Assembly (NCBI GenBank): GCA_017520185.1
Contig: JAFXGO010000029.1
Span: 1-64,000, forward strand
Origin: Elusimicrobiaceae bacterium
GTDB taxonomy: Bacteria; Elusimicrobiota; Elusimicrobia; Elusimicrobiales; Elusimicrobiaceae
Length of the DNA stretch: 64,000 nucleotides
Direction of reading: 5' to 3'
Under the pieces are notes generated by a model, which was not told the DNA's origin, searched no databases, and saw only the letters and a program-made list of their open reading frames with translations. Of this stretch, positions 1 to 64,000 are shown piece by piece; within the stretch, counting starts at the first letter, position 1, and each line of letters starts with the position of its first letter. The position numbers were made by a program, and so were the translations under genes.

Positions 1-1
1 G

Positions 2-271
2 CAAGCTTTTGACGGCGTAGTTATTGCCCGCAAAGGCAGCGGCATCAGCGAAACTTTCACCGTACGCAAAACCTCTTTCGGTATCGGTGTGGAAAGAATT
101 TTCCCCTTGCATTCCCCCCGCGTGGAAAGCATTGAAGTATTAAAACACGGCAAAGTAAGAAGAGCCAAACTCAACTTCTTGAAGAAGCTCTCCGGTAAAG
201 CCGCTCGCTTGCAGGAAATTAAAAAACCGGTAGCCAAAGAAGCCGCCGCTCCTGCCGAAGAGGCCAAATAA
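2..271 (+). CDS. rplS: 50S ribosomal protein L19, C-terminal part (5' end outside the window)
   Basis: The reading frame is open from base 2 and shows the C-terminal two thirds of L19, a protein at the interface of the ribosomal subunits. Typical L19 blocks are visible: [12 protein letters not shown], then [14 protein letters not shown] and the [12 protein letters not shown] stretch. An Ala/Glu/Lys-rich tail of about 20 residues follows the conserved core; such tails are common in this family. The stop TAA at 269-271 is followed by a strong terminator, so this is the last gene of its transcript. The true start lies upstream of the window. Confidence 0.95.
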
Positions 272-303
272 CTAGCCTTCGGGCCAATTATTTCCTCCAA
301 TTT

Positions 304-332
304 AAAACCCCCGCATTAGCGGGGGTTTTTTG
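304..332 (+). terminator. Intrinsic terminator after rplS
   Basis: A 7-bp GC-rich hairpin (CCCCCGC, loop ATTA, GCGGGGG) is followed by a run of Ts. It lies about 35 nt after the rplS stop. Confidence 0.9.
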
Positions 333-357
333 ATGAATATTAGTAGGATATGTAAAC

Positions 358-625
358 CTAATCCATATAATAGCAAGTTTCACTGCCAAGTCCGCAGGTG
401 ACACAGGTTTGACCCGTTGCCGTATTTTTAAATCCTAATTCCTTACAAACAATAGGCATTCACAGCGGTACGAATGGTGGCCAAATTACTCCACGCTTCG
501 GCAGTACGGATTTTCAGCACCGTTTTTTGATATTGCGGTAAGGCTACTGCTGATAAAATACCGACAATAAGCACAACTACCAACAACTCTATCAGCGTAA
601 AACCGCCGACATTATGTTTAGACAT
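358..625 (-). pseudogene. Type IV pilin-like protein, frameshifted and shortened
   Basis: The N-terminus is a normal prepilin: a short basic leader, then G|FTLIELLVVVLIVGILSA with Glu at mature position 5, then ALPQYQK. From the ATG at 625 the frame stops after only 60 residues (TAA at 443-445), whereas intact pilins in this window have 157-171. One base out of frame after that point, the sequence reads PIVCKELGFKNTATG, then a Cys-rich tail ending CYYMD before TAG at 358-360. The CKELGF block resembles the C-terminal ends of the other pilins here (CKDLGF, CKSLES). I infer an internal deletion plus frameshift. An AAGGAG lies about 17 nt before the ATG, and upstream in-frame starts to base 700 cannot be excluded. 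The gene lies downstream of the AsmA-like gene on the same strand. Confidence 0.75.
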
Positions 626-745
626 TTTTTTTATATCCAAAACTCCTTTTTTTATTAACTTTTCTCGATAAAAAAAATTTAACAAAAAGAAACAATTCAA
701 GAACTTTCACATTTTTCCAATGAAACAACGATCAATCAAAAAATT

Positions 746-2935
746 TTACTTATCATCACTTTCGTTCGTCTCTTTCTTCTTAAACAGAGAGCCAATACCG
801 CTAAAAATCTTCTTTACCGAGCGGCTGACAAAATTACTCCCCACCCCTTGTGTCACTGTAGAAAACACAGATGAAGATAAATTCATCTTCCCTTCTGGAG
901 AAGCCATTGTACCGCCAATATCTAATGTAAGCGGCATAATTCCCCCTTCATAGTGACGGCCGGGAGCGGCATTGACTTGCATATCCAAATTCTGGGTTTT
1001 AAAGTTCATCTCACCACGCAAATTAAACGAAAGCATATCTGACACAAAAGAGCCTCTTTCAATATCAGCAATACCATCATTAAACGTGATATCGGAGGCA
1101 AACTGCTCAAAGGCCCATCGTCCGTCTATTTTTTCGCTATCGTGTGGCATCATAATTTGTATTTCATTACCATTTTCATCCAATACCGTTTGCACCACCA
1201 TATCGCCGGCACGCTCATCTTGAGTATTAGTCATATTATTACCGATGCTACTTAACACGCCAAAAACGTTTAAACTGTTTATTACATCGCTGACGACCTT
1301 TAAAGAGCTAAACATCACTTTAGTGACGGCATTGGCATTGGTGAGTTTATTCAAATCCTTAATTTCCCCCTGTCCCGCATGCAAAGACAGTTTTCCATAT
1401 GCTTTGGAAAGGGCAGTTGTAATATGCTGCATATCCATTGCAAAATGAATATCTTTTCCATAAATAAACGGGGCATCCAAAGAAGAAATGTCTATATTTA
1501 CTTTGGCATGAATCGGTGGAAAAACTACCGCACTGTCTTGCTTTTCTGTTTTTTGAGCGGTACTTTCTTTCTGCTGTTTGGGTGTGGGCAAAGCAAGACG
1601 GGCTGCTTTAAAGTTTGCCACAACCGTTATATCTTCCGGTGTTTTATCTACCGCCAAATCACCTTCAAAAGAGCCATCATTTAACAGTCCCGTAAATTTT
1701 TCTATCTTTAGTTTCTGCAAACTTTCCAAAACAATTTGAGTATTAAATTCTTTTAAAGTACCGACAATAGGCGCATATGCAGAGACGGATTTCAAAGAAA
1801 TGTCTGCCTTAGCCTGTTGTTGTGTGGCTTGCGCCGCAGCCAACACTTCTCCGCCCAGTTGATAGGGTTGCAACAACGGCAAGGCTTGGGAAATAGAAGA
1901 CAAGTTAAGTTTTGTCTCTGCATCAATGGCAAAATCAATTGCCTCCGACCACGAAAAATTACCCAGAAAAGAAATAAAAGAATCCAACGCGGAAAACTTA
2001 AATGCAGAAATATCTATACTCTCTTTTTCTAAATCAGCCGAAGCCTGCACATCTAAGGTAAATTTTTTAATAAGAAATTCTGCAATATCCGGAACCAAAA
2101 AATCGGCTATTTTTTGATTTACGTTTTTTCCTTCTAAAGTGAGTGTCATTTGAGGACGTTGGAAATTTTTTATTTTTCCTTCCAGTATCAACACGCCTCC
2201 TTCATGCTTAATAACCCCATGCTTCAGCCAAACTTCCGCCAATGTTAAATCCATTTTTTGCAGGTGGATTTTTGAGGTAAATCCCATTTCTATTTGTTGT
2301 AAGGGCAAATAAGCATTTTGATATAAAATATCGGCATTGATGCTGAGCGGAAAAAATTTATCAAAAGCAAAATCTTGTACAGAAACATACACATCGGACA
2401 ATTCAACCTTTTCCCCCTTGTACTCATCGGAGAAGGAAAAAAATCCATCCTGAATGGTAAAATTGTTTAAACTAATGGAAGGAACCCAAACTTCTTTTTC
2501 TTCTTTTTCCTCTTTTTCTTTTGTTTCAGACGTGGCAGAAGAAGAAAATAATCCATCAAAATTAAAACTCCCGTCTGCATAACGGACAATTCGGGCCGAT
2601 AATTGATCTAGTAAAACTGAATCTACCTGAATATGCCCTTTTAATAAATACCATAAATTCCAACGAATAAAAATTTCTTTAGCGGAGAACAAATCTTCCG
2701 TTTCCTGCATTTTCGACGAATGAGCCAAACGTACATCTTCCATCCCTATCCCCGAAAGGCGCAAAACCACCCGTTTCATTTCCACCGGTCTTCCGGCCAA
2801 GTCCGTCACTTTTTGTTGCAGGAAATTTTGTACAGGACGCAAAGGAACAATCCCCTTCAAAATTATTTCTGCATTTAACCATAATCCTCCGAGAATGGCT
2901 AATAAGATATATGCTCCGTTAAGAAACCTTTTCAT
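746..2935 (-). CDS. AsmA-family envelope protein
   Basis: A protein of 729 residues with one N-terminal membrane segment (about residues 5-27) and a long beta-rich periplasmic body. This is the layout of the AsmA/DUF748 group, whose members are thought to help move phospholipid to the outer membrane. Near the C-terminus a block with SFNLRGEMNF, LDMQVNAAPG and LDIGGTMASPEG resembles the AsmA C-terminal repeat. A Glu/Lys low-complexity run lies near residue 140. GGGGGAG stands just before the ATG at 2935, so I prefer this to an ATG eight codons upstream. The start overlaps the end of queH by 17 nt, so the two genes are probably cotranscribed. Function is inferred from architecture only. Confidence 0.7.
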   Translation of the reverse strand: MKRFLNGAYILLAILGGLWLNAEIILKGIVPLRPVQNFLQQKVTDLAGRPVEMKRVVLRLSGIGMEDVRLAHSSKMQETEDLFSAKEIFIRWNLWYLLKGHIQVDSVLLDQLSARIVRYADGSFNFDGLFSSSATSETKEKEEKEEKEVWVPSISLNNFTIQDGFFSFSDEYKGEKVELSDVYVSVQDFAFDKFFPLSINADILYQNAYLPLQQIEMGFTSKIHLQKMDLTLAEVWLKHGVIKHEGGVLILEGKIKNFQRPQMTLTLEGKNVNQKIADFLVPDIAEFLIKKFTLDVQASADLEKESIDISAFKFSALDSFISFLGNFSWSEAIDFAIDAETKLNLSSISQALPLLQPYQLGGEVLAAAQATQQQAKADISLKSVSAYAPIVGTLKEFNTQIVLESLQKLKIEKFTGLLNDGSFEGDLAVDKTPEDITVVANFKAARLALPTPKQQKESTAQKTEKQDSAVVFPPIHAKVNIDISSLDAPFIYGKDIHFAMDMQHITTALSKAYGKLSLHAGQGEIKDLNKLTNANAVTKVMFSSLKVVSDVINSLNVFGVLSSIGNNMTNTQDERAGDMVVQTVLDENGNEIQIMMPHDSEKIDGRWAFEQFASDITFNDGIADIERGSFVSDMLSFNLRGEMNFKTQNLDMQVNAAPGRHYEGGIMPLTLDIGGTMASPEGKMNLSSSVFSTVTQGVGSNFVSRSVKKIFSGIGSLFKKKETNESDDK

Positions 2936-3479
2936 TTCTCCCCCTCTTGCTATACACACAACCGCAATAAGTTTGATTGTACAGTTGCATTTGTTTGTTT
3001 ACCTCTCGGCGCAAGTCTTCCAATCCCCCTTTGCGCCAGTTCGTTTCATCGTAAGGTATTGCTATCTTTTCGGCTGCTTTTTGGGCTTGCTCATTCACTT
3101 GGGCTAAATCTTTGTGGCGAGATATCCCCAAAACCGATGAAAAGGCCGTAAAACCGTTTTCTTTCGCATATTGCGCCGTACGTAGCAAGCGTAAATAAAA
3201 ACACGCGCTACAGCGTTTTCCGCGCTCCGGTTCACATTCTAATCCTTTAATGGCTTCTTGCCATACCTCCGGCTCATAACCCAGATCCACAAAAGGCACC
3301 CCAAATTCTTCACACACTCTTTTATTTTCCAACAAGCGTGTTTGATATTCTTGCGCTTGGTCAATATTCGGGTTATAAAATAATACACTAAAAGAACGTC
3401 CTTGCAAGGCTAGTTTTTTAATTACACCGCAAGAACAGGGAGCACAGCAGGATAATAAGAGGAGTTTTTCATCGGACAT
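2919..3479 (-). CDS. queH: Epoxyqueuosine reductase QueH
   Basis: A 186-residue protein of the DUF208/QueH family, which reduces epoxyqueuosine to queuosine in the wobble base of tRNAs, acting as the non-orthologous counterpart of QueG. The family cysteines are visible: SCCAPCSCG at residues 9-17, RCSACFYLR near residue 91 and YCGCVYS near the C-terminus, enough for an iron-sulfur site. The length matches the family. A TATAAT box on the minus strand ends 6 nt before the ATG and there is no Shine-Dalgarno, so translation may be leaderless. queF, an earlier enzyme of the same pathway, lies in another operon near 32 kb. Confidence 0.88.
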   Translation of the reverse strand: MSDEKLLLLSCCAPCSCGVIKKLALQGRSFSVLFYNPNIDQAQEYQTRLLENKRVCEEFGVPFVDLGYEPEVWQEAIKGLECEPERGKRCSACFYLRLLRTAQYAKENGFTAFSSVLGISRHKDLAQVNEQAQKAAEKIAIPYDETNWRKGGLEDLRREVNKQMQLYNQTYCGCVYSKRGRNEKVS

Positions 3480-3506
3480 AACTTAATTATAGCAGTTTCT
3501 TTTTAA

Positions 3507-3540
3507 CATAAAAAAGCCGCCCCGAAAGGCGGCTTTTCAA
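3507..3540 (-). terminator. Terminator after the 3553-4041 gene; first copy of a 34-nt repeat
   Basis: The hairpin is GCCGCC, loop CCGAAA, GGCGGC, with an A run on one side and Ts on the other. The 34 bases are identical to 4109-4142. The U-tract lies against the queH promoter. Confidence 0.88.
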
Positions 3541-3552
3541 AAAACTGTTATT

Positions 3553-4041
3553 TTACCAAGTACGAGCTAAAGTATATGTGGATACCAATTCTCCTTTAGC
3601 AGTCAACAAGTTCATTTTAATAATGAAACTTTGTGCCGTTTCAAAATTGCTACCGGTGTTCATCTGCCCCCAACCCAAACTCTTTCTATCAAACATCAGA
3701 ATGTGGGAAGGAAAAGTTTCTTCTCCGTCATGCAATTTTGCTTCCACTTTCAATTTTCCATTAGCTCTGCTAAAAATAAGGTCATAAGAACCCATATTTA
3801 ATTTTTCTTCCAAGCCGGCAATTTTTTGATAGGTTCCGACAAGATCAAATTCTTTTTGGGTATCTTTGCCTACTTCAAATTTGAAATTCTCTTTTTCTTG
3901 TGCAACACGTGCGTTCTCAGCAGCTTCAACTTCTGCATCAAAAACTCTATCAAATTTATCCGTTTCAACAAAAGGTTGGCGAGCAAAAAGCCCTAAACCG
4001 GCAAACATAAGAACAAATAACAACACTATTGTTTTTTTCAT
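3553..4041 (-). CDS. Small exported protein of unknown function
   Basis: A 162-residue protein starting MKKTIVLLFVLMFAGLGLFA, a signal peptide probably cut near the ARQ that follows. The mature part has a charged, probably helical stretch (EVEAAENARVAQEKENFKF) and then a beta-rich half. I recognise no family. AAGGAGAG just before the ATG at 4041 supports this start over one six codons upstream. The gene has its own promoter and lies between two copies of an identical terminator, so it forms a transcription unit of one gene. Confidence 0.7.
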   Translation of the reverse strand: MKKTIVLLFVLMFAGLGLFARQPFVETDKFDRVFDAEVEAAENARVAQEKENFKFEVGKDTQKEFDLVGTYQKIAGLEEKLNMGSYDLIFSRANGKLKVEAKLHDGEETFPSHILMFDRKSLGWGQMNTGSNFETAQSFIIKMNLLTAKGELVSTYTLARTW

Positions 4042-4077
4042 ACTCTCTCCTTGAAACATTTTCTTACCATCCTAGTT

Positions 4078-4106
4078 AGTATAACAAAAAAAACATCTAT
4101 ATACAA
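4078..4106 (-). promoter_or_regulatory. Promoter of the small exported protein gene
   Basis: On the minus strand a -35 TTGTAT (4101-4106) is followed after 17 nt by a -10 TATACT (4078-4083). It starts 3 nt past the hairpin of the preceding terminator. Confidence 0.65.
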
Positions 4107-4108
4107 GG

Positions 4109-4142
4109 CATAAAAAAGCCGCCCCGAAAGGCGGCTTTTCAA
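4109..4142 (-). terminator. Terminator of the ftsQ-to-S1 gene run; second copy of the 34-nt repeat
   Basis: Same 34 bases as 3507-3540, with a 6-bp GC hairpin and U-tract. It lies 15 nt after the stop of the S1-domain gene. Confidence 0.88.
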
Positions 4143-4156
4143 TTACACTTCTAAAC

Positions 4157-5347
4157 TTAGTTTTCTTCGGTCTCGGCTTCTTCGGTTTTGAAAGAATCTT
4201 CCAAGAGTTGACCCAAAGTCGGACGCGGGGCTTGTTTCAAGTACTGCGCCACCACTTTGCGGTTTTGAGCTTGGTCATATTTCTTAACGGAGAGGTTAAC
4301 CGTAAAGGTTTCCGGATTGACACCCACCACCAAAGCAGTAATCACATCACCCACATTGGCCGTAAATTCGCGGCCCATTTCAAAGGGGCTGATAAAGGCT
4401 TTAGTATTGTTTTTACCGATGGTACATTCCACACCTTCTTCTTCGGAAATCTTTTCGATTTTAGCTTTAACGGAGCTCTTGTACGGATAGCGGCGTTTCA
4501 AAGCATCGGCCGGATTTAAGAAAAGTTGTTTCAAACCAAATTCGAGTCTCGGAGTTTCTTTGTCCAATTTTAATAATTTGGCTTTCAAGCGTTGACCGCG
4601 GCGGAAGTTGGCAATAGCGGTTTCGGGTTCTTTCCAAGCAATATTTTCTAAGGTGACGACACCTTCAATACCATGGAAGCGCAAGAATAAACGTTCCTTG
4701 TCTACTTTGGCTACAACAACGCGCAAGACATCACCTTCTTTAATTTGACCCAAAACTTCGGTGCGGCGCACGGCTTCATCTTCTTCCAAAACTTGTTTGC
4801 GAGAAACAATGAGTTTTTGTTTTTCTTTAGAAAATTCTACGATAACAGCTTTGATTTTGGCACCTACCGGCAAATAATGTTTGTAAGCGGTATGAAGTTC
4901 AGACAAAGAAAGAGGCATAAAGCCGCTAACGCCCAACACTTCCACAATATATCCGCCTTTTACCGTTTGCAAAATCACACCTTTTACACGTTCTTTGCTT
5001 TCATAAGCGGCCTTGCACAAGTCCCAGCCTTTCATTTCTAAGGCTTTTTTATGAGACAAGATAGAGTGTCTTTCATCGCTGCCGCGTTTTACGAGTACTG
5101 CAGAAACTTTTTCCCCCACGGCGGGCAAGGTTTTGCCGTCAAATTCAGAAACCAAGATGGCTCCTTCTTTTTTGGCACCGGTATCGACCAAAATATAATC
5201 ACCAGAAATTTGTACAACCGTCACTTCCACAATCTCACGTTTATTCAACTGTTCAGATAAAGACTCTTGTTGAGCGATCAACTGGTCCATCGTCATTTCA
5301 GCTTCGTTGATCTCTTCCGTGGTTTTGATTTCTTCGTTCATTGTCAT
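4157..5347 (-). CDS. rpsA: S1 RNA-binding domain protein, ribosomal protein S1-like
   Basis: A protein of 396 residues with about four S1 (OB-fold) repeats. The first begins at VEVTVVQISGDYILVDTG (about residue 40), the second at VKGVILQTVKGGYIV, the third at LRVVVAKVDKERLFL and the fourth at VKAKIEKISEEEGVE. Proteobacterial S1 has six repeats and about 557 residues; a four-repeat form is usual in several other phyla. The acidic ends (EEINEAEMT, TEEAETEEN) are typical. The family binds mRNA at the 30S platform. The gene follows cmk and plsC, and cmk-rpsA is a widespread pairing. ATGs at 5347 and 5341 share one AAGGA; the second has the better spacing. Confidence 0.85.
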   Translation of the reverse strand: MTMNEEIKTTEEINEAEMTMDQLIAQQESLSEQLNKREIVEVTVVQISGDYILVDTGAKKEGAILVSEFDGKTLPAVGEKVSAVLVKRGSDERHSILSHKKALEMKGWDLCKAAYESKERVKGVILQTVKGGYIVEVLGVSGFMPLSLSELHTAYKHYLPVGAKIKAVIVEFSKEKQKLIVSRKQVLEEDEAVRRTEVLGQIKEGDVLRVVVAKVDKERLFLRFHGIEGVVTLENIAWKEPETAIANFRRGQRLKAKLLKLDKETPRLEFGLKQLFLNPADALKRRYPYKSSVKAKIEKISEEEGVECTIGKNNTKAFISPFEMGREFTANVGDVITALVVGVNPETFTVNLSVKKYDQAQNRKVVAQYLKQAPRPTLGQLLEDSFKTEEAETEEN

Positions 5348-5394
5348 AAGTCCTTATTTACGCCACGCTTTTATGAGCAGGCGCGTTCCTCCGT

Positions 5395-5988
5395 TTAGAT
5401 AGTAATTGAATTTATTTTGTCCATTATTTCACTGGCAAATTGTTTGTATTGGACCTTAGGTTCTAAGGTCGGATCCTGCTTTAAAATCATCGGTTCACCG
5501 AATTTGAGGCGAATTTTACGTACCCACGGCCAACCGAAAGTTCCTTCTATTTTTACGGGTAATACAGGAGCACCCGTTTTGTATACCAAAAATCCGATTC
5601 CGCTTTTAGGCTTTTGCGGTTTCCCTGTTTTGGAGCGTGTACCCTCTGGAAACATGACCACACTTTCTCCTCTGCTTAGAGCAGCGATGGCCCCTTCTAA
5701 AGCACCGAAGTCACCAATCGTACGTTTACGGTCAACAGAAATATAACCACAACGACGGAAAAACCAACCGAGCAAAGGTATTTCAAACAGTTCCTTCTTA
5801 GCCATAAAGCGAGAGTCACGCACCAACCCCGCAAAACCGCCAATGGCCGGAGGATCTGCATTGGATAAATGATTACCGGCAATGATCAACGCACCGGTTT
5901 TAGGAATATTTTCCAAACCTTCTACACGGAAATCATAAAAAACTTTAAAGAACACCCTTGCACTAGATTTTACCAAATTAAGAAGCAT
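5395..5988 (-). CDS. plsC: 1-acyl-sn-glycerol-3-phosphate acyltransferase
   Basis: A 197-residue PlsC-type enzyme that puts the second acyl chain on lysophosphatidic acid at the inner membrane. The catalytic NHLSNADP (NHx4D) is near residue 38, the substrate-binding FPEGTRSKTG near 115, and PVLPVKIEG follows. The length is normal for compact PlsC proteins. The start overlaps the end of cmk by 11 nt, implying translational coupling, and the S1 gene follows after 47 nt. With plsY and gpsA near 29-30.7 kb, the window holds three steps of phosphatidic acid synthesis. Confidence 0.92.
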   Translation of the reverse strand: MLLNLVKSSARVFFKVFYDFRVEGLENIPKTGALIIAGNHLSNADPPAIGGFAGLVRDSRFMAKKELFEIPLLGWFFRRCGYISVDRKRTIGDFGALEGAIAALSRGESVVMFPEGTRSKTGKPQKPKSGIGFLVYKTGAPVLPVKIEGTFGWPWVRKIRLKFGEPMILKQDPTLEPKVQYKQFASEIMDKINSITI

Positions 5989-6661
5989 ACTTGTTAATTT
6001 CCTTTAAAATTTCATCTATGACCTGAGGCATAGTCATGGTTGAAGTATCTATTTTTATAGCATCTTCAGCCGGTTTCAGCGGAGAAGCAGACCGCGTACT
6101 ATCACGCAAATCACGCTCTTTAATAGAAGCCAAAATTTGGTCATAATCGGCCTCGTTTCCTTTGGCCAAGAGTTGTTTTACACGACGGTTGGCTCTTTCT
6201 TCAGCAGTCGCATCTAAATAAATTTTCACTTCCGCATCAGGAAAAACCACCGTACCGATATCACGTCCTTCCATGATAATTCCGCCATCGCGGCCGGCCT
6301 CTCTCATTTTTTCGGTTAAAACCGCACGCGCCGCCGCATGGGTGGACACTTTACTCGCCGTTTGAGCCACTTCGTCTAAATGAAGTTTTCCACCCAGATA
6401 TTCGCCATCTACATACATTTTAAGCGTGGCATCAGGCTGGCGCTCAAAGGAGAATTGTATATTTTGAGCCGTTTCCAAAACGGCTTGTTCATCGGCCGGA
6501 TCTACCTGCTTGGCAAAAACCTGATAAGCCAAAGCCCGATATAAACCGCCTGTACTTAAAAATCCATATCCTAATTTTTCCGCTACGGCCCTACCGACGG
6601 AAGACTTTCCCGTTCCGGCCGTACCGTCTATGGCAATCACCAAACCTTTGGCTCTACTCAT
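5978..6661 (-). CDS. cmk: Cytidylate kinase
   Basis: A 227-residue nucleoside monophosphate kinase that phosphorylates CMP and dCMP. The P-loop GTAGTGKSS is at residues 14-22, followed by LSTGGLYRALA, which positions the nucleotide. MEGRDIGTVVFPDA near residue 130 is the diagnostic cytidylate kinase motif, and RDLRDSTR is the lid-region arginine cluster. The start codon shares one base with the pilT stop (TAATG), so the two are tightly coupled. It lies between pilT and plsC in the minus-strand run. Confidence 0.95.
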   Translation of the reverse strand: MSRAKGLVIAIDGTAGTGKSSVGRAVAEKLGYGFLSTGGLYRALAYQVFAKQVDPADEQAVLETAQNIQFSFERQPDATLKMYVDGEYLGGKLHLDEVAQTASKVSTHAAARAVLTEKMREAGRDGGIIMEGRDIGTVVFPDAEVKIYLDATAEERANRRVKQLLAKGNEADYDQILASIKERDLRDSTRSASPLKPAEDAIKIDTSTMTMPQVIDEILKEINKYAS

Positions 6662-7746
6662 TAGGCTGCCTCCAAACTGCTGGTGACACCGCGAATGGCC
6701 ATCATCAAAGCATCGGGACTGCTGGCAGCTGCCAACACTTGTTCCATATCCACCTTGTTAGATTTATACAAAGCGGCCAAAGATTGGTCAAAGGTATTCA
6801 TGCCATAAAATTCGCCGTTTTGCATGGCTTTAGTCAAATCACCTACGCGGTTTTCTAAAATCAATTTACGCGTTTGCGGAGTAGCCACCATCACTTCTAT
6901 CGCAGGGGTCATGCCCGGCTTGATGGTAGGCAATAAACGCTGACAAATAATACCGCGCACCAATTCCGACAATTGTAAACGGACTTGGGCCTGTTGTTCA
7001 ATAGGGAAAGCATCCGTCAAGCGAGAAAGCGTCTGCGGTACGTTAACCGTATGCATGGTAGAAAGGACCAATTGGCCTGTCTCCGCTGCACTAATCGCGG
7101 CGCGCATCACTTCAGTATCGCGCAATTCACCAATCATAATAACATCCGGATCTTGACGCATGGCAGCGCGTAAGGCCCCCGTATAAGACGGAGTATCTAC
7201 CCCTAATTCCATCTGGCTGATGATACACTTATTTTCCGTATGTACAAACTCGATAGGGTCTTCAATGGTCAAAATATGTCCGTTGCGAGTACGGTTAATA
7301 TAATCAATCATCGCCGCCAAAGTAGAGGTTTTGCCGGATCCGGTCATACCTGTCACAATAATTAAACCACGTCTGTTATCGGCAATTTTTTTAAGCACAT
7401 CTTCCGGCAGGCTTAACTCTTTAAAAGTAGGAATTTTTAACGGAATATGGCGAATGGCCATCGCAATTTTAGTAGCTTGGCGAAATATATTAAAACGAAA
7501 ACGCCCGTAAGATTTGGCATCCAAAGAAAAGTCTACCGTACTATATTGTTCAAAAATTCTGCGTTCGCGCTCACCCATACAGGCATAAGCCATCTTCTTT
7601 GCTTCATCATTGGAAACAAAAGAATCGTCAATCGGTTTTATTTGACCGTGCAAACGAACATAAGCATTGGAATTACCGCGAATATGCAAACCGCTGGCTT
7701 TATTATCAACCACTGTTCTAAGTAAACTTTGTAATCCTACGGACAT
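6661..7746 (-). CDS. pilT: Type IV pilus retraction ATPase PilT
   Basis: A 361-residue hexameric secretion-type ATPase. Walker A GMTGSGKT is at residues 133-140, the Asp box ILTIEDPIEF follows, Walker B is PDVIMIGELRD near 200, and the His box is LVLSTMHT near 225. Length and motifs fit PilT/PilU better than the larger PilB. It would retract pili for twitching or DNA uptake at the inner membrane. It begins 10 nt after ftsZ and abuts cmk, so it is expressed with cell division genes rather than other pil genes. The C-terminal AIRAGRED motif of classical PilT is not evident, so a PilU-like role is possible. Confidence 0.88.
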   Translation of the reverse strand: MSVGLQSLLRTVVDNKASGLHIRGNSNAYVRLHGQIKPIDDSFVSNDEAKKMAYACMGERERRIFEQYSTVDFSLDAKSYGRFRFNIFRQATKIAMAIRHIPLKIPTFKELSLPEDVLKKIADNRRGLIIVTGMTGSGKTSTLAAMIDYINRTRNGHILTIEDPIEFVHTENKCIISQMELGVDTPSYTGALRAAMRQDPDVIMIGELRDTEVMRAAISAAETGQLVLSTMHTVNVPQTLSRLTDAFPIEQQAQVRLQLSELVRGIICQRLLPTIKPGMTPAIEVMVATPQTRKLILENRVGDLTKAMQNGEFYGMNTFDQSLAALYKSNKVDMEQVLAAASSPDALMMAIRGVTSSLEAA

Positions 7747-7756
7747 GGTTTTCTCC

Positions 7757-8911
7757 TCAATAATTTCTGGGATTCTTTTTCCGACGTAAGAAAGCCGGTA
7801 TCAACATACTGTCTTCCGACTCTGGCTTCATTTTAGGTTCGTCAAATGTAGCAAAAACATTTTTTTTCAAATCATACTGCGTAGTTGCTCCTTCCGGATT
7901 TAACGGACGACGAGACAAAAACACATTGGCTTTTTCTTCACTAAATCCGGTAGCAATGACCGTCACTTTAAAAACCCCTTTTAAAGAAGAATCATAAGAA
8001 TGACCGAACATAACAATAGAGTCATTACTAGCATACTGACGAATCAAATTCATCACTTCTCCTTGCTCCATAAGGGTCAAGTCTTCATCGGCCAAAAAAT
8101 GGACAATAAAACCTTTTGCTCCACGAATGTCGGCATTTTCCAGAAGCGGAGAAGAAATGGCCTGTTTAACAGCTGTCAAATGACGGCCCGGACCGCTGGC
8201 CTCTCCAATTCCGATCAAGGATTTGTGAGAATTGCTCATTACTTTACGGATATCGTTAAAATCGATGTTCATTTCTCCGGGTTTGGTGATTACTTCAGCA
8301 ATACCTTTCACCGCCTGTAAAAGCACTTCATCTACCATATGAAAAGCATCACGAGAAGATGTTTCCGGATCAATATTGGCAAACAATTTTTCATTGGGCA
8401 CAATAATCATAGAATCTACATGCTTTTGCATTTCTTTGATGCCCTCATCGGCTTGCTTCTCACGCACATACCCTTCAAAGTTAAATGGACGTGTCACAAC
8501 CCCGATGACCAATAATTCATCTCCGTAAATTTCTTTGGCGATTTTGGCTAAATACGGAGCTACACCCGTACCCGTTCCGCCACCCATACCGGCAGTAATA
8601 AACAATAAATCAGTTTGACCGATAATCAGTTTTAGTTTTTCTTTGGATTCTTCTGCGGCACGGCGCCCCTTTTCCGGATCTCCGCCCACACCCAAACCCT
8701 TTGTTATTTTTTCGCCTACCTGCACCAAATAAGGGGCCTGGTTGCGGCGCAAATCCTGCGCATCGGTATTAACGGCAATAAAGTCAATATCGCGCAAGCC
8801 GGAATTTACCATGTGATTAATGGCATTACCACCACCACCGCCGACGCCGATTACTTTAATTTTGGCTTTCTTGGTTTCAAAAGAATCATTCGCCATAAAC
8901 AATTCATTCAT
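7757..8911 (-). CDS. ftsZ: Cell division protein FtsZ
   Basis: The 384-residue tubulin-like GTPase that forms the division ring. The N-terminal VIGVGGGGGNAINHM and the tubulin signature GMGGGTGTGVAPYL (near residue 112) bind GTP, and NIDFNDIRKVM is the T7 region. The C-terminal peptide SMLIPAFLRRKK is the conserved tail that binds FtsA. The linker between the core and this tail is short. GGAGAG six bases before the ATG at 8911 supports the chosen start. It lies 19 nt after ftsA and before pilT. Confidence 0.97.
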   Translation of the reverse strand: MNELFMANDSFETKKAKIKVIGVGGGGGNAINHMVNSGLRDIDFIAVNTDAQDLRRNQAPYLVQVGEKITKGLGVGGDPEKGRRAAEESKEKLKLIIGQTDLLFITAGMGGGTGTGVAPYLAKIAKEIYGDELLVIGVVTRPFNFEGYVREKQADEGIKEMQKHVDSMIIVPNEKLFANIDPETSSRDAFHMVDEVLLQAVKGIAEVITKPGEMNIDFNDIRKVMSNSHKSLIGIGEASGPGRHLTAVKQAISSPLLENADIRGAKGFIVHFLADEDLTLMEQGEVMNLIRQYASNDSIVMFGHSYDSSLKGVFKVTVIATGFSEEKANVFLSRRPLNPEGATTQYDLKKNVFATFDEPKMKPESEDSMLIPAFLRRKKNPRNY

Positions 8912-8930
8912 AACTCTCTCCTGCCGAATC

Positions 8931-10181
8931 TCAGCCGCCGAACAAATCCAAACCTTTTAAGAAACGGCCGATTTTGCCAAAAGCAGAACCACCTTTATCA
9001 TAGCGTTCTCTGGCATAATCATCATAACCGGAATGGTCCGAAGCAGAAATAGCTAAGGCCAAAGCCGTACTATAAAGCGGATCAAAAAATTGTTCATCAC
9101 AGGTGACCAAATCGCGCTGTACCGCTCCGCGACGGACCTCTTTTAAACCCAAAATATTGACCGCCTGATCGGTCATACCTGGCATCAAACTGCCACCGCC
9201 GGTCAACACACCGACGATTGCCAAATTCTTATAGCCGGAATTGGCCACACAGTGTTGAATTTGTTCAAATAACTCCTCAACGCGGGGCTGAATAATATCC
9301 AAAATATAACTCTTTTTAATATTATGCGTGCTACGCCCGTCCAAAGAAGGCACAGGTATTTCTCCTTCCTCATCTAAGAAAGTAGGGAAAGCAACACCGT
9401 ATTTTTCTTTAATTTCTTTTGCATTAAAACGAGAAGTGTGTAATAAACGAGACAAATCACTCGTAATCAAGTCACATCCATAGGGAATATCTCTGGAAAA
9501 CTTTAAAATACCTTCAATATAAAGCCCCACAGACATTGTCTCCCCGCCTAAATCAATAATCATGGCCCCGATTTCTTTTTCTTCTTGGGTTAATACACAA
9601 TCACCCAGAGGCACCAAACCATAAAAAGTGCCGTCTATTTTATATCCGGGACGTTGAATGGCTTTGGCTAAATTGTTAATATGCGTAGAAGAACCGGTGG
9701 TAATATGTACGTCAACTTCCAACAAAGAGCCTTCCATCCCCTCCGGATTGGAAATACCGCGCAATTTATCAATAGCAAATCCTTGCGGAATAACATTGAT
9801 AATTTCATTGTCATTTTTTATAGGCATGGCTTTGGCGTTTTCAATAGCCAAGTCCATATCCGCTTGCGTAATTTCTTTATCAATACGAGAAATATTATAC
9901 GTACCATGATTGGAAAAGGATTCCAAATGGGCACCACGTACCCCAACAAACAAATTACTGATATCTCTGTTAAGTTCTCGCTCTATACCACCCAAAAGAT
10001 GCATTACGGAGGCAGAGGTTTCCCGAATGTCAGACACCACCCCCCCACGTACACCCTTACAGGGAACGCTGCGTCCGGTTAAAACTTGCAAAGTATTGGT
10101 TTCAAAATCGTGAGCTGCGGCTACTGCCGTTAATTTGCCGCTACCGACGTCTAATCCTGCAACAATATTTGGTTTTGCCAT
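8931..10181 (-). CDS. ftsA: Cell division protein FtsA
   Basis: A 416-residue actin-fold protein that tethers FtsZ to the inner membrane. The phosphate-binding VAGLDVGSGKLTAVAA is at the N-terminus, MIIDLGGETMSVGLY in the second actin lobe, and AIVGVLTGGGSLMPG binds adenosine. The C-terminal IGRFLKGLDLF is a plausible membrane-targeting amphipathic helix. Order and spacing with ftsQ and ftsZ match the ancestral division cluster, here without nearby murein genes. Confidence 0.95.
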   Translation of the reverse strand: MAKPNIVAGLDVGSGKLTAVAAAHDFETNTLQVLTGRSVPCKGVRGGVVSDIRETSASVMHLLGGIERELNRDISNLFVGVRGAHLESFSNHGTYNISRIDKEITQADMDLAIENAKAMPIKNDNEIINVIPQGFAIDKLRGISNPEGMEGSLLEVDVHITTGSSTHINNLAKAIQRPGYKIDGTFYGLVPLGDCVLTQEEKEIGAMIIDLGGETMSVGLYIEGILKFSRDIPYGCDLITSDLSRLLHTSRFNAKEIKEKYGVAFPTFLDEEGEIPVPSLDGRSTHNIKKSYILDIIQPRVEELFEQIQHCVANSGYKNLAIVGVLTGGGSLMPGMTDQAVNILGLKEVRRGAVQRDLVTCDEQFFDPLYSTALALAISASDHSGYDDYARERYDKGGSAFGKIGRFLKGLDLFGG

Positions 10182-10224
10182 AAAATCACCTGCTTATAAA
10201 ATCTCTTACTGTATATTATAAAAA

Positions 10225-11043
10225 TTAATGGGCTATCTGTCTTAAAAAAACTTTTCCGTCGTCAAAATAGGTAAAATCCAACTCGTGCGGATGAGGATAT
10301 CCCTCTTTGCTGATTTTTTCTATTTGAGCAGCTCGGCGAGCCTTTTGGCGTAATTTTTTTGCCTGACCAAAATTAATTACACAGCCGTCCGGCATATGCA
10401 TACGTACGGTATCACGCGCCGGATTAAAATGAAGAAAAGCAAAATCCAACTGGCTCTTAAGTTTCAACGAACTTTCCACTAAATCCACAAATTCCGTACC
10501 CAAATTTTCAGGCACAATACCTTCTATCTCTACATATGGAACGGTGGAAGAAGTATCCGGATTCGGATCATAATAAACCGTACTGTCTTGATCTATAAAA
10601 CGAACGCTTTTATCCGATAATAAAAATTTTGCCACAGGCTTGCGTTTTTTCGCCGAAATTTTTAATTTACCGGAAAACAAGCCTCTCTTGACGGAAATTT
10701 GCCGAAGTTGAGGATATTTCCGGCTTAGGCGTGATTGTAAAAACACTGCTTTTGAAATAGAAAACTCTTTATTTAAAAAAGAATCCGTTTCCATTTGTAT
10801 TTGCTTAGACAACGCTTCGTCTACTCCGGCCACCTCAACGGAAGTAGGTTTCCAATTTCCTAACCGAGAGTCCGAAAAAGCCCTGTATGTTTTGCTCACA
10901 CCCACATAAGCGGCAAAACACAAACCGATAAAAACAAAAAAGAAAAGGATTGTTTTGAAAAAAGAAAAGGAATTCTTTTTACGGATTTTTCTCTTTCTTC
11001 CTAAAGAGGAAGCAGCAGGACGATAATAATCATATTTTTTCAT
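10225..11043 (-). CDS. ftsQ: FtsQ/DivIB-like cell division protein
   Basis: A 272-residue protein with a basic cytoplasmic N-terminus (GRKRKIRKKN), one membrane segment at about residues 30-50 and a periplasmic part. The first periplasmic block (VEVAGVDEALSKQIQME) fits a POTRA domain and ends with LRQISVKRGLFSGKLKISAKKRKP, the usual basic beta strand. FtsQ links the FtsB/FtsL pair to the divisome. Sequence similarity within this family is weak, so position before ftsA is part of the evidence. No clear terminator separates it from the tRNA-Leu gene 24 nt upstream. Confidence 0.83.
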   Translation of the reverse strand: MKKYDYYRPAASSLGRKRKIRKKNSFSFFKTILFFFVFIGLCFAAYVGVSKTYRAFSDSRLGNWKPTSVEVAGVDEALSKQIQMETDSFLNKEFSISKAVFLQSRLSRKYPQLRQISVKRGLFSGKLKISAKKRKPVAKFLLSDKSVRFIDQDSTVYYDPNPDTSSTVPYVEIEGIVPENLGTEFVDLVESSLKLKSQLDFAFLHFNPARDTVRMHMPDGCVINFGQAKKLRQKARRAAQIEKISKEGYPHPHELDFTYFDDGKVFLRQIAH

Positions 11044-11067
11044 ACATCAAACCCGTAAAAAAAGAAA

Positions 11068-11150
11068 TGGGCGGAAAGGGAGTTGAACCCTTAAGGACTT
11101 TCGTCCACACGGTCCTGAGCCGTGCGCGTCTGCCATTCCGCCACCCGCCC
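11068..11150 (-). tRNA. tRNA-Leu (anticodon CAG)
   Basis: On the minus strand the RNA starts GGGCGGG and ends TCCGCCC plus discriminator A, giving a 7-bp acceptor with one G-U pair. The D-arm is GCGGAATGGCAGACGC, the anticodon stem CACGG/CCGTG holds the loop CTCAGGA, and a long variable arm typical of leucine tRNA follows. The T-arm loop is TTCAACT. The 3' CCA is not encoded; TTT follows the discriminator. It has its own promoter and probably reads into ftsQ. Confidence 0.95.
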
Positions 11151-11161
11151 ATCATGTATTT

Positions 11162-11190
11162 ATTTTAGAATATTGTGGCCGTTTTGGCAA
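11162..11190 (-). promoter_or_regulatory. Promoter of tRNA-Leu and perhaps ftsQAZ
   Basis: A minus-strand -35 TTGCCA (11185-11190), a 17-nt spacer and a -10 TAAAAT (11162-11167) would start transcription a few bases before the mature tRNA 5' end at 11150. Confidence 0.65.
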
Positions 11191-11200
11191 GACAAGATAT

Positions 11201-11233
11201 TTTTGCCGACGAGAAGATTTCCCGTCGGCAAAA
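11201..11233 (-). terminator. Perfect 11-bp hairpin after pyrR, probable terminator
   Basis: TTTTGCCGACG pairs with CGTCGGCAAAA around an 11-nt loop, just after the pyrR stop. There is no downstream U-run on either strand beyond the hairpin arm itself, so termination is less certain than at the other sites. Confidence 0.5.
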
Positions 11234-11239
11234 CAGATT

Positions 11240-11788
11240 TTATTTCCCTTCTTGCTGACCGCCAATATTATGCACAATGCAGTCATCGCCGTCTTTTTCT
11301 TTTAAATGCACGTGGATAATATCATCGGCCTGCGTATGCACGTGACGACCGGTAAATTCGGAATAAATAGGCAGCTTGTGATGACCGCGATCCACCATCA
11401 CCAAAAGTTCCACTTTTTCGGCTCGGCCGAATTGTGCCAATGCTTCCAATGCACACAAAACCGTACGACCGGAATAGAGCACATCGTCAGCCAAGATAAC
11501 GGTTTTTCCCTCAATATCGGTCCCTAAAGAGGTACTTTTTAATTGAGGATCTTTCGCCACTAAGGTTAAATCATCACGGTAAAAAGTAATATCCAATTCT
11601 CCCAAATTAGGAGTTTTTCCCGTTAATTTTTCAATCCGCTCTTGCAAACGTTTGGCCAAGTGAGCACCGCGCGTCTTAATACCTACCAAACAATAATCAT
11701 CTAAATTAGGATATCTTTCCACTATTTCACAGGCTAACCGGTCTAACATTGCTTTCACATCGTTTTCACTGCCAATTATTTTCTTCAT
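11240..11788 (-). CDS. pyrR: PyrR-type phosphoribosyltransferase (pyr regulator / uracil PRTase)
   Basis: A 182-residue type I phosphoribosyltransferase. The PRPP loop VILADDVLYSGRT (residues 97-109) is almost the PyrR consensus, and LVMVDRGHHKLPI plus the central DITFYRDD block are PyrR traits. The family either attenuates pyr operons by binding RNA, makes UMP from uracil, or both. No pyr genes are in the window, so the target cannot be named. It lies 40 nt after smpB on the same strand. A pyrimidine-nucleoside phosphorylase near 39 kb is a possible metabolic partner. Confidence 0.88.
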   Translation of the reverse strand: MKKIIGSENDVKAMLDRLACEIVERYPNLDDYCLVGIKTRGAHLAKRLQERIEKLTGKTPNLGELDITFYRDDLTLVAKDPQLKSTSLGTDIEGKTVILADDVLYSGRTVLCALEALAQFGRAEKVELLVMVDRGHHKLPIYSEFTGRHVHTQADDIIHVHLKEKDGDDCIVHNIGGQQEGK

Positions 11789-11828
11789 AACATCCTCCCG
11801 TAAAATTAAAATGGAACGAGCCGACTCA

Positions 11829-12299
11829 TCAAAACCGTATAGAATTTTTAAATCCTTTTTCCATTTCTCGGTTTAGATCCTTTTTCTTTAAACTTTCGCG
11901 TTTGTCGTAGGTATGTTTACCTTTAGCAAGAGCCAGCTTGACTTTGGCCCAACCGTTTTTAAAATAAACTTCTAAAGGTACCACCGTTTGACCTTTTATT
12001 TCCGCTCCGGCATATAATTTGCGGATTTCACGCTTGTTTAACAACAATTGACGCGCACGCACCGGGTCCGGCTCAGACAAAGAATTAAATTTATAAGGTT
12101 TCACATACATATTCAAAAGAGAGGCTTGGCCATTTTCAATACGCACAAAAGCACCATCCAAACTGACTTCTTTTTGACGGATAGATTTCACTTCTGCTCC
12201 AAGCAAAGACAAACCGGCCTCAAACGTTTCCAAAACAAAATAGTCGTGAAACGCTTTTCGATTTGTACAAACTACCAAGATACCCTCTTTTTTATTCAT
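11829..12299 (-). CDS. smpB: SsrA-binding protein SmpB
   Basis: A 156-residue RNA-binding protein that delivers tmRNA to stalled ribosomes. The N-terminal CTNRKAFHDYFVLETFEAGL, the central LLGAEVKSIRQKEVSLDGAF, LALAKGKHTYDKRE and a basic tail are all SmpB hallmarks. A TATCAT box ends 6 nt before the ATG with no Shine-Dalgarno, consistent with a leaderless message. I did not find ssrA next to it; the RNA at 43.5 kb does not have tmRNA ends. Confidence 0.94.
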   Translation of the reverse strand: MNKKEGILVVCTNRKAFHDYFVLETFEAGLSLLGAEVKSIRQKEVSLDGAFVRIENGQASLLNMYVKPYKFNSLSEPDPVRARQLLLNKREIRKLYAGAEIKGQTVVPLEVYFKNGWAKVKLALAKGKHTYDKRESLKKKDLNREMEKGFKNSIRF

Positions 12300-12445
12300 C
12301 GCTATATGATAGCAAATTTCCGTTTCACAAAAAATCCATTTAAAAATAAAAGCAAAATACTTACTTTTTTCCCCTCCCCAAAAATTTCCTTTTTAGATAT
12401 AATAGGGAATAGAACCATTTTGAAGATGTGCCACGAGGAGGGGTT

Positions 12446-13429
12446 ATGGATATTACGACACTTAACAAACAAGTGCAAACCGAAAGTTTGTTTCTACAAG
12501 ATTTAAAAAGAGAAGTCAGCAAGGTAATCGTAGGACAAGAAAACTTAGTGGAAAAGATGTTGGTGGCTTTGTTAGCTGACGGACATATTTTGATTGAAGG
12601 TGTACCGGGCTTGGCTAAAACATTGGCGGTAAAAACTTTGGCCAGCGCGATTCATGCGCAATTTCAACGCATTCAATTTACCCCTGATTTGTTGCCTGCC
12701 GATATTACAGGCACATTGATTTTTAATCCGAAAGATGGCCTTTTCTATCCCAAAAGAGGTCCCATTTTTTCCAACTTTGTATTAGCCGACGAAATCAACC
12801 GTTCTCCGGCCAAAGTACAAAGTGCTTTGTTGGAATCCATGCAAGAACGCCAAGTGACCATTGGAGAACAAACCCACCAACTGCCTTCTCCTTTTATGGT
12901 GTTGGCCACGCAAAACCCGGTAGAGCAAGAAGGAACCTATCCCTTACCAGAAGCGCAAGTGGACCGCTTTATGCTCAAAGTATTAATCGGCTATCCCACC
13001 AAAGAAGAAGAAAAATTGATTTTAGAAAGAATGGCTTCCCATCAGCCCATCACTCTTAACAGTGCTGTGACACCGGAAATGATTTTAAAAGCACGCACGG
13101 TGGTAGATGGAATCTATGTAGATGAAAAAATTAAAAACTATATTGTAGATTTAGTTTTTGCCACGCGTGATCCCAAATCTTACAATTTAGAAGACTTGGT
13201 TTCTTTTATTAATTATGGGGCCAGCCCGCGCGCAACCATATTCTTAACGCAAGCTGCTAAGGCTTATGCGTTCTTAAACGGTCGTGGCTATGTGACACCA
13301 GAAGATATTAAAGCCATAGGAGCCGATGTTTTGCGCCACCGTATCCTACTCACTTATGAAGCCGAAGCGGAAAACATTACCTCTGATCAAATTATCAAAC
13401 GTATTTTTGAAGCGGTAGATGTACCTTAA
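12446..13429 (+). CDS. MoxR-family AAA+ ATPase
   Basis: A 327-residue AAA+ protein. Walker A is GVPGLAKT at residues 52-59, Walker B LADEINRSPAKVQSALLESM near 112, sensor 1 ATQNPVEQEGTYPLPEAQVDRF near 152. MoxR ATPases act as chaperone-like partners of VWA-domain proteins, which follow directly here. GAGGAGG just before the ATG at 12446 fixes the start six codons after another ATG. It opens an operon that runs to pgi at 23.35 kb. A TATAAT at 12398-12403 upstream may be its -10, though the -35 is poor. Confidence 0.92.
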   Translation: MDITTLNKQVQTESLFLQDLKREVSKVIVGQENLVEKMLVALLADGHILIEGVPGLAKTLAVKTLASAIHAQFQRIQFTPDLLPADITGTLIFNPKDGLFYPKRGPIFSNFVLADEINRSPAKVQSALLESMQERQVTIGEQTHQLPSPFMVLATQNPVEQEGTYPLPEAQVDRFMLKVLIGYPTKEEEKLILERMASHQPITLNSAVTPEMILKARTVVDGIYVDEKIKNYIVDLVFATRDPKSYNLEDLVSFINYGASPRATIFLTQAAKAYAFLNGRGYVTPEDIKAIGADVLRHRILLTYEAEAENITSDQIIKRIFEAVDVP

Positions 13430-13450
13430 TGGTATATTTGGGGGAACTGT

Positions 13451-14347
13451 ATGCGCATGGATACCGCCGACATTTTAAAAAAAGTACGGCAAATTGAAAT
13501 ACAAACCGGCAAATTGGTGGAAGAAACCTTTGCCGGAGAGTATTTGAGCGCGTTTAAAGGGCAGGGGATTGAATTTTCCGAAGTGCGTGAATATACACCC
13601 GGAGACGATATCCGCTCCATAGATTGGAACGTGACCGCGCGCAGCGGCACGCCTTACGTCAAAAAATTTAATGAAGAACGTGAGCTGACTCTCATGATTG
13701 CCTGTGATGTATCGGCGTCTTTGCGGTTTGGTTCTTGGGATAAATTTAAACAAGATACTGCAGCAGAGCTGGCGGCTTTATTTGCTTTTTCTGCTTTAAA
13801 AAATAGTGATAAAGTGGGTCTTTTGCTTTTTTCGGATAAAATAGAACTCTTTGTTCCCCCTAAAAAAGGCAAGAAACATATTTTACGTTTGATTAGAGAG
13901 TTAGTGGCTTTTGAACCCAGCGGAACGGGAACAGATTTGGCTTTGGCCCTAAGCACACTGAGCAAACTAATTAAAAGACAAGGTATATTGATTTTAATCT
14001 CAGATTTTTTGGCACAAGCCAATTCTTTTACCAAACAATTACGTTTGGCCTCCAAAAAATTTGATTTAATTCCCATTATTTTGCAAGATCGCTTGGAGCA
14101 TGCATTGCCTCGTCTTCCTATTTGTTTAGATTTGCAAGATCCCGAAACGGGAAAAGAAACTTTTCTTTCTCTGGCGGACCGAAATTTAAATGCTTTGTTG
14201 CAACATCACAAACAAACCCAACAAAATGAGTTGGCGGCTTTGTTTAATCCGTTAAAAATCGAGGCCATTTCCGTTTATACGGACCAACCGACAGCCGACC
14301 CTGTTATTCGATTTTTTAAACAAAGAGCCAAGAAGGTGCGCTTATGA
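13451..14347 (+). CDS. DUF58 domain protein (VWA-like, Bat operon)
   Basis: A 298-residue protein. The DUF58 signature EVREYTPGDDIRSIDWNVTARSG is near residues 40-62, followed by LMIACDVSASL, a degenerate MIDAS-like motif of a VWA fold. In MoxR-Bat operons this protein is thought to partner the ATPase, though its function is not settled. GGGGGA precedes the ATG by five bases. Its stop overlaps the next start by 4 nt. Confidence 0.88.
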   Translation: MRMDTADILKKVRQIEIQTGKLVEETFAGEYLSAFKGQGIEFSEVREYTPGDDIRSIDWNVTARSGTPYVKKFNEERELTLMIACDVSASLRFGSWDKFKQDTAAELAALFAFSALKNSDKVGLLLFSDKIELFVPPKKGKKHILRLIRELVAFEPSGTGTDLALALSTLSKLIKRQGILILISDFLAQANSFTKQLRLASKKFDLIPIILQDRLEHALPRLPICLDLQDPETGKETFLSLADRNLNALLQHHKQTQQNELAALFNPLKIEAISVYTDQPTADPVIRFFKQRAKKVRL

Positions 14348-15261
14348 AAAGAGGATTTTTTCTTTTAGTCTCACTTTTTATCTGTGTTTTGGCTTCCGCT
14401 CAAGAAATTCACATCTTGTCGGAGCAAATTCCGCAGCAGTCTTCTTTTGCCCAACCCTTTGATGTGCGTTTTGAGCTCGGCCATGCCTCCGAATATGTAG
14501 TGGAATTGGAAAAAGAGAGTTTGCCCGAAAATTTTGAATTAATCCAAGAAAAATCAGAAAAACTCTCCCCCGCCACACAAGCCTTTCATTTTACGTTTAT
14601 CCCTTTTACCTTAGGGGCTTCTACCTTTACGGCCATCACCTTTCAATTAAAAGACCGCCTTTCCGGTAAAGTGTTGGCCCAAGCGCAGACATCGCCACAA
14701 ACTATTCAAATTCAACCGGTTCAATTTTATAATGAAAAAACCTTGCGTGACATCCGCCCCCCTTATATTCCATCTAACCCATTGATTTGGTTGCTTTGTG
14801 CAATAGCGGCGGGGATTCTGTTTTTTATTCTCAAGCGGTATAGAAAAAAATTGCACCAGGATCAGTTGGCTTTGCAAGAGCAGCAGGATCATCGTCCTGC
14901 CGATGTAATTGCCTATTCTAAAATACAACTTTTATTACAAAGCGGATTGTGGGAAAGAAAAGAATATAAACTCTTTTATAGTGAACTTGCCGACATTTTG
15001 CGAGAGTATTTTTGGAGAAGATTTGGCTTAGATATTTCGGCCGACACTTCCGCCGAACTTTTGCGCCGCGCACGCAATATAGCAGAACTGACCCCTATAC
15101 TGATGCCGTTGCGGGAATATTTAACATCTTCAGATTTAGTCAAATTTGCTCAAGTTTCCCCCACCTTGCAAACTATGCAGCAAGATGTACAGGTTGTGCA
15201 AGATTTGGTACGGCAAACTACCCCAAAACCTATTGTGCCAAAGGAGGAAAGCCATGTTTAA
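14344..15261 (+). CDS. Exported single-pass protein of the Bat operon (DUF4381-like)
   Basis: A 305-residue protein with a signal peptide (KRGFFLLVSLFICVLASAQ), a beta-rich periplasmic region to about residue 140, one membrane helix (LIWLLCAIAAGILFFILKR, near 147-166) and a helical cytoplasmic tail with LFYSELADILREYFWRRFG. That tail resembles the C-terminal helices of BatD-type and DUF4381 proteins, and the same pattern recurs in the 18085 gene. It sits between the DUF58 and BatA genes and overlaps both neighbours, so a role in the MoxR-Bat complex is inferred from context. Confidence 0.65.
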   Translation: MKRGFFLLVSLFICVLASAQEIHILSEQIPQQSSFAQPFDVRFELGHASEYVVELEKESLPENFELIQEKSEKLSPATQAFHFTFIPFTLGASTFTAITFQLKDRLSGKVLAQAQTSPQTIQIQPVQFYNEKTLRDIRPPYIPSNPLIWLLCAIAAGILFFILKRYRKKLHQDQLALQEQQDHRPADVIAYSKIQLLLQSGLWERKEYKLFYSELADILREYFWRRFGLDISADTSAELLRRARNIAELTPILMPLREYLTSSDLVKFAQVSPTLQTMQQDVQVVQDLVRQTTPKPIVPKEESHV

Positions 15262-16384
15262 TTCTTTCTTTCTTATATCCTTAGCAGGGCTTATAATATC
15301 ACTGCTGGCCTCTATATTTTTACGTCGTTTTGCACGCATAACGGGGGCGGCTATTTTACTTTTTACTTGCACCAGCATATTACTGTTGGGCGGTGTAATT
15401 GCGGAAAAGATAACACACGGGCACTTTAGTTTTTTACAACCGACTTTCCTTTTTTTATTACTACTGCCTGTTCTGATTTTTGTCTTAAAATTATTTTGCA
15501 AGCAGGTTTTTACAAAATCCATTGCCTATCCGCTGACTCATCTTTTTCCAAGCGGACTTTCTTTTACGACATTAGCCAACCGATACTTACCGTTCTTACT
15601 TAGTTTGGCTGCTTTAAGTTTGTTTATTATTGCGTTGGCGCGCCCTGTAGCGATTAACACCACCAAACTCCCCCCCACGCAGGGAATTGATATTATGATG
15701 ATCATAGACGGCTCTGCCAGCATGTCTAATCAAGACTTCTTTCCCAATCGTTTTGTGGCTGCCCAAAAAACCGCTATTAATTTTATTAGCAAGCGTTTTA
15801 ATGACCGTATAGGCCTTGTTGTCTTTGCGCGAGACGTGGCATTATCAGCACCGCTAACTTTAGACCATGATGCCTTGCAAGAGTTGGTGGCTTCTTTGTT
15901 TGTCGGTATCGTCAATCCTCAGCTGACCGCTATCGGAGATGCTGTAGCAGTAGCGGCTAAACATTTAAAAGACAGTTCCGCCAAAAGCAAAGTAATTTTA
16001 CTACTAACGGACGGTTCTAACAATGCCGGAACGGTGGATCCCATATTGGCAGCCAAATCTGCCGCTGCTTATGGTATCAAAGTTTATACTATTGCCACCG
16101 CCAGCCCGCCGGGCACAAACGTATTTTCCAGCGCGGAAGATGAAATTGACGAAGGCTTGCTGATGAACATCGCCAAAGAAACAGGTGGTGAATTTTACCG
16201 CGCCAAAAACGAGCTTGAATTGCAAACCATTTACGACAAAATTAATGAATTGGAAAAAACCGATTTCACCCAAACCGATATTGTCAGCCGAACCGATGTG
16301 TATCGTCCGTTCTTGTTAGTGGGGTTGATATTATTGCTTTTGGCATTTGTTTTACGCAAATTGATATTTATTAAGGTGCCCTAA
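15254..16384 (+). CDS. batA: VWA-domain membrane protein, BatA type
   Basis: A 376-residue protein with several N-terminal hydrophobic segments, a VWA domain and a C-terminal membrane helix (FLLVGLILLLLAFVLRKLI). The MIDAS motif IDGSASM is at residues 151-157 with LLTDGSNNAGTVD further on, so metal-dependent ligand binding looks intact. AAGGAGG before the ATG at 15254 fixes the start inside the end of the preceding gene (8-nt overlap). It is longer at the N-terminus than typical BatA, with two extra membrane segments. It forms a pair with the following BatB-like gene. Confidence 0.85.
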   Translation: MFNSFFLISLAGLIISLLASIFLRRFARITGAAILLFTCTSILLLGGVIAEKITHGHFSFLQPTFLFLLLLPVLIFVLKLFCKQVFTKSIAYPLTHLFPSGLSFTTLANRYLPFLLSLAALSLFIIALARPVAINTTKLPPTQGIDIMMIIDGSASMSNQDFFPNRFVAAQKTAINFISKRFNDRIGLVVFARDVALSAPLTLDHDALQELVASLFVGIVNPQLTAIGDAVAVAAKHLKDSSAKSKVILLLTDGSNNAGTVDPILAAKSAAAYGIKVYTIATASPPGTNVFSSAEDEIDEGLLMNIAKETGGEFYRAKNELELQTIYDKINELEKTDFTQTDIVSRTDVYRPFLLVGLILLLLAFVLRKLIFIKVP

Positions 16385-16386
16385 TT

Positions 16387-17406
16387 ATGGAATTATTTGA
16401 ACAACCTATCTATTTCTTGTACTTTCTAGGCACTTTAGTAGCCATAGCGGTCGTATTTTGGCTAGGTAAAAACCTAAAATCACGCATTATCGGTAAACTT
16501 TTTGCTCCACAGGCGTACCAACGTTTATTGGGCGGAGAAGATTTATTTAAAAAATTAAAAGTCATTTTGTTTATCAGCGCGGTTTTTTTCCTTTTTTCTG
16601 CACTGGCAAAACCGCAATGGGGATTAGAAATCGTAAAAGCGGAAGGGAACTTTATTCAAACCGTCATCGCTATAGACGTTTCAGCCTCTATGCGTGCTCG
16701 AGATGTGCAGCCTGACCGTTTGACCAGTGCCAAAAATATGCTCCGCATGCTGATTACTCATTTGAAAAAAGAACGCGTCGGCCTTATTGCCTTTACTTCT
16801 CAAGCCTATATTCAATGCCCCATTACCACCGATGAGGAGGCCTTAAAATATTTTATTTCTTCTTTGCATACAGATATGATGCCCTCTGCCGGCACTTCTT
16901 TGGCTGCACCGGTTAAACTAGCCTCTCACATGTTGGCTAAATATCCCGGTAAAAAAGCCTTGATTTTGTTAACCGACGGGGAAGACCATGAAGCACAAGA
17001 AATTAAAGAAGCCCAAACGGTAGCCCAAAAGGAAGGGATTAAAATTATTGCCATCGGCATAGGTACCCCGCAAGGAGAATTAATCCCACAAAGAACAGAT
17101 GTTTCCGGCAAAGTATTGGAGTACAAAAAAGACCGTTCCGGAAAAACAATTGTCACTAAACTGGATGAAAAAAGTTTGGCTTCTTTGGCTTCGGCGACGG
17201 AAGGGGTGTATATTAAATACACTACCCCTGCTCAAGTGGCAGAAAAAGTGGAACAAGCCATGCGTAATTTGGACCGAAGCCGTTCGGCGGCATCTTCGCG
17301 CTCCGGGTATAAAAACCGTTATCAAATTCCATTGGCGATGGCTATTTTGTGTTTGGCAGCATGGTTATTGTTGCCTTATAAGCCCAAGCAGTCTCAAAAA
17401 AAGTAG
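16387..17406 (+). CDS. batB: VWA-domain membrane protein, BatB type
   Basis: A 339-residue protein with two N-terminal membrane helices, a VWA domain and a C-terminal helix (IPLAMAILCLAAWLLLPY). The MIDAS motif AIDVSASMRARDVQPDRL starts at residue 95 and LLTDGEDHEAQ follows. It is the classical Bat aerotolerance layout. Bat proteins were linked to oxidative stress in Bacteroides, but the biochemical role remains unknown. It starts 2 nt after batA stops. Confidence 0.87.
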   Translation: MELFEQPIYFLYFLGTLVAIAVVFWLGKNLKSRIIGKLFAPQAYQRLLGGEDLFKKLKVILFISAVFFLFSALAKPQWGLEIVKAEGNFIQTVIAIDVSASMRARDVQPDRLTSAKNMLRMLITHLKKERVGLIAFTSQAYIQCPITTDEEALKYFISSLHTDMMPSAGTSLAAPVKLASHMLAKYPGKKALILLTDGEDHEAQEIKEAQTVAQKEGIKIIAIGIGTPQGELIPQRTDVSGKVLEYKKDRSGKTIVTKLDEKSLASLASATEGVYIKYTTPAQVAEKVEQAMRNLDRSRSAASSRSGYKNRYQIPLAMAILCLAAWLLLPYKPKQSQKK

Positions 17407-17421
17407 AATAGAGTATAAAAT

Positions 17422-18081
17422 ATGAAAAAAGCACTTTTTCTTCTTATCTTTCTTAGCATTACACAGGCCGGCTACGGCAGTGTGTGGGGAAACTTGCGGC
17501 AAGGCGGCAAATTTTACAATGATCAAAAATATGGCTCTGCTTTAAACAGTTATACTGAAGTTTTAAAGAAAAACCCCAATCACCAGCAAGCTCTTTTTAA
17601 TGCCGGAAATGCATACTACCGTTTAAACGAGTACACGCAAGCGGAAGAAGCGTATAAAAAAGCGTCACAAATATCTGAAGACTACGGACAAAGTGCTTTG
17701 TTTAATTTAGGAAACACTTATTATAAAGCCGGCAAAAAAGAGCAGGCCAAACAGGCCTTTCAAGCCGCTATTCTGCAAGACCCTTCAGACAAAGATGCTA
17801 TTCACAATTTACAGCTGATTTTGCAAGAAGAACAACAACAAAACCAACAAAACAATCAGAACAACAACAATAATAATAACCAAAATCAAAACTCTGATAA
17901 TCAAAATCAGCAAAATGATGATCAGCAAGCGCAATCTCCCGATCAGCAAAATGAAAACCATCAGGGTCAATTAAGCAAAAGCGATGCCGACCGCATTATG
18001 TCTATGGCTAGAGAAAACGAACAAAAAAGTAATAGCGGTAGTCGCGGACGGCCTGAAAAAATGGTAGATAAGGATTGGTAA
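17422..18081 (+). CDS. batC: TPR protein of the Bat operon (BatC type) with an Asn/Gln-rich tail
   Basis: A 219-residue exported protein. A signal peptide (about 1-19) is followed by three TPR motifs, among them ALFNAGNAYYRLNEYTQAEEAYKKA and ALFNLGNTYYKAGKKEQAKQAFQAA. Residues from about 133 to 180 are almost only Asn, Gln and Asp, a disordered segment. BatC proteins of other phyla have a similar low-complexity tail. It would act as a periplasmic scaffold for the VWA proteins, by inference. Confidence 0.83.
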   Translation: MKKALFLLIFLSITQAGYGSVWGNLRQGGKFYNDQKYGSALNSYTEVLKKNPNHQQALFNAGNAYYRLNEYTQAEEAYKKASQISEDYGQSALFNLGNTYYKAGKKEQAKQAFQAAILQDPSDKDAIHNLQLILQEEQQQNQQNNQNNNNNNNQNQNSDNQNQQNDDQQAQSPDQQNENHQGQLSKSDADRIMSMARENEQKSNSGSRGRPEKMVDKDW

Positions 18082-18084
18082 ACT

Positions 18085-19917
18085 ATGTGGAAACTTCTTT
18101 TATTATCTTTTTGTTTATGGATATGTCCCCTTTCGGCACAAGCAGCCTTAGATTTAAACGGCGTATCCATGACCGCGTCTGTCAACAAATCAGTTATCAC
18201 TATGGAAGATGAAATCATGTTGACGGTCACGATTGACGGAGCCGCAGGAAATGCGGTGCCGATGTTGCCCAGCATGCCCAATTTTAATGTTTATCAGAGT
18301 TCTTTTGTTCAACAAACTCAGAACTTTCACATTATTACCACATACCAATATGTTTTGTTGCCGCGTTTTGCCGGAAAAGCAACCATCGGCCCTATCACCT
18401 TAGAATATGGTAATAAAATCTACAAAACTGATCCCATTAAAGTTGAAGTATACCGTTCCGCCCAACCGGTAAATAAACCTCAAGCACAGGGGATGATTGA
18501 TACATCCATGACGGGCAAAACCAACACAACCAACAAGAAAAAATTTGCCCAAGCCCCTCCTGAAATGCCGCCTTTGGAAAGAGAACTTTATAATCGGGCG
18601 GCTCGTTTGGGAGACAAAGAATATTTTATGGTAGCAGCCGTCAGCAACAAAAAACCCTATCCTAATCAAACAATTACCTTAGCGGTACGCTTTTATTACG
18701 CGCGTCCTTTTATGGGAACGGCTCCTTATACAGCTCCATCTATTAATAATTTATTTATGGAGGAAATCGGTCGTGCGGAAGGCAAACAATATATTGATGG
18801 AAAAAGTTTTATCTATACCGAAATCCGCTATGCAGTATCTGCCGTCACACTAGGGGAAGCCAGCATTGGCCCTGCCACCATTAAATATGTGCCGGAAACG
18901 CGGATAAACCTGTCCATGTTTGACAAAATGTTTGCCAGCATGGGGCAAGAACCTAAAACACTACAATCAAACTCCATTTCTTTACAGGTAATCCCGATAC
19001 CAGCCTTAAATCAACCGAAAAGTTTTTATGGTGCTGTTGGCAGCGGGTATGCCATTTCTGCCTCTGTAGACCGCGAAAAAGTAGAAGCAGGAGATGCGAT
19101 TAATCTAACCGTTAAAGTCAGCGGAAGCGGTAATCTTAAACCAACTTCCGATATCAAACTGCCGGCAATGGTCGGATTTAAAATTTATGATGTAGCCGCC
19201 ACTTCCGGTGTTGTTCCCAGCAACGGCGAACTGAAAAGTTATAAAATTTTCAAGACTGTTTTGGTACCCTCCGCTTCCGGAAACTACGTTGTACCGGCTT
19301 TGGCTTGGTCCTTTTTTGATCCCACTCTTAAACAATATCGGACTTTATACACAGATCCCATTGATATCGAAGTGACCCCCAGCACACAGGAAGAAAGCGG
19401 TTTTGATTTTTCTGCACAACAAGATTTAGGCAACGGTTTTAGACAGTTGGGCAGAGATATTCTGTATTTAAAATCTACCATTAAACCTGATACGGATAAT
19501 TTTTTAACCCGTATCGGAAAAATGAATTGGCTCATCTATGTAGCTTTGGCAGTATTGGCTTTGGTCGGATTTTTTGCTTTATCTGATAAAAAAACATGGG
19601 CACAAAAACATGCTTTGGCCAAAGCGAAAGCGCAATTAAAAAATGCTTATCATGAAGAAGTAATCTCAGATGCGCTCAGCACTTACTTACAGTTGCGCTA
19701 TCAGGTGCATACGGGCAGTTTGCCGTTGCGAGATATTTCCGCTGCTTTAAAACAAAAATCTTGCTCTGCTGAGTTAGTCGCTCAATTTGAAACTTTATGG
19801 CAAAAATTAGACGCGGCCCGTTTTGCTCCGGTAGATATGCAAGGAGAGGGAACTCATGAATTGGCGCGCCAAGCCTTAGAACTGATAAAGGATATGGATA
19901 AGGAGAGTAAAAAATGA
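18085..19917 (+). CDS. batD: BatD-type exported protein
   Basis: A 610-residue protein with a signal peptide, repeated Ig-like periplasmic domains (VSMTASVNKSVITMEDEIMLTV near the start, YAISASVDREKVEAGDAINLTV near 320), a membrane helix near 474-495 (WLIYVALAVLALVGFFAL) and a helical cytoplasmic tail. This matches the oxygen-tolerance BatD family. The tail (ISDALSTYLQLRYQ) resembles that of the 14344 protein. It starts 3 nt after batC and overlaps batE by 4 nt. Confidence 0.87.
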   Translation: MWKLLLLSFCLWICPLSAQAALDLNGVSMTASVNKSVITMEDEIMLTVTIDGAAGNAVPMLPSMPNFNVYQSSFVQQTQNFHIITTYQYVLLPRFAGKATIGPITLEYGNKIYKTDPIKVEVYRSAQPVNKPQAQGMIDTSMTGKTNTTNKKKFAQAPPEMPPLERELYNRAARLGDKEYFMVAAVSNKKPYPNQTITLAVRFYYARPFMGTAPYTAPSINNLFMEEIGRAEGKQYIDGKSFIYTEIRYAVSAVTLGEASIGPATIKYVPETRINLSMFDKMFASMGQEPKTLQSNSISLQVIPIPALNQPKSFYGAVGSGYAISASVDREKVEAGDAINLTVKVSGSGNLKPTSDIKLPAMVGFKIYDVAATSGVVPSNGELKSYKIFKTVLVPSASGNYVVPALAWSFFDPTLKQYRTLYTDPIDIEVTPSTQEESGFDFSAQQDLGNGFRQLGRDILYLKSTIKPDTDNFLTRIGKMNWLIYVALAVLALVGFFALSDKKTWAQKHALAKAKAQLKNAYHEEVISDALSTYLQLRYQVHTGSLPLRDISAALKQKSCSAELVAQFETLWQKLDAARFAPVDMQGEGTHELARQALELIKDMDKESKK

Positions 19918-20633
19918 AAAAATATATTTTAGCTTTCTTACTGCCTTGTTTGTGGGTACTATCTGTTGGAGCGGTGGATTTACAACAAGCGGAACAATAT
20001 TACAGAGAGGGCCGTTTTGCCGCAGCATTGGGCGCATATGAAAATTTACTTAAAAACTACCCAAACGACCCTTATCTTTACTACAATATAGGAAACTGCT
20101 ATTTCAAAATGGGAAGTCGTGGCCTTGCTATTGCAAATTATTTTCGTGCTTTTCGCCTAGCACCCCGAGATGCAGACATTCGGCATAACTTAACTTTGAC
20201 TTTGGATTCTGCCGGAGAAAAATTTGTACCTGCAGGAATGCCTGTCAGTTTGCATAAGGCGTTCTTTGCATTCACGACGTTAGAGCTAAAAGGCTTAAGT
20301 ATTTTAACTTTACTTCTATGTTGTGCTTTGGCTGGATTTTGGCTATTTAAACGTCGGGCAGGAATTTTACTTGGTTTGTCTACAACCATACTTTTGGTAT
20401 TGGGTGGCTGGTATTTGTGGCGCAGTCATATAGATGGGGTTTCTTTGGCGGTAGTAGCCGCACCCACTGCCGAACTCAGAAGCGGACCGGGCAACAATTT
20501 CCCCGCCAGTGCCAATGTATCGCAAGGGCATTTATTGACAGTGCTAGATAGCAAAGATCATTGGGACGAAGTAATTGTGAATTCCCAAGCTATTAAAGGC
20601 TGGATAGAAGCCAACGATTTAGAAAAAATATAA
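19914..20633 (+). CDS. batE: TPR-SH3 protein of the Bat operon (BatE type)
   Basis: A 239-residue protein. A signal peptide precedes TPRs (AEQYYREGRFAAALGAYENLL, YYNIGNCYFKMGSRGLAIANY), then two membrane segments near residues 120-165, then a bacterial SH3-like domain (AELRSGPGNNFPASANVSQG and GWIEANDLEKI). The TPR-TM-SH3 order is typical of BatE. Overlap with batD indicates coupling. It closes the Bat block; sugar phosphate genes follow in the same direction. Confidence 0.85.
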   Translation: MKKYILAFLLPCLWVLSVGAVDLQQAEQYYREGRFAAALGAYENLLKNYPNDPYLYYNIGNCYFKMGSRGLAIANYFRAFRLAPRDADIRHNLTLTLDSAGEKFVPAGMPVSLHKAFFAFTTLELKGLSILTLLLCCALAGFWLFKRRAGILLGLSTTILLVLGGWYLWRSHIDGVSLAVVAAPTAELRSGPGNNFPASANVSQGHLLTVLDSKDHWDEVIVNSQAIKGWIEANDLEKI

Positions 20634-20644
20634 AGGATTTTTAT

Positions 20645-21202
20645 ATGTTTATACACAAAGAAGCTGATGAATTAATTGCCGCTATTACCTATGTAAAAGA
20701 GAATTTAGCCGGCCAAGTGGAAACATTGGCCAGTCAAATTATCACTGCTTTTAAGAACGGAAAAAAAGTAATTTTAATGGGAAATGGCGGAAGCGCAGCA
20801 GATGCGCAACACATCGCCGCTGAGTTTGTGGGACGTTTTAAAAAAGAACGCAAATCTTTTCCGGCTCTTGCCTTAAATACCAATACCTCTACTTTAACAG
20901 CTGTGGGAAATGACTATAGTTATGACGTTGTCTTTTCTCGCCAGATTGACGGTTTTGCCCAAGAGGGAGACGTAGTCATCGGTATTTCCACTTCCGGCAA
21001 TAGTAAAAATGTAGAGTTGGCCTTAGAGTTGGCCAAAGAGCGCGGTTGCTATACGGCGGCCTTGTTGGGTAAAGATGGCGGAACTATTAAAAACAAAGTA
21101 GATTTGCCGATAGTGGTAAAATGGCCCAATACACCCCGTGTACAAGAGTGTCATATTTTTATCGGTCACAGTGTATGTGACTTGGTGGACCAAGCGTTTT
21201 AG
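20645..21202 (+). CDS. gmhA: Phosphoheptose isomerase (SIS domain)
   Basis: A 185-residue SIS-fold enzyme that converts sedoheptulose 7-phosphate to D-glycero-manno-heptose 7-phosphate, the first step to LPS core heptose. MGNGGSAADAQHIAAEFVGRFKKER (residues 40-64) carries the active-site Glu, GISTSGNSKNVELAL is the SIS phosphate loop, and QECHIFIGH near the C-terminus carries the catalytic His. The related DiaA is the alternative. Its presence argues for heptose in the outer envelope. It lies 11 nt after batE and 8 nt before rpiB. Confidence 0.9.
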   Translation: MFIHKEADELIAAITYVKENLAGQVETLASQIITAFKNGKKVILMGNGGSAADAQHIAAEFVGRFKKERKSFPALALNTNTSTLTAVGNDYSYDVVFSRQIDGFAQEGDVVIGISTSGNSKNVELALELAKERGCYTAALLGKDGGTIKNKVDLPIVVKWPNTPRVQECHIFIGHSVCDLVDQAF

Positions 21203-21210
21203 GAGAATTT

Positions 21211-21657
21211 ATGAAAGTAGCCGTTGCCTGTGATCATGCCGGTTTTCCGTTAAAAGAAACCGTTGTAAATAAAATCAAAGAGTTGGGACATGAGGTTATT
21301 AATTGCGGTACCGACGATACCCAACGGGTGGACTTTCCTGATCATGCCGCCAAAGCCGGCCATTTACTGCAAAGCCATGCGGCGGACCGGGCTGTATTAA
21401 TCTGCGGCAGCGGGATCGGAATGTGTATCGCTGCCAACAAAATACATGGTGTGTATGCCTGTGTCTGTCATGATAGTTATTCTGCCAGACAAGGGGTGGA
21501 ACACGACGCCATGAATGCTCTTTGCTTGGGGGCGATGGTAATTGGACCCAATTTGGCCGAAGTATTGGTGGAAGAATTTTTGAAAGCAGAATATTTCAAT
21601 ACCGGCAACTATAAAAAGCGTGTGAATAAAATTCTTGACTTAGAAGAAAAATTTTAA
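21211..21657 (+). CDS. rpiB: Ribose-5-phosphate isomerase B
   Basis: A 148-residue RpiB/LacAB enzyme interconverting ribose 5-phosphate and ribulose 5-phosphate. ACDHAGFPLKE at the N-terminus binds the phosphate, CGSGIGMCIAANKI (near 68-81) contains the catalytic Cys, and RAVLICGSG plus the His/Arg pairs are conserved. It follows gmhA and precedes pgi, so three sugar phosphate isomerases are coexpressed. Confidence 0.95.
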   Translation: MKVAVACDHAGFPLKETVVNKIKELGHEVINCGTDDTQRVDFPDHAAKAGHLLQSHAADRAVLICGSGIGMCIAANKIHGVYACVCHDSYSARQGVEHDAMNALCLGAMVIGPNLAEVLVEEFLKAEYFNTGNYKKRVNKILDLEEKF

Positions 21658-21676
21658 AACTTGTAAATAAGGATGT

Positions 21677-23350
21677 ATGACCCATATGAAAATGAACGCA
21701 AACCCTATGGCGGAAGGGATTATCCGCGAAGGCATCATAAAGTTGGAAAATTTAGACTTTAACACTAAGTTTTGGTCTAAAGATCCTTCTTTGTGGAAAA
21801 AAGATCCCGAACACCAAAATTTGATTAAAAACTTCTTAGGTTGGCAAAAAGTATATGATTGGACGCTAGAACACATCGAAAATGTGCTTAAGTTTGCTCA
21901 AGAAGCTAAAAAAGATTATAAATATTGCGTTGTTATGGGTATGGGCGGCAGCAGTTTGGCGCCGGAAGTATTTCGTTCCTTATTTGGCAAGCAGGCCGGT
22001 TATCCGGAGCTTTTCGTCTTAGACAGCACAAACCCCGATTGGGTGGCTGATGTGCGCTGCAAAATCAACCCCGCCGAAACTTTGTTCATTTTTGCCAGCA
22101 AATCCGGAGGTACGGTGGAGCCTTCTTCCCAATTTGCCTATTTCTTTGATGAAGTCAAAAAAGCAGGCATTAAAAATCCGGGCCATCATTTTATCGCAAT
22201 TACTGATGCCAACACCGGTTTGCAAGATTTAGCCAAGAAAAACAAATTTCGCAAAATTTTTACCAATCCGTCTGATATCGGTGGCAGATTTTCTGCCTTG
22301 TCTTTCTTTGGCATTATACCGGCTGCCATCATGGGTGTAGATGTGGTAAAAATTTTAAATTTAGCCAAAGAAGCGGCTGCCACCTATGTGCCGGAAGCGC
22401 CCGTTAAAGACAATTTAGCGGTTAAATTGGGTGCTTATATGGGTGCTTGCTACTCTAACCACAGCAAAGACAAAATGACGGTTTTGGCTCCGCAAGAGAT
22501 CACTACCTTTGGTTTGTGGGCAGAGCAACTGGTGGCTGAATCTACCGGTAAAGAAGGCAAAGGCATTGTGCCGGTGGTGGCGGAAACCCTACACCGCAAC
22601 TTTGACTATCGTGAAGATCGCTTTTTTGTATATCTTTCCACTGATACCGATGACAACAAAAGAGTGGCTGAAATTGCCAAAGATTTAGCCGAAAGAGCCT
22701 TCCCCATTGTCACCATTCATATGGAAGACTACTACCAATTAGGTGCTATGTTCTTGTTATGGGAAATTGCCACCGCAGCTGCAGGTGCCATTTTGGCCAT
22801 TGATCCTTTTGATCAACCCAATGTACAAGAAGCCAAAACGTTGACTAAAAACGTCCTTTCCAAGTTAGCCGCCGGAGATATTCCTGCAGAAGTGACGGCA
22901 CCGCTTTTGGTATCCAAAGATTTGATTTCTGAAGTAAAGTTAAACACTTTATCCCAAGATTTCTATTCTTTAATGGAAAGCAACGATTATGTGGCCATTT
23001 TGCCTTACTTGTGGCCTTCTAAAGAAATCGATGAAGCCTTGAACCAACTGCGCGATAAAATCTTATGCCGCACCAAGAGATCTGTTGTGTTTGGTTATGG
23101 CCCGCGTTATTTACATTCCAGCGGTCAGTTGCACAAAGGCGATAGCAATAACGGCGTGTTCCTTTTGATTTCTACCGATCCGGTAAACGACGTTAAAATT
23201 CCCGGTCAAAGTTATACTTTCGGACAACTTTGTAATGCGCAAGCATTGGGTGATTTCCAAGCCTTAGAGAACAAAGGTCGCCGCGTAGTAAAACTGCATT
23301 TACAACAGCCGGTTGCTCAAGCCATTAAAAAACTGAGCGACTCTTTCTAA
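21677..23350 (+). CDS. pgi: Glucose-6-phosphate isomerase, divergent form
   Basis: A 557-residue protein with two SIS domains. VVMGMGGSSLAPEVFRSLFG (near residue 85) and IFASKSGGTVEPSSQFAYF (near 135) are phosphate-binding loops, and GGRFSALSFFGIIPAA follows. It matches the Pgi half of bifunctional transaldolase/Pgi proteins better than classical E. coli Pgi; no transaldolase half is present. It interconverts glucose 6-phosphate and fructose 6-phosphate. Two ATGs (21677 and 21686) are possible; the second has better spacing from AAGGA. It ends the long moxR operon before a strong terminator. Confidence 0.86.
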   Translation: MTHMKMNANPMAEGIIREGIIKLENLDFNTKFWSKDPSLWKKDPEHQNLIKNFLGWQKVYDWTLEHIENVLKFAQEAKKDYKYCVVMGMGGSSLAPEVFRSLFGKQAGYPELFVLDSTNPDWVADVRCKINPAETLFIFASKSGGTVEPSSQFAYFFDEVKKAGIKNPGHHFIAITDANTGLQDLAKKNKFRKIFTNPSDIGGRFSALSFFGIIPAAIMGVDVVKILNLAKEAAATYVPEAPVKDNLAVKLGAYMGACYSNHSKDKMTVLAPQEITTFGLWAEQLVAESTGKEGKGIVPVVAETLHRNFDYREDRFFVYLSTDTDDNKRVAEIAKDLAERAFPIVTIHMEDYYQLGAMFLLWEIATAAAGAILAIDPFDQPNVQEAKTLTKNVLSKLAAGDIPAEVTAPLLVSKDLISEVKLNTLSQDFYSLMESNDYVAILPYLWPSKEIDEALNQLRDKILCRTKRSVVFGYGPRYLHSSGQLHKGDSNNGVFLLISTDPVNDVKIPGQSYTFGQLCNAQALGDFQALENKGRRVVKLHLQQPVAQAIKKLSDSF

Positions 23351-23360
23351 ATTTGCCACA

Positions 23361-23391
23361 CAAGGCGGCGCCTATAACGCCGCCTTTTTTA
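23361..23391 (+). terminator. Terminator of the moxR-to-pgi operon
   Basis: GGCGGCG and CGCCGCC form a 7-bp stem around CCTATAA, followed by six Ts. The T-run ends about 4 nt before the miaB start codon. Confidence 0.93.
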
Positions 23392-23394
23392 TTT

Positions 23395-24624
23395 ATGAAA
23401 AAACTTTTTATTCAAACTTACGGTTGCCAAATGAATATCGCTGATTCGGAAGAAATGGCGGCGCACTTGTTAGAGCGCGGCTATATTCCTACAGAAAATT
23501 TAGAAGAAGCGGATTTGGCACTTATCAATACCTGTACCGTACGGGACCATGCCGAACACCGCGCCCTTTCATTTTTAGGCCGGTTGAGAAAATGGAAACG
23601 TGAAAATCCCCAGCGTATTATTATTTTTGCCGGCTGCGCAGCACAACGTTTGGGTGAAAGCCTCAAAAAAACATTCCCTTTTTTAGATTTGGTTTGCGGA
23701 GCCAAAGAAATAGACGGCTTTGCCGAACTCTTGGACAAAAGCGGCCTTTTTACCTTAGACCAAGCGCCTGCCGCACAACCCCCCACCTCTATTACCGGTT
23801 ATGTGACGATTATGCGCGGCTGTGATTTTAAATGCAGTTATTGTATTGTTCCTTCCGTACGCGGGCCTATACAATGCCTACCCTCTGCCGAAATTCTGAA
23901 AAATGCCGCTCTAAAAGCAGCACAGGGATATAAAGAAATTGTCCTTTTGGGTCAAACGGTCAATGCGTGGAAAGAAGATGGCAAAACCTTTGCTGATTTA
24001 CTTAATGAAGTTTCTGCTCTTGAAGGTGTAGAGCGTGTGCGCTTTGTCAGTCCGCACCCTATTTTTATTACGCCTGATTTTTTAAAAGCGGTGGAAAACA
24101 ATCCGAAAATCGCAAGACATATTCACTTGCCGGTGCAGAGCGGTTCCAGCAAAGTATTGCAAGAGATGAAGCGCGGATATAACCGGGAAATTTTACTGGA
24201 AAAATTAGACGCATTAAAAGAGCGCGGTTTTGCCATCAGTACAGATATTATCGTAGGCTTTCCGACAGAAACGGAAGCAGACTTCCAACAAACCCTTTCT
24301 TTAGTAGAACGGGTGCATTTCTCAGCGGCTTATTGCTTTAAATATTCCCCCCGTCAAGGAACACCGGCCGCCGAAATGACTCTTTTTCCAGAAAAAATAC
24401 TGGAAGAAAGACTGGATATTTTGTTAAATAAAGTAAAGGGTTTGGCAGAAAGTTCCTACCAAGCACAACTGGGTAAAACCGTACAGATTTTAATGCAAAC
24501 CCCCAACAAGGGACGTACGTCGGATAATTTTTGGGCGCAAACCCGAAACTCCTATCCGGTGGGAAGCGTAATCAATACCGAAGTAGTGGGCGTAGAAGAC
24601 ACATTACTTTTAACGAGGGATTAA
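23395..24624 (+). CDS. miaB: tRNA-2-methylthio-N6-dimethylallyladenosine synthase
   Basis: A 409-residue methylthiotransferase that adds the 2-methylthio group to i6A37 of tRNAs. The N-terminal cluster cysteines are C11 (TYGCQMN), C47 (INTCTVRD) and C81 (FAGCAAQ). The radical-SAM CxxxCxxC is C143, C147 and C150. A C-terminal TRAM domain follows. I start at the ATG at 23395 because an earlier in-frame ATG would read through the terminator hairpin. There is no Shine-Dalgarno and the terminator ends just before the ATG. miaA, the previous step, lies 540 nt downstream. Confidence 0.93.
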   Translation: MKKLFIQTYGCQMNIADSEEMAAHLLERGYIPTENLEEADLALINTCTVRDHAEHRALSFLGRLRKWKRENPQRIIIFAGCAAQRLGESLKKTFPFLDLVCGAKEIDGFAELLDKSGLFTLDQAPAAQPPTSITGYVTIMRGCDFKCSYCIVPSVRGPIQCLPSAEILKNAALKAAQGYKEIVLLGQTVNAWKEDGKTFADLLNEVSALEGVERVRFVSPHPIFITPDFLKAVENNPKIARHIHLPVQSGSSKVLQEMKRGYNREILLEKLDALKERGFAISTDIIVGFPTETEADFQQTLSLVERVHFSAAYCFKYSPRQGTPAAEMTLFPEKILEERLDILLNKVKGLAESSYQAQLGKTVQILMQTPNKGRTSDNFWAQTRNSYPVGSVINTEVVGVEDTLLLTRD

Positions 24625-24625
24625 T

Positions 24626-25093
24626 ATGACTACTAAAAAAACTTTTTCTGAAAAACGCAAACATCGTCGCATGCCGGTTATTAGCAATCTAATTGAGCCG
24701 GTGAATTTGTATTACAAAACCCAAGACGGAAAAGAAACTTCCCTCGTGGCTATTTTGGCTGACCTATCTGCTTCCGGTATGCGTATGATTAGTTTTTTGG
24801 GCGCGCCGTTGGCGGATCATTTTTCTATCAGTTTACAACTTCCCGGTGTAGAAAAGATGGAAATTCAGGCTCGCACCGCTTGGCTTAAACAAAAAGAGAA
24901 TGTTTTTACCGTTGGCATTGAATTTACGGATATGAAACCGGAAAATGCCGCTATCATCAGTGCAATGGCTGACGATTTTAACGACTGTGACACACGCGTT
25001 CTTTTGCGCTTGCCGGAAGTATGCGTAGGCACGTGCAAAGCCTGCCGCATCTGCAATAAAATTCAAAAAGATGAAACTTTGTTTGAAGATTAA
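24626..25093 (+). CDS. PilZ-domain protein with a C-terminal cysteine cluster
   Basis: A 155-residue protein. RKHRRMPV at residues 11-18 fits the RxxxR arm of PilZ and DLSASGMRM near 47-55 fits the (D/N)xSxxG motif, so cyclic-di-GMP binding is likely. The beta barrel continues to about residue 105. The last 25 residues add CVGTCKACRICNK, four Cys in a short stretch not part of PilZ, perhaps a metal site. It starts just after the miaB stop. Given the pilins and PilT in this genome, a role in pilus or envelope control is plausible but inferred. Confidence 0.82.
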   Translation: MTTKKTFSEKRKHRRMPVISNLIEPVNLYYKTQDGKETSLVAILADLSASGMRMISFLGAPLADHFSISLQLPGVEKMEIQARTAWLKQKENVFTVGIEFTDMKPENAAIISAMADDFNDCDTRVLLRLPEVCVGTCKACRICNKIQKDETLFED

Positions 25094-25103
25094 ATCTATC
25101 CGT

Positions 25104-25137
25104 CAAAAAAACCGCTCCGAACGGAGCGGTTTTTTTA
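25104..25137 (+). terminator. Terminator after the PilZ gene
   Basis: ACCGCTCCG and CGGAGCGGT form the stem, followed by seven Ts. The T-run occupies the -35 position of the presumed miaA promoter. Confidence 0.92.
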
Positions 25138-25165
25138 TGGCGAAGTAATTTACTAAAATATAGAT

Positions 25166-26101
25166 ATGAAACACATAGTGATAGCAGGCCCCACCGCCAG
25201 CGGAAAAACGGAACTGTCCCTTGTTTTAGCACGTAAATTAAATACGGAAATCATCTCTGCCGACTCTAGGCAAGTTTTCCGCAAACTCACCGTCGGTACC
25301 GCAAAACCGCAAGGCCATTGGCAAAACGGAAAATATTGGGTAAACGGGGTTGCTTATCACTTGGTAGATTTTTTAGAGCCTGCGGCAAGTTTTGATGTTT
25401 CTTCGTTTTGTAATCGCTCCCAAAAGTTGACGGACGGCACGCCCGATAAACCCTTTATTTTTGCAGGCGGTACGGGTATGTATATTCATGCACATTTCGT
25501 GGGGTTGGACCCACTTCCCCCCTCATCCCCTGCCTTACGCGCTGAACTCACAGCCTTTGCCGAAAAAAATGGCAAAGAGGCCCTGCATGAACGCCTTGCC
25601 CACTTAGACCCTGTTTCTGCCGCACAAATCCCCGCAGGAAACATTCAACGTGTCATGCGCGCGCTGGAAATCTGCCTGCTCTCGGGCCAAGCGGCCTCTG
25701 GCTTAAAATCGGGCAATTTCTTTGGTCAATTCCCTTCAGAAAAAGCACTTCTTGTGTATTTGAATTGGGATAAAGATATTTTAAATAAACGCATCGAAAA
25801 AAGAACTCAAGAAATGCTAAATCCTATGGCGGAAGAAACGAGGGCACTGCTTGCCAGCGGAGCGGAAGAAGACTGCAATGGCCTAAAAAGTTTGGGCTAT
25901 CCTCAAATTTTACAGTGGCTCAAAGGTGAAAAGAGTAAAGAAGAAACATTGGAAAAAATTATCACGCTCACGCGTCAATATGCTAAGCGCCAGCGCACGT
26001 GGTTTAACAGATATAAAAATGCCCTGCGCGTAGATCTTTGTACCGCGCAGGACTTTGACGTAGAAAAAATTACGGATAAAATTTTAGAAGAGTATAATTA
26101 A
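25166..26101 (+). CDS. miaA: tRNA dimethylallyltransferase
   Basis: A 311-residue enzyme that prenylates A37 of tRNAs reading UNN codons. The P-loop AGPTASGKTEL is at residues 6-16, ISADSRQVFRKLTVGTAKP follows, and FAGGTGMYIHA near 100 is the third conserved block; QYAKRQRTWFNR near the C-terminus is also diagnostic. A TAAAAT box ends 6 nt before the ATG and there is no Shine-Dalgarno. The stop overlaps the convergent pilin stop in TAATTA. Confidence 0.95.
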   Translation: MKHIVIAGPTASGKTELSLVLARKLNTEIISADSRQVFRKLTVGTAKPQGHWQNGKYWVNGVAYHLVDFLEPAASFDVSSFCNRSQKLTDGTPDKPFIFAGGTGMYIHAHFVGLDPLPPSSPALRAELTAFAEKNGKEALHERLAHLDPVSAAQIPAGNIQRVMRALEICLLSGQAASGLKSGNFFGQFPSEKALLVYLNWDKDILNKRIEKRTQEMLNPMAEETRALLASGAEEDCNGLKSLGYPQILQWLKGEKSKEETLEKIITLTRQYAKRQRTWFNRYKNALRVDLCTAQDFDVEKITDKILEEYN

Positions 26102-26577
26102 TTGTTTTCTCGGGAATCTTCTATCAGGTATCCTTGACTTTCCAAAGATTTACAAATTTTATAGCCAAAATCGGTATAAGAAGTACAATATTCTTTTTCC
26201 CCTGCCGCGATATATTTTACATACTCAGACCAATATCCATCTTGATAACCGATGTCGTAATTATCTTTTTGATCTCCGAAAGATACCCCTCCATCAAAAG
26301 CATAAACAAAATGCTGAGTTTCATAATATGCATTTCCGTTCCATTGCCCGCCACTTAATTCCAAATATTCTGGCACATTGGCTATGCATTCATTATTAAA
26401 ATCACACTCCATAGCACGCACTTTTATTTGGTCTTTTATATATTTCATATTACTTAATGCTTCGGCCAGTCTAGACTTTTCCACCGCTAATTGATACTTA
26501 GGCAAAGCCACCGCAGACAAAATGCCGATAATTAGTACCACAACCAAAAGTTCAATCAATGTAAAACCTTTCTTCAT
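26098..26577 (-). CDS. Type IV pilin-like protein
   Basis: A 159-residue prepilin. MKKG|FTLIELLVVVLIIGILSAVALPKYQ gives a three-residue basic leader plus Gly, cleavage before Phe, and Glu at +5. The globular part has pairs of cysteines (CDFNNEC, YCTSYTDFGYKIC), suggesting a disulfide loop near the C-terminus as in PilE/PilA. AGGAG lies 6-7 nt before the ATG. It stands alone in convergent orientation to miaA, and no pilus assembly gene is adjacent. Confidence 0.9.
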   Translation of the reverse strand: MKKGFTLIELLVVVLIIGILSAVALPKYQLAVEKSRLAEALSNMKYIKDQIKVRAMECDFNNECIANVPEYLELSGGQWNGNAYYETQHFVYAFDGGVSFGDQKDNYDIGYQDGYWSEYVKYIAAGEKEYCTSYTDFGYKICKSLESQGYLIEDSRENN

Positions 26578-26670
26578 AGGGGTTCTCCTTTTTTTGCTCC
26601 AATTTTTCCGTCCGAAAAAATTGTATCAAAAAAAAAAAACAAGTCAAGCAAAATTTCACGTTTTCCCACT

Positions 26671-26699
26671 TTGCCGACAAAACAACCAATAATTTATAC
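26671..26699 (+). promoter_or_regulatory. Promoter of hflX
   Basis: -35 TTGCCG (26671-26676), 17-nt spacer, -10 TTATAC (26694-26699). Transcription would start about 5 nt before the hflX ATG. Confidence 0.65.
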
Positions 26700-26710
26700 A
26701 ATTAAATTAT

Positions 26711-27955
26711 ATGGAAAAAGTGATTCTTATCGGGGCAAGTTTAAAAACGGATTTTACCCACTCTCACACATTAGAAGAATTGGCGCGCTTAGCCGAAACT
26801 GCCGGCGGACAAGTGTGCGCCGCTTACCATGTGCGCGTGCAAAACTTCAATGCCGCCACCTTAATCGGCACAGGCAAACTGCACGAAATTGCCGCCGAGT
26901 GCGAGAGCCGAGAAATAGACTCCGTTATCTTTGATGAAGAAATCACCCCCGCCCAACAAAAAAATTTAGAAGATATTTTACCCTCCAAAGTGATAGACCG
27001 CACGCGCCTGATTTTGGACATTTTTGCCCAACGTGCCCGCACGCAGGAAGGTAAACTGCAGGTAGAGTTGGCCCAGCTAAACTATTTACTTCCGCGCCTA
27101 AGCGGTAAAGGGGCCGCCATGATGCAACAGAAGGGCGGCATCGGTATGCGCGGACCGGGAGAACGCAAACTGGAATATGACCGCCGTCGTCTGCGCGCGC
27201 GCATCAGCCGCTTAGAGCAAGAAATAGAACAAGTAAAAAAAGAGCGTTCCCTACGCCGCGAAAAACGCCAACGTGTACCTCTGCCGCAGATTGCCCTCAT
27301 CGGCTACACCAATGCCGGCAAAAGCACCTTGCTTAATAGCCTGACTCAAGAGCAAGCCGTCTATGCCGATGATAAACTCTTTGCCACGTTAGACCCTACC
27401 ACCCGTCGCGTGCCCATGAAAGGCGGCGGCCAAATGTTATTTACTGATACGGTAGGATTTATCCAAAAACTTCCTCACTCTTTGGTTTCCGCTTTTCGGG
27501 CTACCTTAGAAGAAACGGCCTTTGCCGATGTACTGCTGCATGTGCATGACAGTGCCAGCGAAGAAAGAGAAATCCAAAGTCAGACGGTGCATCAAATTTT
27601 AAACGACTTGCAGGCTTCTCGCCTACCGGTTATTGACGTATTTAACAAAACAGATTTGCTGCCTCCCCAACGTTTGCAAGCATTAAAAAAGGCCTATCCA
27701 CAAGCCATTTTTATCAGTGCACAAAAGGCCAAAGGGCTAAACCAACTGCTTAAATCCGTAGAAAAAGCACTTAAAACAAAATGGAAAGTCCGCCCCTTGC
27801 AACTCAGTGCAAAACAGGCGGACCTGATTGGACAAATCTACACGCGCTCTTTGGTGCTCTCATCTACCACCACACAAGACGGCGGTCTTAAACTAAAAAT
27901 AATGGCCACAGACGGCAACTACGCAGAACTACTCAAAAAAACTACCGCGCCATAG
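26711..27955 (+). CDS. hflX: GTPase HflX
   Basis: A 414-residue GTPase that binds the 50S subunit and rescues or splits stalled ribosomes. The N-terminal HflX domain ends with MQQKGGIGMRGPGERKLEYDRR (the glycine-rich linker, near 138-158), then a coiled coil, then the G domain with G1 GYTNAGKST, G3 DTVGFIQKLPH and G4 NKTD. A promoter lies so close that the leader would be about 5 nt and no Shine-Dalgarno is present. The 3' end overlaps the convergent protease gene by 14 nt. Confidence 0.95.
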   Translation: MEKVILIGASLKTDFTHSHTLEELARLAETAGGQVCAAYHVRVQNFNAATLIGTGKLHEIAAECESREIDSVIFDEEITPAQQKNLEDILPSKVIDRTRLILDIFAQRARTQEGKLQVELAQLNYLLPRLSGKGAAMMQQKGGIGMRGPGERKLEYDRRRLRARISRLEQEIEQVKKERSLRREKRQRVPLPQIALIGYTNAGKSTLLNSLTQEQAVYADDKLFATLDPTTRRVPMKGGGQMLFTDTVGFIQKLPHSLVSAFRATLEETAFADVLLHVHDSASEEREIQSQTVHQILNDLQASRLPVIDVFNKTDLLPPQRLQALKKAYPQAIFISAQKAKGLNQLLKSVEKALKTKWKVRPLQLSAKQADLIGQIYTRSLVLSSTTTQDGGLKLKIMATDGNYAELLKKTTAP

Positions 27956-28946
27956 GCACATCGGCTATTTCATCTGCCGACATATTGCCAAATACTTCTT
28001 CGGGCTTTACTTGTGTAAGTTCTGCCGTTTGTCCTGCAATTGCTACAAAACGCGGGCTGGGGCCGGATGATTCTTGAGAAGAGGCAATCGTTGCGCGAAT
28101 AAAATTTACATTACTGCGACTAAACGGTGTAAAAAGAAAATAATCTGACGAATAAGGGATAGAACCGACTGGTTTATCGTTGGCATCGTATAAAGTGAGT
28201 TGTGTGGTACTGCCGATTTTGCCTGACACAATACCCACAATATCTCCGTTCGGCACTACGACACCGCCACCACTCATACCCTGAACCACACCAAAATTAG
28301 TTCCGATAAAATGGCGAAGTTCCGTAAAATAATAAAAATCATTGGTAAAACTTTCCTGATAATAAATACCATCCGGTTGTATGGTAGGCACCGCCAAAGG
28401 GTCCAAAAGATGTCTGGCGGCATTGATGGTTAAAAGTTTTGGGCGCGCATTAGCTAACTCTTGCCATTGGTAGCGTTGATCGGCATTTTCAGAAAGTTTT
28501 AATTTTTGCAAAAAAACTTCTTTGTCTATATATTCTTTTTCTTTCGCATCATAAAAAGAATATTGCACCTCTTTGGGATCAAAGCGAATCAGCGCCACAT
28601 CATATCGCACGCTTTTACTGTTTCTGGGTACATACTCTCTCGGTACAAAAACTTTGGCATCAGAGGCCGTATGCTTAACCCGCGCCGAAGCCTGCAAGTT
28701 TCCTTTCGTTAAATCAAATGTTAAAATACATTCTTTATTGCAAATTGGATTTACACAATGCGCAGCCGTTAAATACCACTTAGGTAAAATGCGCACTGCA
28801 TGACATTTACCGTTTTCTCTGGAGTTTTGTACCCAAAGCAAACTTTGAGTGACAAAATCTTCAGTCTCAAAAGCAGTGGGGCGCTCCTCTGCCCAGATGG
28901 GAAAAGTGCTGAGTAAAAATAATAACAATAAAAAATTTTTTAACAT
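27942..28946 (-). CDS. Exported trypsin-like serine protease
   Basis: A 334-residue protein with a signal peptide (LKNFLLLLFLLSTFPIWA). The chymotrypsin-fold triad is visible: His in LTAAHCV near residue 62, Asp in YDVALIRF near 115, and Ser in VVQGMSGGGVV near 225. Two close Cys (NPICNKEC) may form a disulfide. There is no PDZ domain, so it is not a full DegP/HtrA. The C-terminal 45 residues are Ser/Pro- and acid-rich. It is probably periplasmic or secreted; the substrate is unknown. Confidence 0.8.
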   Translation of the reverse strand: MLKNFLLLLFLLSTFPIWAEERPTAFETEDFVTQSLLWVQNSRENGKCHAVRILPKWYLTAAHCVNPICNKECILTFDLTKGNLQASARVKHTASDAKVFVPREYVPRNSKSVRYDVALIRFDPKEVQYSFYDAKEKEYIDKEVFLQKLKLSENADQRYQWQELANARPKLLTINAARHLLDPLAVPTIQPDGIYYQESFTNDFYYFTELRHFIGTNFGVVQGMSGGGVVVPNGDIVGIVSGKIGSTTQLTLYDANDKPVGSIPYSSDYFLFTPFSRSNVNFIRATIASSQESSGPSPRFVAIAGQTAELTQVKPEEVFGNMSADEIADVPMAR

Positions 28947-29030
28947 ACTTCGTAAAATCCTCCAAACACCTACATCTTTTTTAGTCTATATAATAAAAGT
29001 CTTTTTGCCAAGACACTTTCTATTTTTCCC

Positions 29031-29058
29031 TTGCCCACTGCTCTAAACTTTATATAAT
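29031..29058 (+). promoter_or_regulatory. Promoter of plsY-gpsA-HU
   Basis: -35 TTGCCC (29031-29036), 16-nt spacer, -10 TATAAT (29053-29058). The -10 ends 6 nt before the plsY ATG, so the mRNA would begin at or next to the start codon. Confidence 0.75.
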
Positions 29059-29064
29059 AAATAT

Positions 29065-29691
29065 ATGATGATAAAAGTACTCTTATTGGCGTTGTTTAGT
29101 TATTTACTCGGTGCCGTACCTACCGGCTACCTGATTGCCCGCAGAGTGATGGGCATTGATATCCGTGAACACGGTTCTGGCAATCCCGGTGCAGCTAACG
29201 TTTACCGTACAGTGGGTAAATGGGCCGGCATTACTACTTTTTTGATTGACGGATTAAAAGGGTTTATTCCTGTCAGCCTTGTCTTACATGTGTTCCCCGG
29301 AGAATATTGGCAAGCCATTTTGTGCGGTACGATTGCCATTTTAGGCCACATGTGGACTATTTACCTTAAATTTCGCGGTGGAAAAGGCGTAGCCACCTCT
29401 GCCGGTGTGTTTGCGGCTTTACTTCCGATTCCGACCGCATTGGCATTTACGGCTTTTGTCATTTGTGTGGCCTTGTGGGGACGTATCTCTATCGGCTCTA
29501 TCGCGGCATGCTTAGTCTTGCCCATCAGCGGATATTTTATTGGTCATCACAGCATCACCGTAGATATTATGTCTACGGCTATCGGGCTCTTGGTCATCTA
29601 TAAACACGTACCCAATATCAAACGTCTCTTGGCCAAAAAAGAACTGGCTTTTGAAGACGGCTCTAAAAAAAGAAAAAATGAAAATAAATAA
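29065..29691 (+). CDS. plsY: Acyl-phosphate:glycerol-3-phosphate acyltransferase
   Basis: A 208-residue integral membrane enzyme that makes lysophosphatidic acid from acyl-phosphate. The three PlsY motifs are present: GSGNPGAANVYRTVGK near residues 36-51, HMWTIYLKFRGGKGVATSAG near 93-112, and a late segment ending YKHVPNIKRLL. Five membrane helices can be traced. It has a consensus promoter with essentially no 5' leader. The last 14 nt overlap gpsA, so glycerol 3-phosphate supply and use are coupled. Confidence 0.95.
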   Translation: MMIKVLLLALFSYLLGAVPTGYLIARRVMGIDIREHGSGNPGAANVYRTVGKWAGITTFLIDGLKGFIPVSLVLHVFPGEYWQAILCGTIAILGHMWTIYLKFRGGKGVATSAGVFAALLPIPTALAFTAFVICVALWGRISIGSIAACLVLPISGYFIGHHSITVDIMSTAIGLLVIYKHVPNIKRLLAKKELAFEDGSKKRKNENK

Positions 29692-30682
29692 AATTACAGT
29701 TTTCGGTGCCGGCATTTGGGGCAGCGTGATTGCCCAACACTTAGCCAGAAACGGCTATAAGGTAAGTTTGTGGGAATATAACCAACAACTGCTCAATGTG
29801 CTTAAAACCATCGGCCGCCACCCGAATATTCCTAATTTTAAGATTCATGACAATATCGCTCTTACCGGCGATGTGGCTGAGGCGACGGAAGATACGGACA
29901 TGATCGTTTTTGTCATATCTTCTAAGGCCATTCGGGCCTTTTGCCGGGAGCAATTAAAACCCTTACTCAACGGCAGAGTGTTGCCCGTTGTCAGTGCATC
30001 TAAAGGGATTGAAGATAAAAGTTTTAAAACCATTTGTGAAATCATTGAGGAAGAATTACCTCAACTCAAAGACCGCGTCTTGGCCTTTACCGGTCCGAGT
30101 TTTGCTTTGGAAGTGGCTCAAAATGTACCCACCAAAATTATGCTCGCCGGCAAAGATGCCGTATTGGTGGACGAAATACGCCAAGTGTTTGACGCAGACC
30201 CGATTATTATCGTACCCAGCTCCGACAGACGCGGAGCCGAGTATGGCGGTGCAATTAAAAACGTGTTGGCTATCGGTTGTGGCGTGATTGACGGTATTAG
30301 AGACGGTGCCAATTCCAAAGCGGCCCTGATTACCCAAGCCTTAGAAGAAATGAACGATATTATCGTCAGTCAGGGCGGACAAAATAGTACCGTATACAGT
30401 TTAGCCGGATTTGGTGATGCTATTTTGACGGGTATGTCTGCCATTTCCCGTAATCGCCGCTTGGGTGAAAAATTAGGCGCCGGTCTTTCTTTGACGGAAG
30501 CACAAAAAGAAGTGGGAACTATTGCAGAAGGGGTAAACTCTGTACAAAGTGTGTATGATATTTCTTGCAAGAACAATTTAAACACCCCCATCATTCACGC
30601 TATTTGGCAAATCGTCTGTCAAGGTGCTCGTCCGCATGCACTCTTGCAAGCGATGGGTTTTGTTAATCGTGGTGACAAATAA
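29678..30682 (+). CDS. gpsA: Glycerol-3-phosphate dehydrogenase [NAD(P)+]
   Basis: A 334-residue dehydrogenase reducing dihydroxyacetone phosphate for phospholipid synthesis. The Rossmann motif VFGAGIWGSVIAQHLA starts at residue 8, VSASKGIED and FTGPSFALEVA are family blocks, and GGAIKNVLAIGCGVIDG carries the catalytic Lys. I start at 29678 (MKINKITVFGAG) since this aligns with the family N-terminus; an ATG 27 nt earlier would add residues inside plsY. It overlaps plsY and lies 8 nt before an HU-like gene. Confidence 0.95.
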   Translation: MKINKITVFGAGIWGSVIAQHLARNGYKVSLWEYNQQLLNVLKTIGRHPNIPNFKIHDNIALTGDVAEATEDTDMIVFVISSKAIRAFCREQLKPLLNGRVLPVVSASKGIEDKSFKTICEIIEEELPQLKDRVLAFTGPSFALEVAQNVPTKIMLAGKDAVLVDEIRQVFDADPIIIVPSSDRRGAEYGGAIKNVLAIGCGVIDGIRDGANSKAALITQALEEMNDIIVSQGGQNSTVYSLAGFGDAILTGMSAISRNRRLGEKLGAGLSLTEAQKEVGTIAEGVNSVQSVYDISCKNNLNTPIIHAIWQIVCQGARPHALLQAMGFVNRGDK

Positions 30683-30690
30683 GGATTTTT

Positions 30691-30954
30691 ATGAATAAAG
30701 ATGATGTAATCAGACACCTGAGCCGACACGTGTTGGATAAAAAACAGGCCAAAATCTCTGTAGACAAAGTGTTTGAGATTATCAAACATGGCCTCAAGCG
30801 CGACGGTAAGGTGGTGATTAGCAACTTTGGCACCTTTCATTTAAAAACAGCACGCCCCGTTCAACGACACAACCCCAAAACCGGTGAAAAGGTGCAAGTG
30901 CCTGCCAAACAAAAGGTACGTTTCAAACCATCGGCTAATTTACTGAGCAAATAA
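30691..30954 (+). CDS. HU/IHF-family DNA-binding protein
   Basis: An 87-residue protein. Two N-terminal helices are followed by VVISNFGTFHLKTARPVQRHNPKTGEKVQVP, the HU arm with conserved GTF and RNPxTGE-like (here RHNPKTGE) motifs. It bends DNA as a homo- or heterodimer in the nucleoid. AAGGA lies 6 nt before the ATG. It is the last gene of the plsY operon and is followed by a terminator. Confidence 0.93.
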   Translation: MNKDDVIRHLSRHVLDKKQAKISVDKVFEIIKHGLKRDGKVVISNFGTFHLKTARPVQRHNPKTGEKVQVPAKQKVRFKPSANLLSK

Positions 30955-30983
30955 AAAACCCCGAGTTAAACTCGGGGTTTTTT
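30954..30983. terminator. Bidirectional terminator between the HU-like gene and the PrcB-like gene
   Basis: CCCCGAGT, loop TAA, ACTCGGGG, with an A run before and Ts after. It can serve both converging transcripts. Confidence 0.92.
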
Positions 30984-30998
30984 ACTGAAAAATCTTTA

Positions 30999-31766
30999 TT
31001 ACAACACTTGCTTCAGTTCTACCGGCAGTTCTGTTTTATCCACCGCCAATACGGCATGGGTGTTGGTCTTTTTATCCAGGCCAAACACATTAACACGATA
31101 ACTTACCAACAGTTTGCCGTCTTGGATTTCAGCGGAAACAATTTCAAAAATATTATCCGGCAAATTACTGTCTGACTCCAAAACAATCAACATTTTTTTA
31201 TTAAAATCCACCTCAGGATATCCGCCACGCGCACGAGTTTTAAAGTCTTTATAATCCTGCGTGTTTTTAATTAAAAAGTTTTTTACCGGAGCGGCAATCA
31301 AACTAATACGGCTTGTTTCTTCTTCACCTTCAGAAACGGCCTGCTGAGTCAGCGAAGGCAATGCCACTGTTTCCGTACCTGTCAAACTAAGTTCAAGGGC
31401 TGCTTTTGGCAGTTGAGGAGTCATTTGTTCATCTTCCTCTTTTTCCTTAGCAACGATAGAAACAATCTCTGATAAATCCGACAATACCATCTGGCTGGGA
31501 ACTTCATCTTCAGACTTTTTGAGTGCAGAACCCAACGGCTCCATTTGTAAGTTTAATGCTTCGGAGGCTACCGCTTCTGCTGCGGCCATATCTTCGGCAG
31601 GGATATCATCAAAAATACCCAAAGATTCCCCATCTTCTTGATATAATTGCTCCACTTCTCCTTTGGGGGAACGCGGATTGGGCAACTGATTAAAAAACCA
31701 CCCCCCCGCCAAAAAAGCGGCCAACAAAAGCAACAACACACCCAGCCATTTAAACTTATTTCCCAT
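30999..31766 (-). CDS. Membrane-anchored protein with a PrcB-like C-terminal domain
   Basis: A 255-residue protein. One N-terminal membrane helix (LGVLLLLLAAFLAGGWFF) is followed by an acidic, probably disordered region to about residue 145. The C-terminal 90 residues (TQDYKDFKTRARGGYPEVDFNKK at its start, then FEIVSAEIQDGKLLVSYRV) resemble the PrcB_C domain known from a treponeme protease complex; this is a pattern-based guess. AAGGAAGG before the ATG at 31766 fixes the start. It overlaps queF by 11 nt and ends the ileS operon. Confidence 0.5.
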   Translation of the reverse strand: MGNKFKWLGVLLLLLAAFLAGGWFFNQLPNPRSPKGEVEQLYQEDGESLGIFDDIPAEDMAAAEAVASEALNLQMEPLGSALKKSEDEVPSQMVLSDLSEIVSIVAKEKEEDEQMTPQLPKAALELSLTGTETVALPSLTQQAVSEGEEETSRISLIAAPVKNFLIKNTQDYKDFKTRARGGYPEVDFNKKMLIVLESDSNLPDNIFEIVSAEIQDGKLLVSYRVNVFGLDKKTNTHAVLAVDKTELPVELKQVL

Positions 31767-32175
31767 AACCTTCCTTTTCATCATAGGAAGCGGTGATAAT
31801 AGAGCGCAAACCGCCACGCGGTGTAAACTCACCGGTAATGGTGGCGCGTTTGGGTTTGCAGGCTTTTACCACATCGTCTAAAATTTTATTGGCGATATTT
31901 TCCATAAAAATACCCATATCACGATATTCCAATAAATAAAACTTTAAACTTTTCAATTCCAAGCATAAATCATTCGGCACGTAATCAATAGTGATCACAC
32001 CAAAATCCGGCAAGCCCGTTTTCGGGCAGACGGACGTAAACTCCGGCAGTTCTATTTTGATATTATAATCACGTTTATACTGGTTGGGCCAGCATTGAAT
32101 CTCCGGCAAGACCGCGTCCGCATTTTTGCGGGCATGGTCAGAAGTATATCCAAAATCAATATCTTTCGTCGTCAT
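31756..32175 (-). CDS. queF: preQ0 reductase QueF (NADPH-dependent 7-cyano-7-deazaguanine reductase)
   Basis: A 139-residue unimodular QueF of the T-fold family, reducing preQ0 to preQ1 for queuosine. FTSVCPKTGLPDFG near residues 50-63 contains the active-site Cys and Asp, LELKSLKFYLLEYRD carries the substrate-binding Glu-Ser-like (here Leu-Lys-Ser) strand, and the FTPRGG motif lies near the end. The start ATG shares ATGA with the stop of the P-type ATPase gene. With queH it indicates that this organism makes queuosine. Confidence 0.93.
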   Translation of the reverse strand: MTTKDIDFGYTSDHARKNADAVLPEIQCWPNQYKRDYNIKIELPEFTSVCPKTGLPDFGVITIDYVPNDLCLELKSLKFYLLEYRDMGIFMENIANKILDDVVKACKPKRATITGEFTPRGGLRSIITASYDEKEGYGK

Positions 32176-34124
32176 TTTATGTTTAACAACCTCGCTGAAT
32201 TTAAAAAAATCACTACCACCGACAGCACCATCCCCACAGGGACCACACACCACATATACTCACGTGCAATCGGAGCAAATAATAATACGCCAACTAACAC
32301 CACATTACAAAATATAGATAGCATTACATTGCCGCGTATACGAGCAGAAAGCCGATGATTCATACGGAACAAATCCGTAATGGCGGCCAAATCCGAACGT
32401 TTTAAAATGATATCTACCCAATTATTATATACATTTTTTCCGGAGGAAAATACTACCCCTGCATCTGCACGCAACAAAGCGGTAATATCGTTAAATCCGT
32501 CACCCACCATGACGGCTTTTTTACCCAATGCACTAAAATTACCCAAAATGGTTGCTTTCGTTTGCGGTAATACACCAAAATTATAATTGGTAATACCGAT
32601 TTCCTTAGCAATACCAGATACAGAGGCTTCATTATCCCCTGACATCAAAATCACTTCTTTTCCCATTTTTTTCAGGTTTTCCACCATCTCCGTCGCACCG
32701 GGACGAAGTTTATCATCTAATGACACATACCCCAAATATTTACCGTTTTTCGCTGCGCAAATAACGGCTTGACCACCGCTGGGACGCTTGGGAATATTGA
32801 TTCCTTGTTCTTTTAACCATTCAGGACGCCCCGCCAAGAAGATATTTTTTCCGGAGACTGCCTTCACCCCCAAACCAGGAAAAACGTCAAAACATAACAG
32901 TTTATGCGGCTCAATGCCCTGTTCTTTGGCATATATATTTACGGCATTGGCAAAAGGACCGTCCACCATTTGCTCCGCCGTTGCCAAACATATCAGCAAA
33001 TCTTTCTTTGTTTTTTCATCGCCGGCACAGACTTCATGGATTCTCAACTCTCCATAGGTCAACGTACCTGTTTTGTCAAAAAATACGGCATCGGCTTTTT
33101 TTAATATATCCAATGCTCCCAAAGATTGCAAAATAATCTTTTTACGTCTGGCCCCTAAGTGAATAAACCAAGATGGTAAAGAAGAACAAAAGAAGAAACA
33201 AAGAGGACAGCCTACCCCCAATACCAACAAAATATATCCCAATGTATGCAGCGGTCTTTGATAATCGCCCGCCCAGTAAAAATAAGTATAAGCAGCAAAG
33301 GCCATCAATACAGAGATAAACAACAAATACGCAGCATAGCCATCCAACTCATCTTTTCGCACACAACGGCGACGTTCACTGCCTTTAATGGTATTAAGAA
33401 TATTGGAAATAATGCTCTGATCCAACTTATCCGTGACCCGAATCATCACATCGGCTCCTTTGTTTAACGTGCCCGCATATACGCGACTACCGACCGTCTT
33501 GGCCGTAGGCAACATATTGCCTGTAATCAAACTTTCATCAATGGCGGTTTCCCCTTTGGCAATTTCCCCCTCACAAGGAATCCGTTCCCCTGCTTTTACA
33601 CGAATAATATCCCCTTCTTTTAATTCCCGCGCAAAAATCATCCTTTCGCGTTGTTGGCCATTAACTAAACGTCCCGATTTAGGTAAAAAATCATCTAATT
33701 TTTTGATAAAAACTTTAGTCCGCTCTTTTCGACGGGAAATATGCCCACAGGTCCATAAATAAATCATCAATGTAGCCGAAAGACAAATATGCAAGTCCGG
33801 CACATTACCGGCTAAAGGATTGGGAAAGAAGGTTTTGGACAGACCATAACAAAAACAAGCCAAAACAGCTACGGACGTAAGCACAGAAAGAGAAAAGCGA
33901 AAAGATTCCAAATCTTTCCAAGCATTTTTAAACAAAACGTCCCCACAACACAACAAATTCAACAAGACCAATACAAAAATCCCCGTCGCGGAAGTTTCTA
34001 TCATTAACGAATAAACTACCAACACCAAAAAACAAACAGACAAAAAGAATCTGTAAGAATATTTTTTAGCAGGGACAGACAAAGCGGCACTCTGTAAGGC
34101 CGTATTCTTGCGGGAAGACTTCAT
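32172..34124 (-). CDS. P-type cation ATPase of the P1B group with altered motifs
   Basis: A 650-residue P-type ATPase. The phosphorylation site DKTGTLTYGEL and the hinge MVGDGFNDITALLRADAG are intact, and membrane helices are placed as in heavy-metal pumps. Several other P1B marks differ: the actuator TGE reads TGN (SLITGNMLPTAK), the membrane CPC reads CPL (GVGCPLCFFF), and the SEHP motif reads VDGP (EQMVDGPFANAV). No N-terminal metal-binding domain with CxxC is present. The substrate cannot be predicted and pump activity may be changed. It is in the ileS-lspA run, 7 nt after a TPR lipoprotein gene and coupled to queF. Confidence 0.8.
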   Translation of the reverse strand: MKSSRKNTALQSAALSVPAKKYSYRFFLSVCFLVLVVYSLMIETSATGIFVLVLLNLLCCGDVLFKNAWKDLESFRFSLSVLTSVAVLACFCYGLSKTFFPNPLAGNVPDLHICLSATLMIYLWTCGHISRRKERTKVFIKKLDDFLPKSGRLVNGQQRERMIFARELKEGDIIRVKAGERIPCEGEIAKGETAIDESLITGNMLPTAKTVGSRVYAGTLNKGADVMIRVTDKLDQSIISNILNTIKGSERRRCVRKDELDGYAAYLLFISVLMAFAAYTYFYWAGDYQRPLHTLGYILLVLGVGCPLCFFFCSSLPSWFIHLGARRKKIILQSLGALDILKKADAVFFDKTGTLTYGELRIHEVCAGDEKTKKDLLICLATAEQMVDGPFANAVNIYAKEQGIEPHKLLCFDVFPGLGVKAVSGKNIFLAGRPEWLKEQGINIPKRPSGGQAVICAAKNGKYLGYVSLDDKLRPGATEMVENLKKMGKEVILMSGDNEASVSGIAKEIGITNYNFGVLPQTKATILGNFSALGKKAVMVGDGFNDITALLRADAGVVFSSGKNVYNNWVDIILKRSDLAAITDLFRMNHRLSARIRGNVMLSIFCNVVLVGVLLFAPIAREYMWCVVPVGMVLSVVVIFLNSARLLNIK

Positions 34125-34130
34125 ATAATC

Positions 34131-35123
34131 TTATTTATTGATGTTTAAAAAACGGTTGGCCACCACACGTTTGCGTCCGTTTTCCGTAGTCATCATGCGG
34201 ATTTTGCCTTGATAACGGCGCGCATGGGCCGGATCTAAGCGGCTGGCCGCTAAATAGTGTTTAGTAGCATCTACCGGAGTTTCCAAAGCCAACATATCTC
34301 CTAACATATCATAAATGGGAGCATAGTTGGGCGCGTACTTTTTGGCCTGTTCGGCATAGGCAACACCTTGATCCGTATCGCCTTTGCTAAACAAAAGTTC
34401 CGCTGCGTAATAGTACGGCATGGCATAATCATTACGCAAGGCAATAGCTTTTTGGAAATCGTCCATCGCGTTTTGAAAGTGGCTCATTTTTACAAAGGCG
34501 CGACCTCTTTCCAAATAAGAACGCGGATTTTCAGGCTCTAGTTCCATCAAATAAGAATATTCCGCTGCCGCACTGGCATAATATCCGGCATCAAAGAAAG
34601 CCAAACCTCTATTCAAATACAACAACGGAAACCTTTTATCCAAATTTTCCACTTCGGCAAAATCAATCAAGGCTTTATTCAGATTACCCTGTTGACTGTA
34701 GGCTACTGCCCTGTTTAATAAGGCCATCAAATAATCGGGACGCAATAAAAGGGCTTGATTTAACTGTAAAATAGCCTCAGAATAGCGGCCTTGATCAATG
34801 TACAAAGCGGCTAAATTGTTAAAAATTTCAGGATGTCTGTACTCAATAGAAAGAGCTTTTAAATAGTCTCTTTCCGCCAATTGCTTGTTCTTTTTGGCTT
34901 GTTCGGAGTCTTTGGATTTTAACTGATCGTAAAGCAAACCTCTGCTGACAAACGCAGCATAATGACGCGGATTTTTTTTGATAATGGAAGAATAGGTCTG
35001 AATGGCTTTTTCAAATTCTCCTTTATCCGTTAAAATCTGTGCCTTGCGAAAAAGTTTATCCTCGCTGGCACTACAAGCTGCCATCAACATAACAGACAAA
35101 CAGACTAATAAAACTTTTTTCAT
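34131..35123 (-). CDS. TPR lipoprotein
   Basis: A 330-residue lipoprotein. The lipobox VMLMAAC gives acylation at Cys17, suiting the lspA gene directly upstream. At least seven TPR motifs follow, for example AIQTYSSIIKKNPRHYAAFVSRGLL, AILQLNQALLLRPDYLMALLNRAVA and AMDDFQKAIALRNDYAMPYYYAAE. TPR lipoproteins act as scaffolds in the envelope; the specific partner is unknown. It overlaps lspA by 4 nt. Confidence 0.88.
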   Translation of the reverse strand: MKKVLLVCLSVMLMAACSASEDKLFRKAQILTDKGEFEKAIQTYSSIIKKNPRHYAAFVSRGLLYDQLKSKDSEQAKKNKQLAERDYLKALSIEYRHPEIFNNLAALYIDQGRYSEAILQLNQALLLRPDYLMALLNRAVAYSQQGNLNKALIDFAEVENLDKRFPLLYLNRGLAFFDAGYYASAAAEYSYLMELEPENPRSYLERGRAFVKMSHFQNAMDDFQKAIALRNDYAMPYYYAAELLFSKGDTDQGVAYAEQAKKYAPNYAPIYDMLGDMLALETPVDATKHYLAASRLDPAHARRYQGKIRMMTTENGRKRVVANRFLNINK

Positions 35124-35614
35124 TTTTCCTCCTGTATCGGCTCTTGTTTATAAAACAAAAACGCCAAAGCGAGCATAATCCCGCCCACTGTAATAAAACT
35201 ATCGGCCGCATTAAACACCGGCCACACACGCAAATCAATAAAATCCACTACAAATCCTAAGGTTATTCTATCATAAAGATTGCCCAATGCACCGCCCAAA
35301 ATAAGCACAAGCCCCCATTTTACCAAAGGACCCATCGCGCAAAGTTCTTTCCAACTTTTAAGCAAATACAAAATAATAAGCAAGGAAACAAAAATTAAAA
35401 TAAAGTTTCCCCCTTGCATCATACCAAACGCCGCTCCCGTATTTTCCACATAGCGCAAATGCAAAAACGGTGCTAATAGTATGTCTCTATTTTCCAAAAA
35501 AACAAGTGTCAACCGCTTAGTAATACGGTCCACTCCCAATAAAACTACTAAGGTGATGAGCACGGCCTTGTGATGCCGTGCCCAATCCCAGATAACGGAA
35601 AATATCTTACGCAA
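35120..35614 (-). CDS. lspA: Lipoprotein signal peptidase (signal peptidase II)
   Basis: A 164-residue aspartic protease with four membrane helices that removes signal peptides of prolipoproteins. ENTGAAFGM near residue 56 is the conserved NTGAAF motif; the two catalytic Asp are in VVDFIDL and FNAADSFI. It overlaps ileS by 8 nt (the ileS-lspA order is common) and the TPR lipoprotein gene by 4 nt. Confidence 0.95.
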   Translation of the reverse strand: MRKIFSVIWDWARHHKAVLITLVVLLGVDRITKRLTLVFLENRDILLAPFLHLRYVENTGAAFGMMQGGNFILIFVSLLIILYLLKSWKELCAMGPLVKWGLVLILGGALGNLYDRITLGFVVDFIDLRVWPVFNAADSFITVGGIMLALAFLFYKQEPIQEEK

Positions 35615-38426
35615 CGGTCTGCTCCTCTGGTACAGTTAAACCTTCTCTGGCCAACACTTCCACGCAGCGGTCACACAAATCGCTATGGGTGCGCCCTTCG
35701 GTTCCGACTTCTTTTTTCCATTGCCAACAACGAGCACATTTTTGGCCTTCGGCATGTTCTACCACAATTTCCAAAGGCAATGTCCCCTCCGTCACTTCCA
35801 CACAAGAGACGATGAAAATCTCAGACCATAAAGAGGCATTATCTTCTAAGAATTTCTTTGTTTTATCATCATTGGTTTTAAAAATCACCTTTGCTTCCAA
35901 AGAAGACCCGATGACACCTTTTTGACGGGTTTCTTCTAATGCTTTTTGTACATCTTCGCGAATTTGGCGGATTTTATTCCATTTTTCTTCCAAAGCCGCA
36001 TCCGTGGTTAAAGAGGCATGCTCGGGCATATCGGAAAGGAAAATACTTTTGGGCAATCCTTTTCCGGCAGGGATTTTTAACAGTTCCTGCCAAGCCTCTT
36101 CACAGGTAAAGCACAGCACCGGAGCCGTTAATTGCAATAATGTGCGTACAATTTCCGCCAAAGCGGTTTGCGCACTTCTGCGAGCAGCAGAAGAAGCACC
36201 CAACGTGTACAATCTGTCTTTAGAAGCATCTAATAAGAAAGAAGATAAGTCCAAAATACAGAAATCTGTGATGGCACGCATAGCGCGGCGGAAGTTAAAG
36301 TCTTCATAAGCAGCGCGCACTTCAGCAATTAACTTATCCAAACGGCCTAACATATAGCGGTCCATTTCTGCTAATTGTTCGGTGGCAACGCCATGAACAG
36401 TGGGTTCAAAGTCTGACAAGTTTCCAAGCGCATAGCGAATCGTGTTGCGCAATTTGCGATAGGTATCAATCGGTCCGCCCAAAATTTCTTCAGAAATGCG
36501 CACATCTCCTTGATAGTCAGAAAAAGCAACCCATAAGCGTAAAATATCAGCCCCGTATTTATTGATCACATCTTCGGGGTCAACACTGTTGCCTAAAGAT
36601 TTGTGCATTTGGCGACCGTCTTGTGCCAACACCATACCATGCGTCAAGATAGTTTTAAAAGGAGCCACCCCTTCTAAGGTAAAAGAAGGAATATAAGAGC
36701 TTTGGAACCAACCACGATGTTGATCTGATCCTTCGGAATAGACATCGGCAGGGAAACTAAGGCCTCTATCTTTTACCACCGCTGCCCAAGATACACCACT
36801 GTCAAGCCATACGTCTAAAATATCGGTTTCTTTGCGGAAATCATGACTGCCGCATTCACAAGCATATCCTTGCGGCATCAATTTTTCCACCGGATCAATA
36901 AACCAAAAATCAGAGCCCTCATTCATAGCGCGCTCTTTAATAAAGCTAAAGAGTTCATGATTAATTTGGGCTTTACCGCATTTTTTACAATATAAAATAG
37001 TGACCGGAGAACCCCAGAATCGCTGACGGGATAAACACCAATCGGGGCGCAACCCGATCATAGAACGCATGCGTTCATCACCACCGGCGGGATAAAATTT
37101 TACATTATCCAAATTATTCATCAGTTTTTCGCGCAAACCGTCTTTGTCAATGCTCATAAACCATTGTTCGGTAGCGCGGAAAATAATCGGGTTATGACAA
37201 CGCCAACAATGCGGATAACTATGCACAATTTCTTGCTCTTTAATGAGGCTGCCCAATTCGTCTAATTTCTTTACCATGAGCGGATTTGCCTCAAAAACGT
37301 GCATGCCTTCAAAAACACCGGCATCTTTGGTATAGCAACCTTTTTCATCTACGGGGCAGAAAACGTCCAACCCCCATTGTTTTCCGGCGCGGAAATCGTC
37401 TTCACCATGACCCGGAGCGATATGCACCACACCGACCCCTGCATCCATCGTGACGAAATCCGTCCAAATAATCGGATTTTGTTTTTGGGTTAAAGGATGA
37501 TAATAAGTCAAGCCGACCAAACTTTCACCACGTACAGCACTTACTTTTTTGGCGTCCAACTCGGTATTTTTCAAAAATTCTTCAGCCAATTCATCTGCCA
37601 CCACATAATATTCGCCGGTTTTGTTATCTTGTAATACGGCATAGTCTTCATCTTTGTTAACAGCGGCAGCCATATTGGAGGGAATGGTCCAAGGAGTGGT
37701 GGTCCAAACACCCAAAGAGACAGGCTTTGAGAAGTCTAAATCCCCAAATACTTCGGTCGTAGGATTGACCAATTTAAAACGCAAATAGATGGAGGAAGAA
37801 CTGACGTCTTTATATTCTGTTTCGGCATCGGCCAAAGCGGTTTCGCAATGAGAACACCACGTAATAGTCTTTTGCCCTTTGTATACGTATCCTTTTTCAA
37901 TCAAATCCAAGAAAACGCCAATGGTTATACCCTCATAGCGTTTGTCCATGGTTAAATACGGGTTATCCCATTCTCCTTGCACACCCAAGCGTTTAAAGCC
38001 CTGACGTTGCAAATCAATAAAACGAGCGGCAAATTCACGTGCTTTTTTACGGAAAGCAGGCACGTCGGTAATGTGTTTTTTGTCTATTTTTAATTCTTTC
38101 ATCAACGCCTGTTCAATGGGCAGGCCATGGCAGTCCCAACCCGGAATATACGGCGTATAATAACCGGTCATAGCGCGGCTTTTGAGAATAATATCCTTAA
38201 TGGTTTTGTCTAGAGCATGTCCGATATGGATTTTGCCGTTGGCATACGGTGGTCCGTCATGCAATACAAAATGTTTACCGGCCTGATTTTTCTTTAAAAT
38301 GGCATTGTACAAATCCATTTCTTGCCAAAACTCTAACATTTTGGGCTCTTTTTGAGTTAAGCCCGCACGCATCGGAAAATCCGTTTTCGGAAGTAAAACG
38401 GTAGCTGAATATTTATTTTTTGCCAT
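35607..38426 (-). CDS. ileS: Isoleucyl-tRNA synthetase
   Basis: A 939-residue class I synthetase. The HIGH motif is PPYANGKIHIGHA near residue 57. The KMSKS loop reads QMHKSLGNSVDP near 600, a substitution of the usual Met-Ser by Met-His. The editing domain (WTTTPWTIPSNMA) is present, and the C-terminus has the zinc knuckle CARCWQWKK...CDRC. I start at ATG 38426 behind GAGAGAG; a GTG 9 nt upstream is in frame. A TATAAT on the minus strand (38462-38467) lies in the leader. It begins an operon reaching to 30999. Confidence 0.95.
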   Translation of the reverse strand: MAKNKYSATVLLPKTDFPMRAGLTQKEPKMLEFWQEMDLYNAILKKNQAGKHFVLHDGPPYANGKIHIGHALDKTIKDIILKSRAMTGYYTPYIPGWDCHGLPIEQALMKELKIDKKHITDVPAFRKKAREFAARFIDLQRQGFKRLGVQGEWDNPYLTMDKRYEGITIGVFLDLIEKGYVYKGQKTITWCSHCETALADAETEYKDVSSSSIYLRFKLVNPTTEVFGDLDFSKPVSLGVWTTTPWTIPSNMAAAVNKDEDYAVLQDNKTGEYYVVADELAEEFLKNTELDAKKVSAVRGESLVGLTYYHPLTQKQNPIIWTDFVTMDAGVGVVHIAPGHGEDDFRAGKQWGLDVFCPVDEKGCYTKDAGVFEGMHVFEANPLMVKKLDELGSLIKEQEIVHSYPHCWRCHNPIIFRATEQWFMSIDKDGLREKLMNNLDNVKFYPAGGDERMRSMIGLRPDWCLSRQRFWGSPVTILYCKKCGKAQINHELFSFIKERAMNEGSDFWFIDPVEKLMPQGYACECGSHDFRKETDILDVWLDSGVSWAAVVKDRGLSFPADVYSEGSDQHRGWFQSSYIPSFTLEGVAPFKTILTHGMVLAQDGRQMHKSLGNSVDPEDVINKYGADILRLWVAFSDYQGDVRISEEILGGPIDTYRKLRNTIRYALGNLSDFEPTVHGVATEQLAEMDRYMLGRLDKLIAEVRAAYEDFNFRRAMRAITDFCILDLSSFLLDASKDRLYTLGASSAARRSAQTALAEIVRTLLQLTAPVLCFTCEEAWQELLKIPAGKGLPKSIFLSDMPEHASLTTDAALEEKWNKIRQIREDVQKALEETRQKGVIGSSLEAKVIFKTNDDKTKKFLEDNASLWSEIFIVSCVEVTEGTLPLEIVVEHAEGQKCARCWQWKKEVGTEGRTHSDLCDRCVEVLAREGLTVPEEQTVA

Positions 38427-38633
38427 GATACACACTCTCTCTATTAAGGATATATATTTTCATTATACGAAATATAAACGCAAAAGAAAAAAGAGAAAAT
38501 CTAGTTTACTCTCAAGATAAACTTTTAAAATAAAGTTTGAAAAAATTTGTTTTATAAAAAACCTTTTCTTTTTCCGTCTAATATGCTATGCTGAAGTTCC
38601 ACCCTATCTATGGCGTGGAGGAGGACGTACACT

Positions 38634-39947
38634 ATGAGAATGTTGGACGTCATTATTAAAAAACGCAATGGACAAACGTTAAACGAAGAAGAATTTAATT
38701 TTGTAGCGCAAGCCGCAGCAAAAGGGACTGTACCCGATTATCAGCTGTCGGCTTTTTTGATGGCTTGTTTCTTAAATCCGCTAAGCGATAAAGAAACAGC
38801 CCTTTTAACCAAAGCAATGGCTCATTCGGGCGATAGATTAGATTTTTCAAAAATCAAAATGCCTAAAGTGGACAAACATTCCACCGGTGGCGTAGGGGAC
38901 GGAATCTCTTTGGCATTGGCTCCGTTGGTGGCTTGTGCCGGTGTAGCCATACCCATGATGTCCGGACGAGGCTTAGGACATACCGGCGGCACTCTGGATA
39001 AATTGGAAGCGATGAAAGGATTTCAAATACGCATTCCCGCCAAATCCATTCATAAACAAATAGAAAAATTGGGAATGTGTATGTTCGGCCAAACCAAAGA
39101 TCTGGCCCCTGCCGACCGGAAACTTTATTCCTTGCGGGATGCTTCAGGCAGTGTAGAAAGCCGTCCTCTTATTGTGGCCAGCATTCTTTCTAAAAAATAC
39201 GCCGAAGGGGTAGAAAGTTTACTCATGGACGTAAAGTACGGCTCCGGTGCTTTTATGCAAAAACTGGCCGATAGCCGCAAACTGGCCAAAGCCTTAGTGG
39301 CTACCGCTAAACTTTTGGGTTTAAATTGCCGCGCATTAATTACCTACATGGACCAACCGTTAGGCCGCGCTATCGGCAATGCAAATGAAATTTATCAAAC
39401 CATTGAAATTTTAAAAGGGAACCGTCACTTAGCACCGGATTTTTATGAGCTCTTAATTGAGGAAGGTGCTCATATGTTGGTTATCAGCGGTAAAGAGAAG
39501 AATTTAGACAAAGCCCGCGCATTGTTGGAAAAATATATTGAAGACGGCTCTGCCTTAGAGAAATTCCGTCAAATGCTTAAGTGGCAGGGCAGCAATCCCG
39601 ACATTGCCGACCATCCCGAAAAATACTTACACAATGCCAAACTGAAATTGGAGTTTAAGGCTGATAAAAAAGGATATATCTCTTTTATTGATGCCAAAAC
39701 TGCCGGTGTGGCAGGAGTGCTTTTAGGGGCCGGCCGCAACACGATGGAAGACGAGATAGACTACGGGGCCGGTATTTGGCTGAGCAAAAAAGCAGGAGAA
39801 TCCGTACAAAAAGGGAATGTTATTGCCGTTTTGTATGCTTCTGACAAAAAACGCTTGGCCGCAGGAGCAGATCTTTTTGCCAAAGCAGTCAAAATAACCG
39901 CCACCAAACCTAAGCCTTATAAACTAATAGAAGAAGTAATTAAATAA
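38634..39947 (+). CDS. deoA: Pyrimidine-nucleoside / thymidine phosphorylase
   Basis: A 437-residue enzyme cleaving thymidine or uridine to base and (deoxy)ribose 1-phosphate. The signature MSGRGLGHTGGTLDKLEAMKG is near residues 109-129, KVDKHSTGGVGDGISLALAP near 81-100, and SLRDASGSVESRPLIVASILSKK follows. The protein matches Pdp/DeoA of about 435 residues. GGAGGAGG lies 9 nt before the ATG at 38634. It forms a unit of one gene ending at a terminator shared with convergent clpP. Confidence 0.93.
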   Translation: MRMLDVIIKKRNGQTLNEEEFNFVAQAAAKGTVPDYQLSAFLMACFLNPLSDKETALLTKAMAHSGDRLDFSKIKMPKVDKHSTGGVGDGISLALAPLVACAGVAIPMMSGRGLGHTGGTLDKLEAMKGFQIRIPAKSIHKQIEKLGMCMFGQTKDLAPADRKLYSLRDASGSVESRPLIVASILSKKYAEGVESLLMDVKYGSGAFMQKLADSRKLAKALVATAKLLGLNCRALITYMDQPLGRAIGNANEIYQTIEILKGNRHLAPDFYELLIEEGAHMLVISGKEKNLDKARALLEKYIEDGSALEKFRQMLKWQGSNPDIADHPEKYLHNAKLKLEFKADKKGYISFIDAKTAGVAGVLLGAGRNTMEDEIDYGAGIWLSKKAGESVQKGNVIAVLYASDKKRLAAGADLFAKAVKITATKPKPYKLIEEVIK

Positions 39948-39950
39948 AAC

Positions 39951-39986
39951 AAAACCCCCGTCTATTTTCTAGACGGGGGTTTTAAA
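39951..39986. terminator. Bidirectional terminator between deoA and clpP
   Basis: CCCCCGTCTA, loop TTTTC, TAGACGGGGG, with As before and Ts after. Confidence 0.92.
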
Positions 39987-39995
39987 ATCACTTAT

Positions 39996-40583
39996 TTATT
40001 TTTTTAATTCCAGCACTTCATCAATAATGCCATATTCTTTGGCTTCGTGAGCAGAGAGGTAATAGTTTCTCTCGCTGTCTTGACGAATTTTTTCTTTGGG
40101 TTGGCCCGTATGTTTGGCCAAAATATCCAACAAATGTTCTTTATTGTCATGAAGTTCACGCGCCTCAATTTCAATATCTGTCACTTGTCCGGAAATACCG
40201 CCGCCCCAAATTAAGGGTTGGTGAATCATAATACGGCTATGCGGCAAAGCATAACGGCGTCCCTTTGAACCGGCGGCCAATAACACCGCACCAAAACTCA
40301 TGGCCTGCCCCATGCAGATAGTGGTAATTGGAGCTTTGATAAATTGCATGGTGTCATAAATTGCCAGTCCGGCCGTCACCATACCGCCGGGAGAGTTGAT
40401 GTAAAGGTTAATTTCCCGTTGAGAATCTTCCGCATCTAGATATAGCAGTTGGGCAATAATCATATTGGCGCTGGCGGTGTCCACTTCCCCCTCTCTGCCG
40501 CCTACAAAAATAATGCGGTCTTTGAGCAAGCGCGAAAAAATATCGTAGCCGACATTTTTTTCAATAATGGTAGGTATAATCAT
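39996..40583 (-). CDS. clpP: ATP-dependent Clp protease proteolytic subunit
   Basis: A 195-residue serine protease. The nucleophile is in [19 protein letters not shown] (the family usually has AAS or QAAS-M), the catalytic His in SRIMIHQP, and the Asp in the [11 protein letters not shown] region. [17 protein letters not shown] is the oxyanion-side motif. It degrades proteins with ClpA/ClpX-type partners, none of which are in the window. It stands alone. Confidence 0.94.
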
Positions 40584-40793
40584 TATTTTTCCTCACAAAA
40601 TATAGTCTTTTTTTTATTATACGATAATTCTATTTTTTTCGCACAGGGTTTTCTTCGTCGAAGGTCCTATAAAAAAATAGGTCCTATTTCCCCCTCCGAA
40701 ATGGGTCCAAATTTCGCTTTAGTTTTCAGCATCTATTTTTATAAAATTTTAATTGTAGACAGTAAAACAAACCAAACAATGGAGAAAAAAACA

Positions 40794-41258
40794 ATGAATA
40801 TGAAAAAAATGATTTTAGCTACTTTCTGCATTTTGGCAGTTTCTTGCGTTGCGCAAAATGCTTATGCCAAAGAGGCTGCCGCTAACGGATCTGCCGTTTC
40901 TAATACTGCTGAAGTTGCTGCCCCTTCTGCCAACGCCAATGAAGATGGTTGGGATAAAGTTGTAGGATTTTTCAAAAAATGTGCTGATGCTTTCTGCCAA
41001 TCTGCCAGCAACGGTCGTGTTTCCGGTCGTGAAGGTGCTATGATGCGTGCCGGCGAAGGTATGCAAACCGTCATCAGAGAAAGTGGCAAACAAAATGCTC
41101 AACCTGCCAAAAAAACTAATGCAACCCCCAACAATGCTTCTCAAGGCAGAGTATATGGTCGCGAAGGTGCCATGATGCGCGCTGGTGAAGGTTTTGGTGC
41201 TGCTTTAGATAGAGCCAATGCAAAAGCTGCTACAAGACATGCAGGCTCTGACAAATAA
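40794..41258 (+). CDS. Small exported protein with a repeated GREGAMMRAGEG motif
   Basis: A 154-residue protein with a signal peptide (KKMILATFCILAVSCVAQNAYA), an Ala/Asn-rich spacer and two near-identical repeats: GRVSGREGAMMRAGEGMQ near residue 80 and GRVYGREGAMMRAGEGFG near 122. The segment between includes DGWDKVVGFFKKCADAFCQS, an amphipathic helix with two Cys. I recognise no family. GGAG lies 10 nt before the ATG at 40794. A terminator follows, so this is a unit of one gene. It is probably an abundant or stress-related envelope protein, but that is a guess. Confidence 0.7.
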   Translation: MNMKKMILATFCILAVSCVAQNAYAKEAAANGSAVSNTAEVAAPSANANEDGWDKVVGFFKKCADAFCQSASNGRVSGREGAMMRAGEGMQTVIRESGKQNAQPAKKTNATPNNASQGRVYGREGAMMRAGEGFGAALDRANAKAATRHAGSDK

Positions 41259-41270
41259 ATTTACCTTAAA

Positions 41271-41302
41271 GAAACCCCGCGCTCAAGGTGCGGGGTTTTT
41301 TA
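41271..41302 (+). terminator. Terminator after the repeat-motif protein gene
   Basis: AACCCCGC and GCGGGGTT pair around GCTCAAGGT, followed by a T-run. Confidence 0.9.
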
Positions 41303-41388
41303 TAGCAAACTTTTAAAAAATTTTAATACTGTAGCAAAAAACTGTTTCTTAATAAAAATTGATAAAATTTGTTAAGGAGACTAAATTT

Positions 41389-41973
41389 ATGATTAAAAAA
41401 ATATTCCTATTACTATCGGTTGCTATTTTTGCAAACGTCGCCCAAGCAAAATCCCTACAAGCTGTTTCTTCTGCTTTTAATAACGCCATCGAAAGAGAAA
41501 ATATTTCCGCTTCTCTTAAACATAGCCAGGAAACTTCTCAGATTTCTGCACAAACAGAAGCAGAGCCTCTTATGCAAGATGAAAATCCCGAAGATAAAAA
41601 AATGGTCATCTGTCCGGAGTGTGGCAAACGCTTACCCGCAGGCAGCAAATGCAGCAATCATCACAAACCCATTCTGTTAATGCCTGTCGAAGAAGAGCAA
41701 TCTGTTCAAGAGTCTGCTTTTTGGAATTGTCCGGAATGTGGTAGAAAAGTATCTATGAGCAGAAATTTTTGTTCTCGGAACCATAAGGCTGTATACTATA
41801 TGCCTCAAACCGAAGAGAATGCCTCTTCTGACCCCACCAAAAACAATTCCACAGTCTCAACGACTAAGGCAAATCAAGCAAATGTATCTTCTTGCCCTGC
41901 CGACAATACCCGTTGCCCCGATTGTGGACGCACACCGCAGCAAGTGGCATTAAGCGGCCATAATCACAAATAA
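41389..41973 (+). CDS. Exported protein with three zinc-ribbon-like modules
   Basis: A 194-residue protein with a signal peptide (IKKIFLLLSVAIFANVAQA). Three modules follow: CPECGKRLPAGSKCSNHHK near residue 74, CPECGRKVSMSRNFCSRNHK near 110 and CPDCGRTP with a terminal HNHK. Each has a CPxCG knuckle with later Cys/His, which is a zinc-ribbon pattern normally seen in the cytoplasm. Ser/Thr/Asn-rich linkers separate them. AAGGAG lies 9 nt before the ATG at 41389. No known family. Confidence 0.65.
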   Translation: MIKKIFLLLSVAIFANVAQAKSLQAVSSAFNNAIERENISASLKHSQETSQISAQTEAEPLMQDENPEDKKMVICPECGKRLPAGSKCSNHHKPILLMPVEEEQSVQESAFWNCPECGRKVSMSRNFCSRNHKAVYYMPQTEENASSDPTKNNSTVSTTKANQANVSSCPADNTRCPDCGRTPQQVALSGHNHK

Positions 41974-41994
41974 TTTGGATTTACACAGAAAAAT

Positions 41995-42032
41995 AAAGCA
42001 TCCTTTCCTATCTGGGAAGGATGTTTTATTTT
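41995..42032. terminator. Bidirectional hairpin terminator between convergent genes
   Basis: GCATCCTTTCC and GGAAGGATGT pair around TATCT. Short A/T runs flank both sides. It overlaps the last codons of the minus-strand gene at 42026. Confidence 0.8.
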
Positions 42033-42352
42033 GGGTTTAAGAAAAAACCGTTTAAAGTGGGGTTTTTATTTTTTTCCTCTTTATATTCTTTTAAAAATTT
42101 TTTCCGGATAATGCGGCTTTCCTCTATATCATCCTCAAGAAACTTTTTATTTTCTTGAGAAAAAATAAGATTATACACCTCAGCCAGTTTTCCCAGCAGG
42201 CCTTCGTCTTCTACCACCAAAATCCCCTCACAAGCAGTTATATTTTTACAAAAAATTTCTGCCTGATAAAATATAAGATTTTCTAGCCAAATTTTATCCC
42301 TCCGCTTTAAATATTTCATATCAAACAGATCAAGACATTTCTTGCCATTCAT
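42026..42352 (-). CDS. Hypothetical charged protein
   Basis: A 108-residue protein with no signal peptide or membrane segment, rich in Lys, Glu and Asp, predicted mostly helical (EESRIIRKKFLKEYKEEKNKN near the C-terminus). The middle has GILVVEDEGLLGKLAEVYNLIF. I recognise no family and the start has no clear Shine-Dalgarno. It lies downstream of the minus-strand RNA at 42425-42681 on the same strand and could receive readthrough. It may be a genuine orphan gene; I cannot rule out a chance frame. Confidence 0.45.
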   Translation of the reverse strand: MNGKKCLDLFDMKYLKRRDKIWLENLIFYQAEIFCKNITACEGILVVEDEGLLGKLAEVYNLIFSQENKKFLEDDIEESRIIRKKFLKEYKEEKNKNPTLNGFFLNPK

Positions 42353-42424
42353 TAAAAATGGCGTAGACCAACCAACATAAAAACAAAATTTGTAGTAGTC
42401 GAGAAAATAAAATCATTTTTTGTG

Positions 42425-42497
42425 AAAAAAACTAACAGAGTTAGCAAAATGTTAAAAACAACTTAAGTTTTTTGATTACTTTTTTAACTTTGCTAAC
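42425..42497 (-). terminator. Terminator-like long hairpin of the minus-strand RNA
   Basis: Read on the minus strand, GTTAGCAAAG plus TTAAAAA pairs with TTTTTAAC plus TTTGCTAAC (about 17 bp, 2-nt bulge), then a small CTAAC/GTTAG hairpin leads into seven Ts (42425-42431). The inverted repeat may also be an operator. Confidence 0.6.
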
Positions 42498-42681
42498 TCA
42501 AGTCAGTTTTTATTTGGTAGAATAAGACCGCATAGATTCGGAAAAATTATGCGGTCGGGACGTTGGGAAAACAACATATCACTAGGCTATGATACCAGAG
42601 CAGAGCCCTGCTCTTTTCCCGCTCACACAAAGGAAGTGTCCGTCCGAAGATTAACAAAACGCATATATACTTGCCTTGTAT
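42425..42681 (-). ncRNA. Candidate structured non-coding RNA, divergent from the CI-like regulator
   Basis: A transcription unit without a plausible reading frame. Promoter and terminator are on the minus strand (see 42688-42717 and 42425-42497). Between them, several helices can be drawn (plus-strand coordinates): 42526-42534 with 42548-42556 (9 bp perfect), 42557-42562 with 42641-42645 as the closing stem, 42565-42571 with 42614-42620 (7 bp), 42577-42581 with 42590-42594, 42597-42603 with 42608-42614, and 42625-42628 with 42636-42639. This is a branched fold. It does not show tmRNA, RNase P, SRP or known riboswitch landmarks. Family unknown. Confidence 0.6.
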
Positions 42682-42708
42682 AATGTTAGCATAGTAAGTT
42701 TTGTTAAT
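42651..42708. promoter_or_regulatory. Perfect 10-bp inverted repeat, likely operator of the divergent region
   Basis: TTAACAAAAC (42651-42660) and GTTTTGTTAA (42699-42708) are exact reverse complements 38 nt apart. One arm lies inside the spacer of the minus-strand promoter. A TATAAT at 42679-42684 between the arms may be the plus-strand -10 for the regulator gene. I infer binding by the adjacent helix-turn-helix protein. Confidence 0.6.
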
Positions 42709-42717
42709 ATTTGTCAA
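42688..42717 (-). promoter_or_regulatory. Promoter of the minus-strand RNA
   Basis: Consensus -35 TTGACA (42712-42717), 18-nt spacer, -10 TATGCT (42688-42693). Confidence 0.68.
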
Positions 42718-42766
42718 GTTTTTCTTATTATTTCATTTTTTCCGCTATCTATATTTGGAGGAACAC

Positions 42767-43447
42767 ATGAATAAATTCGAAAAACAATTAGAAAAATGGA
42801 ACAACGGGGTCTTGCGTGGGGCACAAGCAAAGTTAGCAAAAAAACTAGGGGTATCCACCGCTACCACTGCATTATGGGCTACAGGAAAACGTCGCCCCTC
42901 CAAAGGATATGCCGCCCAAATAGCCACCCTGTTCAACATGGACATATATAATGTCTTTAAACTTTTTGAACCGCATAGCACCGTTTATCATATACCTTCA
43001 TCTGAAATGCAACATTGCTTACGTGAAAAAGACTTCGATTCTTCTTATTATGGGACAGATAACACAACGAATTACTCCCCTGCTCAAAGCAATAGTGTAC
43101 AGGTGCCTTTTTTTAATGCAATTCCCAAAGATTTCCCCCAATATAACGAAGATGAAGTGTTAGAATGGTGGAGCATTCCTCGCAGGTATGCATTGGGTAC
43201 AAAATATATTATTCCCTCCGTCAAGGCTGGGTTTCAAGGGGTATCTGAAACAGAAGACCTGTGTTTTATCAAACCCTGCTCGGAGACCTCTATCGGCAAT
43301 ACGGTTCTTTATCTTTTAGAAAACGGAAAATATGTCTACGGAAAAATAACGCAACAAAATACCATTGAAGGACTTTCGGAACAGCAAAAAAAACAAATCA
43401 AAAAAACCGTTGGCATTATCGTTCGTCGCATTTCAACCCCCGAATAA
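42767..43447 (+). CDS. CI-like transcription regulator (helix-turn-helix plus S24-like domain)
   Basis: A 226-residue protein. The N-terminus (AQAKLAKKLGVSTATTALWATGKRRPSKGYAAQIATLF, residues 18-57) is an XRE/CI-type helix-turn-helix. After a Ser/Asn-rich linker, residues 100-226 follow the beta-rich LexA/CI C-terminal pattern. The region where S24 peptidases have VxGDSM reads PSVKAGFQG, so no Ser-Met nucleophile is seen and self-cleavage looks lost; GKYVYGKIT is where the Lys region would be. GGAGGA lies 5 nt before the ATG. The gene sits between two candidate RNAs with an inverted repeat at its promoter. It could be a domesticated phage repressor. Confidence 0.78.
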   Translation: MNKFEKQLEKWNNGVLRGAQAKLAKKLGVSTATTALWATGKRRPSKGYAAQIATLFNMDIYNVFKLFEPHSTVYHIPSSEMQHCLREKDFDSSYYGTDNTTNYSPAQSNSVQVPFFNAIPKDFPQYNEDEVLEWWSIPRRYALGTKYIIPSVKAGFQGVSETEDLCFIKPCSETSIGNTVLYLLENGKYVYGKITQQNTIEGLSEQQKKQIKKTVGIIVRRISTPE

Positions 43448-43462
43448 CCCTTTTTTGACCCC

Positions 43463-43490
43463 TTGTTTTTTTTAGAAAAACAATTATACT
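43463..43490 (+). promoter_or_regulatory. Promoter of the 43.5-kb RNA
   Basis: -35 TTGTTT (43463-43468), 16-nt spacer, -10 TATACT (43485-43490). Start of transcription predicted near 43497. Confidence 0.65.
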
Positions 43491-43496
43491 GTTAGT

Positions 43497-43889
43497 ATCC
43501 TCAAAGAAGGGTTGGGGAATGTGGGACAGAAAATTGCAAACGGTGCCAGTCTTACCCAGTGATGTAAGGCGACAAAGAATGCACAAACTGATCGGGTCGT
43601 GCCGGTGGAGAGCGCGAAGAGCGCAGAAGCGTAAGTACACGGCTTTGAAACAGAAAAAATGTTCTTTTATTATGCAGGGAAGTGCTGAAAACAGAGTGGC
43701 CGGTTCACGCGCTCGAGTCCCGATCAATAGGGTCGGGGGTGCTTGAGATTTGGATCGGTGGTTTAGGCCTCTTTGCCAAGAACATGCCAACTGTTCTATG
43801 ACCCTGATTCCTACTCCAGAGGAAGGAAAAAAAATGATAGAGTCGACCTAGAGTCCTCCGCAAGCGGTATATGCGGAGGGCTCTTTTTT
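43497..43889 (+). ncRNA. Candidate large structured non-coding RNA (about 390 nt), family unknown
   Basis: A gene-free interval with its own promoter and strong terminator. Its ends pair: TCCTC (43498-43502) with GAGGA (43819-43823), and GGAAT (43516-43520) with ATTCC (43807-43811), continuing through GTGGGACA against the ATGACCC side with internal loops. Internal hairpins include CTTAC/GTAAG, GCGC-GAAGA-GCGC, an extended CTCGAG...CCCGATC/GGTCGGG...CTTGAG stem near 43711-43748, and AGAACA/TGTTCT. End pairing and size resemble housekeeping RNAs such as RNase P or 6S, but GAGGAAAGTCC-type RNase P motifs, tRNA-like tmRNA ends and the SRP tetraloop region are missing. It lies between the regulator gene and yggS. 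Confidence 0.68.
43850..43889 (+). terminator. Terminator of the 43.5-kb RNA
   Basis: AGAG-t-CCTCCGCA pairs with TGCGGAGG-g-CTCT, followed by six Ts. Confidence 0.93.
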
Positions 43890-43916
43890 ATTTATCCTCT
43901 GTAATTTTTCTAAAAA

Positions 43917-43945
43917 TTGTGGATTTAAGTAAATTTTGATATAAT
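43917..43945 (+). promoter_or_regulatory. Promoter of yggS
   Basis: -35 TTGTGG (43917-43922), exactly 17 nt, -10 TATAAT (43940-43945). The first in-frame ATG of yggS (43946) would fall upstream of the transcription start. Confidence 0.78.
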
Positions 43946-43960
43946 ATGTCAAGGGTTTTT

Positions 43961-44671
43961 ATGAATGCAGCGGAAAAAGTTAGTTATAATTTATCAAAAA
44001 TTCAAACCGCTATAAGAGAATCTTGCCACAAAAGCGGACGTGACGAAAAAAAAGTAAAACTCTTAGCCGTCACAAAGTACGCTACAGACGCTGATGTTTT
44101 GGCCTTATTAGAAACCGGCAAAATTGCTCACATAGGTGAAAGCCGTGTGCAACAAGCGGTGGCTCGTTGGAAAAGTGCAGCCTTTAGCAAATATCGCGTT
44201 TACAAACACTTTATTGGCCATTTGCAAAAAAATAAAGTGGCACAAGCGGCCGAACTCTTTGATTTTATTGACTCTATTGACGATATAAAAACCGCCCAAT
44301 CTCTTAATGAACAAGCGGAAAAATTGGGCAAGAAAATATTTGTCATGGTGCAAATAAAACTGACACAACGAGAAACACAGTCCGGTGTTAATTTGCAGCA
44401 GGCTCCGTCTTTGCTTCAGCAAATACAAAAGTTGCCTCATTTAATACCCTGCGGATACATGGCCATCGCTCCGCAAACGCAAGAGACGTGTTTATTACGT
44501 CCACTGTTTAAACAAATAAAAATGGCTTTTGATAGAGATTTTCCGCCCATGTTAGAGCACCGCTATCTATCTTTGGGCATGAGTAATGATTTTGATGTAG
44601 CTATTGAAGAAGGGGCTACATTACCAAGAATTGGCAGTATGCTGTTTGCCGAATATCGGGAGGAAGTATGA
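43961..44671 (+). CDS. yggS: YggS-family PLP homeostasis protein
   Basis: A 236-residue alanine-racemase-fold protein that binds pyridoxal phosphate and controls its level. KLLAVTKYA near residue 35 holds the PLP lysine, HFIGHLQKNKV near 85 and LSLGMSNDFDVAIEEGAT near 205 are family motifs, and GYMAIAP replaces the usual GLMT/AIAP. I start at 43961 because the ATG at 43946 directly abuts a consensus -10 box, and AAGGG precedes the second ATG. It overlaps the next gene by 4 nt. Confidence 0.9.
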   Translation: MNAAEKVSYNLSKIQTAIRESCHKSGRDEKKVKLLAVTKYATDADVLALLETGKIAHIGESRVQQAVARWKSAAFSKYRVYKHFIGHLQKNKVAQAAELFDFIDSIDDIKTAQSLNEQAEKLGKKIFVMVQIKLTQRETQSGVNLQQAPSLLQQIQKLPHLIPCGYMAIAPQTQETCLLRPLFKQIKMAFDRDFPPMLEHRYLSLGMSNDFDVAIEEGATLPRIGSMLFAEYREEV

Positions 44672-44937
44672 TTATAAAGGTCCGCGTCATTCCTACTACA
44701 ACTGGACGCAATGAAATTATCAGCCGTATTGGCAGTGTACTGCGCATGAAAATTAAAAATAAAAAAGTGGATGATGATCCGGCCAATGCCATCATGAAAA
44801 CTTTCTTGGCTGATTTCTTTGCTGTAAAAGAAGATCAAATCATTATCTTAAAAGGTGCTAAAGGCAAAGAAAAAACCGTAGAAGTGCGCGACAAAAGCGA
44901 AGAAGAACTTCGCCAAATTATGGATTCTATTCCCTAA
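44668..44937 (+). CDS. YggU/DUF167-family protein
   Basis: An 89-residue protein. IIKVRVIPTTTGRNEI at the N-terminus and the sequence DPANAIMKTFLADFFAVKEDQIIILKGAKGKEKTVEV follow the DUF167 pattern (usually PPVEGKAN...LSRLKxV). Function unknown. The yggS-DUF167 neighbourhood is common in bacteria. Its ATG overlaps the yggS stop. Confidence 0.85.
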   Translation: MIIKVRVIPTTTGRNEIISRIGSVLRMKIKNKKVDDDPANAIMKTFLADFFAVKEDQIIILKGAKGKEKTVEVRDKSEEELRQIMDSIP

Positions 44938-44956
44938 ACAACACTTTTATTTCACT

Positions 44957-44990
44957 AAAAAAGCCCACATTAATGTGGGCTTTTTTTATT
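44957..44990. terminator. Terminator between the DUF167 gene and the convergent pilin gene
   Basis: AAGCCCACATTAATGTGGGCTT is a near-perfect palindrome with As before and seven Ts after. Confidence 0.92.
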
Positions 44991-44999
44991 TAATATTTT

Positions 45000-45503
45000 T
45001 TAATCTACAAAACAGTCTGAAGTATTTAAATATGCCCCATAACCGGAAGTACAACCACTGCCGGCTGTAGAAAAACCTAAATCTTTACAATTTTCACCAT
45101 AGCAGTATCTTTTTTCATCCAAAATGCTAAGCACAAAACCCAATCTATTATTAACAGCGAAAGAACCACTGTTTCTTCTTCCGGATTCAGTATTTTCTAT
45201 TGTATATGAGTAGTGTTCCTTTTGAAAAGAATAGCCCGTAGCCGCATTGCCATTTTTATCAGTAAAGGATACAGACAACTCATCAAACGGATAACGTTGT
45301 TCAAATGTGCCCATTTCCATATTTCTAACACTCAAAGCATCGTTGATGGATTTGATGGTTGCCCACGCTTCCGTAGCGCGTGACTTCTCCACCGCTCTGG
45401 TATACTGCGGTAAAGCCACTCCCGCCAAAATACCGATAATAAGCACTATAACTAATAATTCAATCAAGGTAAAACCTCTGTTGTTTTTTAATAATTTTTT
45501 CAT
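45000..45503 (-). CDS. Type IV pilin-like protein
   Basis: A 167-residue prepilin: MKKLLKNNRG|FTLIELLVIVLIIGILAGVALPQYT. The leader of ten residues is longer than in the 26-kb pilin. Ser/Gly-rich tail with three paired Cys motifs (CYGENCKDLGF, GCTSGYG, SDCFVD). GGTGA before the ATG at 45503 favours this start over one four codons earlier. It is convergent to yggS and stands alone. Confidence 0.9.
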   Translation of the reverse strand: MKKLLKNNRGFTLIELLVIVLIIGILAGVALPQYTRAVEKSRATEAWATIKSINDALSVRNMEMGTFEQRYPFDELSVSFTDKNGNAATGYSFQKEHYSYTIENTESGRRNSGSFAVNNRLGFVLSILDEKRYCYGENCKDLGFSTAGSGCTSGYGAYLNTSDCFVD

Positions 45504-45601
45504 TTTTATCACCATTGCGATATTTTAAACAATAAAAAAAATTTTGTCTAATTTTTTCAGAAATTTCACTCAATTTACAAACTAATCAAGCAAGATATGC
45601 A

Positions 45602-47377
45602 TTAAGGTTGGCGGAGCTCTCCTATTTGTTTTTTATCTGTAAAAATTGCTTCTTTACTAGTTAATTGAACCGGCAGTTTCCCGTTAGCTTTTGCATGCCC
45701 CAGCAGTATTTGGGCCGCAGTCTGCATGGCGGGTTGAGTTGCACCATATAAAGCAAAGACCGTTTGAGCCGTCGGATACAACGGAATTTCATACGGATTT
45801 AACAAAGAAATCAATACCACCGGTTGGGCTTTTTGTTGAGTTATCTCCAACAAAGAAAGTACCGTTTCATATTGTTTTTTGTCCATAGCACCGGTGCGTG
45901 AAGTGCCCACCACTACCATTTGAGCCTTGTCTACGCAAGCACCTATGGCTTGCTTGTTTTTTTGAGTAGGGGTGCGCGCGGCAAAAACGCTGGAAACATT
46001 TTTTCCGTTCATCATCAGATAATCATTAAAAGACTTCAGTTGTAAACTAAAAATACCGTCTGCAAAAAATACTGTGCAAATTTCTTTGATATCATCTTTC
46101 AGCGGAACTAAGTATTGCTCATCTCTTACCAGCGTCACCCCTTCTTGTGCCGCCAAAAGAGCCGCTTCCTCAAAACCCGTATCTTCATTGGCAACGGAGG
46201 GCAAATCAAACAATCCCATTTTCTTCTTCAAATCCAAAACTTTCTGAGCAGAGGATAGAATTTCTTCTATCGTCACATTATCTTCTTCTTTCCCTCCATT
46301 TTGTACGGTTGCTACGCTTTTCTCCACATAATCAGCCGCACGACGCGGATAAGTGCGCGCTTCTTTTACGTTAGAAGCATCTCCGCTCAACAAAAGGATA
46401 TTATTGCCGGCTTTATAAGAGCGTAAGACCAAATTCTCCACCGATGCGCCATTTACCGCTCCCATATCCAGTCCGTCAGTGGCAACCACTCCCTTGAAAT
46501 TCATTTTTTTCCGCAACAAATCTTTTAGAATTTTTGATGAAAAAGAGGCCGGATTTTCTGCATCTATAGAGGGGTATACCACATGCGCGCTTAACACACC
46601 TTGCGCCTCTAAAACAGAAGGTTGAAAAGCAGAAAAATGGTTTTGCCACAGTTGTTCAACGGGCATATCAGTAATGGGTTGCGCATAATGAGAGTCGGAA
46701 GAAGTGTCTCCATGTCCTGGAAAATGCTTATTAAAGGCCGGCACTCCCTCTGCCTGTAAAGCCCGGACGGCAGCAAGAGCAAATTGACCAACTTGCGTGG
46801 CATTGTCTCCAAAAGAACGGGTTTGAATAATAGGGTTGAGCGGATTTGAATTGACGTCAGTGACAGGGCCCAGTGCCACATTGGCCCCTACGGCTTTTAT
46901 TTCACGGGCTTGAGCGGCGTACATCTGAGCCACCACCGCCTCTTTTCCACTGGCGGCCAACAACATATTAGAGGGCATTTGCTTCAATCCCATATACATA
47001 GGAGAAGTGACCGTCCCCCCTTCATAATCCAAAGCCAACAAAAGCGGAATTTTATGACGGGATTTTGAAGCCCATTTATTCAAATCGGAAATAGTTTTAA
47101 GAAATTTTTTTCGTTGTTTTTTGAGAAATTTTGCTTGATTTTTAGATGTAATATCAGGGTGAACCAACAGCCCTTCTTTTGCTTTGATAAAAAATCCTGT
47201 CACCTCACCGTTCAACACTGCTTTTTTAAATGCTTTTTGTTGTCCGATTAATATGCGTGGCATAATGGTTTGCCCCACTTGCTCACGCAAGGTTAATTCT
47301 TGCATTTGTGAATAGGCGGAAGCATTCAATATCCCCCCCAACAATAAAGAACCGATGATAGCCAAGCTTTTTTTCAT
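45602..47377 (-). CDS. nagZ: Exported family 3 glycoside hydrolase, beta-N-acetylglucosaminidase type
   Basis: A 591-residue protein with a signal peptide (KKSLAIIGSLLLGGILNASA). The GH3 N-domain has LALDYEGGTV and the NagZ signature KHFPGHGDTSSDSHYAQP near residue 210, whose DSH supplies the acid/base His of NagZ. GVVATDGLDMGAV carries the nucleophile Asp. A C-terminal GH3_C domain follows, as in the exported NagZ of Bacillus rather than the cytoplasmic short form. It would release GlcNAc from peptidoglycan fragments in the periplasm. Confidence 0.88.
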   Translation of the reverse strand: MKKSLAIIGSLLLGGILNASAYSQMQELTLREQVGQTIMPRILIGQQKAFKKAVLNGEVTGFFIKAKEGLLVHPDITSKNQAKFLKKQRKKFLKTISDLNKWASKSRHKIPLLLALDYEGGTVTSPMYMGLKQMPSNMLLAASGKEAVVAQMYAAQAREIKAVGANVALGPVTDVNSNPLNPIIQTRSFGDNATQVGQFALAAVRALQAEGVPAFNKHFPGHGDTSSDSHYAQPITDMPVEQLWQNHFSAFQPSVLEAQGVLSAHVVYPSIDAENPASFSSKILKDLLRKKMNFKGVVATDGLDMGAVNGASVENLVLRSYKAGNNILLLSGDASNVKEARTYPRRAADYVEKSVATVQNGGKEEDNVTIEEILSSAQKVLDLKKKMGLFDLPSVANEDTGFEEAALLAAQEGVTLVRDEQYLVPLKDDIKEICTVFFADGIFSLQLKSFNDYLMMNGKNVSSVFAARTPTQKNKQAIGACVDKAQMVVVGTSRTGAMDKKQYETVLSLLEITQQKAQPVVLISLLNPYEIPLYPTAQTVFALYGATQPAMQTAAQILLGHAKANGKLPVQLTSKEAIFTDKKQIGELRQP

Positions 47378-47413
47378 AAATTCTCTTTAACCTCAAGTTT
47401 CTTTCATCTTATC

Positions 47414-47446
47414 AAAAAACCTCCGCTGTATAGCGGAGGTTTTAGT
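47414..47446 (-). terminator. Terminator of thrS
   Basis: CCTCCGCT, loop GTAT, AGCGGAGG, with a T-run on the minus strand. Confidence 0.9.
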
Positions 47447-47457
47447 TTTGCTTACAA

Positions 47458-49209
47458 TTATTTCAGCAGATTTTCTAAACTGAAAGTATCCACTTCTTCT
47501 TTCATCTTAGTAATCACTTCCGAAAGCGGCAAACCGTTTAGGTTTTTACCGTCGCGCAAACGAACGGTGACGGCTTGGTTTTCCGCCTCTTTAGCCCCGA
47601 TAACAAATGTATAGGGAATGCGCTGTAAGTGAGCCTCACGAATTTTAAGACCCAATTTTTCAGGGCGCACGTCCAACTCAGGGCGCAAACCGGCAGCACG
47701 CATTTGAGCGGCCACTTCTTTGGCATACGGGATTTGATCGTCCGTTAAGGTCAGAATTTTGGCTTGTACGGGGGCCAACCACAAGGGGAACCAACCGGCA
47801 AAGTGTTCCAAAATTACACCTGTAAAACGCTCAATACTTCCAAACATCGCGCGGTGCACCATGATAGGGCGTTTGCGGCCTTCAGCGGCCACATATTCCA
47901 AATCAAAGCGTTGGGGTAAATTAAAATCAAACTGAATGGTAGACAACTGCCACAAGCGACCAATAGCATCCATCACTTTAATATCAATTTTCGGCCCATA
48001 GAAAGCGGCTTCTCCGGCATGGGTCGTATAAGCAATATTGTTGGCTTCCAACACGCGCTTTAAGGCACTTTCGGCACGGTCCCAATCAGCCACGTCTCCG
48101 GTAAAATGTTCCGGATGTTCGGGGTCTCGGGTGGAAAGTTCTACGGCATATTTTTCAAAACCGAACGTTTTGAAAATATGCATGGCAAACTCAAAACATT
48201 GCTTTACTTCTTCTTCCACTTGTTCAGGCGTGCAGAAAATGTGAGCATCATCTTGTGTGAATCCTCTTACACGCAAAAGGCCGTGTAAAGCACCGGAACG
48301 TTCATAACGATACACTGTGCCCAACTCAGAAAAACGCAAGGGCAAATCACGGTAGCTTCTTAAATGAGATTTATAGATTTCCACATGGAAAGGACAGTTC
48401 ATGGGTTTAATTTGGTAATTATCTCCATCCACTTCCATCGGGTGGAACATACTATCGGAATAAAAACCGGCATGACCGCTGATTTCAAATAGGTGCAAAC
48501 GCGCAATATGCGGGCTGACCACCAAATCATAACCGCGTTTTAGATTTTCATTTTTAATCCAATCTTCCAACACTTTGCGCAACATACCGCCTTTGGGGTG
48601 CATCAAAATAAGCCCCGGCCCCACATGATCATTGATGCTAAACAAATCCAATTCCGGCCCCAATTTGCGGTGATCGCGTTTGGCAGCTTCTTCTTGTTGT
48701 TTAACATAGGTGTTAAGTTCGTCTTTAGAATTAAAGCTCAAACCGTAAATACGTTGCAACATCGGTCTTTTTTCATCACCGCGCCAATAAGCACCGGCAA
48801 TGGCAGAAAGTTTAAAATTATTGATTTTTCCCGTATGTTCTACATGAGGTCCACGACACAAATCAGCATAATCTCCGGTAAAATAGACCGTGATTTCGCC
48901 GTCGTTTAACTCTTCAATGAGTTCCAATTTATAGGTTTCACCGCGTTTTTCAAAAAAGTCTTTGGCTTCGGCTTTGCTCATCTGTTTGCATTCAAAGGGA
49001 ATGCGCGCTTTGATAAGCTCTTTCATTTTGGTTTCGATGGTTTTTAAATCTTCAGGAGTGAATGCGTGAGTGCAATCAAAATCATAATAAAAGCCGTTAT
49101 CTACGGCAGGACCGATACCGAGCTTGGTACCGGGGAACAACTGCTGCACCGCAGCAGCCATAATATGGGCGCAAGAGTGCCGTTTCATTTCCAATTCATT
49201 ATTTTCCAT
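47458..49209 (-). CDS. thrS: Threonyl-tRNA synthetase lacking the TGS domain
   Basis: A 583-residue class II synthetase. It begins directly with the editing domain (MKRHSCAHIMAAAVQQLFPG, the HxxxH of the SAD fold), so the roughly 60-residue N-terminal TGS domain found in most bacterial ThrRS is absent. Motif 2 is RYERSGALHGLLRVRGFTQDDAHIF, and the zinc ligands include MNCPFHVEIYKS; motif 3 is HRAMFGSIERF. The C-terminal anticodon domain is complete. AAGGAA lies 6 nt before the ATG. Confidence 0.95.
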   Translation of the reverse strand: MENNELEMKRHSCAHIMAAAVQQLFPGTKLGIGPAVDNGFYYDFDCTHAFTPEDLKTIETKMKELIKARIPFECKQMSKAEAKDFFEKRGETYKLELIEELNDGEITVYFTGDYADLCRGPHVEHTGKINNFKLSAIAGAYWRGDEKRPMLQRIYGLSFNSKDELNTYVKQQEEAAKRDHRKLGPELDLFSINDHVGPGLILMHPKGGMLRKVLEDWIKNENLKRGYDLVVSPHIARLHLFEISGHAGFYSDSMFHPMEVDGDNYQIKPMNCPFHVEIYKSHLRSYRDLPLRFSELGTVYRYERSGALHGLLRVRGFTQDDAHIFCTPEQVEEEVKQCFEFAMHIFKTFGFEKYAVELSTRDPEHPEHFTGDVADWDRAESALKRVLEANNIAYTTHAGEAAFYGPKIDIKVMDAIGRLWQLSTIQFDFNLPQRFDLEYVAAEGRKRPIMVHRAMFGSIERFTGVILEHFAGWFPLWLAPVQAKILTLTDDQIPYAKEVAAQMRAAGLRPELDVRPEKLGLKIREAHLQRIPYTFVIGAKEAENQAVTVRLRDGKNLNGLPLSEVITKMKEEVDTFSLENLLK

Positions 49210-49289
49210 AGTTTTTCCTTCAGCGGAGTGCCCGCTTAAATTTATATAATAAGTATATCAAATAAAGGACCTTACTGCCCAAATACATT

Positions 49290-51029
49290 ATGAAAAGCAT
49301 TCTCTCTTTTTTATCTGCATTTTTAAACAACTACAAGTTGCTTTTGATTATTTCATTGCCGGCCATAGCCCTAACCGCCTTTGGACTGCATCAACTAGGT
49401 GTAGAGGGCACCTTTGTATGGGTAGCTGCTTTACTGATGCGTTTGGTAGTGGAGTTTGCTTTTTTGGGTCTGTGTTTGGGAGTATTAAACGGACTAGGCA
49501 TTAAAAACAAATGGGTTTTGGCTATCCTGCTTTATGCTTATTACTGGGCATGTACGGCAGATTTGGCCTTATTGCTATACTTTAAGGAACGTTTTGGTGC
49601 TAAATATTTGGAAACGATGGAAGGCGGAGCCGATTACGGCTTTTTGAAAGATTGGAGATTGATTTCTTATTTCACTTGTTTTCTACTTTTCTGCCTTTTC
49701 TCCGTTGGCAAACTTTTCCGCACGATGTCTTGCAAACAATCTTGGCAAAAAGTATTGGTTTGCGGCATTGTTTTGTCAGGATTAACATTAGCCAATCCAT
49801 TGGCTTTACTTCCTAAGCCCAATGATTTTTTGACCACTTATTTCATGTCTCCCTCTCCGGTATACACCATACGTTCCATGATGGCCAAACCTCAACAGGC
49901 CACTGTGACACATACTCTTGACGATCAAACAACTGCCGTTGCGCAGAAATACCATGTTTTTAATGCGCAAAATACAGGCGTTGGAAAAGATTATAAACGA
50001 GTGATTTTAATCGCTACCGAAAGCATGTCCTCCAAATATTTGCACCGCTATAACCCGTTAATCCCTGCTTCGGCCAGCCGCAGTTATGATGAAATTTTCC
50101 AAAATAATCCCAGTACGACACTCCACCCCGTCACATTGTCTACTCTATACGGTTTAACCGTACTTTTTTCCTCCCACCCTCACGCCAAACTGGTGTATGA
50201 AAATCAATACCCCTTATCTTTGGTAAAAGAACTTAAGAAGCAGGGGTTTGGCACCGCATTTTTACGCGGCGCCAATGAAAAATATATGGATGAACATATT
50301 TTGTTTCATCAAGCGGGATTTGAAGACGTAAAGGGAAGCAACTATTTCTCCTCTCGCAAAGAGTATGCCCCTTATATCTCTTGGTGGGGACTGACGGACC
50401 GCAAACTTTTTGAGTATGCGCTAGAATATTTGCAAGAAAACAAAGATAACAAAACTTTCTTAACCTTACTCACTGTTGACACCCATGTTCCTTTGGGAAG
50501 ATTGGACTATCTGGATCATACTTATCAAGAAACACAAGCCGAGTTTTATGACCAGCCCACTTTACCGCGTGCTTTTAGTCGGGCAGGGCAAGATGTGGAA
50601 ATCTTCTTAAAAAATTTACAAGAAAAAGGCTTGTTTGATGATGATACCCTTATTATTTTAACGGCTGATCACCCCAATTTTTCCAACACCCCTACCAATA
50701 AACTCTTTAAAAACTTTCAAACGGTGTTTGACCGCGTACCGTTTGCCGTCATCACCAAAGACCAAATCAACCGCCCTTTGCTTCAAAACGACCTTACCAG
50801 CCAGTTAGACGTAGCCCCTACTATTTTGGACCTACTCAACTTACCGCAACCCAAAGGTTTTTTCGGGCATAGCCTGTTTGATATCTCCGCCAAACGCAGT
50901 ATTTTTGATATCAAGGAAGATTATGTCAAAATCACTACAGCTGACGGAGAAAAGATTATCCCTCTTAATTCCAAAAAAGAAGCGGACCAAGCCGAGCTGA
51001 GCCTGATCGGCACCATGTGGGTTGACTAA
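49290..51029 (+). CDS. LTA-synthase-like sulfatase-fold membrane enzyme
   Basis: A 579-residue protein with about five N-terminal membrane helices and an alkaline-phosphatase-fold domain from about residue 245. ILIATESMSSKYLHR supplies the metal-binding Glu, PVTLSTLYGL near 285 the region of the nucleophile Thr, VDTHVPLG and LTADHPN the C-terminal metal ligands. Such enzymes move phosphoglycerol or phosphoethanolamine onto envelope glycans or lipid A. In a diderm with no LTA, the latter is more likely. TATAAT at 49245-49250 gives a 35-40 nt leader with AAAGGA. Confidence 0.82.
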   Translation: MKSILSFLSAFLNNYKLLLIISLPAIALTAFGLHQLGVEGTFVWVAALLMRLVVEFAFLGLCLGVLNGLGIKNKWVLAILLYAYYWACTADLALLLYFKERFGAKYLETMEGGADYGFLKDWRLISYFTCFLLFCLFSVGKLFRTMSCKQSWQKVLVCGIVLSGLTLANPLALLPKPNDFLTTYFMSPSPVYTIRSMMAKPQQATVTHTLDDQTTAVAQKYHVFNAQNTGVGKDYKRVILIATESMSSKYLHRYNPLIPASASRSYDEIFQNNPSTTLHPVTLSTLYGLTVLFSSHPHAKLVYENQYPLSLVKELKKQGFGTAFLRGANEKYMDEHILFHQAGFEDVKGSNYFSSRKEYAPYISWWGLTDRKLFEYALEYLQENKDNKTFLTLLTVDTHVPLGRLDYLDHTYQETQAEFYDQPTLPRAFSRAGQDVEIFLKNLQEKGLFDDDTLIILTADHPNFSNTPTNKLFKNFQTVFDRVPFAVITKDQINRPLLQNDLTSQLDVAPTILDLLNLPQPKGFFGHSLFDISAKRSIFDIKEDYVKITTADGEKIIPLNSKKEADQAELSLIGTMWVD

Positions 51030-51118
51030 AGGATTATTTGCAAAATATTCTCCGCCGTATCTTCGCCGAAATATGCTAAAATCATAATGTATTAGTATCT
51101 TTATTAATTGGAGGCAGT

Positions 51119-51430
51119 ATGAATACAGCAGCACAAGGCGCCGGATCTGGCATGTTTATGTTCCTGATTTTGGCAGCTATGTTTATCTTCATTCTGTTTT
51201 CCGGACGCGGACAGAAAAAACGCGAAATGGAAAGACAGAGCAAAGTAAATGCTTTACAGAAAGGAGATGGGGTCATTCTCCCCGGTGGTATTATTGGCAC
51301 CGTAGCAGGATTTAAAGACAATGCTATCGAAGTCAAAATCGCCGAAAATGTAAAAATTACCGTTTTGAAATCGGGTATTGTCGGTTTCACCACTGACATC
51401 ACCCCCGTCAATCAAGGAGGAGCCAAATAA
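51119..51430 (+). CDS. yajC: Preprotein translocase subunit YajC
   Basis: A 103-residue protein with one membrane helix (MFMFLILAAMFIFILFSG), the basic QKKREME after it, and the cytoplasmic MNALQKGDGVILPGGIIGTV-like block (here VNALQKGD). It associates with SecDF. GGAGG lies 4 nt before the ATG. The stop overlaps the secD start in TAATG. Confidence 0.95.
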   Translation: MNTAAQGAGSGMFMFLILAAMFIFILFSGRGQKKREMERQSKVNALQKGDGVILPGGIIGTVAGFKDNAIEVKIAENVKITVLKSGIVGFTTDITPVNQGGAK

Positions 51431-52845
51431 TGTCCAAATCGCTGGCCATTAAATGGATTGTAATTATTGTTGTACTGCTTGGGTCTTTGGCATTAATTTA
51501 TCCCAACTACAGTTGGTATTCCAAACCCAGTGCCGAACGCACCAAATTAGAAGCTATGGGCGAACGTCCTGAACGGATGCTTAATTTGGGCCTGGATTTG
51601 CGCGGTGGCAGCAGTTTGCTCTTGGAGTTGGATGTTTCCAAACTCAGCAACAAAGAGCCGCTTAACGAAGCTATGGCACGTGCCATCGAAATCATTCGCA
51701 ACCGCATTGACCAATACGGCGTAGGCGAAACCTTGATTACTCGTCAAGGCGAGAAATGGATTTTGGTGCAGTTGCCCGGCGTGGCTAACCCGGAAGCTGC
51801 GGAAGCCTTAATCGGAAAAACCGCTATGCTCCAGTTCCACATCGTTAAAAACGACACGACCGGTGCTGAAAAAGCCATTGCCAAACTCGAAGAAACCGAA
51901 GAACCTTACGACCAAGATGGCGTATTAAAACCGGAAATTGCCAAACTTTTACCGGCTGGATATACCATTTTCCGTACTAAAGACGGCGGATATAATCTGG
52001 TGAACAAAGAGCCCGGTGTCACCGGTGCTGATTTGGAAAATGCCCGCTTAACCATGTATGGAGAAAACGGCTACCCTGAAGTATCCTTTAGTTTTAATGC
52101 TGAAGGTGCCAAAAAATTCGGTAAATTAACCGGCTCCAACATCAATAAGCAGCTTGCTATCGTCTTAGACAACACCATTCAATCTGCTCCCACTATTCAA
52201 TCTCGCATCAGCAAAGAAGGCCGCATCTCCGGTACTTTTACCTTAGATGAAGCCAGACAGTTGACCATCATTCTTAAAGCAGGTGCCTTACCCGCTCCTG
52301 TACGCGTCATTGAAAAGAAAACCATCGGACCCACCTTGGGTGAAGACTCTATTAAATCCGGCTTATCGGCTTGTTTATATGCTTTAGTCGGTATTTTGAT
52401 CTTCATGATTATTTACTACAAATGGGCTGGTTTTATCTCCAGTGTGGCTTTAGTACTGAACTTAGTCCTTTTGATGGCTGTAATGAGCTACTTCTCCGCC
52501 ACGTTGACGGTACCCGGCATTGCAGGTATTATCCTGTCTTTGGCCATGGCCATTGATGCCAACGTGCTGATCATCGAACGTATGAGAGAAGAAAAACTCT
52601 TAGGCAAACCTATCACCACCATTATCCAACTGGGTTATGAAAAGGCTTGGTCTGCTATTTTTGACTCCAACATTACCACCATCATCGTGGGTTGCTGTTT
52701 GATGCAATTTGGTACCGGCCCCGTCAAAGGTTTCGCCGTGACCTTAATCATCGGTTTGACGGTCAGCTTGTTCACCGCCGTATTTGTGACACGCGCGATT
52801 TATGAACTGATGCTTACCTCTAATCCTAAGGAGATCAGCTTATGA
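51430..52845 (+). CDS. secD: Protein translocase subunit SecD
   Basis: A 471-residue RND-type protein with six membrane helices. LGLDLRGGSSLLLELD near residue 52 is the D1 signature, the first periplasmic domain follows, GALPAPVRVIEKKTIGPTLGEDSI marks the link to TM2, and AMAIDANVLIIERMREE in TM4 has the proton-path Asp. With SecF it uses the proton gradient to pull secreted proteins. Overlaps yajC by 1 nt and secF by 4 nt. Confidence 0.97.
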   Translation: MSKSLAIKWIVIIVVLLGSLALIYPNYSWYSKPSAERTKLEAMGERPERMLNLGLDLRGGSSLLLELDVSKLSNKEPLNEAMARAIEIIRNRIDQYGVGETLITRQGEKWILVQLPGVANPEAAEALIGKTAMLQFHIVKNDTTGAEKAIAKLEETEEPYDQDGVLKPEIAKLLPAGYTIFRTKDGGYNLVNKEPGVTGADLENARLTMYGENGYPEVSFSFNAEGAKKFGKLTGSNINKQLAIVLDNTIQSAPTIQSRISKEGRISGTFTLDEARQLTIILKAGALPAPVRVIEKKTIGPTLGEDSIKSGLSACLYALVGILIFMIIYYKWAGFISSVALVLNLVLLMAVMSYFSATLTVPGIAGIILSLAMAIDANVLIIERMREEKLLGKPITTIIQLGYEKAWSAIFDSNITTIIVGCCLMQFGTGPVKGFAVTLIIGLTVSLFTAVFVTRAIYELMLTSNPKEISL

Positions 52846-53867
52846 TGACATTCTTCCCTAAAACCAATATTGATTTCCTTAAATACAGGAAAGTATATTT
52901 TACCGTTTCAATCCTTATCTTTGTGTTAGGTATTTTCTTATTTGCCACCAAAGGGTTGAACTTAGGTATTGATTTTACCGGCGGTACGATGGTACAGGTA
53001 AAATTTGAACAAGACGTAGATATGGCCAAAATCCGCGAAGCATTGACAGCCACCGGTCAAGAATCGGAACTGCAAACCTATGGCCACAACACCTATGCCG
53101 TACGTGAAAAAGGAACGGAATCAAATGTGAATGAAGTACAAGCGCGCATTGAAACGGCCTTGAAAACCTTAAACGTACCGTATGTAGTAGAACAGACCAA
53201 CTTTGTAGGTCCTACCGTAGGTCAAAACATGAAAGAACGCGCCGCATGGGCTATTATCCTTTCGCTCGTGTTCATCATTATCTACGTGGCTTTCCGCTTT
53301 AACAATATCTTGTGGGGTACCTCTGGTGTGGTAGCCTTGTTCCACGATTTATTTGTAATGGCGGTGGCTTTTGCCTTGACCCAACGCGAAATTGACCTCG
53401 TGGTTGTGGCGGCTTTCTTAACGGTAGCCGGTTTCTCTATTAACGACACCATCGTTATCTTTGACCGCATCCGCGAAAACATCCGCCTGCATCCTCGTGA
53501 AACGTTAGGCCAACTCATCAACCGTTCTATCAACGAAACACTCTCCCGTACGATTATTACTTCTATTACGGTAATCGGTGCGTTGTTTGTGTTGTACTTT
53601 TTTGGCGGAGAAGCCTTAAATTCCTTCTCTTTTGCCATGTTGGTGGGTTGTATCTGTGGTTTCTACACCACCGTTGCTTTAACCACTCCGTTGGTGTACG
53701 TATGGACCAAAGGTGCTTTGGAAGAATTACCCAAAGACTCTAAACCGGCTCCTAAAGCACGTACAACAGAAAAAAAGGCTGTAGCCGCCGAAACGGAAAA
53801 AAACCCCGTTCAGGCCAAACCTACCGCCAAAAAAGCAGTGCGTAAAAGCCGCAGAAACAGAAGATAG
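52842..53867 (+). CDS. secF: Protein translocase subunit SecF
   Basis: A 341-residue RND-type partner of SecD. NLGIDFTGGTMVQVKF near residue 43, FVGPTVGQNMKERA near 126 and TVAGFSINDTIVIFDRIREN near 195 are family motifs. A basic Ala/Lys-rich extension of about 45 residues follows the last membrane helix (ARTTEKKAVAAETEK...RKSRRNRR), possibly ribosome or nucleic acid binding. It ends the yajC-secDF operon with a terminator. Confidence 0.97.
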   Translation: MMTFFPKTNIDFLKYRKVYFTVSILIFVLGIFLFATKGLNLGIDFTGGTMVQVKFEQDVDMAKIREALTATGQESELQTYGHNTYAVREKGTESNVNEVQARIETALKTLNVPYVVEQTNFVGPTVGQNMKERAAWAIILSLVFIIIYVAFRFNNILWGTSGVVALFHDLFVMAVAFALTQREIDLVVVAAFLTVAGFSINDTIVIFDRIRENIRLHPRETLGQLINRSINETLSRTIITSITVIGALFVLYFFGGEALNSFSFAMLVGCICGFYTTVALTTPLVYVWTKGALEELPKDSKPAPKARTTEKKAVAAETEKNPVQAKPTAKKAVRKSRRNRR

Positions 53868-53873
53868 TTTTAT

Positions 53874-53908
53874 GCCGGACGCATGAAAGTGCGTCCGGCC
53901 TTTTTACA
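53874..53908 (+). terminator. Terminator of yajC-secD-secF
   Basis: GCCGGACGCA pairs with TGCGTCCGGC around TGAAAG, then CTTTTT. Confidence 0.93.
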
Positions 53909-53935
53909 AATCTCTATTGGGGATTTATAAAAAGT

Positions 53936-54571
53936 ATGAGTACCCGTAAAATTAAACGTTTCAAAATCAGTACCCGACAAAAGGAAATCACGCGCAAGGT
54001 TTTACGACTTGGGTTGGACTTGCCGGCTGCCGGCATTGACAGTGAAATTGCTTTGGCCCGTTTTGTGGTGGAACTTGCGCAAAAGTTAGACCCCGGTACA
54101 GTGTACGAATTTAACGAAAATGTTTTATGGGATTTAGGGGCAGAAGTAGCATCTGCACAGGGTATGTTTAGTGCCTGTGCGGTGACATTGGGCAAAAACT
54201 GCACAGACTTTGCAGATTCTTTGTCTCCGGCTAAACAGCTCATTTCTCAAACTGTTTTATTTGAGTTTTTACGCACTGCTACTTTATTCGTAGCTGATTT
54301 AATCAAAGAACAGGCAGAAAAAGAGGAATGCGAAGCCTTAGAACCTCAATTCATTTATATACCCAAATTAGGGCTGGCACCGGAACCGAAACTTTTTAAG
54401 GATTCCCCCCGCCTTGACCTGCAAAGCGCAGAAAAAATATTACCCGAACTTTTAAAACAAGTACAAGCAGAAAAAATAGATGCCTCTTTAGAAAACGGCA
54501 AAATTCTTCCTCAAGCCACAGTGGTATTTATTATTCCTTGGCAGAAGAAGAAACGAAAAGGAAAAAAATAA
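53936..54571 (+). CDS. Protein resembling the methionine synthase activation domain
   Basis: A 211-residue cytoplasmic protein. Its order of blocks, EITRKVLRLGLDLPAAG at the start, ACAVTLGKNCTDFADSL in the middle, FIYIPKLGLAPEPKLF and a final IDASLENGKILPQATVVFII, follows the C-terminal activation (SAM-binding) domain of cobalamin-dependent methionine synthase, often encoded apart from the rest of the enzyme in anaerobes. The usual SPGYGD and MLLPQKS motifs are degenerate here. A Lys/Arg tail (WQKKKRKGKK) ends it. It overlaps the next gene by 1 nt. No MetH is in the window, so the role is uncertain. Confidence 0.5.
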   Translation: MSTRKIKRFKISTRQKEITRKVLRLGLDLPAAGIDSEIALARFVVELAQKLDPGTVYEFNENVLWDLGAEVASAQGMFSACAVTLGKNCTDFADSLSPAKQLISQTVLFEFLRTATLFVADLIKEQAEKEECEALEPQFIYIPKLGLAPEPKLFKDSPRLDLQSAEKILPELLKQVQAEKIDASLENGKILPQATVVFIIPWQKKKRKGKK

Positions 54572-55263
54572 TGGCAAAGTCCAATCCTTCTGAAAACAAA
54601 CAAGTCTCTTGGAAGCACGTCATCGGCTCTACCTTAGCCTACTGGTACACCCTGTTTTTAGGCTGGACAACACGTATATATTGGTTTAAAACCGAAGAAT
54701 TTGAAATGCTAGAAAAAGAAGGCAAAAACTATATTTATGCCACGTGGCACAATCAGCAACTCTTTTTGCTCTATCCTTACCGCGGACAAAAAGTATACGC
54801 TTTAATCAGTTTAAGCAAAGACGGCGAATATATTGCCCGTATCTTGCCCAAATTCGGTATGAAGGCCGTGCGTGGCAGCACCAGCCGTGGCGGAGCAAGA
54901 GCCTTGATTAAACTTTTGCAACTCACCAGAGAAGGGTACCACCCCATGCTCACGCCGGACGGCCCGCGCGGTCCGATTTATCAGGTGCAACAGGGCATTT
55001 TATTCTTAGCCCAAAAAACGGGTTTGCCCATTATTCCGGTAGGAACGGCTTTGAGCCACAAAATCAAGGTAGGCTCTTGGGATAAAATGCGCGTTCCCCT
55101 GCCGTTTGGCAAGACGGCCTTAACATATGGAAAGGCTTTTTATATCTCTAAAGAAACCAACTTTGAAGAAGTAGCCCAAGAGATTAAGAAAGAAATTGAC
55201 CGCGTGACAGACTTGTCCGAGCAATTTATCAATAAAAAACCTTTTGATAATACACAAGGATAA
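54571..55263 (+). CDS. DUF374 lysophospholipid acyltransferase-like protein
   Basis: A 230-residue LPLAT-fold protein. YIYATWHNQQLFLLYPYRG (the HxxxxE/D-type site near residue 55), ALISLSKDGEYIARIL, RGSTSRGGARALIKLL and MLTPDGPRGPIYQVQQGILFLAQ are DUF374 motifs. DUF374 proteins are predicted to acylate lipid A-like lipids or lysophospholipids. I start at 54571 (TAATG overlap with the preceding stop). An N-terminal hydrophobic stretch suggests association with the inner membrane. Confidence 0.87.
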   Translation: MAKSNPSENKQVSWKHVIGSTLAYWYTLFLGWTTRIYWFKTEEFEMLEKEGKNYIYATWHNQQLFLLYPYRGQKVYALISLSKDGEYIARILPKFGMKAVRGSTSRGGARALIKLLQLTREGYHPMLTPDGPRGPIYQVQQGILFLAQKTGLPIIPVGTALSHKIKVGSWDKMRVPLPFGKTALTYGKAFYISKETNFEEVAQEIKKEIDRVTDLSEQFINKKPFDNTQG

Positions 55264-55265
55264 AT

Positions 55266-55298
55266 AAAAACCCCCGCTCCAAAGAGCAGGGGTTTTAT
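55266..55298. terminator. Bidirectional terminator between the DUF374 gene and the convergent pilin gene
   Basis: CCCCCGCTC, loop CAAA, GAGCAGGGG, with As before and Ts after. Confidence 0.9.
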
Positions 55299-55299
55299 T

Positions 55300-55776
55300 T
55301 TAATAAGTATACCAAAAATCGTAAGAGGCCCCCTCAATAGATGGTGTATCTTTTTGTGTTTCTTCCATACCAACACTTTTGGTCTGCTCAAAAAAAGATC
55401 CGTTGCAATAAGCCACACAGTCCTTTTCTCCTGTATAACGCTCTATATAAGACATCTTGATTTTTTCATTTTTACAAAAAACATAATGAATTTGAAGTTT
55501 ACAATCAACATCTGAAATTACATAAAGAGAAGTATCGTTGGCAGAAATTCTTCCTCCACTTACTTCAAAATCTAAATCTTCAAAAGAAGTGGTATAACTG
55601 CCATTGGCCATATAGTAAAGTTGCTGAGATTGCAGTAAAGACTTTGTTAAATGTTTCAAAGTAGCATAACGGCTTTTGATGACTGCTTTTTGATATTTAG
55701 GCACAGCCATTGCCGCCAAAATTCCTATGATTAAAACAACGACCAAAATTTCTATCAACATAAAGCCTTTTTTCAT
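55300..55776 (-). CDS. Type IV pilin-like protein
   Basis: A 158-residue prepilin: MKKG|FMLIEILVVVLIIGILAAMAVPKYQ, with Met instead of Thr at +2 and Ile at +6. Four Cys occur in the C-terminal half (VDCKLQIHYVFC, KDCVAYC). It ends with an acidic Ser/Thr tail. It is convergent to the DUF374 gene, stands alone, and shares a terminator with it. Confidence 0.88.
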   Translation of the reverse strand: MKKGFMLIEILVVVLIIGILAAMAVPKYQKAVIKSRYATLKHLTKSLLQSQQLYYMANGSYTTSFEDLDFEVSGGRISANDTSLYVISDVDCKLQIHYVFCKNEKIKMSYIERYTGEKDCVAYCNGSFFEQTKSVGMEETQKDTPSIEGASYDFWYTY

Positions 55777-55925
55777 TGCTAAAAAAGAACCAAAATTATC
55801 GGCATTTGAACGGCGAAGGCGGAATCAAGAAACGTAAATATGGAAAACGCTTAAGCATAAAAGGCACACAAGGTAAAACTTTACGTTTTGCCCCGTGCCA
55901 GAAATACTGATAAGTGAAAAAGTAT

Positions 55926-56531
55926 TTATCTAAGAGAAATCAGCACCATCTCCGCCTCAATTTCTCCATCTTGATACTTTAAATAATGCGGCAGTTGCCC
56001 CTGCTCGTACGGGGTGTATTGACTGTACGAAAGAGCTACACTGCCTAAGGTTTTTTTGTATGTCAATAAATACGGATATTCCTGCCCTGCTCGGTACTGA
56101 TAGTTGCCACCGTCTGCGTAGACGGTCCATATACCGTTTTCTTCACGGCAGCTCTTTGCCCCTTGCGGAGGAAAAAGAAGTGCTTTTAAAAAAGTTTCCA
56201 CCTTGCCACGCACAATGGCATAATCCGCCAACGGCAATACATACGTAAATTCGGCTCCTTTTTGGCTCACTTGTGCCGTCATCAGGCGGTAGGCACCCGT
56301 CGCGGCAAAAGCTATTACTTCAAAGTTTTCCCCCTCTGCTTTTTTTACTTGCAAGACTCCGTTTAAGCGGTACCCGCGCGCCTGTGCGCTAAAGCGAAAG
56401 GCGAGCAATTTTTGCCCTTCTTCAAAATAGGACACCGTTTGCAAATCTTGCTTGCTGCAACTCGGCTTTACCCCCAAAGAAGCACACGCACCTAAAAACA
56501 GACTTAAAACCAAAACCGTTATTTTCTTCAT
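55926..56531 (-). CDS. LolB-like outer membrane lipoprotein
   Basis: A 201-residue lipoprotein with lipobox SLFLGAC (acylated Cys16). The mature part is beta-rich (FRFSAQARGYRLNGVLQVKK, FEVIAFAATGAYRLMTAQV), similar in layout to LolB/DUF4292 lipoproteins that insert lipoproteins in the outer membrane. Similarity is by pattern only. The gene is divergent from the 56587 gene, with the promoters of both in a 55-nt gap. Confidence 0.55.
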   Translation of the reverse strand: MKKITVLVLSLFLGACASLGVKPSCSKQDLQTVSYFEEGQKLLAFRFSAQARGYRLNGVLQVKKAEGENFEVIAFAATGAYRLMTAQVSQKGAEFTYVLPLADYAIVRGKVETFLKALLFPPQGAKSCREENGIWTVYADGGNYQYRAGQEYPYLLTYKKTLGSVALSYSQYTPYEQGQLPHYLKYQDGEIEAEMVLISLR

Positions 56532-56549
56532 TTTTTCCTCTTTTTTATA

Positions 56550-56577
56550 TTGGTAAGCAAGATAATAATATTATAAT
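56550..56577 (+). promoter_or_regulatory. Promoter of the 56587 operon
   Basis: -35 TTGGTA (56550-56555), 16-nt spacer, -10 TATAAT (56572-56577), which ends 9 nt before the ATG. No Shine-Dalgarno. Confidence 0.7.
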
Positions 56578-56586
56578 ATAAGTTAG

Positions 56587-57615
56587 ATGACTACCGTTTA
56601 TCTTTACCTTCTTTCTGCGTTGATTGCTTGCCTCATTACGGCAGGCAGTTTGCCGTTTTTGCACCGTTTTTTGGCAACATTCTTTTTAGATAAACCGAAT
56701 CACTTAAAAAAACATCAAAGAGCCGTACCCGTTTTGGGTGGTTGCGCTGTGTTGTTGGGACTATCGGCCAGTTTGATTTTTATCCGCTTAACCACAGATT
56801 TCCCAACAGGGACACTGCACAGTTTACGCGGTATATTGTTGGCTACAGGCGTTATTTTTTTCTTGGGTCTTGCCGACGATATCCAAAAACCAAAAGGCAT
56901 CTGCGTTAGTATAAAACTTTTGGGGCAAGCCTTAGCAACAGCCATACTGATGTATTACGGGGTACGCATTACTTTATTTGATTCTGCCGCTCTCTGCTAC
57001 CTGATTACTTTCTTTTGGGTAGTCGGCCTGACTAATGCTTTTAATCTGTTGGATATTCAAGACGGGCTTTGTGTCAGCCAAGCCATGATTTGCGCTTTGG
57101 GTTTGGCCCTTATAGCCCTACCCTCTGAAGTTATTTATATTAATTTTGCCGCATGGGCCATGCTCGGTGCGTGCGCCGCCTTTTGGCCCTACAATCACGC
57201 CGTACGTTTAAAAACTTTCCTAGGCGATAGCGGCAGTATGATGCTGGGGTTTCTCTTAGCGGCCCTCTCCTGCGGTATGGGATATAGCGAACATTCTTCT
57301 TTAGGATTTTTGACACCTTTGTTTATTTTGGCTGTACCTCTTTTTGATACTGCTTTTGTGGCTGTTATTCGCGCCTTGCAAGGCAAAAATCCCTTTAAAG
57401 GCAGCCCCGACCATGCCGCCCTGCGTTTGCGCCAAAAAGGCTTTTCACCCACCCATGTGTTAGTTTTATTTTCGCTTTTGGGCATAGCATTTAACGTCTT
57501 GGCTTTCATCGTTTCTAAATCCGCCACGCTCACCATTTCCTGCATTAGCGGCTTTTCCGTTTTCTTATTTCTAATTATTTCCCTGTTTTTGGCCAAAATA
57601 AAGGTTCACTCATGA
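56587..57615 (+). CDS. Undecaprenyl-phosphate sugar-1-phosphate transferase (WecA/TagO type)
   Basis: A 342-residue membrane enzyme of the MraY/WecA family with about ten helices. LGLADDIQKPKG near residue 97 is the metal-binding DDxxx motif, NAFNLLDIQDGLC near 145 the second (family NxxNxxDGxDGL), KTFLGDSGSMMLGFLLA near 210 the third. It starts an O-antigen or envelope glycan chain on a polyprenyl carrier; GlcNAc is the usual sugar. It overlaps the next gene by 4 nt, and that gene is UDP-galactopyranose-mutase-like. Confidence 0.88.
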   Translation: MTTVYLYLLSALIACLITAGSLPFLHRFLATFFLDKPNHLKKHQRAVPVLGGCAVLLGLSASLIFIRLTTDFPTGTLHSLRGILLATGVIFFLGLADDIQKPKGICVSIKLLGQALATAILMYYGVRITLFDSAALCYLITFFWVVGLTNAFNLLDIQDGLCVSQAMICALGLALIALPSEVIYINFAAWAMLGACAAFWPYNHAVRLKTFLGDSGSMMLGFLLAALSCGMGYSEHSSLGFLTPLFILAVPLFDTAFVAVIRALQGKNPFKGSPDHAALRLRQKGFSPTHVLVLFSLLGIAFNVLAFIVSKSATLTISCISGFSVFLFLIISLFLAKIKVHS

Positions 57616-58904
57616 AAACCCCCAATGTAATTCAAACCGATATTTTGATCTTAGGCGGAGGTTTAACCGGCCTGAGTACGGCTTTTCATTTAGAGAAAGC
57701 GGGATTTACAGATTATCTGCTTGTAGAGAAAAATGATTTTTTCGGCGGTCTGGCAGCCGGCACACAACAACAGGGCTTCACCTTTGACTATTCAGGGCAT
57801 CTTTTACATTTAAGAGACCCTTATACTCTTAAGTGGATGCGCTCTTTGCTAAAAGGTAATTTAAATAAAATAAAAAGACAGGCTTTTATTGATTTTGACG
57901 GGAAAAGGGTGCCTTTTCCTTTCCAAGCCAATTTATGGGCTTTGCCTGATTCTGTGCGGCAAGAATGCTTGCAAGGGGCATTACAAGCCCTACAAAACAA
58001 AAACAACAAACCAAAGACTTTTGAAGATTGGTGTTTACGTGCGTTCGGTCGGGGTATTTACTGCCATTTTATGCGGCCTTATAACCGTAAACTTTGGCAA
58101 ACCGATCCCAAAGAAATGACGTGGGATTGGTGTGGCTCTTTTGTACCGGAGCCGGATATAGATCAAATCCAACGCGGAGCGCAAAAAAAACAAAAGCAAT
58201 CTTTCGGGTATAACAGTTATTTTTATTACCCTAAACATGGCGGATGCGCGGCGGTACCGGATGCATTGGCAGAAAAAATACCCAACACATGGTTAAAAGC
58301 GAAAGTAAAAAAAATAGATTTCAAACGCCAAGAGGCCCACATTAACGGACAAATCATTTCTTTTAAGCGGTTAGTCAGCACGATACCTTTAAAAGAACTC
58401 ATTAAAATAAGCACCGCGCCAGCCACCCTAAAAGCAGAAGCACGCAAACTCAAACACACCACCGTAAATGTGCTGAATTTTGCCGTTAACCGCGCCGTAG
58501 AGCCTTTTCATTGGTTGTATTTTCCACAAGAAAACGTGCCTTTTTACCGCGTAGGAATGCAGAGCAGTTTTTCTGTACACAATGCCCCTGCCGGCACCAG
58601 TTCTTTTTATGTAGAAACAGCTGAAAAAATACGCAATTACGAAGAAATGGAAAAAGCCATTTTTCAGGCCCTTATCCAAAAAGGTATAATAAATAGACAG
58701 GATAAAATCCTTCTTTCTTTCTGGCAGACTTTGCCCGTAGCATACAGTATATATGACAAAAACAGGGCTTCTGCCGTCAATAAAATTTTACATTGGCTAT
58801 CCAAGCACCATTGTTTCTGCGGCGGACGGTATGGACTGTGGGAATATTCTTTTATGGAGCGTAGCCTTTTGCAAGGGCGGGAAATAGCCCAAAAACTGTT
58901 ATAA
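57612..58904 (+). CDS. FAD-dependent protein related to UDP-galactopyranose mutase/amine oxidases
   Basis: A 430-residue flavoprotein. DILILGGGLTGLSTAFHLEKAG at residues 10-31 is the FAD-binding Rossmann motif, and FFGGLAAGTQQQGFTFDYSGH is the second glycine-rich block. FMRPYNRKLWQTDPKEM is a mark of the UDP-galactopyranose mutase and related glycan-biosynthesis group, while the C-terminus (GGRYGLWEYSFMERSLLQGREIA) is the usual FAD-closing helix. Position behind a WecA/TagO-like gene suggests a role in surface glycan synthesis. The exact substrate is unknown. Confidence 0.75.
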   Translation: MKTPNVIQTDILILGGGLTGLSTAFHLEKAGFTDYLLVEKNDFFGGLAAGTQQQGFTFDYSGHLLHLRDPYTLKWMRSLLKGNLNKIKRQAFIDFDGKRVPFPFQANLWALPDSVRQECLQGALQALQNKNNKPKTFEDWCLRAFGRGIYCHFMRPYNRKLWQTDPKEMTWDWCGSFVPEPDIDQIQRGAQKKQKQSFGYNSYFYYPKHGGCAAVPDALAEKIPNTWLKAKVKKIDFKRQEAHINGQIISFKRLVSTIPLKELIKISTAPATLKAEARKLKHTTVNVLNFAVNRAVEPFHWLYFPQENVPFYRVGMQSSFSVHNAPAGTSSFYVETAEKIRNYEEMEKAIFQALIQKGIINRQDKILLSFWQTLPVAYSIYDKNRASAVNKILHWLSKHHCFCGGRYGLWEYSFMERSLLQGREIAQKLL

Positions 58905-58908
58905 TAAA

Positions 58909-60045
58909 ATGATGAAAATACTCGTTTTTGGGGGTAGTTTTGACCCCGTACATAAAGGACATATTGCCGTACTTAAAAAAGCACTACGAGTGGTCAAACC
59001 AGATGTGGCCCACGTCGTGCCGGCATATCATTCCCCTTTTAAAGACAAATCCCCCACTCCCTTTAAACTGCGCATGCAAATGGCTAAAGCAGCCTTTGGC
59101 CCATTGGCCGATAACATAGTCTTTGATGATTATGAACTTAAATGTGGCGGCAAAACCTATTCTTATCAGTTGGTAGAATATCTGCTGAAACGCTATAAAA
59201 ACGCCGAAATATATTTATTGGTCGGTACTGATTGCTTAAACGATTTGCATAAATGGAAAAATGCACCCTATATTTTTCAAAATGCTACCGTTGTAGGCGG
59301 CAGACGGCGTGGTTTTAGCGAACACAAAGCCGATTTTAAACATATTTTTCTACCGGGAAGTTTCCCTAAAATGTCTTCTACGCGCGCCAGAGCCCATATT
59401 TTGGCCAGCGGCACTATACCGGAAGACAAGATCCCTCCTGCTGTCGGAAAAGTGATTTTAAAACATGATTTATACGGTTTGGCCGTACACCGCTGGTTAA
59501 AAGCCCACTTAAAGCCTAACCGCTATTTACATTCCGTCAACGTGGCAGAACTGTGTGCCATCTTAAGCGACATCTATGATGTACCTATAGAAAAAGCCAT
59601 ACAAGCAGGTATTTTGCACGATGCCGGGAAAGGATTTTCCGGTGAAGAACTGATTAAAATTTGCAAAACTCATAAATTAAAAGTGCCCTTTTTTGAGGAT
59701 ATTTGCCGCTTTGAGCCGCTTTTGTTGCACTCGTACGTATCGGCTTGGATTGCAAAAAAAGAATTTGGCGTCAAAGATAAAGAAGTTTTAGACGCCATCA
59801 AAGAACATACGTTGGGAAGATTGGAAATGACGACGCTAAGCAAAATGTTATTCGTGGCTGATATTTCCTCCAAAGACCGCAAATATAAAGATGCTTTTGT
59901 CATTCGTACTTTGGCGGCGCAAGATTTAGAGAAAGCCCTTCTGTATGCCGCTAACCGCAAACTATGGTTTACCATTGACAGTCAAAAATGGCTCTGTCCG
60001 CTTGGGATTGAATTATGGAATCACCTCGTAAAATGCGCCAACTAA
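58909..60045 (+). CDS. nadD: NadD-YqeK fusion: nicotinate-nucleotide adenylyltransferase plus HD-domain hydrolase
   Basis: A 378-residue two-domain protein. Residues 1-190 are NadD (FGGSFDPVHKGHIAVL at the start with the HxGH motif, then SSTRARAHI), making nicotinic acid adenine dinucleotide. Residues 195-378 form an HD domain of the YqeK group (HSVNVAELCAIL, GILHDAGKGF with the HD pair, then HTLGRLEMTTLSKMLFVADI), a diadenosine tetraphosphate hydrolase family. The two are usually separate neighbouring genes. Start at ATG 58909 or 58912. It overlaps the next gene by 31 nt. Confidence 0.93.
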   Translation: MMKILVFGGSFDPVHKGHIAVLKKALRVVKPDVAHVVPAYHSPFKDKSPTPFKLRMQMAKAAFGPLADNIVFDDYELKCGGKTYSYQLVEYLLKRYKNAEIYLLVGTDCLNDLHKWKNAPYIFQNATVVGGRRRGFSEHKADFKHIFLPGSFPKMSSTRARAHILASGTIPEDKIPPAVGKVILKHDLYGLAVHRWLKAHLKPNRYLHSVNVAELCAILSDIYDVPIEKAIQAGILHDAGKGFSGEELIKICKTHKLKVPFFEDICRFEPLLLHSYVSAWIAKKEFGVKDKEVLDAIKEHTLGRLEMTTLSKMLFVADISSKDRKYKDAFVIRTLAAQDLEKALLYAANRKLWFTIDSQKWLCPLGIELWNHLVKCAN

Positions 60046-60947
60046 CCGGCAAAGTTTTACTTTTTGCCTTGCTGGCCCTGACGGGGTGGGCTTTTTATGT
60101 GCAGTTATCCTCCGCCACTGTTTCTGCTTTGGCAAACAAACAGGACACCACTTTACATATGGCTATTTTGACTCAACCGGGCATGACGCTTTCTTTCAAT
60201 CCATCTTCTCGCAAAATAGTTTTAAATACCGTCAAACGTAAAAAATTACCTAAAGACATAAAAGACAATGCCAAAGATTTGCTGGAACAAGCCGGTATTA
60301 AAGCGGGGCCTTTGCGTTATTACATGCCGAAAACAGTTAAACGAGACGATTATTGGGAGCAATTTAAATATATCCTCTCCGCTTGGCATTATAACCCGAT
60401 GTTAATAGGCCAATTTATAGGGAACTATTTAACAGCATTACACGATAAAAGAACCAATCTCACCCCTGCCGAATTTTTACTTTTTTCAATGGCGGCCACG
60501 CGTTTGGAAATTACCGATTTTACGGTCCGAGATGTAGCCGACAACAAGAAGAAAAAGAAAAAATCCGTCGCCAAAACACAAGCCCCCAAAGACTATATTC
60601 CGGAACCGGTGGAAGATTTGGCCCCATTGGCGGTCAAAGATAGGCCGTTGTTGGTAGAGGTGTTAAATGCATCCGGTGTCAAAGGGGCTGCGTTGGAACT
60701 CACCCAATACTTACGAGAAAAAAATCAAAAAGGACTTTTATTTGTAGATGTGTTAAATTATGAAAATTTTCCCGGTGGTGAACTAAAAGACAAAAGTTAT
60801 ATTGTAGATTACACAGGAAGATTGAGCCAGGTAAAGCAGCTCAGTACGGCTATCGGTTTAAATAATGAAATCATTGCTGAGAAGCAAGGTAATGCTATTT
60901 GCGATGTACGTATCATCATCGGAAAGGATTTCAGACAGCCAATTTAG
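60015..60947 (+). CDS. Membrane-anchored protein with a LytR C-terminal domain
   Basis: A 310-residue protein. One N-terminal membrane helix (GKVLLFALLALTGWAFYV), a periplasmic region, a Lys-rich linker (DNKKKKKKSVAKTQ) and a C-terminal LytR_C domain (LLVEVLNASGVKGAALELTQYLREK, then IIIGKDF). LytR_C occurs with cell-wall ligase domains, but the LCP catalytic domain is not seen here. The nadD-yqeK-LytR_C order recurs in several phyla, often followed by rsfS, absent here. Start could be 60015 or 60033. Confidence 0.75.
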   Translation: MESPRKMRQLTGKVLLFALLALTGWAFYVQLSSATVSALANKQDTTLHMAILTQPGMTLSFNPSSRKIVLNTVKRKKLPKDIKDNAKDLLEQAGIKAGPLRYYMPKTVKRDDYWEQFKYILSAWHYNPMLIGQFIGNYLTALHDKRTNLTPAEFLLFSMAATRLEITDFTVRDVADNKKKKKKSVAKTQAPKDYIPEPVEDLAPLAVKDRPLLVEVLNASGVKGAALELTQYLREKNQKGLLFVDVLNYENFPGGELKDKSYIVDYTGRLSQVKQLSTAIGLNNEIIAEKQGNAICDVRIIIGKDFRQPI

Positions 60948-60972
60948 CCAACAATCTATTTTAACCAATCTG

Positions 60973-61009
60973 CAAAAACCTCCGATTTTAAAAATCGGAG
61001 GTTTTTTAT
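60973..61009. terminator. Terminator after the LytR_C gene, facing the convergent pilin gene
   Basis: AAAACCTCCGATTTT pairs with AAAATCGGAGGTTTT, with Ts after. Confidence 0.92.
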
Positions 61010-61040
61010 CACTAAAGATTATACCGATTACTACCATTAA

Positions 61041-61520
61041 TCAAATTGGTAAAAGTTCCCCCATACTCAGACATAGTCTGTTTGCCAATTCATCATTTTT
61101 ATCAGCCCAACATTGCCTGGTAGTAGCAGGCGGTTTAGCATAGTAAGACGCATTAGGTTTATTCATAGAGCAATAAACGGTGGGAACCAAATTTCCATCT
61201 CCGTCCGTCTGCGTATCATTTACAAAGCACGTAAAATCTTCACTCCAACACCAGCGCCCTCCTTCCAGAATAGAGCAACCGGTCGGCTCCAGTGCCAATT
61301 CATTTAAATCTACACTATATTTACCGTTTTCCAAAAAGTAAATTTCTTGTGCTTTGCGAATAGTTTCGGCAGAAATAACGGCTTGGGTAAAACGAGATTT
61401 AGCAACCGCCAAATTATATTGTGGCAGTGCCACAGCAGATAATATACCGATGATCAACACCACTACCAACAGTTCTATCAGTGTAAAGCCTTTATTATCT
61501 CGGATTTGTTTCATTTTCAT
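61041..61520 (-). CDS. Type IV pilin-like protein
   Basis: A 159-residue prepilin: MKMKQIRDNKG|FTLIELLVVVLIIGILSAVALPQYN, Glu at +5. The globular part has several Cys (TGCSILEGGRWC, FTC, YCSMNK, RQCWADK, LCLSM), so more than one disulfide is possible. It stands alone, convergent to the LytR_C gene. Its promoter and Shine-Dalgarno are not evident; the upstream DNA is A-rich. Confidence 0.9.
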   Translation of the reverse strand: MKMKQIRDNKGFTLIELLVVVLIIGILSAVALPQYNLAVAKSRFTQAVISAETIRKAQEIYFLENGKYSVDLNELALEPTGCSILEGGRWCWSEDFTCFVNDTQTDGDGNLVPTVYCSMNKPNASYYAKPPATTRQCWADKNDELANRLCLSMGELLPI

Positions 61521-61721
61521 TACCCATTTTGTTAAGTTTTCGCACAGATAAAGTTTAATAAAAAAAAAACTAAATCAAGGTTTTTCTTTTTCCATTGAAA
61601 AAATACATTTTATAATCAAACAAAACGATTAAAATCAAAATAATATCCAGAATAGACTTTATCAAAAATGAGGGTTAGTCTCTCCGACGAAAAAAGATAA
61701 AAATCTAATTAATTTTCCGGC

Positions 61722-61751
61722 TTGTTAGGGGCCAAAAACATCTTTTATAAT
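61722..61751 (+). promoter_or_regulatory. Promoter of the 61.8-kb RNA
   Basis: -35 TTGTTA (61722-61727), 18-nt spacer, -10 TATAAT (61746-61751). Confidence 0.6.
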
Positions 61752-61756
61752 AAGAG

Positions 61757-61909
61757 TATAGAAAGTAGGATATAGATTTACCAAAAGTCCCCGACGTATT
61801 ACAGATTTTCGTTCCTGCAAGGGAACTGCCATGGGGGATAAATGGGGAAAACAGGGGAAATATGAGTTTCCGTGATGAGGAGAAACTGGTATTTTTCCCT
61901 GTTTTTTTA
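61757..61909 (+). ncRNA. Candidate small RNA (about 150 nt), family unknown
   Basis: A gap without a convincing coding frame, with a promoter ahead and a long terminator hairpin at its end. Inside, CCCC (61789-61792 area) can pair with GGGG after the nested hairpin GTTCC-TGCAAG-GGAAC, making a two-level stem. The terminator stem AACAGGG (61850-61856)/CCCTGTT (61897-61903) carries a second stem GTTTC/GAAAC. Size and isolated position suit a trans-acting sRNA or a 6S-like RNA, but I recognise no family signature. Confidence 0.5.
61850..61909 (+). terminator. Terminator of the 61.8-kb RNA
   Basis: AACAGGGGAAATA pairs with TATTTTTCCCTGTT with an inner GTTTC/GAAAC stem, followed by seven Ts. Confidence 0.75.
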
Positions 61910-61925
61910 TATCTAAAAATTCCAA

Positions 61926-61957
61926 CAAAAAACCCCATCACAAAAGATGGGGTTTTG
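61926..61957. terminator. Terminator of the histone H1-like gene
   Basis: AAACCCCATC pairs with GATGGGGTTT around ACAAAA. It has T-runs on both strands; on the minus strand it ends the following gene. Confidence 0.88.
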
Positions 61958-61969
61958 GTTTAAAACATT

Positions 61970-62323
61970 TTATTTCTTTTTAGCTGCTTTTTTGGCTGGT
62001 TTTTTGACGGCCGTTTTTTTAACGGCAGCTTTTTTTACAGTCACTTTTTTAGCAGCCGGTTTTTTGGCTACGGCTTTTTTAGCACAGGCCTTTTTAGCAC
62101 AGGCCTTTTTGGCCACCGGTTTTTTAATAGCGGCTTTTTTTACAGTCACTTTTTTGGCCGGTTTTTTGGCTACAGCTTTTTTAGCGCAGGCTTTTTTGGC
62201 ACAAACTTTTTTAGCGCAGGCTTTTTTCACAGCCGGTTTTTTAACGGCAGCTTTTTTTACGGTCACTTTTTTGGCAGCCGGTTTTTTAGCTACGGCTTTT
62301 TTTACGGTTTTTTTAACGGCCAT
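61970..62323 (-). CDS. Histone H1-like Lys/Ala-rich protein with cysteine repeats
   Basis: A 117-residue protein made only of Lys, Ala, Val, Pro, Thr, Cys and Ile after the first Met. Repeats of the type [19 protein letters not shown] alternate with [13 protein letters not shown]; five Cys occur. It resembles the C-terminal domain of eukaryotic H1 and bacterial H1-like proteins (Hc1/Hc2 of chlamydiae, AlgP), which bind and compact DNA. GGAGAAGAA precedes the ATG. The Cys-bearing repeats are unusual and might respond to redox state. Confidence 0.85.
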
Positions 62324-62533
62324 TTTCTTCTCCTAAGATAATTAGTTTTAACCTCATAAAAATAATACCACAAAAACTTTTTAAAATGCAACTTTTTTCC
62401 GTCTGAAAAAATCTTTTTTAAAAATTCAAGTCCCCTTATTTTTTCATCGTTGTTATTTGTTTTTAAAATTATTTCGACGAGAAAAAAATTTTTTACACAA
62501 AAAAAATACTCACTATTTTTATTTTTCAATCAA

Positions 62534-62567
62534 ACAAAAAAACGCGAAAATATTTTCGCGTTTTTTA
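62534..62567 (-). terminator. Terminator of the CYTH gene
   Basis: AACGCGAAAATATTTTCGCGTT is a near-perfect palindrome with T-runs on both strands. Confidence 0.88.
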
Positions 62568-62586
62568 AAGTTAGCTTAACCTAATT

Positions 62587-63201
62587 TTATCTTTTAAGCA
62601 TCTTTTCTGCAGTAGCCACCTTAGATATTTGAGCTGCTTTTAAACCACTTTTTTTTGTTAGCAGAGAAATGATTTCCATAAAATCTTCCATTTTCCCCTC
62701 CTTCAGTTCCAACTCAATCTCTCGGCAGGGCAATGTGTCTGCTGCGGCATAAATACAGTAGCGGTCCAACGCGGCTTGGCATTGAGAAGATTTATAAGCA
62801 AATTCATAAATTTGGCGATCGTTTTTTATTTCAAATTTTACCCATAAATCCGTCAATTTTATGCCCTCCCATTCTTTTTTCTTTTTCAGTTCACTTAGGG
62901 CTTGATTCACATCTTGTACTGGTGGCAAAGGAAGCGTCAATTCCTTACGGCAAGCCAAGCCATCTGTCAAACAAGTACGCGTTTTAAGCGTTGCCTCCCA
63001 AGAGTTGTCCATCTGACGAATACGCAAGGCCACTTTTTCAGCAGACAAAGTGCCGGTTGAATTTTCTAGATAAGCATCAGAAATTTTCACTTCTTTAAGT
63101 GCAGGCACAACCCCTAACACAGATGTTAAAGCCGATAAAAAGCTTTCAAAATCTTGCTCCGTTTCTACGGTCCATTTAAATTCTCGTTCTATAGATCTCA
63201 T
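62587..63201 (-). CDS. CYTH-domain protein (triphosphate tunnel metalloenzyme family)
   Basis: A 204-residue protein. The N-terminal IEREFKW is the ExExK motif of the triphosphate tunnel fold. ALRIRQM, ATLKTRTC and REIELELKEGK supply the other basic and acidic tunnel residues, and a helical C-terminus follows. Members hydrolyse inorganic triphosphate, cyclise ATP or act on thiamine triphosphate; the substrate here is unknown. A TACACT box ends 6 nt before the ATG with no Shine-Dalgarno. Confidence 0.82.
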   Translation of the reverse strand: MRSIEREFKWTVETEQDFESFLSALTSVLGVVPALKEVKISDAYLENSTGTLSAEKVALRIRQMDNSWEATLKTRTCLTDGLACRKELTLPLPPVQDVNQALSELKKKKEWEGIKLTDLWVKFEIKNDRQIYEFAYKSSQCQAALDRYCIYAAADTLPCREIELELKEGKMEDFMEIISLLTKKSGLKAAQISKVATAEKMLKR

Positions 63202-63258
63202 GTAATTAGTGTAGCAAAATCAGGCGGGGCCTTTCTTTAAAAAAGTATAATATATTTT

Positions 63259-63765
63259 ATGAAGAAACTCAGACAACCAACCTCTTTAAAATGTTTTGCC
63301 TGCGGACGGGAAAATCCGTTTGGGCTAAAAATGGAATGGTTTAATAATTACGACGAAAACCGCATTGAAGCCGATTTTACGTTGAGCGATAATTATTGCT
63401 CTTATCCAGGCGTCGTACATGGTGGCATCGTGGCCACTATTTTAGACGAAACAGCAGGTCGTGCGGTACTTTTATCCAACGACTTTAACCGCTTAATGGT
63501 GACCCTCAAATTAGAAGTAGTGTATAAAAAAGTGACTCCCACTAACACCCCCCTCAAGGCCATTGGACGCGTCATTAAAAACGGAACGGGGCGCGCGCAA
63601 GTAGAAGGAGAAATCTTGCTTCCCGATGGCAGTGTGAGTGCAAAATGCAGCGCACTTTTATACAAAATGCCGCAAGAAGTAATGGACAACTGGGGCAGCG
63701 AAGCCGAAGAATGGGCCCGCACCACTCCCAAAGTGGAAGAGGAAATTGCATCTGAAAAAGAATAA
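63259..63765 (+). CDS. Hotdog-fold thioesterase of the PaaI/4HBT group
   Basis: A 168-residue protein. SLKCFACGRENPFGLKMEW at the start is a mark of one PaaI subgroup. YPGVVHGGIVATILDETAGRAVL near residues 54-74 is the catalytic HGG helix of the hotdog fold. The acidic C-terminus (KVEEEIASEKE) is extra. It would hydrolyse acyl-CoA thioesters. TATAAT at 63246-63251 ends 7 nt before the ATG and no Shine-Dalgarno is seen. It is divergent from the CYTH gene, with 57 nt between. Confidence 0.85.
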   Translation: MKKLRQPTSLKCFACGRENPFGLKMEWFNNYDENRIEADFTLSDNYCSYPGVVHGGIVATILDETAGRAVLLSNDFNRLMVTLKLEVVYKKVTPTNTPLKAIGRVIKNGTGRAQVEGEILLPDGSVSAKCSALLYKMPQEVMDNWGSEAEEWARTTPKVEEEIASEKE

Positions 63766-63769
63766 ATCT

Positions 63770-63798
63770 TTGCACGCAATACATTTATTTGCTATAAT
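63770..63798 (+). promoter_or_regulatory. Promoter of tRNA-Val
   Basis: -35 TTGCAC (63770-63775), 17-nt spacer, -10 TATAAT (63793-63798), 10 nt before the tRNA. Confidence 0.8.
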
Positions 63799-63808
63799 AA
63801 ATGTAGAC

Positions 63809-63884
63809 GGATCGGTAGCTTAGTTGGTAGAGCGCCTGCTTTACACGCAGGAGGTCAGGGGTTCGAGTCCCTTCCGGTCCACCA
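63809..63884 (+). tRNA. tRNA-Val (anticodon TAC)
   Basis: The acceptor GGATCGG pairs with CCGGTCC, one T-G pair. The D-arm GCTTAGTTGGTAGAGC and the anticodon stem CCTGC/GCAGG with loop TTTACAC give anticodon TAC. T-arm GGTTCGAGTCCC. Discriminator A and CCA are encoded, unlike the tRNA-Leu here. Confidence 0.97.
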
Positions 63885-63890
63885 TTTGAT

Positions 63891-63917
63891 AAGGCACTTC
63901 TTACGAAGTGCCTTTTT
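63891..63917 (+). terminator. Terminator after tRNA-Val
   Basis: AAGGCACTTC, loop TTAC, GAAGTGCCTT followed by Ts. I see nothing recognisable in the last 80 bases of the window. Confidence 0.9.
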
Positions 63918-64000
63918 TGTTGCCTGCTTAATGGGTTCCCCGTCGGTGTTTAACCGATTTTCTTATCTATCCCCGTCTTGGAGAACTTTTTGGTAGGAAA

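Follow-up and report, generated by a model that had tools for sequence, protein, structure and literature searches.

A podovirus-like gene transfer agent, FpGTA, was reported in 2026 in Faecalibacterium (PMC12946183); in the literature searched, no gene transfer agent was found described in Elusimicrobiota. The locus considered here resembles FpGTA and RcGTA in its association with an apparently vertically kept phage structural cluster that is under purifying selection and contains no integrase or replication genes, in its host-wide distribution, and in control genes that are partly unlinked from the structural cluster. It differs from both in belonging to another phylum, in having a CI-like repressor with a structured leader, and in being known here from genes alone. 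With lambdoid immunity regions, the locus shares an HTH plus S24 repressor, a divergent promoter with an operator-like sequence and, in half of the genus, phage late genes downstream. Unlike those regions, it has no Cro, integrase or replication genes and carries a long structured leader, and in contrast to lambdoid CI, the catalytic serine of the repressor is lost in most clades of the genus.

A further likeness is to tisB/istR of Escherichia coli, where the tisB mRNA is reported to need a structure far upstream of its start (PMC7708055). LexA-type control, a long structured leader and a membrane peptide of about 29 residues recur here; however, no antisense RNA was found, and the leader is also conserved where the peptide is missing. 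Dual-function RNAs such as RNAIII with hld and SgrS with sgrT combine a structured RNA with a tiny translated frame. The plus-strand RNA of the present locus, RNA+, is likewise a structured RNA with a tiny frame, but this frame has 5-6 codons, is free in sequence and is fixed in place, past the closing helix and with its stop at the base of the terminator. We know of no described RNA built in this way, with a tiny frame of fixed length and place and free sequence that ends at the terminator base.

Genomes and searches

The window, that is, the whole 64,000-nt stretch of DNA analysed, belongs to contig C29 of genome G000 (1.42 Mb, 95% complete). Relatives found through the regulator are gut MAGs of Elusimicrobiaceae/Candidatus Avelusimicrobium, including Candidatus Avelusimicrobium excrementipullorum. 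The genus set comprised 66 genomes, which were searched with the regulator, both RNAs and terL; the order set comprised 149 genomes from 19 genera, searched with the regulator, the portal gene and covariance models of RNA- (R1) and RNA+ (R2). Sixty-two loci with the regulator and its flanks were oriented, the window representing its own genome. The features are collected in Table 1.

Table 1. Positions of the repressor, the two RNAs, their associated elements and the structural cluster (window coordinates unless a contig is named)
Feature	Position	Strand	Remarks
c1, ~100 aa	42026..42352	-	~50 loci; inner start 42319 gives 97 aa
28-aa hydrophobic single-span peptide MILFSRLLQILFLCWLVYAIFNEWQEMS	42330..42416	-	place and type matched in at least 27 loci, two clades
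RNA-, probable structured 5' leader, ~265 nt	42417..42681	-	start estimated from promoter; folding z -6.1
Conserved leader element: covarying stem-loop, then TATTnTAGCAAATAAA and GTTAGCAAAGTTAA	42483..42560	-	62/62 loci
Leader promoter P- with conserved operator-like spacer CTTGACAAATATTAACAAAACTTACTATGCTAACA	42684..42718	-	kept across the genus, including the spacer
CI-like repressor	42767..43447	+	226 aa; HTH; S24-like C-terminal domain degenerate, GDSM serine missing
RNA+ promoter -10 box TATACT	43485..43490	+	kept as TATACT(at)nAGTA at almost all loci
RNA+, structured RNA, ~390 nt	43497..43889	+	start estimated from promoter; 60/61 loci with downstream sequence
RNA+ conserved core	43701..43793	+	from alignments; covariation in the group-B core
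Mini-ORF ATGATAGAGTCGACCTAG (MIEST), preceded by GAGGAAGGA	43834..43851	+	5 codons in the window
RNA+ terminator	43850..43889	+	hairpin plus U-run; base overlapped 2 nt by the mini-ORF stop codon
Podovirus-like structural cluster	G000:C8:154397-168599 (L166, L167)		adjoins a type II secretion/type IV pilus operon

The repressor and the leader promoter

The regulator gene proposed in the first-pass annotation was recovered as an ORF with an HTH, whose recognition region reads VSTATTALWATGKRRPSKGY. The window's protein matches HTH_3 (PF01381) below the cut-off (E 4e-4); its orthologues at L094, L109 and L144 match both HTH_3 and Peptidase_S24 above it, and these loci, together with other terminase-linked ones, have the GDSM motif. 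In the window copy the HTH is kept almost letter for letter and the GDSM catalytic serine is lost, so that induction there would not proceed by self-cleavage. Orthologues occur in 63 of the 66 genus genomes. Elsewhere in the order, weak matches alone were found, mostly to the HTH region, and IMG/VR yielded no relative of the regulator. Several genomes also encode paralogous HTH plus S24 regulators with a similar N-terminus (WNNGxLRGAxxxLA), which lie near integrases in prophage-like regions (L154-L161).

On the opposite strand, the promoter of RNA- has the boxes TTGACA and TATGCT at 42717-42688, and relatives keep a promoter/operator of about 35 nt, CTTGACAAAnnCTAACAAAACTTACTATRCTAACA. The pattern of spacer and -10 box fits a phage-type operator, to which the repressor would bind. 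The perfect 10-bp inverted repeat noted earlier across the divergent promoter region is present in the window (10-11 bp perfect; arms 42647-42660 and 42698-42711, 14 nt at 93%), but it is not kept in relatives and was rejected as the operator.

Genome G000 was scanned for the 23-nt spacer-plus--10 pattern with up to 3 mismatches, using the reversed pattern as a control. A single further site was found, at C2:8010-8032, and none with the reversed pattern. This site sits about 2.5 kb upstream of the terminase gene in another phage-like region, G000:C2:5000-16000 (L168), which encodes a terminase and portal-like genes, and the shared operator-like sequence hints at cross-regulation or shared immunity. 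Within the structural cluster of G000, neither the operator nor the RNA- leader element recurs.

RNA- and the genes behind it

Both flanking RNAs had been proposed from the window as structured, and both fold better than their dinucleotide shuffles (z -6.1 for RNA- and -2.6 for RNA+). In RNA-, a 78-nt element was found at every oriented locus (62/62); it lies on the strand opposite the regulator, at some 240-290 nt from the start of that gene. Its stem-loop shows changes on both sides at 8/8 pairs, with 94% of cells pairing, and the covariation score is 0.614 versus 0.322 for shuffles (0/500) and at most 0.16 for slid partners. In the order-wide scan, R1 matched in this genus only, at one place per genome, beside the regulator. 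Between the window and its nearest relative, G019, RNA- is 88% and RNA+ 86% identical, at a distance where synonymous sites of the neighbouring genes differ by about 62-74%. Against Rfam 15, neither RNA has a match above the gathering threshold or at a credible E-value, and the outcome that would have made either a housekeeping RNA did not arise.

Each RNA had been credited with its own promoter and terminator. Both promoters and the RNA+ terminator are borne out by the relatives; a terminator of RNA- is not, since most relatives have no U-run directly after the 3' hairpin. RNA- had looked terminated because the window itself has TTTTTTT directly after this hairpin. At nearly all loci checked, the gap before c1 contains no better promoter. 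Rather than standing alone on the minus strand, RNA- is most likely the structured 5' leader of an mRNA for the 28-aa membrane peptide and c1, which would be reached by read-through.

These two genes, together with the mini-ORF of RNA+, also qualify the initial statement that no coding frame occupies the gaps beside the regulator, although it remains true that RNAs flank the regulator on both sides. The peptide is hydrophobic, has 26-42 residues, and starts about 80-110 nt past the conserved leader element in the window's clade and in group B1, where the copies have a good Shine-Dalgarno sequence; it is absent from the directly terminase-linked clades. For c1, no Pfam or PHROG match was found. 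Its AlphaFold2 model (pLDDT 92) has the form helix-hairpin-long helix, and fold comparison of this model returned no match.

At some loci, a transporter gene with its own promoter-like TATAAT adjoining the start codon lies between the leader and c1. In the YfcC-like transporter gene c2 (L092, L098, L101 and others), TATAAT lies a few bases 5' of the ATG, a position that suggests a leaderless mRNA. A comparable placement is seen at yggS, the gene after RNA+ in the window, where the -10-like TATAATATG lies just ahead of or at the start codon (43930-43950), pointing to leaderless mRNAs in the genus. A-clade loci such as L110 and L111 have fast-changing secreted zinc-ribbon proteins (c12) between clpP and c1; the loci with these proteins are the window's closest relatives.

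RNA+ and its mini-ORF

Of the 16 pairs in two stacked helices of the group-B core of RNA+, 13 have changes at both partners (the structure string of R2 is one pair off relative to the one counted here), with a covariation score of 0.650 versus 0.345 for shuffles (0/500) and at most 0.28 for slid partners. Consensus folds of the subgroups agree on the core helices, and covariation thus supports helices in both RNAs. R2, which was made from group B and missed the window's clade, matched in this genus only, once per genome, and always beside the regulator except in G020. Identification of RNA+ as RNase P RNA or as tmRNA was ruled out by the genome's own copies of these RNAs, at C19 and C29:122035, respectively. 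A 6S model found no match anywhere in G000, and the same model misses 9 of 14 control genomes. RNA+ was also rejected as an antisense RNA of RNA-: there is no cognate complementarity, the mean duplex energy being -138.6 for cognate and -136.5 for non-cognate pairs.

Regulators in the genus keep both RNAs beside them (RNA- at 62/62 and RNA+ at 60/61 loci), and the adjacency of regulator, RNA- and RNA+ is not due to chance. The three parts are nevertheless separable. G020 retains RNA+ with its promoter, core, mini-ORF (MEKAIS) and terminator, whereas the regulator, RNA-, terL and portal are absent; conversely, G023 (locus L113) has lost RNA+ and kept the regulator, RNA-, TerL and portal. We read RNA+ as a structured RNA in its own right, present in single copy and separable from the repressor and leader, and the single module of the first-pass annotation should be split into these two units. 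We have high confidence in the anatomy and conservation of the three parts.

A mini-ORF of 5-6 codons is present at 58/60 scored loci. Its sequence takes 42 different forms, which encode 35 peptides, and each of the three stop codons is used; the count of loci is descriptive, because such frames were sought near the terminator and ten were placed by eye. As a control, 5.4% of 313 other ATGs in RNA+ bodies open a frame of 5-6 codons. At the tabulated loci, a purine-rich Shine-Dalgarno-like stretch is followed by the mini-ORF, whose stop codon lies at the base of the terminator hairpin. The distance from stop to stem is nearly constant across loci (in this tabulation, an inner ATG was used for three loci, and the frame picked at L100 is wrong). 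At L100, in G009, there is no mini-ORF; at L092, one is present by eye.

A length of 5-6 codons matches the stretch between the leading edge of a ribosome and the start codon in its P-site, and this agreement suggests that the mini-ORF is a ribosome landing site. The 3' end of RNA+ has the build of such a site: the closing helix is followed by the Shine-Dalgarno-like stretch, the start codon and another four or five codons, and the stop lies at the base of the terminator. With this layout, a ribosome that initiates or terminates there would lie next to the folded domain and would unzip the terminator hairpin. Our guess, prompted by this anatomy, is that RNA+ acts as a ribosome-coupled regulatory RNA at which a ribosome would dock. 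More specifically, and tentatively, since we give it less than an even chance, RNA+ may represent a new class of trans-acting RNA of about 390 nt, which would need an initiating ribosome, brought in by a genus-wide but sequence-free mini-ORF of 5-6 codons between closing helix and terminator, which has a domesticated phage's repressor and leader as its neighbours, and which can outlive that element.

The phage structural cluster

Comparison with the immunity regions of phages had been made at the outset, and it is strengthened by the relatives: a CI-like repressor and a divergent operator-like promoter occur in an arrangement that is genus-wide, with phage genes nearby in about half of the genus. 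Of 57 genomes with both regulator and terL, 26 have the two genes less than 6 kb apart, and the usual order at these loci is leader, (transporter), c1, terS, terL. In the window's clade the regulator and the cluster are not linked: relatives with long contigs have the cluster at a distance of about 72 kb, and in G000 it is on another contig. The G000 cluster encodes terS, terL, a portal/head-tail adaptor (phrog_332, E 2e-147), a protease-like protein and a major head protein, followed by two tail-tube proteins, an internal virion protein and a T7-like tail fibre; no integrase and no replication gene were found in it.

TerL is encoded in 59 and the portal in 62 of the 66 genus genomes, with frames intact in nearly all of them. 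Outside the genus, the portal search of the order gave two distant matches only. In the closest trio of genomes, dN/dS is 0.06-0.07 for the portal and 0.10-0.12 for yggS, ratios that are rough because synonymous sites are near saturation. TerL relatives in IMG/VR have 45-51% identity, and neither RNA is present in the 54 IMG/VR contigs scanned. From the pattern of presence and identity, the cluster has apparently been inherited vertically in the genus. Regulator, terL and portal are absent together from G020 and G034; as these absences may represent a single evolutionary event, the association is suggestive, short of statistical proof. In G009 (G009:C2:62000-80000, L177; L100), the trio and the structural cluster with its portal are kept, and terL was not found. 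Stop codons break the portal frame in G012, G028 and G031, which belong to one clade, a hint that the element is decaying in that clade.

Chromosomal structural and packaging genes throughout the genus, the lack of integrase and replication genes, and purifying selection in three genomes are features looked for in a gene transfer agent. We regard the cluster as a domesticated phage and a candidate gene transfer agent, known so far from its gene content. With moderate confidence, the repressor and leader would then be the control region of a gene-transfer-agent-like element.

Discussion

We favour, at a probability of roughly 0.55, a joint reading in which the control region of a gene-transfer-agent-like element lies beside a separate, ribosome-coupled regulatory RNA, RNA+. 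The CI-like repressor would bind the conserved operator overlapping the leader promoter. Once repression is lifted, transcription would pass through the 265-nt folded leader into the membrane peptide and c1; in roughly one half of the genus, the genes close by on the downstream side also include terS, terL and the structural genes. The folded leader would serve as a checkpoint after initiation, acting by attenuation/antitermination or by translational control.

If the module originally conceived is taken as one regulatory circuit, RNA- and RNA+ would act in trans, and the balance between them would be set by the repressor. The adjacency of all three parts throughout the genus while the genes beyond them change, and the conserved bases that both RNA promoters have beyond -35 and -10, agree with such a module. 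We consider it unlikely, given that RNA+ persists without repressor and RNA- in G020 and has alone been lost in G023, that RNA- has no conserved terminator, and that the two RNAs lack cognate complementarity. This last observation also bears on a type I toxin-antitoxin-like unit of the tisB/istR kind, in which a LexA-type repressor would control a leader mRNA for a membrane toxin of about 28 residues and RNA+ would be the antitoxin. Such a unit would account for the S24/HTH repressor with its long folded leader and for a hydrophobic peptide of 26-42 residues at a fixed place in two clades, and the tisB mRNA is likewise reported to depend on structure far upstream of its start (PMC7708055). The leader and RNA+ are, however, conserved in clades without the peptide, G023 keeps the peptide after losing RNA+, and RNA+ is not complementary to the leader, so that the toxin-antitoxin unit appears quite improbable.

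The position of the mini-ORF stop codon, at the terminator base at nearly all loci, so placed that a ribosome terminating on it would mask the 5' arm, invites the idea that RNA+ is a transcription attenuator, with a ribosome on the mini-ORF blocking the terminator and allowing read-through into the next gene, which in the window (yggS) is co-directional. The gene downstream of RNA+ is variable, though, and often convergent (minus-strand c3 and c11), which leaves attenuation without a common target, and yggS has a promoter-like sequence of its own just ahead of its start. We rejected RNA+ as a yggS attenuator on the ground that the downstream gene is not conserved, and we hold attenuation in general to be very unlikely. 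Equally doubtful is that the region consists of ordinary prophage remnants, the decaying immunity region and late genes of one old prophage with no present function. The phage-type genes, the unlinking of the parts, the interrupted portal frames of one clade and the missing terL of G009 are what decay would leave. Against it stand the retention of one copy per genome in over 90% of the genus, the low dN/dS of the portal, the covariation of the leader and the intact frames in nearly all genomes. The joint reading, an element's control region next to a separate RNA+, is the one to which we return.

The two structured RNA families are absent from Rfam, show covariation and are single-copy in some 60 species, and so represent additions to the catalogue. 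From their neighbourhood, a podovirus-like candidate for a gene transfer agent in Elusimicrobiota can be proposed, together with its likely control region. G020, G023 and G009 provide natural deletion mutants for testing how the parts depend on one another. For this genus, two RNA families not described before and a candidate gene-transfer system can now be put to the test.
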